In this document: positions 1-36,755 of the stretch, piece after piece
Layout of the letters: every line of letters starts with the position of its first letter
Position numbering within the stretch: position 1 is the stretch's first letter
NCBI GenBank assembly: GCA_012840395.1
Contig: DULL01000002.1
Coordinates: forward strand, 1-36,755
DNA: 36,755 nucleotides
Reading direction: 5' to 3'
Source: Clostridiaceae bacterium
GTDB lineage: Bacteria; Bacillota; Clostridia; Acetivibrionales; DULL01
Made by a program: the position numbers and the translations under genes
Notes under the pieces: model-generated
Seen by the model: only the letters and a program-made list of their open reading frames with translations
The model's database searches: none
Told to the model about the DNA's origin: nothing

Positions 1-356
1 GATACAGCAGGAAAATAAAAAGCTGCCCTGGTAAAGGATCTTATAAATTCACTCTTATTATATACAACAACAGATATGAAAAATGAAAATATCAGTACAA
101 GGGGTACATTACCCAGAACCAATAGTACAGTATTATATAATGATTTCATAAAGTTCTGGTCTTTGAATAGTGCAACATAATTTCCAAATCCTATAAAGCT
201 TCGTGACTGTAACCGTACTTTATATAAACTGAGAATTAATGCGTTTATCATAGGGTATATGACAAATAATACAAAGAAAATTAGTGCAGGCAATAAAAAA
301 AGATACCCGGGCGTAATCTTCTTTAATTTTACCAATAACTTGTTGTTGCTTTGCAT
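1..356 (-). CDS. Sugar ABC transporter permease (MalF/UgpA type), 3' part missing
   Basis: The first ~118 residues of an inner-membrane permease of the binding-protein-dependent carbohydrate transporters; the gene runs off the left edge. It begins MQSNNKLLVKLKKITPGYLF, followed by a hydrophobic first membrane segment (about residues 18-40), the stretch IGFGNYVALFKDQNFMKSLY typical of the MalF/UgpA/LplB family just before the second membrane segment (about 76-96), and RSFTRAAFYFPA, the usual lead into the permease core. The start is ATG 356, preceded by a strong AGGAGG. It lies 107 bp downstream of the binding-protein gene, separated by a hairpin, and is surely in the same operon. The second permease expected in this family would be beyond the edge. 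The substrate cannot be read from this part. Confidence 0.88.
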   Translation of the reverse strand, partial: MQSNNKLLVKLKKITPGYLFLLPALIFFVLFVIYPMINALILSLYKVRLQSRSFIGFGNYVALFKDQNFMKSLYNTVLLVLGNVPLVLIFSFFISVVVYNKSEFIRSFTRAAFYFPAV

Positions 357-386
357 TATATTCCTCCTGCTCCGTAACAGTAAGTT

Positions 387-426
387 TTGATTAATGCAGG
401 CCACTGCTTGAGCCTGCATTAATCAA
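387..426 (-). terminator. Intercistronic hairpin between binding protein and permease
   Basis: A perfect 14-bp inverted repeat (TTGATTAATGCAGG / CCTGCATTAATCAA) with a 12-nt loop lies between the stop of the binding-protein gene and the ribosome binding site of the permease. There is no run of U after the stem, so a full intrinsic terminator is unlikely. In sugar ABC operons such hairpins are known to stabilise the upstream mRNA so that the binding protein is made in excess; that role is inferred here. Confidence 0.6.
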
Positions 427-463
427 CCACTTTTTTCAGTTACCTGAAAATTATTTAAACTAA

Positions 464-1843
464 TTATTTTTCATTAATTACCTCTGTAGCCCTGGCTGCA
501 AAGTCGTCAAGAGCCTGTTTTGCTGTCTTTGCACCTGTAAGTGCAGCCTGCAGTTCAGGATACCATAATGCCCTTACCTTTGCATAATTGTTTATTGTAT
601 ATCCTGTGTCTGCTACATACCTGGATATATTACCTGCATAACTAAGTTCCGGATGGTCATACAGTTGACCCATGGATGCTCTGACCGGGAATGCTCCGCT
701 GGCCAAAACATTTTTCGGATCTTTAGCAAGGTATTCAATAAATTTAGCTGACTCTTCAATCCTCTTCTGATCCTTGTTGTCAAATATGCAGTAACCTATA
801 ACCTGAGCCTCAACCTTAACTGATTTTCCATCTATAGAGGGCTGTGGAACAAAGGCAAAATCAAATCCTTCTGCGGCTTTTCCTTCAGCTATTGCCTTGT
901 TAAGAGTATTCATGTTACCAGGTCCGAAAAGTATACAGGTTGCTGCAGCGCCCTGGGTAAACATATCAAGAGCATCTGTTGATGTGAGGGATTCTGCACC
1001 TTTCGCAATAAGACCGTTCTTATAGGCATCTAATATCCACTGTAAGCCTTTTACACCTGCTTCACTGTTTATTACAACTTTATCATGTTCTTTATTTACA
1101 AAGTCTGCTCCAAAATTCTGTATGAACATTCTGATAGAAGCGTCTCCCTGTTCGTTTCCTGCATAGAATACGATAGGAGCAACATTCTTAAGATTATCTC
1201 TTATACCTTCAAGTGCTTTTTGGAATTGATCTATTGTCCATAACCTATCTGGATTGTTTGGATCATCTAAGGGCAGTAAATCTTCTACTCCTGCATCTCT
1301 GAATAGTTTTCTGTTTACTCCCATTATTACAGGAGATATATGTGTTGGATACATGTAAATTTTGTCCCCAAGCATGCAATGGTCAAGAATTGACTGGGGT
1401 ATATCTTTCCTGTCTTCCTCTGTAAACATGAAATTAAGGTCTGCAAGTACTCCCTGAGCTCCATAACCGATTATTCTGCCTGGATAGTCAAATACACTGT
1501 CAGGCATTGCATTAGAAGAAATTGCAATGTTTATTTTTTCAGGTCCCTGGTTCCAGGCAAGCATTTCAAATTCAATGTCAACATTGGGATTTTCTTTTAC
1601 ATAAGCGTCAATAAGTTCCTGCTCATATACGCCGTTTTCCTTGCCTTCAACAACATATCTGGGATAAAACCAGAAAGTAATTTTTGTTTTTTCAGCCTTT
1701 GTGTCTCCTTGATTTGTGGTTGTACTGTCAGTACCAGTTCCATCAGTTCCGGAATTAGTTTTTTTTCCGCAACCTGCAAACAAACTTGCAATCATTACAA
1801 CACACAAAGTTAAGGCCACAATTAATTTTAATTTCTTTGACAT
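464..1843 (-). CDS. Extracellular sugar-binding lipoprotein (family 1 SBP) of an ABC transporter
   Basis: A 459-residue solute-binding protein that would capture a carbohydrate outside the cell and hand it to the permease encoded just downstream. The N-terminus is a lipoprotein signal peptide with lipobox LFAGC (lipidated Cys25), followed by a Gly/Thr/Asp/Ser-rich linker to about residue 50. The body has the features of the bacterial family 1 (MalE/UgpB) binding proteins: KITFWFYPRY at the start of the first lobe, ENPNVDIEFEMLAWNQ, and late AAATCILFGPGN and a C-terminal helix ending in ATEVINEK. Start ATG 1843 has AAAGGAGG upstream. Its own promoter region holds paired direct repeats that may be the target of the neighbouring YesN regulator. 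The sugar is not predictable; oligosaccharide uptake is the usual role with YesN-type control. Confidence 0.92.
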   Translation of the reverse strand: MSKKLKLIVALTLCVVMIASLFAGCGKKTNSGTDGTGTDSTTTNQGDTKAEKTKITFWFYPRYVVEGKENGVYEQELIDAYVKENPNVDIEFEMLAWNQGPEKINIAISSNAMPDSVFDYPGRIIGYGAQGVLADLNFMFTEEDRKDIPQSILDHCMLGDKIYMYPTHISPVIMGVNRKLFRDAGVEDLLPLDDPNNPDRLWTIDQFQKALEGIRDNLKNVAPIVFYAGNEQGDASIRMFIQNFGADFVNKEHDKVVINSEAGVKGLQWILDAYKNGLIAKGAESLTSTDALDMFTQGAAATCILFGPGNMNTLNKAIAEGKAAEGFDFAFVPQPSIDGKSVKVEAQVIGYCIFDNKDQKRIEESAKFIEYLAKDPKNVLASGAFPVRASMGQLYDHPELSYAGNISRYVADTGYTINNYAKVRALWYPELQAALTGAKTAKQALDDFAARATEVINEK

Positions 1844-1896
1844 ATAAACCCTCCTTTAGTTAATTTTTCAGAAAGTCATTAGAGATGCACACTGAA

Positions 1897-1902
1897 ATTA
1901 TA
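1897..1902 (-). promoter_or_regulatory. Extended -10 promoter of the sugar transporter operon
   Basis: On the minus strand TGCTATAAT is an extended -10 element about 54 bp before the ATG of the binding-protein gene. The hexamer at the -35 position (1920-1925, AGGTCC) is poor, which fits a promoter that needs an activator. Confidence 0.6.
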
Positions 1903-1924
1903 GCATAGTGCACAAAAAGGGACC

Positions 1925-1958
1925 TTTAAAAAACTAAGTTATTGTTTAAAAAATTAAG
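1925..1958 (-). promoter_or_regulatory. Paired direct repeats upstream of the -10, candidate AraC/YesN activator site
   Basis: Two 14-bp copies, tttaaaaaactaag (1925-1938) and tttaaaaaattaag (1945-1958), differ at one base and are spaced exactly 20 bp start to start, about two helical turns. The proximal copy abuts the poor -35 position. AraC-type activators typically bind such direct repeats next to or over the -35. The assignment to the adjacent YesN-type regulator is inference. Confidence 0.5.
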
Positions 1959-2055
1959 GTAACCTTTAGGAGGCAGCTAGAACTTAACAACTTAAATAGT
2001 TGAGATAAATCTTAATAATTAACATTTAGATTTGTAGAATTAGGAACTGCCGGCA

Positions 2056-3687
2056 TTAAGAATTGTGGGCATTAAGCTGCCTGTATTCTGTAGGAGATAC
2101 TCCAATAATATTCTTAAAGCAGGTTGCAAAATAATTAGGATCATTAAAGCCTACTTCATAGGCAACATCGTACATTTTTAAAGATTGGTTCTTTAGGATC
2201 AATTCCTCTGCTTTTTTGATCCTGTATCTGCAAATATAGGATGAAAGGCTTTCACCTTTTTCCTTTTTAAATAAGTGGCTGATATAGTTAGGATGCATTC
2301 CTACATGGTCTGCAATTTTATCGAGACTGAGATTCTCATCATTATAATTCTGCTCAATATAAATTATTGCTTTTCTTATTGTTGCAGTATGTTTTACATA
2401 CCTTTTTTTAGATATATAAGCACATAATTTTATTGTAAATTCAGTAATAAACCTTTCATACTCATCAATAGTTGTAAAGCTTTCTATTTGCTCATATATA
2501 TCAATTTTATCAGTAAATTCAGTTATATCTGCTTCAAATTCATATGCTACTTGTATCAGATAATAAGTTATCCTCTTTAGCTGAATTTTAGCAAGAGCAA
2601 CGGGATATTTTTCTTTTTTCACCTTAAAATAACCAATGATTGCCTTAAGACTGACAAGGGAATTTTCCTGCTGCCCTATTTTTACACTTTGCATAAATTT
2701 TTTCTCATCTTCATAAGGATAATCAGAGGTGTCTGAATTCTGCAGAGTAGTATCACCAATATAAAAAATCTTGCTGGAACTATCAATAAACCTTTCTTCC
2801 AATGCAGCCAGTGCTTCAGAATACGACTGGGAAATCTGCAAAATATTGTTTTTTACTTCACCAATTCCTACTACTACATCTGAAGATATTTCCTTTGAAA
2901 TTCTCTTCATTAGTTCATCAATTAGTGAAAAACAATATTTTCTGGTGGAAGCTTCATCTCTTCCTGAAATAATAAGGATAGCCTTATCATATAAATGGCT
3001 TTCTACTATAACTCTTCCCGGATCATCAATCATGCTTACCAACTCATGCATACCCAGTTCCTTAATGAATTTTGCTTCAGGATCTTTACTTGTCTTGTTA
3101 TCCCTAAAACCATTTTCCATAATAAATACCGCGACCATAAAAAACTCATTTGTCAGATTCAACCCCAGATAAGCAGAAGCACCTAATATTTCTTCTTTAT
3201 TTTTTATTTCACCGGACAAAATCTTGTTTATTAATCCTGATCTGAAGAAAGGAATCATATCTTTTAATTTTTTCTTCATTTCTTCATATCTACTGTCTTT
3301 TTCCTGTTCCTTAATGATATTATCACAAATTTTTTCCAATACTTCTTCAATTTCTGTTGCTGATGAAGGTTTAAGTAAATAGTTTTCCACCCCATACTCA
3401 ATAGCCTTTTGCGCATAAGTAAACTCATCATGACCAGAGAGAATCATTACTTTTGAAGTAATACCGTCCTCACGTATTTTTTTTAACAGTTCCAGTCCAT
3501 CCATTTTGGGAAGATTCACATCTAACAGTATAATTTCAGGCTTTTCCTCAATTATTATATTATACCCCATCTCTCCGTTAGAAGCTTCAAGGATTCTAGA
3601 AATATTGAACTTATGCCACTGTACCTTTTGAATTATTCCTTTTCTAATTATTAATTCATCTTCAATTACAATAGCTTTTAGATCCAT
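2056..3687 (-). CDS. YesN-type response regulator with AraC-family DNA-binding domain
   Basis: A 543-residue cytoplasmic transcription regulator. Residues 1-120 form a receiver domain with acidic pocket IEDE (8-11), phospho-acceptor Asp56 in ILLDVNLPKMDG, Ser84 and Lys106 in LLKPSS. A long linker domain of the YesN family follows (about 160-430). The C-terminal 100 residues are an AraC double helix-turn-helix: LSLDKIADHVGMHPNYISHL and MYDVAYEVGFNDPNYFATCF, ending SPTEYRQ. Regulators of this type usually respond to a YesM sensor kinase and activate carbohydrate uptake genes. No kinase of that type is next to it. It starts 24 bp after the LacI-type gene with a GAGGAGG site, so the two are probably co-transcribed, and it precedes the transporter by 212 bp. 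Control of that transporter is inferred. Confidence 0.92.
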   Translation of the reverse strand: MDLKAIVIEDELIIRKGIIQKVQWHKFNISRILEASNGEMGYNIIIEEKPEIILLDVNLPKMDGLELLKKIREDGITSKVMILSGHDEFTYAQKAIEYGVENYLLKPSSATEIEEVLEKICDNIIKEQEKDSRYEEMKKKLKDMIPFFRSGLINKILSGEIKNKEEILGASAYLGLNLTNEFFMVAVFIMENGFRDNKTSKDPEAKFIKELGMHELVSMIDDPGRVIVESHLYDKAILIISGRDEASTRKYCFSLIDELMKRISKEISSDVVVGIGEVKNNILQISQSYSEALAALEERFIDSSSKIFYIGDTTLQNSDTSDYPYEDEKKFMQSVKIGQQENSLVSLKAIIGYFKVKKEKYPVALAKIQLKRITYYLIQVAYEFEADITEFTDKIDIYEQIESFTTIDEYERFITEFTIKLCAYISKKRYVKHTATIRKAIIYIEQNYNDENLSLDKIADHVGMHPNYISHLFKKEKGESLSSYICRYRIKKAEELILKNQSLKMYDVAYEVGFNDPNYFATCFKNIIGVSPTEYRQLNAHNS

Positions 3688-3711
3688 TTTTCCTCCTCAA
3701 GTCAAATGAAA

Positions 3712-4734
3712 TCAGATTACGGAACATTCATGGCAAGGTCCTGTAGATTCTCTTATTATTAATTTAGGTTTTAAAGATAAATGTTGAACCGTTGAAACAT
3801 TATCATTTTCAATTTTTCTAAGTAAAGTATCGACAGCCTTTTCACTCATTTCAAGCACCGGCGGGGCAATTGTAGTAAGGGGGGTACTGAAATAAGCAGA
3901 TTCTCTGATATTATCAAAACCTATAACAGATATATCTTCAGGTACTCTCATACCTGCCTCGGCTATTGCTTTGAGAGCCCCCTGAGCCATAGTATCATAG
4001 GACACAAAAACAGCAGTGGGAATTTCCTTCTCCCCAAGCAACTCTTTCATTCTTAAATATCCTCCCAGTTCAAGTCTTTCATAGCCGTATTTCACAAATT
4101 TTTCATTAATGGTGAGGTTGCGCTTCTTCATAGCTTCAACATATGCAGGATACCGTGTACCCATTGAAAGATACTCGCTGATGAAGCCTATTCTTCTATG
4201 TCCCAATTTGTATAAATGATCTATGGCTATATCAATGCCATACATATTATCTATTTCAATCACATCAAAATCCGGAATATCTATAAAATACTCAATAATA
4301 ACAACAGGAATTTTCAGAATTTTCCTGGCTTTTACAATCTCTTTTCCAAACTTTATTCGATCATGAACGCTGATCAGTATTCCATCAAGATTCTTTCTCA
4401 CAAACAATTCAAGATAATGAAATTCATTTTCATGTTTAAATCCTGTTTGTCCAATAATTAATGAATAGCCCTGATCTTTAAGCTTAGACTCTACCGCTCC
4501 AACAAGGCCTGCATAGTAGTTGCAGTCTAACTCGGGAAGTATTATACCTATTGTTTTAGATCTTTTTCCTGCCAATACTTTTGCGGTTTCATTTGGTATA
4601 TATCCAAGCTCATTGGCAACTTTAAGGATTTTTTCCCGGGTTTTTGAAGCAATTTTACCACTATCACTTAATGCCCGGGACACTGTCGATTTATTAACAC
4701 CAACTCTTTCGGCAATATCTTTCAATGTAGGCAT
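3712..4734 (-). CDS. LacI/GalR-family transcriptional repressor
   Basis: A 340-residue repressor. The N-terminus is the classic LacI helix-turn-helix TLKDIAERVGVNKSTVSRAL with hinge region IPNETAKVLAGKRSKTIGII, followed by a periplasmic-binding-protein-like effector domain (IGIILPELDCNYYAGLVGAV; later PEDISVIGFDNIRESAYFST and the closing LIIRESTG). Such proteins bind palindromic operators and release them, or bind with a corepressor, on sensing a sugar. The start ATG 4734 uses a GGAG site that overlaps the stop of trhP (11 bp gap), so translation is probably linked to the upstream operon. The neighbours suggest control of the sugar transporter. No CG-centred LacI palindrome was found in the transporter promoter, so the target remains open. 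The C-terminus carries two close cysteines (GPCHECSVI), a small oddity. Confidence 0.92.
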   Translation of the reverse strand: MPTLKDIAERVGVNKSTVSRALSDSGKIASKTREKILKVANELGYIPNETAKVLAGKRSKTIGIILPELDCNYYAGLVGAVESKLKDQGYSLIIGQTGFKHENEFHYLELFVRKNLDGILISVHDRIKFGKEIVKARKILKIPVVIIEYFIDIPDFDVIEIDNMYGIDIAIDHLYKLGHRRIGFISEYLSMGTRYPAYVEAMKKRNLTINEKFVKYGYERLELGGYLRMKELLGEKEIPTAVFVSYDTMAQGALKAIAEAGMRVPEDISVIGFDNIRESAYFSTPLTTIAPPVLEMSEKAVDTLLRKIENDNVSTVQHLSLKPKLIIRESTGPCHECSVI

Positions 4735-4745
4735 GTACTTCTCTC

Positions 4746-5969
4746 CTACCCCTCTCTTCTCAAAATGGTATATGGCACAACTTCATGGTCCATAGGCATA
4801 TACACAGTCATCTGAGGATGGGGTGCGACGTCAATATCCTCCCCCTCTGAATTTTTCATACTTTTAATTTTTTGTTTGAAATAATCTCCCTTTGGCATTA
4901 CTACTTCTATTTCTTCTCCTTTATACATCCTGTTTCTTTGTTCTACTTTTGCAATTCCCGTATTCTTATCATAAGAAATAACCAGACCAACAAAATCATA
5001 CTCTCTGATGTATGAACTTGTATGATAGATTTGCTCTTTACCGGTTGGCTTATTAAAATAAAAACCAGTCGTATACTCCCTGTGGCTTGCCTTAGAGATT
5101 TCCTCCATCCATTTGGGGCTGAAAACGTAATTGACCGGATCCCGGTAATAGGCGTCTAAAGCCTCTCTATAGGCCTTTACCACTGTTGCCACATAATAAG
5201 AACTTTTCATACGCCCTTCAATTTTGACACTGGATACACCAGTAGCAATAATTTCTGGAAGATGCTCAATCATACATAAATCTTTTGAGTTAAAAATATA
5301 TGTTCCCCGTTCATCTTCAAAAACAGGCATATATTTTCCCGGCCTTTTTTCTTCAACCAGGTAATACTTCCACCTGCATGGATGAGCGCACAATCCCCTG
5401 TTGGAATCCCTCTCAGCCATATAATTGCTAAGAAGGCACCTACCTGAGTATGAAATACACATAGCTCCGTGTATAAAGATTTCCAGTTCCAGTTTCGGAG
5501 ATGTTTTTTCTCTTATTTCTTTTATCTCATCCAGGGACAACTCCCGTGCAAGTATTATTCTTTTTACTCCATGCTTATACCAGAACTCAGCACTTTTCCA
5601 GTTAGTATTATTTGCCTGGGTGCTGATATGAATTTCCATATCCGGAGCAGTTTCTTTTATAATAGAAAAAACTCCGGGATCAGATATAATTACAGCATCT
5701 ACTCCCAGGTTCCGGACATTTTTTATATACTCATCCATTCCCTTTAAATCACTGTTATGTGGTATGATATTCATGGTCAGGTAAAACTTTTTCCCCATGG
5801 AATGGGCAAAATCTATACCCTCTTTCATCTCCTCAAGGGTAAAATTACCTGCATTAGCTCTTAATCCATACTCATTTCCTCCGGCATATACGGCATCGGC
5901 TCCATATATTATTGCCATTTTTAATTTTTCAAGATTTCCTGCTGGTGCCAGCAGTTCAACCTTATTCAT
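4746..5969 (-). CDS. trhP: U32-family tRNA 5-hydroxyuridine synthesis protein (TrhP/YrrN-YrrO type)
   Basis: A 407-residue member of the peptidase U32 family. Its characterised relatives (TrhP, RlhA) are not proteases but iron-sulfur proteins that hydroxylate RNA; TrhP makes 5-hydroxyuridine at tRNA position 34 in a prephenate-dependent route. Seen here: the family opening VELLAPAGNLEKLKMAI, a TIM-barrel-like first half (ISTQANNTN, IILARELSLDEI), the U32 signature EIFIHGAMCISYSGRCLLSN, and cysteines 171, 178, 194, 198 and 232 that include the usual [4Fe-4S] ligand set. A C-terminal beta domain follows. Start ATG 5969 has GGGAGGA upstream. Directly upstream lie trmR and mltG, the same order as Bacillus yrrL-yrrM-yrrN-yrrO. 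Only one U32 gene is present where Bacillus has two. Function by family and synteny; not shown directly. Confidence 0.85.
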   Translation of the reverse strand: MNKVELLAPAGNLEKLKMAIIYGADAVYAGGNEYGLRANAGNFTLEEMKEGIDFAHSMGKKFYLTMNIIPHNSDLKGMDEYIKNVRNLGVDAVIISDPGVFSIIKETAPDMEIHISTQANNTNWKSAEFWYKHGVKRIILARELSLDEIKEIREKTSPKLELEIFIHGAMCISYSGRCLLSNYMAERDSNRGLCAHPCRWKYYLVEEKRPGKYMPVFEDERGTYIFNSKDLCMIEHLPEIIATGVSSVKIEGRMKSSYYVATVVKAYREALDAYYRDPVNYVFSPKWMEEISKASHREYTTGFYFNKPTGKEQIYHTSSYIREYDFVGLVISYDKNTGIAKVEQRNRMYKGEEIEVVMPKGDYFKQKIKSMKNSEGEDIDVAPHPQMTVYMPMDHEVVPYTILRREG

Positions 5970-6039
5970 ATATTCCTCCCATATAACTTTGCAATATCAT
6001 CGCATGCATTTCCATCAGTAAAGCAATATTAGTCTGATA

Positions 6040-6684
6040 CTAATCTGATATTTTGCAGGATATGGCTACCCCATCCCCAATGGGTATAATGCTTGTGCTT
6101 AGAATCCGGCTGCTGCAAATTGCATCCAGATAATCCCTCATTCTTCTGACAATAGTATTCTTCCTTCTTATAACCAAATCATCACTGGCTATCATACCTT
6201 TATATAAAACATTATCCGAAACAAGTACTCCACCTGTCTGAAGCAATCTGAGTATATCAGGAAGGAGTTCAAGGTAATGGCCTTTTGAAGCATCCAAAAA
6301 AATAAAATCATACTTTTTTTCGAGACACTTCAAAACATCAAGAGCATCTCCTGTAATCACATTAATTCTTTTTTCCAATTCTGCCTGCCGGATGTTATAT
6401 TTAGCTTTTTCAGTCATGTCATAGGACCGGTCTATGGTATCAATGCTTCCTTCATCTCCAAGTGCATGTGCCATTAAAATTGCTGAATAACCGAGAGCAG
6501 TACCTATTTCCAATACTCTTCTGGGTCTGGAAATATGGCATAGCACTTCCAGTAATCTGGCAGTTTCAGGCTGCACTATCGGTATATTAAACTCTTGAGC
6601 ATAATCCCTTAATTTGAGCAAAAAACCTTCATCTTTTTTAATAGTGTTTCTAATATACTCAGTAACAAAATCTTGACATATCAT
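6040..6684 (-). CDS. trmR: SAM-dependent tRNA 5-hydroxyuridine methyltransferase (YrrM type)
   Basis: A 214-residue class I methyltransferase of the caffeoyl-CoA O-methyltransferase-like family. In Bacillus the homologue TrmR (YrrM) methylates 5-hydroxyuridine at tRNA wobble position 34 to 5-methoxyuridine. Seen: SAM motif I RRVLEIGTALGYSAILMA (55-72), acidic residue in TIDRS (motif II), metal-ligand pattern FLDASKGHY (Asp131) and VLVSDNVL (Asp156, Asn157), and the PETARLLEVL N-terminal helix of the family. It starts 15 bp after mltG with a weak GGTGA site and is followed after 70 bp by trhP, whose product would supply its substrate. The synteny raises confidence over a generic O-methyltransferase call. 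Confidence 0.85.
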   Translation of the reverse strand: MICQDFVTEYIRNTIKKDEGFLLKLRDYAQEFNIPIVQPETARLLEVLCHISRPRRVLEIGTALGYSAILMAHALGDEGSIDTIDRSYDMTEKAKYNIRQAELEKRINVITGDALDVLKCLEKKYDFIFLDASKGHYLELLPDILRLLQTGGVLVSDNVLYKGMIASDDLVIRRKNTIVRRMRDYLDAICSSRILSTSIIPIGDGVAISCKISD

Positions 6685-6699
6685 TATTTTTTCACCGGA

Positions 6700-7836
6700 C
6701 TAATTGCTAGCTTTGTTCTTCTGCGCTCTTAATTGGGCATTTACATGGTCCCTGTATGTTGTAGAGAAGTAATGGGTACCTGTACCATCTTCCTTGGAAA
6801 CAAAATACAAATAATCATGCTCCTCAGGATAGAGGGCTGCAATAATTGAGTCTCTTCCCGGTGAAGATATAGGTCCCGGAGGTAAACCTTCATATATATA
6901 AGTGTTATATGGATCATCTATCTTTTCATCTTCAAGAGATAAGGACTCCTTAAATATTCCAAGTTGCTTAAATAAAATATATTGAATAGTGGCACAGGAC
7001 TGGAGTTTTTTCAATGCAGGGTCTTTGCTTTTCAGCCTGTTATGAAAAACTCCTGAAATAATATCCCTTTCCTCTGCAATTTTAGCTTCCCTTTCAATTA
7101 TTGAGGCAAGAATAACAACCTGATCCACTGTCATTCCAAGTGTTTTCGCCCTTTCATAGTATTCGGGTATAAATATCTTGTTAAACTGTCCTAACATAAC
7201 GGACACAATCTGTCTTTCTCCGCCGTTTTTGTCAAATTTATAGGTTTCTGGAAATAAATAACCTTCAAGCCTGTTTTCTCTTTCCTTGGGTATATATTTT
7301 ATAAATTCATAGTCAAATTCTTCTGTGTTGCATACTTCAATGAACTTTTTCCTGTCAATAAGCTTTAGTTTTTCAAGTCTGTCTATTATCTGTTCAAAGG
7401 TATACCCTTCAGGTATTGTGACAGTAATACTCGGATTATCCTGCGGTCTGCTGGTAAGTATTCTCATAAGCATATCATAGCCCTGGATATTGTCATAATT
7501 TCTTTTGCTGTCAATAAGGTGTATGCCTGACATATATAAACCATCATATCCATTTAGCTTTGAAATTATTCTGAATAATGTAGTATTTTCAATTACTCCA
7601 TTCTGCTTAAGAATCTCTGCAATTTGGGCAGTATTAGAACCAAGAGGAATCTCTATGGGTCTAGCTCTTTCTGGGTCTATATTAATAACAACTTCCTTTT
7701 GTCCACTACTGCTTGTTCTTATAACATAACTATAGGAAAAATATGCACTTATTAATGCAATAAGAATGTAAGCAAGCAAGAAAATAAGCCTTATGATCCA
7801 CTTATTCTTCTTCCGGGGTCCAGAAACCTTTCCCAT
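6700..7836 (-). CDS. mltG: Endolytic murein transglycosylase MltG
   Basis: A 378-residue membrane-anchored enzyme that cuts growing glycan strands of peptidoglycan and so sets their length. From the chosen start it has a basic N-terminus (MGKVSGPRKKNK), one membrane segment (about 13-37), a LysM-like region (EIPLGSNTAQIAEILKQNGV, about 62-81) and the YceG catalytic domain: EGYLFPETY, VVILASIIEREA with catalytic Glu248, LQSCATIQYIL and YNTYIYEGLPPGPISSPG. Start ATG 7836 is preferred over an upstream in-frame start because GGGAGGAG lies 9 bp before it and the longer form would overlap typA. The LQSCATIQY motif carries Cys where proteobacterial forms have Asp-Pro. It is YrrL in Bacillus and shares that synteny. 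Confidence 0.92.
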   Translation of the reverse strand: MGKVSGPRKKNKWIIRLIFLLAYILIALISAYFSYSYVIRTSSSGQKEVVINIDPERARPIEIPLGSNTAQIAEILKQNGVIENTTLFRIISKLNGYDGLYMSGIHLIDSKRNYDNIQGYDMLMRILTSRPQDNPSITVTIPEGYTFEQIIDRLEKLKLIDRKKFIEVCNTEEFDYEFIKYIPKERENRLEGYLFPETYKFDKNGGERQIVSVMLGQFNKIFIPEYYERAKTLGMTVDQVVILASIIEREAKIAEERDIISGVFHNRLKSKDPALKKLQSCATIQYILFKQLGIFKESLSLEDEKIDDPYNTYIYEGLPPGPISSPGRDSIIAALYPEEHDYLYFVSKEDGTGTHYFSTTYRDHVNAQLRAQKNKASN

Positions 7837-7861
7837 AAATACAACTCCTCCCGCATTATTG

Positions 7862-9700
7862 TTACATTTTGTTTCTTGCTTTGGCTCTTTGTTCAGTATC
7901 AAGTATTTTCTTTCTTAATCTTATATTTTTTGGTGTTACTTCAACTAATTCATCTTCAGCTATAAACTCTAAAGCCTGTTCAAGGCTTAAAATTGTTGCA
8001 GGAGTTAGTCTGAGAGCCTCATCTGATCCTGATGCCCGCATGTTGGTAACATGTTTCTTTTTGCATACATTGACTACGATATCCTCAGACCTGGCATTTT
8101 CTCCCACTATCATTCCTTCATATACCCTAGTGCCAGGAGTTATAAAGAGAGTTCCTCTTTCCTGGGCATTATACAACCCATAGGTTACTGCCTCACCGTC
8201 TTCCCAGGCAACTAATGAACCCCTTGGCCTTCCTGAAATATCACCTTTATATGGTTCATATCCGTGAAATACATGATACATTATACCATTACCCTTAGTA
8301 TCAGTCAAAAATTCAGAACGATACCCTATCAATCCCCTGGCCGGAACTTTAAATTCAAGTCTCATATAACCTTCAGTGGCAGAATACATATTTACCAATT
8401 CAGCTTTCCTGGTTCCCAATTTCTCCATGACTACTCCCATATAATTCTCAGGAATATCAATTGTAAGAAATTCAACAGGTTCATATTTTACACCGTCAAT
8501 CTCTTTAATAATAGCCTTTGGTTTTGAAACCTGAAATTCATATCCTTCTCTTCTCATAGTTTCAATCAGAATTGACAAATGTAATTCTCCTCTCCCTGAA
8601 ACAATAAAAGAATCAGGTGTATCGGTTTCTTCCACTTTAAGGCTTACGTTTGTTTCCAGTTCTTTAAAAAGCCTGTCTCTTAAATGTCTTGACGTTACAT
8701 AAGTTCCTTCGGTTCCCGCAAAAGGACTATCATTTACACTAAATGTCATGGTTATAGTTGGTTCCTCAATTGTTATAAAAGGAAGGGGATCGGGATATTC
8801 AACGCTGCATATAGTTTCACCAATATTTATATCCCCTGCTCCCGCTATTGCAACAATATCTCCCAACATTGCTTCTTCTACGCTGATCCTTTTTAAACCT
8901 TCAAACTTAAATAATTTTCCTACTTTAATTATTTGCTGAGAACCATCTTTTTTACAAACAACTGCCTGCTGCCCTGACTTAATTTTGCCGCGGGTAATCC
9001 TTCCTACTCCGATTCTTCCTATATATTCATCATAGTCTATACTTGAAATTTGTAACTGGAGAGGTTTATCAACATATCCCATTGGTGCAGGTACATTATT
9101 GATTATACTTTGAAACAGTGGTTCCAGGTTTTTTCTTTCATCTTCCAAATCATTTACTGCAAAACCATTTCTTGAAGAAGCATACAATAGTTTAAAATCG
9201 GCCTGCTTATCATTTGCACCCAGTTCTAAAAATAAATCCAAAACCTGGTCGGCAACTTCATAAGGTCTGGCATCAGGCCTGTCGATCTTATTAATAACCA
9301 CTATTGGAACCAAATCATATTCCAGAGCTTTTTTTAATACAAACCTTGTCTGGGGCATGGGGCCTTCAAAAGCGTCAACCAGCAGTAATACCCCGTCAAC
9401 CATATTGAGCACCCGTTCGACTTCTCCGCCAAAATCCGCATGCCCCGGTGTATCAACAATGTTTATTTTAATTCCTTTGTAATTTACGGCAGTGTTTTTG
9501 GCGAGGATAGTTATTCCCCGTTCCCGCTCTAATTCATTTGAATCCAAAATTCTCTCTTGTACCTGTTCATTAGATCTGAAGATCCCGCTTTGTTTTAACA
9601 TTCCGTCAACCAGTGTGGTCTTTCCATGATCAACATGCGCAATTATTGCTATATTTCTTATATCTTCTCTAATTATTATTTCTTCTCTATCTTTTTCCAC
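7862..9700 (-). CDS. typA: Ribosome-associated GTPase TypA/BipA
   Basis: A 612-residue translational GTPase of the EF-G family that binds 70S ribosomes and helps late 50S assembly and stress adaptation. Seen: G1 AHVDHGKTT (21-29), G2 [13 protein letters not shown]3 [17 protein letters not shown]4 [10 protein letters not shown], then the domain II, III and V blocks and the BipA-specific C-terminal domain ([38 protein letters not shown]). Start GTG 9700 has AGGGG seven bases upstream and gives the usual family length. An in-frame ATG at 9751 is unlikely: it lies inside the -10 box of the promoter at 9750-9778. It leads a unit with mltG, trmR and trhP. Confidence 0.96.
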
Positions 9701-9749
9701 ATTAATTCCCCTCAAATCAGAGTCTAAGCTGTTAAAATTAGCAAAATTC

Positions 9750-9778
9750 ATTTTAGAATATACCTATTAATTTGTCAA
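9750..9778 (-). promoter_or_regulatory. Sigma-A-type promoter of typA, overlapping the speB stop
   Basis: Minus strand TTGACA (9773-9778), 17-bp spacer, TAAAAT (9750-9755). The speB stop TGA (9775-9777) lies within the -35 box. A transcript would start near 9743, leaving a leader of about 43 nt to the GTG at 9700. Confidence 0.75.
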
Positions 9779-10623
9779 ATTATCAATAATAGCTCCCTCA
9801 TAAGCTTGCATGCTACCGCGGTAGATACACCACTTTGATCATAGATTGGAGATAATTCATTTATATCAATACCTACTATATTAAGAGACGCCAGTTTCAG
9901 GCAAGCCTTCAGAAGCTCATTAAAACTTACACCGCCTCCCTCAGGAGTACCTGTTCCCGGGAATATTGACGGATCCAATACATCCAGATCAATAGAAACG
10001 TAAACAGGTTTTCCAATTAGTTTTTCAACTACTTCTATTAACCTTTCAAAAGTAAATTTCTGAGTAAAAAGATGATTCTTCCCCCATAAAAATTCTTCTT
10101 TATCACCTGAACGAATGCCGAACTGAAATATTCTGTTATCGCCTATAATGTCCCATACCCTTCTCATCACTGTGGCATGAGAGAATTTTTCCCCCAGATA
10201 TTCATCCCTTAAATCAGCATGGGCATCAAAATGAATAATGTGAAGGTCTGGGAATTTTTCTGCAACAGCTTTAACCGCTCCATAAGTAACCAAATGCTCC
10301 CCTCCGATCATAAAAGGGATTTTATTATCAGTTACAATTTTTCGTACATATTCCTCTATAACGCTAAGAGCTTTTTGAGGGTTTCCATAAGCAAGTTCCA
10401 GATCTCCGGCGTCAAAAACACATATTTCGGATAAATCCCTGTCCTGATATGGACTATATGTTTCTATACCGCAAGATTCACTACGTATGGCACTACTTGC
10501 AAATCTTGCGCCCGGCCGAAAAGAAGTAGTAGAATCAAAGGGAGCACCAAAAATTACAATTCTTGATTCATCATATTCACTTTCACATCCAATAAATGTC
10601 TGAAGTTTCCTATTCATCTTCAT
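9775..10623 (-). CDS. speB: Agmatinase (ureohydrolase family)
   Basis: A 282-residue dinuclear-manganese ureohydrolase, hydrolysing agmatine to putrescine and urea. All metal ligands are visible: His110 in GGEHLVTYGAV, Asp133/His135/Asp137 in HFDAHADLRD, and Asp212/Asp214 in SIDLDVLDPS. The segment PGTGTPEGGG is diagnostic for the agmatinase/arginase fold. It overlaps the end of speE by 14 bp (an alternative ATG at 10617 overlaps by 8), implying translational coupling. With an arginine-type decarboxylase and SpeE/SpeD alongside, agmatine is the logical substrate rather than arginine or guanidinobutyrate. Last gene of the spermidine operon. Confidence 0.93.
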   Translation of the reverse strand: MKMNRKLQTFIGCESEYDESRIVIFGAPFDSTTSFRPGARFASSAIRSESCGIETYSPYQDRDLSEICVFDAGDLELAYGNPQKALSVIEEYVRKIVTDNKIPFMIGGEHLVTYGAVKAVAEKFPDLHIIHFDAHADLRDEYLGEKFSHATVMRRVWDIIGDNRIFQFGIRSGDKEEFLWGKNHLFTQKFTFERLIEVVEKLIGKPVYVSIDLDVLDPSIFPGTGTPEGGGVSFNELLKACLKLASLNIVGIDINELSPIYDQSGVSTAVACKLMRELLLII

Positions 10624-11470
10624 CTTCTTTTGTCAAAAGCTCCTTTACATAAGTAGGTAATGCAAAACTGCCTCTATGAATTTCAGTATTGTAATATTTT
10701 GTTGCTATTCCTAAATCATTCCATTCTTTATCGTTAATGTCCAACAGTGGGTCATATTTTTTTGAAGCAAATCCAAAAAGCCAATGACCTGACGGGTATG
10801 TGGGAATATGGGCCTGATATACCCGGCATATGGGAAAAAGCTCTTTAATACGCTTGTGAGCTCTCCTCATTGCCTTGACATATGTATTATAATAAGGGTT
10901 TTCATGCTGATTAACAAGTATACCGTCTTCCTTCAAAGCCTTATAACAATTTCCGTAAAATTCTTTAGTAAACAAACCTTCTCCAGGCCCAAAAGGGTCT
11001 GTGGAATCAACAATAATAAGGTCATACTCTTCCTGTTTTGCCCTTATAAATTTCAAACCGTCCTCATAATATATACTTACCCTAGGATCATCAAGCTTGC
11101 AGGCCGTTTGTTGCAAATACTCTCTTGAGACATCTACCACCATTTTATCTATTTCAACCATTTCTATTTTTTCAATGCTGCTATATCTTGTAAGTTCTCT
11201 TACAGTCCCGCCGTCACCTCCGCCAATAACAAGCACATTTCTGACATTTATATTAGTTGCCATAGGTACGTGGACTATCATATCATGATAGATAAACTCA
11301 TCCTTTTCAGTTACCATCATTAAACCATCAAGCGTCAGAAATCTCCCGAATTCTTTTGAATCAAAAACATCTATTCTCTGATAATTGCTCTGCCTTGAAA
11401 ATAAATGCTTGTCCACCTTTATTGAAAAATATACATTATCTGTATGTTTCTCTGTGTACCACAACTCCAT
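10610..11470 (-). CDS. speE: Spermidine synthase (polyamine aminopropyltransferase)
   Basis: A 286-residue cytoplasmic enzyme that transfers the aminopropyl group of decarboxylated SAM to putrescine. Seen: N-terminal MELWYTEKHTDN, the conserved FGRFLTLDGLMMVTEKDEFIYHDM (read as two adjoining motifs), glycine loop VIGGGDGGTVRE (81-92), EIDKMVVDVSREYL, and the catalytic VDSTDPFGPG with Asp155 and Asp158. Start ATG 11470 is chosen over an upstream in-frame start because AAAGGCGG lies at the right distance and the N-terminus matches the family. It is 71 bp after speA and overlaps speB. Confidence 0.95.
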   Translation of the reverse strand: MELWYTEKHTDNVYFSIKVDKHLFSRQSNYQRIDVFDSKEFGRFLTLDGLMMVTEKDEFIYHDMIVHVPMATNINVRNVLVIGGGDGGTVRELTRYSSIEKIEMVEIDKMVVDVSREYLQQTACKLDDPRVSIYYEDGLKFIRAKQEEYDLIIVDSTDPFGPGEGLFTKEFYGNCYKALKEDGILVNQHENPYYNTYVKAMRRAHKRIKELFPICRVYQAHIPTYPSGHWLFGFASKKYDPLLDINDKEWNDLGIATKYYNTEIHRGSFALPTYVKELLTKEDEDE

Positions 11471-11541
11471 AAACTTACCGCCTTTCCATTTCTGTTGCAA
11501 AATATTCCTTCATTGATAATTATGGGGACTATCATCCAGTT

Positions 11542-12990
11542 TCATACCACTACTTTAATATTATTTATTGTCATATCTTCCGTTCCCGTAAGCAAGCTTC
11601 CCTTTTGTTTGGCATATTCAATATACTCAATTACCTTTCCGGTTATACGTTCCCCGGGTGCAAGTATTGGTATGCCAGGAGGATAACACATTACAAACTC
11701 ACCACATATGAATCCTTTACTCTTGGATATGGGCAAGGATTTTTTATCTTTATAAAAGGCCTCTTGAGGTGCCATAACCACTTCAGGATTAATATATTCC
11801 ACGGGAAACATTCCTGTCTTATCCTTTGAATGCAATCTTTTTATTTCAGACAAAGAAGAGACCAGGCGTTCTATTTCCAATTCCCTGTCACCCACTGAAA
11901 TAATAGCCAGAATATTTCCTATATCTCCAAATTCAATTTGTATTCCGTATTCATCCCTCAATATATCGTATACTTCTATTCCCGCAAGACCTATATCCAT
12001 GGTATGAACCGAAAGTTTTGTCCTGTCAAAATCAAAAAAACTGTTTCCGTCTGTTAATTCCTGTCCGAAAGCATAGTATCCGCCTATCTTGTTTATCTCA
12101 TTCCTGGCATACTCTGCAAGGCCTACAACCTTTTCATATATTTCCTCTCCCCTGATAGCCAGGTTACGCCTTGAAATATCCAATGAAGACAATAAAAGAT
12201 AGGACCCGCTGGTAGTTTGGGTAAGATTCAAAATCTGACGTACATAACCTGCGTTTATATTTTTGCTCATAAGGAGAAAAGAACTCTGTGTAAGGGAACC
12301 GCCAGTTTTATGCATACTAACTGCAGCCATATCAGCTCCCGCTTTCATGGCAGATACAGGCAAATTCTTTCCAAAATAAAAATGCGTGCCATGAGCCTCA
12401 TCAACCAGGACTTTCATATTATTTTTATGTGCAAGTTGCACAATGGTTTTTAAATCTGAACAGACTCCGTAATAGGTAGGGTTATTCACAAAAACAGCTT
12501 TTGCGTCAGGATTTTCATTAATGGCTTTCTCAATATCTTTAACCGTCATACCAAGAGGTATTCCAAGCTTTTCTTGCACTCCGGGATTCACATATACTGG
12601 TATTGCTCCGCATATTACGAGGGCATTAATCGCACTCCGGTGAACATTACGGGGCATAATTATCTTATCGTTTCTTTTACATGTGCTCATTATCATGGTT
12701 TGTACCGCAGCTGTTGTACCATTCACTATGAAAAAAACATTTTCCGCTCCAAAAGCTTCTGCAGCAAGTTCTTCGGCTTCCTTAATCACTGATACGGGAT
12801 GGCAGAGATTATCTAGCAGTCTCATTGAATTAACATCCACTGAAAGGCACTGTTTTCCCAATAGTTCTGCCAATTCCGCATTGCCGCGCCCCTGCTTGTG
12901 CCCGGGAACATCAAAAGGAACTACCCTTAGAGATTTATATTTTACCAGTGCTTCATATATAGGTGCTTTTGACTGTGAAGTGCTTTTCAT
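11542..12990 (-). CDS. speA: Orn/Lys/Arg decarboxylase, probably arginine decarboxylase (Bacillus SpeA type)
   Basis: A 482-residue PLP-dependent decarboxylase of the aspartate-aminotransferase fold (group III, short form without the N-terminal wing domain of E. coli inducible enzymes). Seen: PFDVPGHKQGRG, FFIVNGTTAAVQTMIMS (PLP phosphate region), MPRNVHRSAINAL, VLVDEAHGTHFYF and SMHKTGGSLTQSS with PLP lysine 228; a C-terminal domain contains YPPGIPILAPGERI. Arginine is favoured as substrate because an agmatinase is encoded in the same operon; lysine or ornithine cannot be excluded from the sequence. It starts 12 bp after speD with GGGAGGTG. Confidence 0.9.
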   Translation of the reverse strand: MKSTSQSKAPIYEALVKYKSLRVVPFDVPGHKQGRGNAELAELLGKQCLSVDVNSMRLLDNLCHPVSVIKEAEELAAEAFGAENVFFIVNGTTAAVQTMIMSTCKRNDKIIMPRNVHRSAINALVICGAIPVYVNPGVQEKLGIPLGMTVKDIEKAINENPDAKAVFVNNPTYYGVCSDLKTIVQLAHKNNMKVLVDEAHGTHFYFGKNLPVSAMKAGADMAAVSMHKTGGSLTQSSFLLMSKNINAGYVRQILNLTQTTSGSYLLLSSLDISRRNLAIRGEEIYEKVVGLAEYARNEINKIGGYYAFGQELTDGNSFFDFDRTKLSVHTMDIGLAGIEVYDILRDEYGIQIEFGDIGNILAIISVGDRELEIERLVSSLSEIKRLHSKDKTGMFPVEYINPEVVMAPQEAFYKDKKSLPISKSKGFICGEFVMCYPPGIPILAPGERITGKVIEYIEYAKQKGSLLTGTEDMTINNIKVVV

Positions 12991-13002
12991 TCAAGCACCT
13001 CC

Positions 13003-13827
13003 CTATTCACCAAAAACATTCATGCCACTGAAAATTTCAATCATTTCCTTCCGGAGGCTGTTAATAATTGCAAGACGTTGTTTGGGTGGCAATTCATATA
13101 CGTCTTTGTTGAACAGGTAGTCCTGTAATTCAATTTCTTTTATCATCATCTTGGTATGAAAAATATTGGATTGGTATACATTGACATCTATAGCATCATA
13201 TTTTGTAAGGGTGCTTTCATCAATATAATCCTGTATGGAAGTTATTTCGTGATCAATGAAATACTTTTTACCATCTACATCTCTGGTAAATCCTCGTACC
13301 CTGTAGTCGATTGTAATAATATCTGAATCAAAACTTCCTATTAAATAATTTAGAGCGTTCAGCGGTGATATTTTGCCACAAGTTGAAACATCAATATCAA
13401 CCCGAAATGTAGATATTGCATTTCCCGGATGGTATTCAGGATATGTGTGCACAGTAACATGGCTCTTATCAAGGTGTCCAAGTACTGTTTCACGCTTTCC
13501 TGCAACAGGATAAAGCCCCAGGTTACATGATTTATCAATCATTTCTTCTGGTAGTGCTTCTTCACTAATTAATAATGTAACGCTGGCTCCCTGTGGGTCA
13601 TAATCCTGCTTTGAAATATTGAGGACATGAGCGCCTATGATATCAGTAACGCCGCACAGTATTTTTGTTAATCTTTCTGAATTATATTGCTCATCAATGT
13701 ATGCAACATAATCCTTGCGTTCTCTCTCATCATTTGCATAACACACATCATAGATATTGAAACTAAGAGTTTTCGTGAGGTTGTTAAAGCCGTACAATTT
13801 CAGCTTATTCTGCAACCCTAACACCAC
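13003..13827 (-). CDS. speD: S-adenosylmethionine decarboxylase, long E. coli-type proenzyme
   Basis: A proenzyme of about 270 residues that cleaves itself and forms a pyruvoyl cofactor, then decarboxylates SAM to supply aminopropyl groups. The whole protein follows the long (class 1A) form: [17 protein letters not shown] at the start, [18 protein letters not shown], the self-cleavage site [16 protein letters not shown] with Ser122 (numbered from GTG 13827), [20 protein letters not shown] and [20 protein letters not shown]. The short SpeH form of Bacillus is only about 125 residues. The start is uncertain: GTG 13827 or GTG 13824 follow AAAGG closely, while TTG 13815 would match the E. coli N-terminus best. 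First gene of the spermidine operon. Confidence 0.93.
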
Positions 13828-13852
13828 TACCTTTCATGAAATAATCAAAAAA

Positions 13853-13881
13853 AGCATATGGCAAATATGTTGAATTGTCAA
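13853..13881 (-). promoter_or_regulatory. Promoter of the spermidine operon
   Basis: Minus strand TTGACA (13876-13881), 17-bp spacer, TATGCT (13853-13858). Transcription would start near 13846, only about 20 nt before speD, so there is no room for a riboswitch downstream of it. Confidence 0.75.
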
Positions 13882-13960
13882 GTACTGTTTGAGATAAATT
13901 ATCCAACACTACTTAAAAAAGCATGTATTTTCTGCAGTACTCATGTTGTTATAAATATAC

Positions 13961-13986
13961 TTGGAAGGAATTATTGGAAGGAATTC
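13961..13986. repeat. Short tandem repeat, two 13-bp units
   Basis: TTGGAAGGAATT occurs twice with a 13-bp period (13961-13972 and 13974-13985), followed at 13994 by a related AGGAAGGAAAGG. It lies in the gap between the HD-GYP gene and the speD promoter. Role unknown. Confidence 0.6.
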
Positions 13987-14014
13987 TCTTTGACAGGAAG
14001 GAAAGGTTTTTAAT

Positions 14015-15529
14015 TTAATATGAAGATTCACTTTCAAATGCTATCTTATCATAGTTAGACAGTAAACCAATAAATTTTGATACAATTATACTATCAAATT
14101 GGGGTCCTGATCCAGTTATTAACTGTTCTATTGCCTGATCAAGAGTTAATTTTTTCCGATAGTGCCTGTCTGACATCATGGCATCAAAAGCATCAGCTAC
14201 AGAAAGTATCCGGGAATATAGCGGAATTTCCTCACCTTTTAGTCCAAAAGGATAACCTTTGCCGTCAATTCTTTCATGATGGTGTTTTATAATGGGAATA
14301 ACCTCTTTAAAGGTTGATAGAGCTGAAAGTATCTGAGCCCCTTTAAGAGGATGCTTTTTAATTTCATCGTATTCTTCATCAGTTAACTTACCTGCCTTAA
14401 GTAAAATATCATCAGAGATACCTATTTTACCAACGTCATGAAATATCCCGCTGACTCTCAGCAGTTCAAGTTCAGCGTCAGAGAGATTTAAAATTTTTCC
14501 TATTTCTACTGCATAATATGATACTCTGTCAGAATGTCCCCTGGTATATATGTCTCTTGCATCTACAGCTTTTCTCAGCACTTCTATTGTATCTACATAT
14601 CTTGTCCTGAGTTGTTCATATGCTATGTTTAGCTCTTCATTCTTCTTATTCACAACGCTATGCAGAAAGGAGTTATTAAGAGAAGCTGAAATCTGGTTGG
14701 TAAATATCTCCAGAAGTTTCAGAATCTCATCACTTCCCTCAATACTTGAATTTTCGATATATATTATGCCTAAAGATTCTTTATACTCAATAGATAGAGG
14801 AAGAATAATGGTGCCGTCTTTTTTATAAACCGGCTGCATTGTTGTTCTAACCTTGAATATATCCTCAATAATTGCAGGTTCCAATTTGTCAGGAAAAAAA
14901 TTATTCTCTGAGCTGTATTTACCAATACCTACAAAAATACTTTCTTTTTCATCATCAAACAATTTCAGTGGATCATCAACCATTACAAAAATATCATTAC
15001 TATTGGAAAAGGAAATAACTTGAGGCAGCGCCCTTCTGATAATTTCTTGAGGAGGCTGAAGCTGATATATTTCCGGCGCAGAAGAAACTATTCTGTCCAG
15101 TCCATTTCTGAAGGTTCTAATAGTTCTCTCATGGACTATTGATTTTATACCTGACTCCACCAAAAGCAGCAGTTGTTCAAATTTATCGCTTTTTTCACAA
15201 TACCCTTGAATATCCAATTCTTTGATGGTTTCGAGCGGGGGAGCAAGATCCTTATGCCCGGTAAGCAACAGGATATATAGGTCACGATTGAATTCTCTTA
15301 TCTTTTCAACAACCTTATCTCCATGAATTGGATTCATAAGGTAGTCCAAAATAAGAATATCGTAGTGTTCCTGTCGAATACTTTCGATAGCTTCTATAGG
15401 ATCTGTAAAACCTGTAAAATCATAACCATTTTTTCTCAATACTACGGATAGAGAATCAATAATGCCTATTTCATCATCTATAGCCACTATTCTATATCCT
15501 GTTTGTGCTCTAATGATTCTTTTTCTCAT
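14015..15529 (-). CDS. Response regulator with HD-GYP domain (c-di-GMP phosphodiesterase, RpfG-like)
   Basis: A 504-residue cytoplasmic two-component output protein. Residues 12-130 are a receiver (acidic IDDE 17-20, phospho-acceptor Asp62 in ILDYLMNP, Lys113). About 150-295 looks like a GAF-type sensory fold, with a coiled-coil linker at 293-315. Residues 315-490 are an HD-GYP domain: RGHSDRVSYYAVEIG, HD pair His364-Asp365 in GIFHDVGKIG, HHHER (416-420) and GKGYPFGLKGEEI, so all catalytic motifs are intact and hydrolysis of cyclic di-GMP is expected. Start ATG 15529 has GGGGG upstream and lies inside the end of the kinase gene (20 bp overlap), which makes the kinase its partner. There is no DNA-binding domain, so it acts through c-di-GMP level rather than by direct transcription control. 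Confidence 0.9.
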   Translation of the reverse strand: MRKRIIRAQTGYRIVAIDDEIGIIDSLSVVLRKNGYDFTGFTDPIEAIESIRQEHYDILILDYLMNPIHGDKVVEKIREFNRDLYILLLTGHKDLAPPLETIKELDIQGYCEKSDKFEQLLLLVESGIKSIVHERTIRTFRNGLDRIVSSAPEIYQLQPPQEIIRRALPQVISFSNSNDIFVMVDDPLKLFDDEKESIFVGIGKYSSENNFFPDKLEPAIIEDIFKVRTTMQPVYKKDGTIILPLSIEYKESLGIIYIENSSIEGSDEILKLLEIFTNQISASLNNSFLHSVVNKKNEELNIAYEQLRTRYVDTIEVLRKAVDARDIYTRGHSDRVSYYAVEIGKILNLSDAELELLRVSGIFHDVGKIGISDDILLKAGKLTDEEYDEIKKHPLKGAQILSALSTFKEVIPIIKHHHERIDGKGYPFGLKGEEIPLYSRILSVADAFDAMMSDRHYRKKLTLDQAIEQLITGSGPQFDSIIVSKFIGLLSNYDKIAFESESSY

Positions 15530-17372
15530 CAATTACCCCCGTAAAGTTTGCAGACCTTTCATATGGAATGGATACATAAAAAGTCGTACCTTTCCCATTT
15601 TCTGATGTGAAGCTAATATTTCCACCAAAACGCCCTTTAATATTTATATATGACATGTACAGGCCTAACCCAGTACCTTCTTTTCCTTTTGTTGTAACCA
15701 TTTCTTTGAAAAGCTTATTCCTTATATTTAAGGGTATACCCTGTCCATAATCTCTTATAGAGAATACAATTTCATTATCTACTAAATTAATGTTAAAGTC
15801 AATATCGCCACTACCTCCATTATAAGAATGTATGGCATTCATAATAATATTATCAAAAACTTGAACCAGACTGTTAATATCTCCTTGCAGCTGGGTATTC
15901 ATATCAACCTGAAAGTTTATATTGAGGTTACAGTGATATCTTTTTAATTCATGTTTCATTAAGAGTTCTACTCTTTTAACTACTTCGTCCAAAGTAAAAC
16001 TCTCCGGGAAATCCGATTCAATTTGCATAGCTTGCCCTTTAACCGTTGAAATAATATCGGACATGTATGAACAATGGGGTTTCATTTTTTCAAGCCACGA
16101 CATCATCTCCTTCGCTATTTCACGGTGGTCTTCAAGAGTAACCTGCGGGTCCCCTATTGACAAGTCATACTCGCTAACAAGGTCTTTCAACGCTTCAATA
16201 CCACCTGCAATTGACATAATAGGAGTTTTTAAATTATGGGCAATTCCTCCTATTAATTGTCCCAGTGAAGCCAATCTCTCTTTTTCCATCAGTATTGCTT
16301 GTTTCTCTTTTATTGTTTGTAAATCCTTTTTACTTTGAGTGATATCTTTAAAAAGTACTATTGTACCTACATGGTTGTCATTTGGAATTATAGGGGTAAA
16401 TTCAATAGTAAAATACTTGTTGAAACTGCCATGTTTTATGTTAGCTTCAAAAGAAAAAGTCTTCCTTTCTTCTTTGGAAGCATTTAAATATCTTTCAAAT
16501 TCTTTTAAATCAATACCTTCAAGATCATTAGACTCAATCATTTCAAAAAAGCTTTTTTTCCGGTTGATCTGAAAAATATCTTTAAATGTATCAGTAAAAG
16601 TTTTATTGTAATCAATTATGTCAAATTCTTCATTCAAAACAACAAAACTATCTGAAATAAGGTCTACAACCTTCTGAAGAGCGATAGGAGATATATTCAG
16701 AAAATTATATTTTTGTATTGCATAAATATAACATATAGCAGCAAAAGTGAAAGAAATTGGTGTTGCTGCCGCAGATAATTTTACAATTTTAAATGAATAT
16801 AATATATTAACAACTAAAGGAAATGAAGTACCAAAAACAATTAAAACGGATTGTTTGGAAAAAAACCCTGAATTCTTAAAAGAAAAATAGAATAAATAAC
16901 ATAATCCTATTACCACATATGTATATAATATTAAACTATGAATTGGAAAATAACTGCCATAGACTATATCACCTTCATTAAAGGAATAATTCTTATAAAA
17001 CAACTTGTGATAGTCATTTGTAAGCAATATTAAATAGGAGAATGTAGGAGGGATCAATAATAAATGATGTTTTGCAGATATTTTTACCTCAGTGCGGGCA
17101 AATATTATACCTGTGGCCATCAATGCAAGTGGTGAATAGCATACACCAAAATAACTGATCAACATAAGAATTTTCCCGTCACTGCCATAAAGATAATGAG
17201 CATAATCTCTAAGCAATACTGCAAAACACCAAATAAACATTAATATCATATTACTGAAGAATGCATAATGAATTTGTTTCTTTCTTTTAATCCTGATAAT
17301 ATAAAATAATATAAACAAGATAATAAGCACTGATAAATGCAATAAAACAAATACCAGGTCAATTTTTTTCAT
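15510..17372 (-). CDS. Seven-transmembrane PAS sensor histidine kinase
   Basis: A 620-residue membrane sensor. Residues 5-220 hold seven hydrophobic segments of the HisKA_7TM type; the stretch LLTNDYHKLFYKNYSF between segments is typical of that module. A PAS domain follows (about 235-348, ending VGTIVLFKDITQSKKDLQ), then the dimerisation/phosphoacceptor helix with His379 in IGGIAHNLKTPIMSIAGGIE, and an ATPase domain with N box FDNIIMNAIHSY, G1 RDYGQGIPLNIR and G2 GTGLGLYMSY. The partner is the HD-GYP regulator whose start it overlaps. It begins 56 bp after the NRPS stop with a modest AAGAGAT site; no clear terminator separates them, so read-through from the synthetase gene is possible. The ligand is unknown. 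Confidence 0.9.
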   Translation of the reverse strand: MKKIDLVFVLLHLSVLIILFILFYIIRIKRKKQIHYAFFSNMILMFIWCFAVLLRDYAHYLYGSDGKILMLISYFGVCYSPLALMATGIIFARTEVKISAKHHLLLIPPTFSYLILLTNDYHKLFYKNYSFNEGDIVYGSYFPIHSLILYTYVVIGLCYLFYFSFKNSGFFSKQSVLIVFGTSFPLVVNILYSFKIVKLSAAATPISFTFAAICYIYAIQKYNFLNISPIALQKVVDLISDSFVVLNEEFDIIDYNKTFTDTFKDIFQINRKKSFFEMIESNDLEGIDLKEFERYLNASKEERKTFSFEANIKHGSFNKYFTIEFTPIIPNDNHVGTIVLFKDITQSKKDLQTIKEKQAILMEKERLASLGQLIGGIAHNLKTPIMSIAGGIEALKDLVSEYDLSIGDPQVTLEDHREIAKEMMSWLEKMKPHCSYMSDIISTVKGQAMQIESDFPESFTLDEVVKRVELLMKHELKRYHCNLNINFQVDMNTQLQGDINSLVQVFDNIIMNAIHSYNGGSGDIDFNINLVDNEIVFSIRDYGQGIPLNIRNKLFKEMVTTKGKEGTGLGLYMSYINIKGRFGGNISFTSENGKGTTFYVSIPYERSANFTGVIDEKKNH

Positions 17373-17428
17373 TTAATATTACATCTCTTTCTTTGACTAA
17401 TTAAAATTATGCCTATATTCCCCTATTT

Positions 17429-20400
17429 CTAAATATTCCAGTTATGTTTGATGAATTTGGTAATTTTATTTAAATATAAGCCGTCAACAGGAGGCCATTG
17501 AAAACCTATCCTGGTTAAGTACTTTTGGGTAATGTCTGAATTTATTCTAATACTGGTTTTGCCTAAAGAACGGTTTTGAAAGTACATACCTGAAACAAGG
17601 CCAGTTAATGCACCTTGTTTTTCTTTATCTCTTGATATGGTTGATATATAATTATCAAAATCCTGTCTGCTTATCACTTCAATACATATACCATTATTCT
17701 TTAAAGACTCTACTATGTCCTTAAAAACAATTGTATTGTTATTGCAGAGATGAAATACTCTCCCACAAGGTTGTCCGGAGTCAATAAGTTTTATTATGGC
17801 ACGGCTGCAATAATCTACAGGAGTAAGATCTACACTTTCCTGTAAAAGATCTTCTGAAATTCTTTTAATTTTAGCAATTGATGCTATCATGTTATAAAAT
17901 GCATTTTCATACATATTTATTTGAAACCAACCATCTGAATACCTGCCTGTCAGATTTCCCAGTCTGAATATCGCAGCTTCAAGACCTTCCTTCATTGCCC
18001 TAAAAACAAGTCCCTCAGCTTCAAATTTACTTGTAATATATACATTATTATTGAAACTTTGACCAATATAAAAGTCTTTTTCAGTGAAGCTGATTTCTTT
18101 TCCTAAGTAGTTTTCAGTATGACTTCCCGCTACACTGCATGTTGAAACATGAGACATTGTCTTACCATATGTTGTGCAAAAATCAATAACTTTCTGGGTA
18201 CCCTGGACATTAATTTCCTTAAAATCACTATAATTCCCATAATGTTTTACTATTGCTGCAGTATGAATTACATGGCTTACATCCTCTGATACAATTCTTA
18301 AATCATTATCGTTCATACCAAGATTATCCAGGGTTATATCTCCACTTATAACGTAAATCCTTGAATCGTTTATCTTTGGATACCTTCCAGGGAAATAATA
18401 GTTTAATAACTTCTTAAGTCTTTCCTTTCCTTCTTTCTTGCTCTCGCTCCGAACAAGGCAGTATACCCTGGCGTTAGTGCTCGAAACCAGTTCATTCAGT
18501 ATATGTATCCCCAGAAAACCTGTTGCTCCTGTTAGTAATATCCCACTGTCATTAATATTTCTATTTTTTATCATTCTAACAGAACTATCCTTCTGGATAC
18601 TTGAAATATTAATATCTGCCCCGATACTATGTTCATTCCAGCTATTATATTCAATATCATCAATACTCCAGGATCCTTTGATTCTCCCGGCAAGCTTGCT
18701 GATTGTCTGGTATTTGTAAAAATCATCAATAGTTAAACCCCAATTATAATGAAGAATTTTTGTCTGTACTTGGATTACTGCAAGAGAGTCTCCCCCAAGC
18801 TCAAAGAAATTATGGTTTACACTAAGTTTATCTTTCTCGATATTCAGAACTTCTGACCAGACATTTACCAGTATTTTTTCTATGTCGTCTTCTGCCGGCT
18901 TATACTCTTCTTCTGTATCAAAAAGGCGTTCAGGCTCCGGTAACTGATTTCTGTCTATCTTTCCATTTGAATTCAAAGGGAAAGCTTCAAGTATAACAAA
19001 ATACGTAGGTATCATGTAATCGGGTAACTTTTTGGAAAGGAACAATTTTAAAGAGGCAATAGATATTTTTGTATTCTTTTTAGGAACAAGGTAGGCACAC
19101 AGATACTTTCTTCCACCTTCTTCCTTATCTACAACCAGGGCCTCTTTTATTTGTTTATGAGTTAATAGCACATTGACTATTTCATCAATTTCAACTCTTA
19201 TTCCCCTGATTTTAATTTGATGGTCCATTCTCCCGATATATTCAATCTCTCCATTTCCAAGCCATTTACCCAAGTCGCCCGTTCTATATATTCTTTCTCC
19301 CGCATCAAAAGGTGAGGGAATGAATTTGCTGCGAGTCAACCCAAAATCATTTAGATATCCTTCCGCAAGCCCATGACCTCCTATACAAATTTCTCCTACT
19401 ACTCTCTCAGGCAATAACTTCAGGTCCTGGTCAAGAATAAAAATCTTTGTATTTCCAATGGGCTTGCCAATAGTAATGTTATCAGTATTGGTTAAGTCTT
19501 TTATAGTAGAATATATTGTTGTCTCTGTTGGTCCATAAGCATTATAAATTTTCGCAGATGTTAATTCTTTAAGCCTGGCAAGAAATTTTACGTCTAAAAC
19601 TTCTCCGCCAATAATTATATCGGTTAATTTCATAAAGGATATTGAACTCAACTGGTCGTCTGCCATAAGTTTTAAAGTTGAGGGTGTTGTGATAGTAATA
19701 TTGGCATTATGCTTTATTATAAGTTCATTTAATAGTCTTGGATTATTATATTGAGTATCATTGGCTAAAACAATTTTCATACCCTTTGAAAGAGGAAGCA
19801 ATGTTTCAAAAGCAAAAATATCAAAACACATGGTTGTTTTACACAGCATGGTTTTATTAGATAAACTAATATCCGCTGAGGCAACATGTATAAAGTTATT
19901 TAAAGGTTTATGGGAAAGTATAACCCCTTTTGGATTGCCTGTTGAGCCCGATGTGTAAATAACGTATAGCGGGTGGTGGCTTTGGCTGACTTTTGGTGGA
20001 TTCTCTTCACTGCATTTATTAATATCTTCACTATCAACCAGTACAATATCACATCCGGTTACCGGTACATCTTTTAATCTCTCACTCTGTGTCAAGATAA
20101 TGACTGCCTTGCTGTTTTCAATCATATATTTTATTCTTTCATAAGGATACCTGTAATCTATGGGCATGTATGCCCCGCCTGCTTTTATGACACCCAATAT
20201 TCCGGCAATCAACTCAACAGACCTGTTTAGCATTATTCCTACAATACTACCGGGGGCAATACCTTTTTTCCTTAAATACCAGGCAATCTGATTTGCTTTT
20301 TTATTCAAATCCGAGTAAGAAACCTGTAAATTTTCGAATAATAATGCAGTATTGTCAGGAGCTTTTTCTACTTGTTCTTCAAATAATTCATCTATAGTTT

Positions 20401-23400
20401 TATCTAAGGGATATTCCACTGCAGTCATATTATAGCTTTGTATTATTCTTTTTTTATCTTCTTCTGAAAGTAGTTCAATGTCTTTTATTACTTTTTCAGG
20501 ATCTTCCAGTACATCTTCCAAAATGCTGATATAATGTTCTCCCATTAGCCTAATTGTATTTGAGGTGTAGGTTCCTGCACAATAGTCAAATAAGAAAGCT
20601 ATGCCTTCATCAGTTTCCCAAGCCTCCAGTACCAGGGGAAATCTTGCAGTTTTATAACCAAGTTCGAAAGTAGTTATATTAAGATCATCCATTTTTATAT
20701 TAGGAGAATCCTTTGCGCGTAAAGAAAACATGGTATTAAATATTGGATTCCTCTCTACGTCCCTTTTCAGTTTCAGGCTGTTTACCAGGTCATCAAACTG
20801 ATAATCCTGGTTCTCAAGTGCTTTTAATGTGCAGTCCTTTACTTTAGATAAAAACTCTTTATATGTCAGATCTTTGCGGGGGAAATTTCTTAAAGCAAGT
20901 GTATTTACAAATGTGCCTATGATATTTTGAAATTCAATTTTTTTCCTTCCTGCTACCGGAGTACCAACAATTATGTCTTCCTGGCCGGAATATTTTGATA
21001 AAAGAATATTATATACACTTAGCAGGATCATAAAAAGTGTTGTCCCTGTTCCCGAAGCAAGTTTCTTTATCTTTTCTGCAACTGATTTCCCTACAGTAAA
21101 CCTCCATGAACCGACACCATTTGTTTTTGACAAATGCGGTGAAAAGTCAGTTGGCAGATTTAATACCGGAAGTTCTCCCGAAAGCTGTTCTAACCAGTAT
21201 TTTTCCTGCTTTTTCAGAGTTTCTGAATTAACCAGTTCATTTTGCCATACAGCATAGTCTTTATAATGTACCTTTAACTCTGATAAACTTTTACCGCTGT
21301 ACAAATCACCTAATTCTTTCATTAAAATATTAATAGACAAACCATCTGAAATTATATGATGGATATCAAAAAGAAGTACATGCCTGTCCTTACCTATCTT
21401 TACAAGACTTGCTCTCATAATCGGTGCCTTGGTAAGATCGAAAGGCTGGACAAAATTGTTAATTATATCTTTGATATCATTTGTTTCTCCATCAATATAC
21501 TCAATGGAAAAGTCCACTCTTTCCAAAATCTTTTGAACAGGTACTCCGTCAACCAATTTAAAACAAGTTCTTAATGCTTCATGCCTGTTAATCAGATGCT
21601 TAAAACAGTTTTCTAATAGAGTTACATCAAGTTTACCCTCAATATTTAATGCTCCGGGCATATTATATGAAGTTCCGTCCTCATCAAGCTGAGTCAAAAT
21701 ATACATTCTCTTTTGAGCAGAAGAAAGCGGATAATATTCCCGAATTCCAGCATGAGGCACTTCCGCTATCTCTTTTTTCCCCAGATTTCTTATGTGCCCA
21801 GCCTGTTCCTTTATAGTCTCCAGCTTATAAATGTCTTCTATAGAAATATTTACATTAAATTCTTTGGAAATAGCAGATACAACATAAATAATACTGAGTG
21901 AATCTCCACCAAGTTCAAAAAAGCTGTCATTTACGCTTATCTTATCAATGTTTAACGCTCTGCACCATATTTCTGACAACTTTATTTCAATTTCATCTGC
22001 AGGCAGTTCAAATCCGCTCACTTTATTTTCACTTAAGACGGGGGTGGGGAGCTTTTCCCTGTCAATCTTACCATTTGGAGTCAATGGTATCTCATTAATA
22101 TACATGAAATATGATGGAATCATATATACAGGCAGCTGTTGTGACAGAAAATTCCTGATATTACGGATTTCCTTTCCATCCTTGGGCACTATATATGCGC
22201 ATAAATACTTCCTGAAATATTGATCTTCCCTGTCGATAACAACTGCCTTTTCCACCTGCTCATGCTGAAGCAGCAGGTTTTCTATTTCACCTAGTTCTAT
22301 TCTTAGACCTCTTATCTTTACCTGATTGTCCGCTCTTCCAACAAACTCTATTTCCCCGTTGGTAAGCCATCTTCCAAGATCTCCTGTTTTATAAATATAT
22401 TCTCCTTTAACAAAAGGGCTTGGAATAAATTTTTCACCTGTCATCTGTTCTCGATTTATATACCCTCTTCCAACTCCTGCTCCTCCAATATAAATTTCTC
22501 CTGTTCTATTTAACGGAAGAGGATTTAAATATTCATCCAGTATATATATTTTTGTATTTGAAACAGGTGCTCCAATGCTTATGTAACCTGCATCCGTAAG
22601 ATCCTTAATGGTGGAATATATGGTTGTTTCTGTAGGTCCGTATCCGTTAAAAATTCTGGCTTTTGTTATACTCCTTAGCTTTTCAAGTAAAGCTATAGGA
22701 AAAGCCTCTCCTCCAAGAATAATTGTCTTTAGCCGCCTTAATCCATCTGTTATATCTCCGGTACTTAGGAACATATTCATTATTGAAGGAGTGGTCTGTA
22801 AAACATCAGCCTCGTTTTCTATAATTGCTTTATTAAGTTTCTCTGGAATTCTTTGTTGTTCTCTGTTCGCAATTATAACCTTGCAACCTTTAAGAAGAGG
22901 AATAATAGCTTCAAATATGAATATATCAAAAGAAACTGTGGTTATGGATATTACACTGGTTCTATGAGAAAATCCCACAATATCTGATGTTCCGGCCATT
23001 AAGCTGACAATTCCCCTATTGTTTAACATAACACCTTTCGGCTGCCCTGTAGAACCAGATGTATATATCACATATGCCAAACTGTCTAAAGAGCTAATAC
23101 TCTCAAGGTTGCTTCCAGGTTTGTCAGCAATGTCATCATCCTGGAATGTTACTATTTCACCTCTGAAATTATACTTTCTGACTAAATCCTTCTGTGTAAG
23201 CAAAATCTTGCTCCCACTGTCTTCGATAATAAATTTAATTCTTTCGTCAGGGTAATCAGGATCTATTGGCAAATAAGCCGCTCCCGCCTTTAGAATTCCA
23301 ATAATACCCACTATCATATCAAGAGAACGATTTGCTATTAAAGATACTATACTGTCTCTGGTTGCTCCTTTAGCTCTGAGTACTCTTGCCAGTCTGTTAG

Positions 23401-24883
23401 CTCTTTCATTGAGTTCCCTGTAGGTTAAACTTTTATCTTCAAATACAAGCGCAATATTGTCCGGAGTCCTTGATACTTGTTCTTCAAACAGTTGATGTAC
23501 AGTTCTGTCTTCTGAATAATGGAAAGTTGTATCATTAAAATCATTTAGTATTTTTTTCTTTTCATTTTCCTCCATAATCTCCAGCTGGTAAAGCTTTTTT
23601 GAAGGATCAGAAATAATGTCATTTATAAGAACCATAAGGCCATTATGGATTTGATGAATATCCTTTTCAGTAAAAAGATTTTCCAGGTAATCATAATCCA
23701 ATATCATGCTTCCGGAACTTTCCCTGTCACTTATATGTATATATAACGGATCTGTCTGATTGCCATTAAAATTCCAATGCGTTACATAATCAGTTATATA
23801 AGTGGATTTATTAAATTTTGCATTTTGATAGGATATCACTATATCATATAGGTTATCAACAAACTTGTATTTTTCTCTTAGACTTTTTAATAATAAATCA
23901 TATGGATAATTACTGTGTCTTAATATAGATCTCCATTCTCTTGATACTTGTTGTACAAAGTTTACAAAATCCAGATTTTTATCAATTTTAAGACGGAAAG
24001 GAACCGTGTTGACAAATATACCCAAAGTATCTTTTTCTCTGCTATTGGATCTATTTAAAACCGGTGTACCAATTATAATATCATTTTTTGATGTAACCCT
24101 TGCTATATAGCAAAATAAAGTTGATAAAAAAAAGATAAAAGGTGATATTTTATATTCATCACAAAAAGCATTTATCTTAAGTAATTGTTCAGGAGAAATA
24201 ATGTTAGTTTTACGTATTGAACCTGTACACCTGTTATTTCTTGTGGAATATGTTAAACTGGCTTTCTCTTCCGGTATACCATTAAATATGGAATTCCAGA
24301 ATTCTTCATCCTTTTGGAATTTATTAGAGTTCTTGTACTCAACCTCTTTTTGTATATAATCCACATAAGAAGGCTTAACATCCTCCGGAATCGGTGTATT
24401 GTTCACCAGCCTCCAGTAATATTCCAGAATCTGATTTATAACCGAGGTCATAGTCCAGGCATCGGATACTAAATGATGAGCTTTTATGTAGAAGCCGCCT
24501 TCCTGCTGGCTTAGCTTAACCAAAGCAAAATAGTATAAACTTGAATCTAAAAGTTGGAAGTTTTCCCGGGTTTTATCATCACTCCACTTTTCCAGTGCTG
24601 ATGCTTCCTCTCGGGAAAAATCCACATAGTCCAGCTTGATATATTTGTATTCAGAGATATATTGGAAAGGAGTTACGTCTTTTTCCACTATCCTGAACCT
24701 CATGGAATCATTTTTTTCAAAGGCTATATTAATAGCCCTCTCAAGAGAACAATAGTCAATTTCTCCTTTAAGAATTACTGTACCTGCAATATTTCCGATA
24801 CTTGTCCCAGGGTAATATTTTTCTATATACCATATGCCCATCTGAGGATGTGAAAGAGGATAGAACTCTAATGTATTATACAT
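17429..24883 (-). CDS. Two-module non-ribosomal peptide synthetase with reductive release (C-A-T-C-A-T-R)
   Basis: A 2484-residue synthetase. Domains in order: C1 (6-440, active motif HHLVSDAW 136-143); A1 (460-945, AYVIYTSGSTGQPKG, FDIFIFE 652-658, NGYGPTE, NGKID with Lys939); T1 (960-1035, carrier Ser995 in LGGDSL); C2 (1048-1480, HHIISDG 1175-1181); A2 (1495-1985, YVIYTSGSTGNPKG, FDIFAFE 1687-1693, Lys1975); T2 (1995-2070, Ser2033); terminal thioester reductase (2113-2484, GATGFLG 2119-2125, Thr in STCS near 2248, YITSK with Tyr2282/Lys2286). The reductase would release the dipeptide as an aldehyde or alcohol using NAD(P)H. A leading C domain suggests N-acylation of the first residue. Specificity pockets read from alignment to GrsA: A1 D-I-F-Q-I-G-G-I-Y-K, A2 D-I-F-I-I-G-A-I-Y-K; substrates unassigned, A1 somewhat glycine-like, A2 hydrophobic. 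Start ATG 24883 has GGGAGG and lies 17 bp after mutS2. No phosphopantetheinyl transferase, MbtH protein, thioesterase or exporter is visible nearby. Confidence 0.95.
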   Translation of the reverse strand: MYNTLEFYPLSHPQMGIWYIEKYYPGTSIGNIAGTVILKGEIDYCSLERAINIAFEKNDSMRFRIVEKDVTPFQYISEYKYIKLDYVDFSREEASALEKWSDDKTRENFQLLDSSLYYFALVKLSQQEGGFYIKAHHLVSDAWTMTSVINQILEYYWRLVNNTPIPEDVKPSYVDYIQKEVEYKNSNKFQKDEEFWNSIFNGIPEEKASLTYSTRNNRCTGSIRKTNIISPEQLLKINAFCDEYKISPFIFFLSTLFCYIARVTSKNDIIIGTPVLNRSNSREKDTLGIFVNTVPFRLKIDKNLDFVNFVQQVSREWRSILRHSNYPYDLLLKSLREKYKFVDNLYDIVISYQNAKFNKSTYITDYVTHWNFNGNQTDPLYIHISDRESSGSMILDYDYLENLFTEKDIHQIHNGLMVLINDIISDPSKKLYQLEIMEENEKKKILNDFNDTTFHYSEDRTVHQLFEEQVSRTPDNIALVFEDKSLTYRELNERANRLARVLRAKGATRDSIVSLIANRSLDMIVGIIGILKAGAAYLPIDPDYPDERIKFIIEDSGSKILLTQKDLVRKYNFRGEIVTFQDDDIADKPGSNLESISSLDSLAYVIYTSGSTGQPKGVMLNNRGIVSLMAGTSDIVGFSHRTSVISITTVSFDIFIFEAIIPLLKGCKVIIANREQQRIPEKLNKAIIENEADVLQTTPSIMNMFLSTGDITDGLRRLKTIILGGEAFPIALLEKLRSITKARIFNGYGPTETTIYSTIKDLTDAGYISIGAPVSNTKIYILDEYLNPLPLNRTGEIYIGGAGVGRGYINREQMTGEKFIPSPFVKGEYIYKTGDLGRWLTNGEIEFVGRADNQVKIRGLRIELGEIENLLLQHEQVEKAVVIDREDQYFRKYLCAYIVPKDGKEIRNIRNFLSQQLPVYMIPSYFMYINEIPLTPNGKIDREKLPTPVLSENKVSGFELPADEIEIKLSEIWCRALNIDKISVNDSFFELGGDSLSIIYVVSAISKEFNVNISIEDIYKLETIKEQAGHIRNLGKKEIAEVPHAGIREYYPLSSAQKRMYILTQLDEDGTSYNMPGALNIEGKLDVTLLENCFKHLINRHEALRTCFKLVDGVPVQKILERVDFSIEYIDGETNDIKDIINNFVQPFDLTKAPIMRASLVKIGKDRHVLLFDIHHIISDGLSINILMKELGDLYSGKSLSELKVHYKDYAVWQNELVNSETLKKQEKYWLEQLSGELPVLNLPTDFSPHLSKTNGVGSWRFTVGKSVAEKIKKLASGTGTTLFMILLSVYNILLSKYSGQEDIIVGTPVAGRKKIEFQNIIGTFVNTLALRNFPRKDLTYKEFLSKVKDCTLKALENQDYQFDDLVNSLKLKRDVERNPIFNTMFSLRAKDSPNIKMDDLNITTFELGYKTARFPLVLEAWETDEGIAFLFDYCAGTYTSNTIRLMGEHYISILEDVLEDPEKVIKDIELLSEEDKKRIIQSYNMTAVEYPLDKTIDELFEEQVEKAPDNTALLFENLQVSYSDLNKKANQIAWYLRKKGIAPGSIVGIMLNRSVELIAGILGVIKAGGAYMPIDYRYPYERIKYMIENSKAVIILTQSERLKDVPVTGCDIVLVDSEDINKCSEENPPKVSQSHHPLYVIYTSGSTGNPKGVILSHKPLNNFIHVASADISLSNKTMLCKTTMCFDIFAFETLLPLSKGMKIVLANDTQYNNPRLLNELIIKHNANITITTPSTLKLMADDQLSSISFMKLTDIIIGGEVLDVKFLARLKELTSAKIYNAYGPTETTIYSTIKDLTNTDNITIGKPIGNTKIFILDQDLKLLPERVVGEICIGGHGLAEGYLNDFGLTRSKFIPSPFDAGERIYRTGDLGKWLGNGEIEYIGRMDHQIKIRGIRVEIDEIVNVLLTHKQIKEALVVDKEEGGRKYLCAYLVPKKNTKISIASLKLFLSKKLPDYMIPTYFVILEAFPLNSNGKIDRNQLPEPERLFDTEEEYKPAEDDIEKILVNVWSEVLNIEKDKLSVNHNFFELGGDSLAVIQVQTKILHYNWGLTIDDFYKYQTISKLAGRIKGSWSIDDIEYNSWNEHSIGADINISSIQKDSSVRMIKNRNINDSGILLTGATGFLGIHILNELVSSTNARVYCLVRSESKKEGKERLKKLLNYYFPGRYPKINDSRIYVISGDITLDNLGMNDNDLRIVSEDVSHVIHTAAIVKHYGNYSDFKEINVQGTQKVIDFCTTYGKTMSHVSTCSVAGSHTENYLGKEISFTEKDFYIGQSFNNNVYITSKFEAEGLVFRAMKEGLEAAIFRLGNLTGRYSDGWFQINMYENAFYNMIASIAKIKRISEDLLQESVDLTPVDYCSRAIIKLIDSGQPCGRVFHLCNNNTIVFKDIVESLKNNGICIEVISRQDFDNYISTISRDKEKQGALTGLVSGMYFQNRSLGKTSIRINSDITQKYLTRIGFQWPPVDGLYLNKITKFIKHNWNI

Positions 24884-24900
24884 AATGACCTCCCATTTGA

Positions 24901-27288
24901 CTATTTAATCTCTGCTATAGTAACACCCATTTCTCCTTCTCCATAACTTCCGAGTCTAAAAGATTTAACATGGGGATGTCCTTTCAGAAACTGGTGTATT
25001 CCCTTTCTTAACGCACCAGTTCCTTTTCCGTGTATAATTGTTATTTCCTTCAATCCTGCAATACTTGCATCATCAAGAAACTTATCTATTAGCTCGCATG
25101 CTTCATCCACTGTGGTCCCTCTCAGGTCTATCTCGGTAACAGCAGCCATGGCTTTTGACATAGAAATCTTTCCCGAACCTACTTTATGAACCTGGCTCTT
25201 TTGTTCATCTATAAGTTTAAGTGTACTAATATGGACATTGATTTTCATTATACCTGCCTGTACAATTACCTCACCATCTTTATCAGGAGGACTTATTACG
25301 ATCCCTTTCTGATTCAGATGAAGAATTAGTACACTATCTCCCGGTTTCAAATTTTCAGGAGCTTTGGCGTTTTCTTCTATGGGTATTAATGGAACTGCCA
25401 AGGCCTGGTCCAATTTGTCAAGTTCATTTTTTAGCTTAAGTCTCAGTTCTTCAGCTTCTTTGTTCTTTTTGGCAATCTCGGTCTCTCTTTCCAGATTTCT
25501 TAATCTCTCAAGAATTTCCTGAGATTGCTCTTTAGCAGAAATTAAAATCTTTTTGGCTTCTTCCCTGGCTTCTCTCAACAGTTTTTCCTTTTCAGCCTCA
25601 AATTTCTTCTTTTGCCTTTCCATTTCATCCTTCAATTTTTCTATTTCGATCCTGTAACTCTCGGTTTTCATTCTCTCAGCAAGGGTTTTCTGCCTATCCT
25701 CTTCCATAGACATAAGTATATCTTCAAACTGAATATTTTCACTGCTTAAAAATTCTTTGGCCTTTTTGAGTATTTCCTCCGAAAGTCCCAGCCTTCTGGA
25801 AATGGCAAAGGCATTACTTTTTCCGGGTACTCCTATCAGGAGATTGTAAGTCGGCCTTAAAGTCTGAACATCAAACTCACAGGAAGCATTCTCAACTCCC
25901 GGTGTTGATATAGCATATAATTTCAGCTCACTATAATGTGTAGTTGCGACTACAGTAGCCCTGATCTGCCTAAGATGCTCTAATATTGCCATAGCAAGGG
26001 CTGCTCCTTCGGAAGGATCTGTCCCTGCTCCAAGTTCATCAAAAAGCACAAGAGATTTTTCATCCGCCTCATCAAGTATCTGTACAATATTAGTCATGTG
26101 GGATGAAAAAGTACTAAGACTTTGTTCTATACTTTGCTCATCTCCAATGTCTGCAAAAACATGCCCGAAAATTCCCATGACTGTGCCATCATTTGCAGGG
26201 ACATGAAGTCCTGCTTGAGTCATTAACACAAATAGGCCCACTGTCTTTAATGTAACTGTTTTACCACCGGTATTAGGACCTGTTATAACAATAGTACTTA
26301 TAGAATCTCCTACCCAGAAATTTATAGGTACTACTGTTTTTTTATCCAGCAACGGGTGTCTTCCTTTTTTAATAATAATACGTCCTTCAGTATTTAGCCT
26401 GGGACAAACGCAATTATATTCAAGGCTCATCCTTCCCTTGGCAAATATAAAATCCAGTCTTGCCAGCAGATGAACACTGGATAAAAGCAAATCTGTAATA
26501 TTTCTTACATCATCGGTCAATTCCCTGAGTATTCTTTCTATTTCTGCCTGTTCTTTAATCCTGAGCTGTCTGATATCATTATTTGCATTTACAACAGACA
26601 TTGGCTCAATAAAAATTGTAGCTCCGCTGGAGGACATATCATGAACTATTCCGGGAACTTCATTCCTGAATTCCTGCTTTACCGGAATAACATAACGGTC
26701 TCCTCTAACTGTGACAATAGCATCCTGCAAATATTTCTGATATGATGAAGATTTTATTAATTCATTTAACCTGTCCTTTATAGAATTCTGCTTGTCCCTT
26801 ATCTGTCTTCTTATATTACCTAAAAGAGGGCTGGCCTCATCGGATAATTCTTCATCATTTATAATCGACATCTCAATTCTGTCTTCTAAACGCTTATTAG
26901 TAACCAAACCGCTTATCAGTTTATTTATTATGCTGTCGGGATTAAAGTCCTTATCCCGTTCACCAGTACCGTTATAAGCTTTTAAATTTCTGCAGGCCCT
27001 TAAAGTATCACCAATTCCAAGTAATTCTCCTGGATTTAGCACTCCGCCTAATTCAAGCCTTTTAAGGCTGCTCCTGATATCATGGATGCCTCCTAATGGA
27101 GGATTACCTTTTCGCAGAATATAGCTTACTGCATCATCTGTTTCATCCAGCATTTCCTTTATACGGTGCTGGTCAGTTTCTGGTAAAAGCTGTTCGGCTA
27201 TCTCCCTTCCCAATACAGAAGTTGTCATATTAGCCAATATTCTGATTATCTTGTCAAATTCCAACACCTTTAAGGTTCTTTCATGCAT
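24901..27288 (-). CDS. mutS2: MutS2 ATPase/endonuclease (Smr domain)
   Basis: A 795-residue MutS-family protein lacking the mismatch-recognition domain. Relatives suppress recombination or rescue collided ribosomes (the latter shown in Bacillus). Seen: N-terminal MHERTLKVLEFDKII, core IVHDMSSSGATIFIEP, Walker A TGPNTGGKTVTLKT (about 336-349), Walker B region LVLFDELGAGTDPSEGAAL, VATTHYSELK, a long charged coiled coil (about 500-620) and a C-terminal Smr nuclease domain (EIDLRGTTVDEACELIDKFL; ITIIHGKGTGALRKGIHQFL). Start ATG 27288 is chosen because the family starts there and the longer reading (to 27342) adds 18 unrelated residues; its GGAG is 11 bp off. It has its own promoter and is followed closely by the NRPS gene. 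Confidence 0.95.
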   Translation of the reverse strand: MHERTLKVLEFDKIIRILANMTTSVLGREIAEQLLPETDQHRIKEMLDETDDAVSYILRKGNPPLGGIHDIRSSLKRLELGGVLNPGELLGIGDTLRACRNLKAYNGTGERDKDFNPDSIINKLISGLVTNKRLEDRIEMSIINDEELSDEASPLLGNIRRQIRDKQNSIKDRLNELIKSSSYQKYLQDAIVTVRGDRYVIPVKQEFRNEVPGIVHDMSSSGATIFIEPMSVVNANNDIRQLRIKEQAEIERILRELTDDVRNITDLLLSSVHLLARLDFIFAKGRMSLEYNCVCPRLNTEGRIIIKKGRHPLLDKKTVVPINFWVGDSISTIVITGPNTGGKTVTLKTVGLFVLMTQAGLHVPANDGTVMGIFGHVFADIGDEQSIEQSLSTFSSHMTNIVQILDEADEKSLVLFDELGAGTDPSEGAALAMAILEHLRQIRATVVATTHYSELKLYAISTPGVENASCEFDVQTLRPTYNLLIGVPGKSNAFAISRRLGLSEEILKKAKEFLSSENIQFEDILMSMEEDRQKTLAERMKTESYRIEIEKLKDEMERQKKKFEAEKEKLLREAREEAKKILISAKEQSQEILERLRNLERETEIAKKNKEAEELRLKLKNELDKLDQALAVPLIPIEENAKAPENLKPGDSVLILHLNQKGIVISPPDKDGEVIVQAGIMKINVHISTLKLIDEQKSQVHKVGSGKISMSKAMAAVTEIDLRGTTVDEACELIDKFLDDASIAGLKEITIIHGKGTGALRKGIHQFLKGHPHVKSFRLGSYGEGEMGVTIAEIK

Positions 27289-27358
27289 ACATATAATTAC
27301 TCCAAACCTACATATTTTTACTAAATTATTTATAAAGTTCAATTTTTATTGATTTATA

Positions 27359-27387
27359 ATTATAGCATGTATTAAAAAAAGGAGCAA
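27359..27387 (-). promoter_or_regulatory. Promoter of mutS2 (and possibly the NRPS)
   Basis: Minus strand TTGCTC (27382-27387), 17-bp spacer, extended -10 TGCTATAAT with hexamer at 27359-27364. Start of transcription near 27352, leader about 64 nt. Confidence 0.7.
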
Positions 27388-27443
27388 CGATAGGCAATAA
27401 TCTGTAATATTACCCGAATTTTCTGAATATATTATCCTTATAT

Positions 27444-27953
27444 TTACCTTACTTTTTTTAATTTTTCAACATAATACTGTATAAAGAGGGTATAAACATA
27501 ATCATAAATTATGAAAACCACCTCCATAACTATGATTATGAACCATAAAGATATTGAATCATTTAGTTGGGCAATAAAGAAAATTCTTATAATTATAAAT
27601 GCCAGTGCCAGGCATATATTGAAGAAAAGAACTTTCAAAACGTACTCACTAACTATTTTCCCAATTCTCTCTATATAGGATTTTAGAATTCCATATGTTC
27701 CGAAAAAAAGGAAATATGGAATAAGACCTATTTTATCCGGTACAATAATAAAGGCCAGAATGGATGTTACCAGGTAGAAAATCCACCCACTTCTTAAGCC
27801 TCCCTCAATAATCATAACTGCAGAAAAAAATGAACTTAAAACATATAACGACAATTTTACAGTAGGAGTAATAGATTCAACATATAATAATATGACTGTA
27901 ATGGCAGCCAATATTCCGCCTAATGTAATGGCCTTTCTGTTAACAGCAACCAA
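27444..27953 (-). CDS. Conserved multi-pass membrane protein of unknown function
   Basis: A 169-residue very hydrophobic protein with about five membrane segments (roughly 10-28, 32-50, 55-82, 104-127 and 137-158) and basic ends ([14 protein letters not shown]). No catalytic or binding motif is evident; the layout recalls small S-component-like membrane proteins, but this is not enough for a call. The start is TTG 27953 with GGAGG eight bases upstream, within the last codons of the DnaJ-like gene (14 bp overlap), which shows translational coupling. It is the last gene of the DUF5685-DnaJ cassette, so it may be the membrane partner of those two proteins. Confidence 0.75.
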
Positions 27954-28572
27954 TCAGATCTCCTCCCATACATTCGCAGCAACAGTCGGAACAAATTAAA
28001 CACTGACACATCGTGCAAAAATCAGGTCCCTGTGAATAACCTTTTCTATAGGCAGTATCCCAATACTGACCTCCTGCCATATTAAATCGGCTCAGGGCAG
28101 CTCTGTATTCATAGTTAGAAGGATCCATATTTACTGCAGTCTGAATATGGGAATAAGCTTCATCATACCAACCTCTACGTAAAAAAACCAGGCCTTTTAA
28201 ATAATACCACTCTGCATTTCGGATGGATGATCTGCTTAGCAACTCTTCTGCAGCACCAATATTTCCGTTATTTATATTCATTCTAATCCTCTGAAATAAC
28301 CCGCTGTCATTACCTGCTCCACCATACTGGCTTCCATTTTTTCTTGTATCACTGCTATTGCCTGTGTATCTTCCAGCTCTTGAAAATCCGTTTTTAGCCA
28401 GGTAATCATAAGCTTCATTTATTTCGCGAAGTTTTTCTTCTGCAAGTTTCTCCAACGGGTTACCTCTATACTGATCAGGATGATATTTTTTTACCAATTC
28501 TCTGTATGCTTTTTTTATTTCTTCCTCGCTGGCTCCCTCTCTTACTCCCAGTACTTCATACGGATTTTTCAA
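27940..28572 (-). CDS. J-domain protein with TPR-like middle and cysteine-rich tail
   Basis: A 210-residue protein. Residues 1-65 are a J domain ([23 protein letters not shown] at 31-33, [10 protein letters not shown]), which stimulates DnaK ATPase. About 90-165 contains tetratricopeptide-like helices ([40 protein letters not shown]). The last 26 residues hold ten cysteines ([20 protein letters not shown] then a final CC), suggesting a metal or redox site. It is not DnaJ itself: it lacks the Gly/Phe region and zinc-finger repeats. It overlaps the DUF5685 gene by 17 bp and the membrane-protein gene by 14 bp. The cassette probably acts as one unit; its process is unknown. Confidence 0.85.
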
Positions 28573-29443
28573 ATTCTCTACAACTCCCTTTTTCCAATAT
28601 CTTTTCTGTCTTTCTCAACATACCCAAATAAATAATATTCTCTAAAATACCGGCATTATTACCTTTTTCCAGCAGCTCAAAAGCCTTTGATATTTCTGAA
28701 AGGCAATACATGAGATTCATTTTTATACGCTCTTTAATTTGCTCTTTAAATTCTTCAGTATTCTGCCCCTTATAGTTAAACTGGTAAATTAATGGATTAT
28801 ATTTTTTCTTCTTATAATCTATGTCAATATCATGGTAAGCATCAAGAATATATATCCATTTTCCCAGATTATAACCTAGCCATCTTAATATTTTATCAAG
28901 CTTTTCATCCTGACAAAAAGGCTCATAAGCTGTCACTTCCTCCATTAATTTTGCAAAAGGTTCTGCAACCTCATCAATTGACGGACACTTTACTTTTTCC
29001 AGATTGTGAAGAAGGTTTAGTTTTTTCTCAATTATATCACACTTTTTTGGATATTTTTTATACAATTTACAATAGGCTCTTTTGAGGTAAAGCACTCCCA
29101 TGCCTGCCAAAACAGATTTGTCGTCTGCCCAGTTATCTTTCAGGTTATGGTATGCAAGAATTATATTAATATCAGAAGCATAATCAATAACCTCCGAGTC
29201 TCTTGCAACAAAAAGTTTTTTCAGAGGATGAATAAAACATTTTTCCTTCCTGATTTTTACGTTTTCCCTGCTGATAGAATCTAAAAGAAGAGCAAGGAAA
29301 GCTGAATCATAATTAAGTGAGATACGGGTAATTTGCCCAAACCTGTCTCCGATAGATTTGCAAACACCACAGTAGTAGGCTCTGAATATCTCATACTCTT
29401 TAATTTTCAGCTCCGGTTTTTCCGGTAGAATATATCCGAACAT
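28556..29443 (-). CDS. DUF5685 family protein
   Basis: A 295-residue soluble, mostly helical protein of a clostridial family of unknown function. It opens [20 protein letters not shown] and has [14 protein letters not shown] with a Cys25-x2-Cys28 pair, [11 protein letters not shown], and a later [20 protein letters not shown] that resembles the acidic helix of metal- or isoprenoid-handling all-alpha proteins; that resemblance is only suggestive. Cysteines recur (FIHPLKKL preceded by KEKC; KKCDII; KVKCPS), so metal binding with the Cys-rich J protein is possible. The start ATG 29443 uses AAAGGGAAG. It is first in a tightly overlapping three-gene cassette. Confidence 0.8.
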
Positions 29444-29507
29444 CTTCCCTTTAAAGTTTCCCTTTCAAGAATAGCTAAGCAAAATAATATATCTTTTTAG
29501 CAAAACT

Positions 29508-29516
29508 ATTATATCA
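29508..29516 (-). promoter_or_regulatory. Candidate extended -10 for the DUF5685 cassette
   Basis: Minus strand TGATATAAT (hexamer 29508-29513) 65 bp before the DUF5685 ATG. No good -35 hexamer is seen. The rest of the 281-bp divergent gap (29444-29724) shows no gene; it holds a short TGCCA...TGGCA inverted repeat near 29621-29639. Confidence 0.4.
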
Positions 29517-29724
29517 GTTTTCACAGGCAAAATTAATATACTGCTTTAACAATAAGTTGCTAGATTAATATTTACATTTTTATTGTCATTGCTATATTAT
29601 ATTGATAATTGAAATCATTTTGCCAGTTTTTATATGGCATATGCGTTATTAAAGAAAACAACATATGAACAATTTTTTACCTAAACTAGCATAAAAAATT
29701 TAGAAAACATAAGCGAGGTAGTTT

Positions 29725-31098
29725 ATGAATTCACTAGACATAATAAAAGAAGCCAGGTTTGCACTAAAATCTCTCACAGTATACAGAAATCTTCTTCAGG
29801 ATAAGGTTTTCGAGAGCCTCTCTTGTTTGCTGGAATGTTTCTTTACTGGTTCAGAGGCTTTAGATCCTGAAAAAACATTGCATTATTACTGCCAGTTGTT
29901 TAACTATCTTAGTACATCAGACAGATTTATTTCTCTAAAAAACTATATAATTGAAAGTATTATTTTAAATGAAAATCCTTTTTCCCTTCAGGCAGAAAAA
30001 AGAGAGTTTTCAATGATAGATAGCGCCCTTAAAGAAGCTGCTAAAAGTGATTTGCATTGTCTGGAGGCTATTTCCAGGTTGTCATCAGAGCATATCAAGG
30101 ATTATCTGCTTAACTGCCCTACCTTAAATATATTTAAAAATATTATTAATAATCTTCCTTCTTGGAATATGTCCTTTGAAAGTATAAAAAATGCACCAGC
30201 GTCATATATTTCTGAAGAAGATCTCTATAGCCTGAAAGAAAAGCTGTGGAATCATGATAATTGGAATCTTTACCTGGAGCAACTATGTAATTTTTATAAT
30301 AAATGGGGTTGCGGTATTTTTAGCAGATATAAAGCTTTTATATGGGAACATTCAGGAACATGTGGATTTTTAAAAGGTGTTGAATCCCCCGATCCGATTA
30401 CTTTATCTGACTTGATAGGCTATGAAGAAGAAAGACAAATAGTAATAGAAAACACTCTTCATTTTCTAAGAAATTATCCGGCAAATAACATTCTTCTTTA
30501 CGGTGACAGAGGAACAGGAAAATCATCTACTGTAAAAGCAATACTGAATGAATTCTTTAAAATGGGTCTCAGGGTTATTGAAGTTCCAAAAAAAGATCTA
30601 ATAGATTTTCCAAAAATAATTGATTTAGTAGAAAAAAGGAAACATAAATTTATATTTTTTGTTGATGACCTGGCCTTTGAAGATAATGAAGAAAACTATA
30701 CTGCTCTTAAAGCTGTTCTGGAAGGTAGTCTCGAGATTAAACCTGCCAATGTTTTAATATATGCCACTTCAAACCGGCGCCATTTAATTAAGGAGAAGTT
30801 CAGCGACAGAGCGGGATTACACTCAGGAATAAAGGAAGACGAAATCAGAGCTGGTGATACTATTCAAGAAAAATTGTCGCTTTCTGACCGTTTTGGCATA
30901 ACAGTATCATTTATCTCTCCAGATAAAAAGAAATATCTCAAAATAGTGGAGGGTATTGCAGTTAAGAGAGGCTTGAATGTAGACACCGAATATCTTCATA
31001 CAGAAGCTTTAAAGTGGGAATTATGGTATAATGGAAGATCTCCAAGAACAGCCCGTCAGTTCATTGACTGGTTGGAAAGCAAATTATCCGAAAAGTAA
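29725..31098 (+). CDS. AAA+ ATPase of the DUF815 family
   Basis: A 457-residue protein. The N-terminal half (1-220) is helical and lacks recognisable motifs. The C-terminal half is the DUF815 AAA+ module: ITLSDLIGYEEERQIVIENT, NNILLYGDRGTGKSSTVKAI with Walker A at 260-268, Walker B KFIFFVDDLAFED with Asp314/Asp315, sensor-like LIYATSNRRHLIKEKFSDR, LSDRFGITVSF and GRSPRTARQFIDWL near the end. The biological role of the family is unknown. Start ATG 29725 has GAGGT upstream. It is divergent from the DUF5685 cassette and 125 bp before the SIS gene, which has its own promoter. Confidence 0.88.
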   Translation: MNSLDIIKEARFALKSLTVYRNLLQDKVFESLSCLLECFFTGSEALDPEKTLHYYCQLFNYLSTSDRFISLKNYIIESIILNENPFSLQAEKREFSMIDSALKEAAKSDLHCLEAISRLSSEHIKDYLLNCPTLNIFKNIINNLPSWNMSFESIKNAPASYISEEDLYSLKEKLWNHDNWNLYLEQLCNFYNKWGCGIFSRYKAFIWEHSGTCGFLKGVESPDPITLSDLIGYEEERQIVIENTLHFLRNYPANNILLYGDRGTGKSSTVKAILNEFFKMGLRVIEVPKKDLIDFPKIIDLVEKRKHKFIFFVDDLAFEDNEENYTALKAVLEGSLEIKPANVLIYATSNRRHLIKEKFSDRAGLHSGIKEDEIRAGDTIQEKLSLSDRFGITVSFISPDKKKYLKIVEGIAVKRGLNVDTEYLHTEALKWELWYNGRSPRTARQFIDWLESKLSEK

Positions 31099-31130
31099 GG
31101 TAATAATTTGAATAGTAAGGCAGTAATTTG
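31094..31130. repeat. Direct repeat (2 x 17 bp, 20-bp period) over the SIS-gene promoter
   Basis: AGTAAGGTAATAATTTG (31094-31110) and AGTAAGGCAGTAATTTG (31114-31130) match at 15 of 17 bases. The first copy includes the stop codon of the DUF815 gene, the second runs into the -35 box of the SIS promoter. The spacing of two helical turns suits a regulator site, but a chance duplication is possible. Confidence 0.5.
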
Positions 31131-31156
31131 ACAACTAAATATCAAGGACTTAGAAT
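31128..31156 (+). promoter_or_regulatory. Promoter of the SIS-domain gene
   Basis: TTGACA (31128-31133), 17-bp spacer, TAGAAT (31151-31156), about 68 bp before the ATG at 31224. Confidence 0.65.
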
Positions 31157-31223
31157 AATAGTATAACAAAAGTTATTAAAGAGAAAAAGCAATAATAATT
31201 GTCAATCGAAGGGAGTTTTTTTT

Positions 31224-32261
31224 ATGTTATTGATGTGGAAAGAAATAATGGAGCAGCCTTCGGCAATTGAAAGAAATTTTGCTTCTAATTCTCCAAAGAT
31301 CGATCAAATTCTGGAAGAAATAAGTAATAGGAATATTCATTGCGTTTATACTGCAGCAAGAGGAACCTCAAATCATGCTGCTTTCTACGGCAAATATGCA
31401 TTGGAAATGACAGTTGGAATACCGGTTTCTTTAGGTGCTCCTTCAATTACAACAATTTATGGCAAGAAAGTGAATTTTGAAAATTGTTTGGTTATAGCAA
31501 TCTCCCAGTCAGGAAAAGCAGCAGATGCTTTAGAAGTCATTAAAGAAGCCAACCGCCAGGGAGCTTTAACAATTAGCATAACGAATTATCCAGATTCTCC
31601 CTTGGCTCTGGAAGCTAAATATCATCTCTGTTGTGAAGCAGAACCCGAATTAAGTGTAGCTGCTACAAAAACTTTTACATCACAGATGTTTCCTTTTGCA
31701 TTACTGGCTGCAAAATGGGCTAAGGATAATGAATTAATTCAAGAGCTTAAGAAAATACCTGAAAAACTAACTGAGACTTTTAAATTAGCTGATATTATTG
31801 AAAATAGGGTTGAGAGATACCGCTTTATGAATGAGTGCTTTGTACTTTCAAGAGGTGCCAACTATCCCATAGCCCTTGAATCAGCTCTTAAAATCCAGGA
31901 GACTACATATGTAAGAGCAAAAGCATTCCCTACTTCCGAATTCTATCATGGACCCATAGCAATGCTTGATAGGGAAATCCCTGCCATACTCTATGCTCCT
32001 GAAGGTCCTTCCTTTAAGAATTTGCAGGAAATGGCCCTCAAGCTGAAAGATAAAGAAGTTGAAACTGTTGTTGTGTCAAATAACGCCGAAATGCTTTCTA
32101 TGGGAACAACTGCATTCAGAATACCTGAGACCAGCAATGACCTAATTTCGCCATTCCTTTGTGCTGCTGTTGCCCAGATGTTTGCATGTAAACTATCCCT
32201 GGCAAAAGGATTAAACCCAGATAGTCCAAGAAGCTTGAGCAAGGTAACCATAACTTTATAA
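31224..32261 (+). CDS. Double-SIS sugar-phosphate isomerase/deaminase (GlmS C-terminal-like, NagB-II type)
   Basis: A 345-residue cytoplasmic enzyme with two SIS (sugar isomerase) domains and no glutamine amidotransferase domain, so it is not a full GlmS. Domain 1 (about 30-170) has YTAARGTSNHAAFYGKYALE, ISQSGKAADALEVI and the conserved ELSVAATKTFTSQ. Domain 2 (about 195-335) has LSRGANYPIALESALKIQET and AFPTSEFYHGPIAML, with the family ending PRSLSKVTITL. Such stand-alone proteins act as glucosamine-6-phosphate deaminases or related aminosugar or fructosamine-phosphate enzymes. No amino-sugar transporter or deacetylase is adjacent, so the exact substrate is open. Start ATG 31224 follows GGGAG by eight bases. 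Confidence 0.88.
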   Translation: MLLMWKEIMEQPSAIERNFASNSPKIDQILEEISNRNIHCVYTAARGTSNHAAFYGKYALEMTVGIPVSLGAPSITTIYGKKVNFENCLVIAISQSGKAADALEVIKEANRQGALTISITNYPDSPLALEAKYHLCCEAEPELSVAATKTFTSQMFPFALLAAKWAKDNELIQELKKIPEKLTETFKLADIIENRVERYRFMNECFVLSRGANYPIALESALKIQETTYVRAKAFPTSEFYHGPIAMLDREIPAILYAPEGPSFKNLQEMALKLKDKEVETVVVSNNAEMLSMGTTAFRIPETSNDLISPFLCAAVAQMFACKLSLAKGLNPDSPRSLSKVTITL

Positions 32262-32262
32262 T

Positions 32263-32337
32263 CAGGAGCAAGGGGACCAGGAGCAAGGGGACCAGGAGCA
32301 AGGGGACCAGGAGCAAGGGGACCAGGAGCAAGGGGAC
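32263..32337. repeat. Five perfect tandem copies of a 15-bp unit
   Basis: The unit CAGGAGCAAGGGGAC is repeated five times without a mismatch, starting two bases after the SIS-gene stop. The last copy supplies the outer end of the left arm of the hairpin that follows, so the array looks like a slippage expansion of the hairpin's edge. It is GC-rich in an AT-rich region. Confidence 0.95.
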
Positions 32338-32386
32338 GGTTCTTCTGCTTCCGTCAAAACGGAAGCAGAAGAACCGTCCCCTTGCT
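32327..32386. repeat. Perfect 28-bp inverted repeat with CAAA loop (palindromic mobile-type repeat)
   Basis: Left arm 32327-32354 and right arm 32359-32386 are exact reverse complements around a 4-nt loop. The core GGGGACGGTTCTTCTGC / GCAGAAGAACCGTCCCC resembles a type of interspersed palindromic repeat I know from clostridial and other genomes (from memory, not searched). It lies between convergent genes but has no T tract on either side, so it is not a typical intrinsic terminator, though it could still stop or stabilise both transcripts. Confidence 0.9.
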
Positions 32387-32396
32387 TCCTGGAGGT

Positions 32397-33578
32397 TTAT
32401 ATTTTGCAGCATTCCTTTAATACTTCAACTGCATAGTCTATATCATCATAGCTCAACACATCTGACACCTGAATACGAATTCTTGCCTTCCCTTCTGGAA
32501 CAACCGGATAACCAAATCCAATAGCATATACACCTTTTTTCAACATAGCATCTGCTATCCTTATAGCCTCAGCAGTATCACCTATCATAATAGGTATAAT
32601 AGCACTGTCTCCTTCCAGAGGTGACAAACCAGCATTACGAAGTGCCTTTCTCATATATTCGGTCTTTTTCTTTAATGAACCAACTATTTCAGGATTTACC
32701 TTCAAATAATTTACAGCAGCAAGAGAAATTCCTGCTATTACTGGCGGAAGTGAATTGGAGAATAAGTGAGGTCTTGATTTCTGAACAAGCATGTCAATAA
32801 CAGATTTTTTAGCAGCTATAAATCCTCCTCCTGCACCTCCCAAAGCTTTACCGAAAGTTCCCGATATTATGTCAACTTTACCAATCATGCCATAGTATTC
32901 TTCTGTTCCTCTTCCTGTCTTTCCTATTACACCTGTAGCATGGGAATCATCCACCATAACAAGAGCACCATATTTCTCCGCAAGATCTACTATTCCTGGC
33001 AAAGGTGCGATATCTCCCTCCATGGAAAATACCCCATCTGTAACTATCAATGCAGTACCTTTGTCTCCGGCTTCCTTCAATCTTTCCTCCAGTGAATCAA
33101 GGTCAGCATGTTTATAGGTACACCTGTTAACTCCCTTCCCCACCAACCTGCAACCATCAATAATGCTTGCATGATTTAGTTCATCAGATATCACCGTATC
33201 CCCGGGACCTAATAATGCTGGTATAACTGCAGTATTTGCATTCCAGCAGGAAGTATATGTAAGTGCGGCTTCTCTGCACAGAAACTCTGCCACAGTTTCT
33301 TCGAGTTTCCTATGTATATCAAAAGTACCACATATAAACCGTACACTTGCGGCACCTGCACCGTATTTTTCTAAAGCCTCAATTCCTCCTCTGATGATTT
33401 CAGGTTTATCAGTCAGACCAAGATAATTGTTTGAGCAAAGAATTATAACCCTGCCATATCCTTCTATTGCAGTTTTATTAGACAGTTTCTCAGTAAGATA
33501 CTGAAGTTTCTTATATGTTCCTGTTTTTTTAAGCTCTGTTAATGTAGAATCAAGATTTTCATAAAAAAGTTTTTTCAA
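32397..33578 (-). CDS. kbl: Glycine C-acetyltransferase (2-amino-3-ketobutyrate CoA ligase)
   Basis: A 393-residue PLP enzyme of the alpha-oxoamine synthase family that splits 2-amino-3-ketobutyrate with CoA to glycine and acetyl-CoA. Seen: LCSNNYLGLTDKPEI, GAGAASVRFICGTFDIHRKL, SDELNHASIIDGCRL, VMVDDSHATGVIGKTGRGTE and SGTFGKALGGAGGG with PLP lysine 244 (same number as in E. coli Kbl). Start TTG 33578 is preferred: GGAGGGAGG lies at the right distance, and the N-terminus MKKLFYENLDSTL then matches the family; a GTG at 33596 lies upstream of that site. The related 8-amino-7-oxononanoate synthase is less likely because tdh lies directly upstream. Confidence 0.93.
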   Translation of the reverse strand: MKKLFYENLDSTLTELKKTGTYKKLQYLTEKLSNKTAIEGYGRVIILCSNNYLGLTDKPEIIRGGIEALEKYGAGAASVRFICGTFDIHRKLEETVAEFLCREAALTYTSCWNANTAVIPALLGPGDTVISDELNHASIIDGCRLVGKGVNRCTYKHADLDSLEERLKEAGDKGTALIVTDGVFSMEGDIAPLPGIVDLAEKYGALVMVDDSHATGVIGKTGRGTEEYYGMIGKVDIISGTFGKALGGAGGGFIAAKKSVIDMLVQKSRPHLFSNSLPPVIAGISLAAVNYLKVNPEIVGSLKKKTEYMRKALRNAGLSPLEGDSAIIPIMIGDTAEAIRIADAMLKKGVYAIGFGYPVVPEGKARIRIQVSDVLSYDDIDYAVEVLKECCKI

Positions 33579-33690
33579 TGATTCCTCCCTCCTCACATTA
33601 AATAACTTCTATCATCAAGTTCAGATACCTGAGCAAATACATACATATGATTAACTTAAGATATACGATTAACTCATTATATATGATGAA

Positions 33691-34722
33691 TCATCCTATC
33701 CTGAGCAATACTTTCACCGCTTCCTGCTTTTCCATCATAATAAATCCCTTTTCAACCTCATCCATGTCAAGAACGTGTGTAATTACCGGGTCAATGTCAC
33801 TTCCGTGCTTCTGAAGGAACTGGTCGCATTGATACCAAGTTTCAAATATTCTTCTTCCGGTTATTCCGTGAATTGTAATACCTTTAAAAATAATACTGTC
33901 TGCAAAATTAACTAATATATCTCCTGCAGGTATCCCCAGAAAGCTTGCATTTCCTCCATTTGACAAAACCTCAAGGCCAAGATTAATTGCACTTTTATTT
34001 CCGCTCATTTCAAGAAGCACATCTGGTCCTAATCCATCTGTTAAGTCAATAATCTTTTCTTTCAGATCACCTTCCCATGGATCAAATACCGCATCAGCCC
34101 CCAGTTTCAGAGCTATATCCTTTTTATACTGTGAAGGTTCAATTACAATAACTTTTGAAGCACCGTTAATTAATGCTATTGGTATCGCAAATAAACCTAT
34201 GGAACCTGCTCCAGTTATCAAAACGGTTTTAGAAGAAACATCCTGAGCCATTACAGTGTGCATGGCATTTCCCAGTGGATCAAATAAAGCTGCATACTCG
34301 TCAGGTATTGAATCATGTACAGGCCACACATTATCTGCAGGAACTGTAATGTATTCTGCAAAACAACCATTTCTGTCAACTCCAATTATTTCAACATCCT
34401 TGCAAACATGACCAAAACCTGTTTTGCAATATTTGCATCTCCCACAGGTAATATGCCCTTCTGCAGACACTCGTTGTCCCACTGTCAAACCTTTACAATT
34501 TTTCCCTACCTGGCATATTTCTCCAACAAATTCATGTCCTATGATTAAAGGAGTCTTAATTCTTTTCTGAGACCATTCATCCCATTCATAGATATGCAAA
34601 TCAGTTCCACAGATTCCTGCAATTTTCACCTTAATCAGAACTTCATCCTGAGAGGGTTCCGGAATTTCTGAAGTAATAAGGCTTATTCCTCTGTCTTCTT
34701 TTTCTTTAACTATAGACCTCAT
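33691..34722 (-). CDS. tdh: L-threonine 3-dehydrogenase
   Basis: A 343-residue zinc-dependent medium-chain dehydrogenase that oxidises threonine to 2-amino-3-ketobutyrate with NAD, the substrate of Kbl. Catalytic zinc residues Cys38 (AGICGTDLHIYEWDEW), His63-Glu64 (IGHEFVGE) and structural zinc cysteines 93, 96, 99 and 107 (CGRCKYCKTGFGHVC) are at the same numbers as in E. coli Tdh. The nucleotide fold has LITGAGSIGLFAI (168-180). Start ATG 34722 is chosen from family length; an in-frame reading extends to 34755 but has no better site (AAGAAGG lies 11 bp before this ATG). It is 112 bp ahead of kbl and divergent from the XRE-cupin gene, with a strong promoter at 34822-34850. Confidence 0.94.
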   Translation of the reverse strand: MRSIVKEKEDRGISLITSEIPEPSQDEVLIKVKIAGICGTDLHIYEWDEWSQKRIKTPLIIGHEFVGEICQVGKNCKGLTVGQRVSAEGHITCGRCKYCKTGFGHVCKDVEIIGVDRNGCFAEYITVPADNVWPVHDSIPDEYAALFDPLGNAMHTVMAQDVSSKTVLITGAGSIGLFAIPIALINGASKVIVIEPSQYKKDIALKLGADAVFDPWEGDLKEKIIDLTDGLGPDVLLEMSGNKSAINLGLEVLSNGGNASFLGIPAGDILVNFADSIIFKGITIHGITGRRIFETWYQCDQFLQKHGSDIDPVITHVLDMDEVEKGFIMMEKQEAVKVLLRIG

Positions 34723-34815
34723 CAAAATCACAACCTTCTTATTTGCAGAACACAATTTCCTATGCTATACTAAATAAGCAGTAGCGAAATTATGTTGTTT
34801 AATATATTGTATCTA

Positions 34816-34843
34816 TTGTTCATTATATTACCACTAGTAATAT
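34816..34843 (+). promoter_or_regulatory. Candidate promoter of the XRE-cupin gene
   Basis: Plus strand TTGTTC (34816-34821), 16-bp spacer, TAATAT (34838-34843), about 36 bp before GTG 34880. It overlaps the tdh promoter face to face, so both would share the palindrome. Confidence 0.45.
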
Positions 34844-34850
34844 ATGTCAA
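34822..34850 (-). promoter_or_regulatory. Consensus promoter of tdh-kbl
   Basis: Minus strand TTGACA (34845-34850), 17-bp spacer, TATAAT (34822-34827): both boxes are perfect consensus. Leader to the tdh ATG about 93 nt. Confidence 0.85.
34824..34844. promoter_or_regulatory. Palindromic operator inside the tdh promoter
   Basis: TATATTAC (34824-34831), 5-bp centre CACTA, GTAATATA (34837-34844): a perfect 8-bp-arm inverted repeat that fills the spacer of the tdh promoter and also covers a possible plus-strand -10 for the regulator. The XRE-cupin protein encoded 36 bp away is the likely ligand (inference). Confidence 0.6.
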
Positions 34851-34879
34851 TACCTTTATTTGTATTGGGAGATGGTTTT

Positions 34880-35440
34880 GTGGTTTCCGGCCAACCGCCA
34901 AAAGTAGGAAAAAATATTATGAATCAAAGAAAAGCAAAGGGTATGTCTCTTGATGAACTGGCAAAACGTTCAGGAGTATCAAAGTCTATGTTGTCCCAGA
35001 TAGAACAGGAAAGGACAAATCCTACCGTTATTACTGTATGGAAAATCGCCCGTTCGCTGAATCTATCAGTGCAAGAGCTCATGGAAGCAGGTTCTGATTC
35101 AAACATAGATGTAATAAGATATGATGACTCACCTGTTATTTATTCCGAAGATAAATTATGTACTATAAGAATTAATTCTCCTATTTACATGGCTGATAAT
35201 CTGGAATTATATTATTTTACATTTAAGCCCGGAGGGGTGAACCGTTCTCTTCCTCATTACCCGAATGCAGTGGAGTTTTTAACTGTAATTACAGGACAGT
35301 TAAAAGTTACTTCAGGTGAACATTCAACTATATTGAACAAGGGTGACACTGCCCGTTACAGAGGCGACAGAGAACATTCCATTGAGAACATTTCAAACAA
35401 TGTTTCGGAAGCCTATCTCGTTGTATGGTTTCCCAAATGA
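34880..35440 (+). CDS. XRE-family regulator with C-terminal cupin sensor domain
   Basis: A 186-residue transcription regulator. The N-terminal helix-turn-helix is MSLDELAKRSGVSKSMLSQI with the family continuation EQERTNPTVITVWKIARSL; the C-terminal 110 residues are a cupin barrel (LELYYFTFKPGG, HYPNAVEFLTVITGQLKV, LNKGDTARYRGDREHSIENI) that would bind a small effector. Start GTG 34880 is chosen because GGGAG lies eight bases upstream and the HTH family begins near there; an in-frame ATG at 34844 has no site and lies within the promoter. It is divergent from tdh-kbl, so control of threonine breakdown by an amino acid or related effector is the simplest reading. PuuR-like proteins share this layout. 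Confidence 0.88.
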   Translation: MVSGQPPKVGKNIMNQRKAKGMSLDELAKRSGVSKSMLSQIEQERTNPTVITVWKIARSLNLSVQELMEAGSDSNIDVIRYDDSPVIYSEDKLCTIRINSPIYMADNLELYYFTFKPGGVNRSLPHYPNAVEFLTVITGQLKVTSGEHSTILNKGDTARYRGDREHSIENISNNVSEAYLVVWFPK

Positions 35441-35508
35441 AAATTTAAAATAATAGCAGTTCTGATACATTTCTTTTCATTGTTTTCCTCAGTTCAATAA
35501 ATTTCACT

Positions 35509-35640
35509 TCAATAATTAAGCTCTCTTGCTTTAGCTACAACCTGAACTTGCCTGTTTACTCCCAATTTATCATAAATATTCTTAATATAGCTCTTTACAA
35601 TATTTAAATACTCCGGTAATATAATTGTTTTCAAAATACA
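35509..35640 (-). pseudogene. Remnant of a LuxR/MalT-type regulator (C-terminal HTH only)
   Basis: Read on the minus strand, the stretch ending at TGA 35509-35511 gives VKSYIKNIYDKLGVNRQVQV followed by VAKARELNY, the recognition-helix end of a LuxR-type helix-turn-helix. Upstream the frame continues as LKTIILPEYLNI, which does not match the family, and no start or ribosome binding site is seen. It is a decayed tail of a larger gene. The gap from 35441 to here shows no other gene. Confidence 0.65.
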
Positions 35641-35698
35641 GTACTCCTAAAGGGATTCCTTGAATGCGTTTTGTTTAGATCATTATCTCTTAAGGCAC

Positions 35699-36013
35699 CT
35701 ATAAAGAGCAAGGAGTGAATGATACATAGGGTTCTTCCCATTTCGTATCTTCAAAAGTATGAGGATATGAGTTTTCAAGAGCTTGCTGTTCTTTTCCCAA
35801 CAACCGGATGATCATCACTAGAATCTCCGACCGTGTCGGCACCCCATGGAGCTCGAAACCATTTCCTGTTCCCCGCACAATACCCAAAACATTTAAACCT
35901 TCTGCATAAGGCGAAATATCAAGCCCGGTTGCAAAGGCTGGTATCATCATACATAAGCAGGTTACACATAGCTAATAAATTAATAAATTCTTTAAATTCT
36001 CTGCAAATTTCAT
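35699..36013 (-). pseudogene. Remnant of a secreted S-layer-homology (SLH) domain protein, signal peptide broken by TAG
   Basis: ATG 36013 is preceded by AAGGAGAAAAGG and opens MKFAENLKNLLIY, then an in-frame TAG (35972-35974), then continues in the same frame as LCVTCLCMMIPAFA, together a plausible signal peptide with an AFA cleavage site. The frame goes on with YAEGLNVLGIVRGTGNGFEL, PTRSEILVMIIRLLGKEQQA and HTFEDTKWEEPYVSF, a typical SLH repeat, and then loses similarity (TPCSL, stop at 35699), where family members would continue with further repeats. So the gene is broken by both a nonsense codon and a 3' truncation. A shortened product from ATG 35950 is unlikely to be functional. Confidence 0.75.
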
Positions 36014-36055
36014 CCTTTTCTCCTTAAAACTCTATAGCAGAAAATTTTTCTATTA

Positions 36056-36087
36056 TCTACAAAAATTCCTCTATTTTCTATTGTAGA
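36056..36087. repeat. Short inverted repeat upstream of the manganese catalase
   Basis: TCTACAA (36056-36062) and TTGTAGA (36081-36087) are inverted around 18 nt in the AT-rich gap between the SLH remnant and the catalase. It could be a regulator site or only a weak hairpin. The rest of the gap up to 36250 shows no gene and no clear promoter. Confidence 0.35.
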
Positions 36088-36250
36088 AAAAATCATTTTT
36101 ATAATCAAATAAATATTTAACATTGTAATAATAAACAAAGGAAGGATAGCACTAAGGTTAATAAAGCAATAACAATTAATAAATGAATATTTTATATATA
36201 TATATGCTAAAGCTAATAAAAATAAAGAATTCACAAAGGAGTTGGTAAAT

Positions 36251-36755
36251 ATGTTTAAACATGATAAGAACCTTCTGCATGAAGTTAGAGTAGATGCACC
36301 AAACGCAAATTATGCAGCTATGATGCAAGAACAACTTGGTGGGCCTCAGGGAGAATTAAAAGCAGCACTTCAATACCTTTCTCAGAGTTTTCGTATAAAA
36401 GACCCCGAAATTAAGGATTTATTTCTTGACATTGCTTCTGAGGAATTAAGCCATATGGAAATGGTTGCTACTACCATAAATTTACTGAACGGTCATGTAC
36501 CTGATGCAAAGAATGCAACAATTGGTAATGTAGAAGCACATGTATTAACAGGACTTACCCCTTTTTTAAGCAATGCATCAGGCTATTTATGGACTGCTGC
36601 CTATATAAATGAGACTGGTGACCTTGCGGCCGACATATTGTCCAATATCGCAGCAGAGCAGAGAGCAAAAGTTGTTTACGAATATCTCTATAGGCAAATC
36701 AACGATAAAGGCGTAAGGGATACAATCGACTTTTTACTAAACCGTGAAGAAGCCC
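36251..36755 (+). CDS. Manganese (di-manganese) catalase, CotJC-like, 3' part missing
   Basis: The first 168 residues of a ferritin-like catalase that decomposes hydrogen peroxide; the gene runs off the right edge. It opens MFKHDKNLLHEVRVDAPNAN and has the four-helix metal ligands Glu35 (GPQGELKAALQYLSQ), Glu65 and His68 (ASEELSHMEM) and Glu136 (IAAEQRAKVVYEYL). The last codon visible begins with C after NREEA, fitting the expected ligand His (REEAH). Start ATG 36251 follows AAAGGAG by nine bases. Spore-coat CotJC proteins and vegetative Mn catalases of Clostridia share this sequence; no cotJA/cotJB gene lies upstream, which slightly favours a stand-alone catalase. Confidence 0.9.
   Translation, partial: MFKHDKNLLHEVRVDAPNANYAAMMQEQLGGPQGELKAALQYLSQSFRIKDPEIKDLFLDIASEELSHMEMVATTINLLNGHVPDAKNATIGNVEAHVLTGLTPFLSNASGYLWTAAYINETGDLAADILSNIAAEQRAKVVYEYLYRQINDKGVRDTIDFLLNREEA

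Follow-up and report, generated by a model that had tools for sequence, protein, structure and literature searches.

The 36,755-nt stretch of clostridial DNA analyzed here (the window) encodes a nonribosomal peptide synthetase (NRPS) that heads a three-gene cassette, being followed on the same strand by a sensor histidine kinase (HK) and by a response regulator (RR) that is a predicted cyclic di-GMP (c-di-GMP) phosphodiesterase. We show that this trio is conserved over many families and genomic contexts in Clostridia-type bacteria, and the comparisons described below indicate that the three genes are very probably coupled in function. A preliminary description of the NRPS gene as "stand-alone" was wrong in this respect. 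Our main reading, to which we assign a probability of roughly 0.5, is that the NRPS supplies the small molecule in a conserved signaling cassette that works through c-di-GMP, perhaps as an autoinducer synthase.

The NRPS and its terminal reductase

The NRPS gene is a single intact open reading frame (ORF) of 2484 aa on the minus strand (positions 17429-24883) with no internal stops, and the plus strand over the same interval is stop-rich. Pfam returned Condensation, AMP-binding, and PP-binding domains twice each and NAD_binding_4 once, with scores well over the cut-offs, giving two complete condensation-adenylation-thiolation (C-A-T) modules and a terminal reductase (R) with its Rossmann and Tyr/Lys motifs. 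A chance origin of the C-A-T-C-A-T-R architecture is excluded, and the domain order and length given in the preliminary description were borne out by the ORF, the Pfam domains, and the intact C, T, and R motifs (Table 1).

The terminal domain had been described as a thioester reductase with intact GATGFLG and Tyr/Lys residues, and we found this to be correct. The motifs are present, and the nearest PDB matches were an NRPS reductase (6vtj, 3.6e-54) and the AusA reductase (4f6c, 2.5e-37), with MxaA next and carboxylic acid reductases much farther away (3.8e-13). The NRPS scored under the cut-off for TIGR03443 (aminoadipate reductase), and its best NCBIfam match was AusA (NF047350) at 1542 bits, short of the model's cut-off of 2500, aligned from the first A domain to the end. 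The enzyme is a relative of AusA that falls outside the AusA equivalog, and its sequence supports a predicted peptide-aldehyde architecture.

T domains of NRPSs usually require an Sfp-type enzyme. The only phosphopantetheinyl transferase match in the source genome (G000; 2.84 Mb, 119 contigs) is AcpS-sized (L034, G000:C48:30076-30426), and eight other cassette genomes likewise gave a single AcpS-sized match. No AusB-like transferase adjoins the NRPS, and none was found in the genome apart from AcpS. The T domains may be loaded by AcpS or by an unrecognized enzyme.

Table 1. Features of the window locus and stand-alone PilZ-X proteins of relatives
Feature	Position	Strand	Basis or remark
NRPS, C-A-T-C-A-T-R, 2484 aa	17429..24883	-	ORF, Pfam, motifs
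First C domain (aa 5-440), HHLVSDAW at 136, starter-like clade	23564..24871	-	Pfam, motif, C-domain tree
A domain 1 (aa 466-945), pocket code DIFQIGGIYK	22049..23488	-	Pfam, motif
T domain 1 (aa 969-1031), FFELGGDSL at 988	21791..21979	-	Pfam, motif
Second C domain (aa 1048-1480), HHIISDGL at 1175, groups with internal C domains	20444..21742	-	Pfam, motif, tree
A domain 2 (aa about 1497-1983), pocket code DIFIIGAIYK	18935..20395	-	Pfam, motif
T domain 2 (aa about 2003-2068), FFELGGDSL at 2026	18680..18877	-	Pfam, motif
Thioester reductase domain (aa 2115-2484), GATGFLG at 2119, YITSK at 2282-2286 (Y2282/K2286)	17432..18541	-	Pfam, motif, PDB search
HK, cassette gene 2: 7TM (PF16927), PAS, HisKA, HATPase	15510..17372	-	Pfam, alignment
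RR, cassette gene 3: REC-DUF3369-HD-GYP, predicted c-di-GMP phosphodiesterase	14015..15529	-	Pfam, alignment
17-nt gap between mutS2 and NRPS, with the NRPS ribosome-binding site GGGAGG	24884..24900	-	Sequence
mutS2, upstream of NRPS; context, outside the cassette	24901..27342	-	Shared in one group of relatives only
Stand-alone PilZ-X proteins of relatives	L224:3147-4775, L225:4179-5807, L226:3854-5482, L253:114-1835		Ahead of the HK/HD-GYP pair

The kinase and the predicted c-di-GMP regulator

The HK gene begins 56 nt after the NRPS and its end overlaps the start of the RR gene; a scan found no terminator-like sites between the three. H379 of the HK is invariant in the aligned cassette kinases, as are D63 of the REC domain, H365, D366, HHE, and DGxGYP in the aligned relatives of the RR, whose HD and GYP phosphodiesterase motifs are both intact. 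Domain analysis found no DNA-binding domain in the RR, so its predicted output is the breakdown of c-di-GMP. The source genome encodes eight GGDEF proteins and one PilZ protein, and a c-di-GMP network is therefore present. Directly after the RR (window positions 9775-13827) lies a polyamine block comprising an arginase family gene, spermidine synthase, an Orn/Lys/Arg decarboxylase, and S-adenosylmethionine decarboxylase.

Conservation of the NRPS-HK-RR cassette

Within the window's order, 13 genomes, the window counted, have homologs of all three genes side by side. In other families of the order the HK and RR are 38-62% and 44-62% identical, respectively, to those of the window and adjoin NRPSs, and at two loci (L035 and L037) the RR lies on the opposite side of the NRPS. 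To avoid a selection led by the NRPS, we sampled blindly with the RR alone as the query, using a class sample of 391 genomes and a phylum sample of 398. Outside the order, the class sample held the RR in 15 genomes, with an adjoining HK in 14; the gene before the HK was visible in 10 of these and was an NRPS in seven (including a T-thioesterase fragment in G318) and a stand-alone PilZ-X protein, described below, in three. The phylum sample added 14 further genomes, all with an HK beside the RR, in which the preceding gene was an NRPS in 12 and PilZ-X in one, the contig being cut in the last. Taken together, the two blind samples thus gave 23 loci outside the order at which the gene before the HK could be seen: it was an NRPS at 19, PilZ-X at 4, and anything else at none. 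Neither control set contained an NRPS: there were none at 64 generic HD-GYP loci (1.0 Mb) and none at 13 loci of kinase-less RR orthologs from one family of the order. The latter orthologs (L210, L213, L217, L218, L220-L223, L227-L231) often occur two per genome.

Grouping 24 loci by common flanking genes gave 13 groups, with no flank shared between groups. An inherited single neighborhood, marked by the mutS2/BipA flank, was considered as the cause of the linkage and rejected, since it covers one locus group only. The distances of the NRPS first C domain, the HK core, and the RR are correlated (r 0.67-0.80, p 0.0005), a pattern that vertical descent can also yield. Among the named carriers are Clostridiaceae DTU059, Hungateiclostridiaceae UBA1305, a chicken-derived metagenome-assembled genome (MAG), and other uncultured Clostridia, and several NRPSs from Clostridia MAGs carry the cassette (L102, L105, L107, and L108). 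In the chicken-derived MAG and the other uncultured Clostridia the RR is only about 350 aa long; such a short form, which apparently lacks DUF3369, is found in gut-type Clostridia MAGs.

Exceptions exist, in that three genomes (G018, G054, and G028) have an HK-RR pair with no adjoining NRPS. G028 has a PilZ-NRPS with no neighboring kinase or regulator and a cassette-type HK-RR pair elsewhere in the chromosome (L043:9066-14693, L084:8658-12013). In G630 (L242), two identical 480-aa ORFs at 11362-12801 (minus strand) and 17022-18461 (plus strand), which are probably one insertion element, split the NRPS and the HK and leave the RR intact. In G037 (L085:3-17125) the cassette is doubled, the order being RR, a PilZ-NRPS of the C-A-T-C-A-T-R type, a HAMP-type kinase, RR, a 7TM kinase, and then BipA.

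PilZ domains on the synthetases of relatives

Six relatives carry about 545 extra residues ahead of the first C domain of the NRPS, made up of a PilZ part and a second region of about 335 aa that we call domain X. In 5 of 5 such proteins tested the PilZ family (PF07238) reached 24.6-33.2 bits, over its cut-off of 22.5, the sixth having come from a genome search, and RxxxR is present in 6 of 6 and (D/N)xSxxG in 5 of 6; by both score and motif these are PilZ c-di-GMP receptor domains. Domain X gave no match in Pfam, NCBIfam, or PDB profile searches, and a GNAT-like identity, which we had considered for it, was unsupported by all three. In four genomes of other families, a stand-alone PilZ-X protein of 543-574 aa replaces the NRPS before the HK-RR pair. 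Read by gene-fusion logic, these arrangements place NRPS, PilZ-X, and the HK-RR pair in a single pathway. A PilZ domain is absent from the window NRPS itself, whose link to c-di-GMP is therefore one of gene linkage only.

Proposed direction of signaling

On the main reading, acyl-CoA or acyl-ACP would supply an acyl group that the first C domain couples to the initial amino acid; module 2 would append the second; and the reductase would free an N-acyl dipeptide aldehyde. This aldehyde, or a derivative of it, would be the signal sensed by the HK, which would phosphorylate the HD-GYP RR and so shift the level of c-di-GMP. In relatives with a PilZ-NRPS, c-di-GMP would in turn feed back on the synthetase, closing the loop.

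The variety of the predicted products fits such a role. The 47 A domains of the cassettes carry 27 distinct types of pocket code; codes of relatives include some that we take, by the published code, to be clear Thr, Ser, Gly-like, Pro, and Asn-like. Many cassette NRPSs are single-module and some terminate in a thioesterase. Because the codes are diverse and the module number and release domain differ, the cassette appears to be kept while the molecule varies, and diverse codes beside a conserved HK and RR are the pattern expected of private signals. Together with the dedicated membrane sensor and the presence of one synthase per cassette, this diversity leads us to favor the autoinducer direction, tentatively and at a little under even odds. 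For the window enzyme itself, we know of no standard pocket code that DIFQIGGIYK or DIFIIGAIYK matches, and a literature search with these strings found nothing, in agreement with the earlier remark that they do not fit a standard amino acid cleanly; we rejected a confident substrate assignment on these grounds.

The signal might also run the other way. The HK would then sense an outside cue and the HD-GYP domain would lower c-di-GMP, switching the synthetase on or off, with the aldehyde serving as an effector, e.g., a protease inhibitor, instead of a signal. The position of PilZ receptor domains on the NRPSs themselves, and of the stand-alone PilZ protein in the place of the NRPS before HK-RR, would suit this arrangement. 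So would the finding that sensor type does not track the pocket code: two cassettes share a Thr code and differ in sensor, with a HAMP-type kinase in one and a 7TM kinase in the other (L039 and L040), which argues somewhat against the HK sensing the NRPS product. However, PilZ is missing from the NRPS of the window and from most others in the cassettes, leaving no evident route there for c-di-GMP to reach the enzyme, and the RR has no DNA-binding domain through which it could control transcription. We consider this reversed order rather unlikely, and note that it and the autoinducer reading may be combined into a feedback loop.

Extended beyond the window, the autoinducer reading would describe a widespread and hitherto undescribed signaling system of Clostridia-type Bacillota. 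Its signals, N-acyl amino acids or peptides of diverse kinds, would be made by compact NRPSs and freed by a reductase or thioesterase; a dedicated sensor kinase would detect them and act through the HD-GYP regulator on c-di-GMP, which in some lineages would also bind to PilZ on the NRPS. We put this forward as a possibility short of an even chance.

The first C domain and the predicted product

In a tree of C domains, 20 first C domains of cassette NRPSs formed one clade (support 84/92), apart from nearly all internal C domains and from the TycC, LgrA, and Txo2 references. This clade joined the starter C domain of RzmA with support of 100/98, a grouping that rests on about 330 aligned residues, a long branch, and a single starter reference, and that also takes in one further first-position C domain, from relative L010. 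The RzmA starter domain (PDB 7c1h/7c1k) is of the lipoinitiating kind. No second NRPS was found in the 119 contigs of the source genome, leaving zero upstream NRPS donors, and a working first C domain must draw its acyl donor from elsewhere. Since this domain keeps its catalytic motif, is starter-like, and has no donor NRPS in the genome, acylation is favored; the placement in the tree is support for a starter role, not proof of it. An N-acyl peptide aldehyde is thus the probable product of the window NRPS.

The preliminary description had proposed an "N-acyl dipeptide aldehyde or pyrazinone", of which the first half is favored and the pairing fails: an N-acylated dipeptide aldehyde should not cyclize to a pyrazinone because its amine is blocked, and the two products are largely mutually exclusive. 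A pyrazinone would follow if the first C domain were non-acylating, in which case a free dipeptide aldehyde would give a dihydropyrazinone or pyrazinone as with AusA, possibly as a pyrazinone autoinducer. AusA is indeed the best NCBIfam match, at the sub-cut-off score given above, but the first C domain keeps HHxxxD and lies in the cassette first-C clade that groups with the RzmA starter. AusA, moreover, has been described (PMC12153313) as an A-T-C-A-T-R enzyme that comes with a dedicated transferase, AusB, whereas no such transferase adjoins the window NRPS and only an AcpS-sized match was found in the genome. A free aldehyde is accordingly an improbable product.

That the gene is an ordinary clostridial peptide-aldehyde or pyrazinone NRPS making protease inhibitors, with regulators adjacent by chance, is very unlikely: its architecture and reductase fit that known class, and dipeptide aldehydes from the gut act as inhibitors of host proteases (Guo et al. 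2017, cited in PMC8210680 and PMC12327764), but chance adjacency is excluded by the counts from the blind loci, the empty generic HD-GYP controls, and the 13 genomic contexts, and dipeptide aldehydes are not possible for all cassettes given the one-module and thioesterase-ended members. Of the protease-inhibitor role first suggested, the fit of architecture and reductase to the known class stands, whereas the HK and HD-GYP partners and the PilZ fusions of relatives move the likely role towards signaling.

Comparison with known systems

Should the signaling system prove true, gut peptide aldehydes would be bacterial signals first, and we suggest that small peptides of this type serve bacteria as signals and are more than protease inhibitors. 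With a sensor kinase and c-di-GMP linked to the NRPS in a conserved manner, a signaling role can be tested directly. The PilZ-NRPS fusions would provide a new mode of peptide synthetase control, and the cassette in gut-type Clostridia MAGs could connect reactive metabolites with decisions on biofilm or motility. An N-acyl tail is reported (PMC8210680) to stabilize some dipeptide aldehydes.

The window enzyme resembles AusA, the aureusimine synthetase of Staphylococcus aureus, in its two modules and terminal NAD(P)H reductase, and differs from it in having a first C domain with an intact motif, no adjoining phosphopantetheinyl transferase, and HK and HD-GYP partners. It is like the NRPSs of gut Clostridia (Guo et al. 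2017) and the ruminopeptin enzyme (Schneider and Balskus 2018) in being of the dipeptide-aldehyde type; the excerpted review literature makes no mention of a kinase, HD-GYP, or PilZ link for the gut aldehyde NRPSs. The first C domains of the cassettes group with the starter domain of RzmA, on a long RzmA branch, and apart from internal C domains. Compared with REC-DUF3369-HD-GYP regulators, the RR keeps the REC and HD-GYP residues and the DUF3369 linker, and here forms a cassette-bound orthologous group. The PilZ-NRPSs share RxxxR and (D/N)xSxxG with YcgR-type PilZ proteins, and the stand-alone PilZ-X forms match the N-terminal part of YcgR weakly; unlike in YcgR-type proteins, the PilZ domain of relatives is fused to an NRPS by way of domain X, an arrangement absent from the window gene. 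Searches of the open-access literature on PilZ and NRPSs, on peptide aldehydes and c-di-GMP, and on HD-GYP proteins, NRPSs, and quorum sensing turned up no account of such a system. The parts of the cassette are of known kinds, and their combination appears to be new.

Follow-up and report, generated by a model that had tools for sequence, protein, structure and literature searches.

How a tandem array of short units came to be fused to the outer edge of a perfect hairpin is the question raised by a 135-nt gap between two convergent genes in the stretch of DNA analyzed here (the window, 36,755 nucleotides). Almost all of the gap is REP material. Tandem Repeats Finder gives an array at 32263-32337 with a period of 15, 5.0 copies and a 100% match, and an inverted repeat has two 28-nt arms (32327-32354 and 32359-32386) that are 100% complementary around a 4-nt loop. 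The initial annotation had described a 15-bp tandem array joined to a perfect 28-bp hairpin and had equated the array unit with the outer edge of the hairpin's left arm. Both descriptions hold, the last unit being that edge. The annotated start at 32263 is also exact, and the annotated end at 32386 falls 5 nt short, as the palindrome extends to 32391. The extended palindrome has one unpaired base, and its outer left stem reads GGAGCA where the family consensus has GGAAGCA. The features of the locus are collected in Table 1.

Table 1. Features of the locus in window coordinates
Feature	Position	Strand	Basis
Flanking gene, SIS-domain sugar-phosphate protein; stop one base before the array	31224..32261	+	domain match
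Four extra head-only units CAGGAGCAAGGGGAC (truncated REP 5' ends) in tandem	32263..32322	+	repeat finding and family-wide comparison
Fifth 15-bp unit, the outer edge of the left REP	32323..32337	+	repeat and inverted-repeat search
Left REP unit; core GGGGACGGTTCT at 32332-32343	32325..32352	+	core search
Right REP unit, inverted; core at 32381-32370	32361..32389	-	core search
REPIN, the palindrome of two inverted REPs	32323..32391	.	inverted-repeat search and folding
Convergent flanking gene, glycine C-acetyltransferase (Kbl) type	32397..33596	-	profile match

Folded as DNA, the extended palindrome reaches -40.8 kcal/mol (z -15.1), with 0 of 200 shuffles as good. Folded as RNA, the hairpin region is strong on both strands (-63.3 kcal/mol each). 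By eye, the array is the longest of the head arrays examined in its genome. Three other identities were considered for the locus and set aside. A CRISPR-like array is ruled out by units that are contiguous, without spacers, and a terminator or attenuator by the lack of a T run. The 15 Rfam matches all involve microRNA models below their gathering scores and are taken to be drawn by the long perfect hairpin. Elsewhere the window encodes, on the minus strand, a 2484-aa two-module non-ribosomal peptide synthetase (17429-24883) with two condensation, two AMP-binding and two carrier stretches and a terminal reductase-type NAD_binding_4 domain, as well as a MutS2-type protein with an Smr domain (24901-27342).

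Within the window the exact core is confined to this element, and a third core match at 1136, with 2 mismatches, is near what chance would give. The picture differs across the genome (2,844,806 bases on 119 contigs), where AGCAAGGGGACNGTTC is matched with at most 2 mismatches at 108 places, against 3 for a reversed-pattern control, and where blastn returned 107 matches at E values up to 10. The palindrome had been annotated as a member of a dispersed family, with a genome-wide count of its core proposed as the check. That count gives about 100 copies, in support of the claim, and the contrary outcome named at the time, no other copy in the genome, did not occur.

A closer examination covered 54 stretches, 52 of them around listed places, together with loci L031 and L063. 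These hold 99 exact copies of the core GGGACGGTTCT and 118 cores with at most 1 mismatch, a few of which may be chance, such as one in a tRNA-like stretch of L107. The unit consensus is GGAAGCA-N-R-GGGACGGTTCT-NN-TGCTTCC. A lone unit folds weakly, at -2.3 to -6.2 kcal/mol; in shuffle tests the left unit of the window was no better than its shuffles (134 of 200), with 9 of 200 for the right unit and 10 of 200 for the consensus. Larger hairpins arise where exact cores form close inverted pairs, of which there are 21 in the 54 stretches, 12 of them at 37 nt core to core. The two variable letters are common to both arms in 15 of the 21 pairs (shuffle mean 3.4, 0 of 10,000), an agreement that would fit unit-wise insertion or arm-to-arm correction. 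From the perfect stem, the initial annotation had read recent arrival or active maintenance, and either may apply. Direct neighbors have these letters in common in 10 of 20 cases (shuffle mean 2.8, 1 of 10,000).

Two REPs in inverted orientation make up the hairpin, which by its sequence is an element of REPIN type, and the element family is of the REP/REPIN type. The inverted units lie in one hairpin, the copies are many and mostly extragenic, and a RAYT gene with a matching REP beside it is found in the same genome (L063). Clusters (n = 55, L063 excluded) lie between tandem genes in 29 cases, convergent genes in 16 and divergent genes in 3; 4 are inside an ORF, here meaning one of 80 aa or more, and 3 have an unresolved context. 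Own-genome copies inspected by eye have no GTAG, GTGG or CGTC tag at the foot of the hairpin; GGAAGCA stands at the outer end, and the flanks are unlike one another. A search for an orthologous empty site found none: the 59 other genomes listed all belong to families other than that of this genome, and wherever a single genome matched both flanking genes, the listed matches read as lying on different contigs. A second kind of local duplication is seen in L084 (G000:C29, about 840-945), where a longer unit of about 47 nt, a REP with its flank, is doubled whole in tandem.

The genome has 8 matches to Pfam Y1_Tnp. The candidate RAYT (C9:3-764, locus L063) lies on a contig other than that of the array and scores 58.1 bits against Y1_Tnp (PF01797; cut-off 23). 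Its frame is cut by the contig end after 254 residues, and four relatives end at 257-259. Upstream of the gene are two REP groups of three cores each, six cores in all. Against NCBIfam NF047646 (REP-associated tyrosine transposase) the protein scores 76.8, just under the cut-off of 80; four relatives score 79.1, 83.3, 88.9 and 80.1, and the long RAYT L065 of the same genome 35.9. The residues N59, H60, V61 and H62 and also Y119 are invariant in the 5 aligned proteins, and, following the general description in PMC3733652, we take the first four to be the HUH motif and Y119 to be the catalytic tyrosine. The relative from Anaerovirgula matches the solved chain 4er8_A, named 'TnpArep' and presumably the E. 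coli protein, at 6.5e-05. A C-terminal helix-turn-helix is weakly matched, by HTH_23 in three of the four relatives (E 0.014-0.067) and by HTH_IclR in the fourth (0.042), all below the Pfam cut-off. The genome also holds three longer RAYT-like genes (L064, L065 and L066 at G000:C67, C31 and C36) with frames of 306-308 aa.

A scan of named genomes found five relatives of the RAYT. Four are Clostridia-like (Anaerovirgula multivorans, Alkaliphilus pronyensis and two Clostridiaceae MAGs), and in each of them the gene is flanked on either side by units that carry the same core as here. The remaining and most distant relative, from an Elusimicrobia MAG (L165, 37% identity), has no core in its locus. 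These relatives suggest a Clostridia origin for the window. The wider sample comprised 26 RAYT-clade loci and 8 loci of the longer type returned by the searches, leaving out L165 and clade matches without a returned locus. Correctly oriented GGGAC-core units lie within 200-250 nt on both sides of the gene in 19 of the 26 clade loci, on one side in 6 and on neither in 1; such a unit faces the gene in 25 of 26. Among the longer RAYTs, examined in other genomes, 1 of 8 has a correctly oriented GGGAC-core unit, and that one lacks a stem of 5. Core matches in the wrong orientation occur at L174 (1), L179 (2), L181 (2, with a self-complementary core) and L190 (1).

The core at the gene-flanking units is GGGGACGG, the commoner form, or at some loci GGGGACAG, and the stems differ by species (GAAGCA/TGCTTC, TAATCA/TGATTA, GAACA/TGTTC, GGGACA/TGTCCC, GAGTCA/TGACTC and others). 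A stem of at least 5 is formed by 46 of 56 gene-flanking units with their own partner sequence, against 924 of 2988 swapped pairs. Some loci entering the swapped pairs have similar stems, and in a few cases the stem picked by script is not the evident one. The loci show a fixed core kept beside transposase genes and a stem that may change provided that pairing holds. Exact copies of GGGGACGGTTCT number 239 in genome G006, 214 in G359 and 149 in G069; the window's genome has 48. In some genomes, such as G187 and G112, stems of more than one type are seen by eye among the head arrays. L167 (G026:C44) has, at 3437-3491 on its minus strand, three copies of a direct repeat of another kind, 27 nt long and ending in GGGGACGGGTAA, at a distance of about 1.2 kb from a RAYT gene belonging to this clade.

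Head-only units are a recurrent feature of the family. Counting those no more than 40 nt from a core, the window's genome has 22 partial heads: 21 share the core's orientation, and 20 of the 21 run into a following unit, the exception being at L100. Partial tails number 2, against the 22 heads. In the 94.8 kb examined, 11 partial heads lie more than 150 nt from any core. Among the heads directly before an exact core (incomplete units, n = 20), 14 carry the variable letters of that REP, where shuffles give a mean of 3.6 and random genomic REPs a mean of 3.0 (0 of 10,000 in each case); the other 6 are unlike the next REP. The initial annotation had suggested that the array grew from the palindrome by slippage or by repeated insertion; growth from the palindrome is supported, and these counts favor slippage.

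The same arrangement was sought across the class. With the pattern GGGGN{5,14}GGGGACGGTTC, 48 of the 391 genomes (39 of 222 genera) gave 342 rows in total, against 5 for the reversed control. A CCCC control gave 48 rows in 20 genomes, and for a tail analogue there were 92 rows, spread over 41 genomes. The totals of 342, 48 and 92 are sums of printed columns; they count rows rather than sites, a run of G or C counting one site repeatedly in the CCCC control as elsewhere, and a small number of head rows come close to a complete tandem unit. As read, about 36 of the 92 tail rows are the stem's own GTTC and about 10 are the core of the next unit, which leaves about 46, and tail-type matches across the class are not negligible. 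In genomes with other stems, the apparent head arrays are arranged like those of the window's genome.

In 71 arrays from ten genomes (the window's own and nine others, with stretches chosen from listed places of matching genomes rather than at random), the stretch preceding the head agrees with the adjacent unit over a mean of 5.13 nt, and with other copies of the same genome over 2.87 nt (p 2e-6). The local match exceeds the mean of the other copies in 49 arrays and does not in 22. These figures come from a comparison repeated with G runs stripped; the first version used exact suffixes, which were confounded by G-run register, and had the local match above the mean in 42 of 71 arrays and not in 29 (p 0.002). 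The upstream unit stops 0, 1, 2, 3 or 4 letters into the core after GGGG in 32, 20, 14, 4 and 1 arrays, respectively, as seen with a head pattern that is blind to much longer upstream units.

The explanation that we regard as probable is a REPIN dispersed by way of the genome's RAYT, with the array as a secondary product of replication slippage at the edge of the hairpin. The REP unit is a stem, GGAAGCA/TGCTTCC, around a conserved core, RGGGACGGTTCT, and two inverted copies make up the REPIN, a miniature element that the RAYT-type Y1 transposase probably moves or copies in single-stranded form. During replication, a polymerase entering the hairpin arm would stall a few bases inside the core, at a position that varies, retreat to the hairpin's base and then copy the head again. 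Truncated heads would be left behind, in tandem along the outer side, and ordinary slippage could lengthen the array to five as soon as it had two exact units. A restart near the hairpin base, a variable stop in the arm, growth on the outer side and a local origin are what a stalled, slipping polymerase would give. Slippage at a template hairpin has been documented in vitro, as described in the part of the report available (PMC4134008). We infer that the heads were made by replication slippage and not by an enzyme.

The alternative that survives best, though we judge it unlikely, is repeated insertion, in which the RAYT places further REPs or REPINs within or next to one already present and the heads are what remains of older copies that were interrupted. 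A nested look is indeed seen in some clusters, among them L072 and L097, where truncated units lie on either side; complete REPs in direct tandem occur as well. Interrupted copies should leave tails as well as heads, and tails are rare in the window's genome. Moreover, a newly inserted copy would not be expected to carry its neighbor's letters in 14 of 20 heads where 3-4 are expected, or to resemble the adjacent unit over other copies. Because the heads carry the variable letters of the neighboring REP and resemble the adjacent unit more than other copies, local tandem duplication by slippage would fit the array better than repeated insertion.

Still less probable, in our estimation, is that the RAYT makes the heads itself by cutting the 5' foot of a REP and joining it to a free 3' end in a partly copied neighbor, the enzyme setting the restart point. 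On reading the sequences, restart points do lie within about 0-3 nt of the stem's outer end, a regularity that the hairpin base predicts equally without an enzyme. According to the available portion of the work on E. coli TnpAREP, that enzyme acts on single-stranded REPs, which it cuts and joins on the 5' or the 3' side of the hairpin (PMC8266576), and a paper on BIMEs, as far as its available text goes, calls strand slippage alone unlikely to explain strain differences and proposes RAYT as the driver (PMC2817692). Truncation after GGGGAC recurs at three sites of the window's genome (L031, L096 and L097) and could reflect a preferred cut. Across the arrays, truncation points are spread over 0 to 4 letters beyond GGGG within the reach of the pattern, unlike those of a sequence-specific cut. 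We consider slippage likelier than enzyme-made heads, given the spread of the stop points and the match between heads and their neighbors. A local terminator-like or mRNA-end hairpin beside a chance minisatellite is extremely improbable: the element does occupy the space between convergent genes, and the RNA of either strand folds strongly, but 0 terminator-like T runs were found, clusters lie between tandem genes more often than between convergent ones (29 and 16 of 55), and the roughly one hundred related copies, being dispersed, refute it as a sole account. Protection of mRNA is possible as a side effect of the hairpin.

In the literature searched, which covered few subscription journals, neither the present REP family nor head-only arrays or such growth of REPs were found described. 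A bolder reading, which we consider doubtful, is that in Clostridia a TIRYT-type RAYT clade has a REP/REPIN system of large size in which the GGGGACGGTTC core is fixed and stems are exchanged freely, and whose hairpins grow one-sided 5'-head arrays by a process specific to the element, namely an enzyme-assisted restart at the hairpin foot. What looks like a RAYT group reported without REPs is now linked to a REPIN family that is abundant in Clostridia-like genomes. The one-sided arrays of heads resemble a record, left by nature, of the points where copying starts again at a DNA hairpin. As the head pattern occurs in 39 of 222 genera, slippage and enzyme-made growth can be tested against each other.

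Several known systems are related to the one found here. Like the REPINs of Bertels and Rainey (2011), as described in the available part of that paper (PMC3116915), the present elements are inverted REP doublets in hairpins, dispersed between genes and linked to a RAYT, with tandem clusters known. Unlike them, the present units are without a GTAG foot and have the conserved part inside the stem, and the tandem unit is a truncated 5' head, whereas that text describes whole REPINs with flanks and evenly spaced REPs. Short palindromic units paired between genes also characterize the GTAG and CGTC REP super-families in the available text of Di Nocera (2013; PMC3733652), where CGTC units are reported without a transposase. 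No such tag was seen at the hairpin foot here.

The TIRYT genes treated in the same paper are flanked by inverted repeats (TIRs), some sharing the motif GGGGWSAS. Its available text describes some TIRs as self-complementary, some families as moderately abundant and many as dimers or clusters like REPs, and calls TIRs unrelated to GTAG REPs (PMC3733652). The terms 'Firmicutes' and 'Clostridi' have 0 occurrences in the main text as available. The likeness to a TIRYT or TIRtron lies in a Y1 HUH transposase gene between inverted repeats with a related core: GGGGACAG, found at some loci, fits GGGGWSAS, and the commoner GGGGACGG has G for A at position 7. Unlike TIRs, the repeat found here is a unit that forms a hairpin, its core fixed and its stems varying by species while still pairing, in about 100 copies here and 239 exact cores in another genome.

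Subclass 2.1 takes in 20 of 26 TIRYTs and 291 of 292 RAYT group 1 proteins, according to the part of the study available (PMC6006769), which reports a C-terminal helix-turn-helix, matched in the present clade weakly and below cut-off. That part reports no REP-like sequences near subclass 2.1 genes; here, REP-like hairpins adjoin the gene, as the stems of at least 5 in 46 of 56 units indicate. Judged from sequence comparison, the present system looks like the TIRYT/subclass 2.1 group, yet with hairpin REPs and REPINs in large number.
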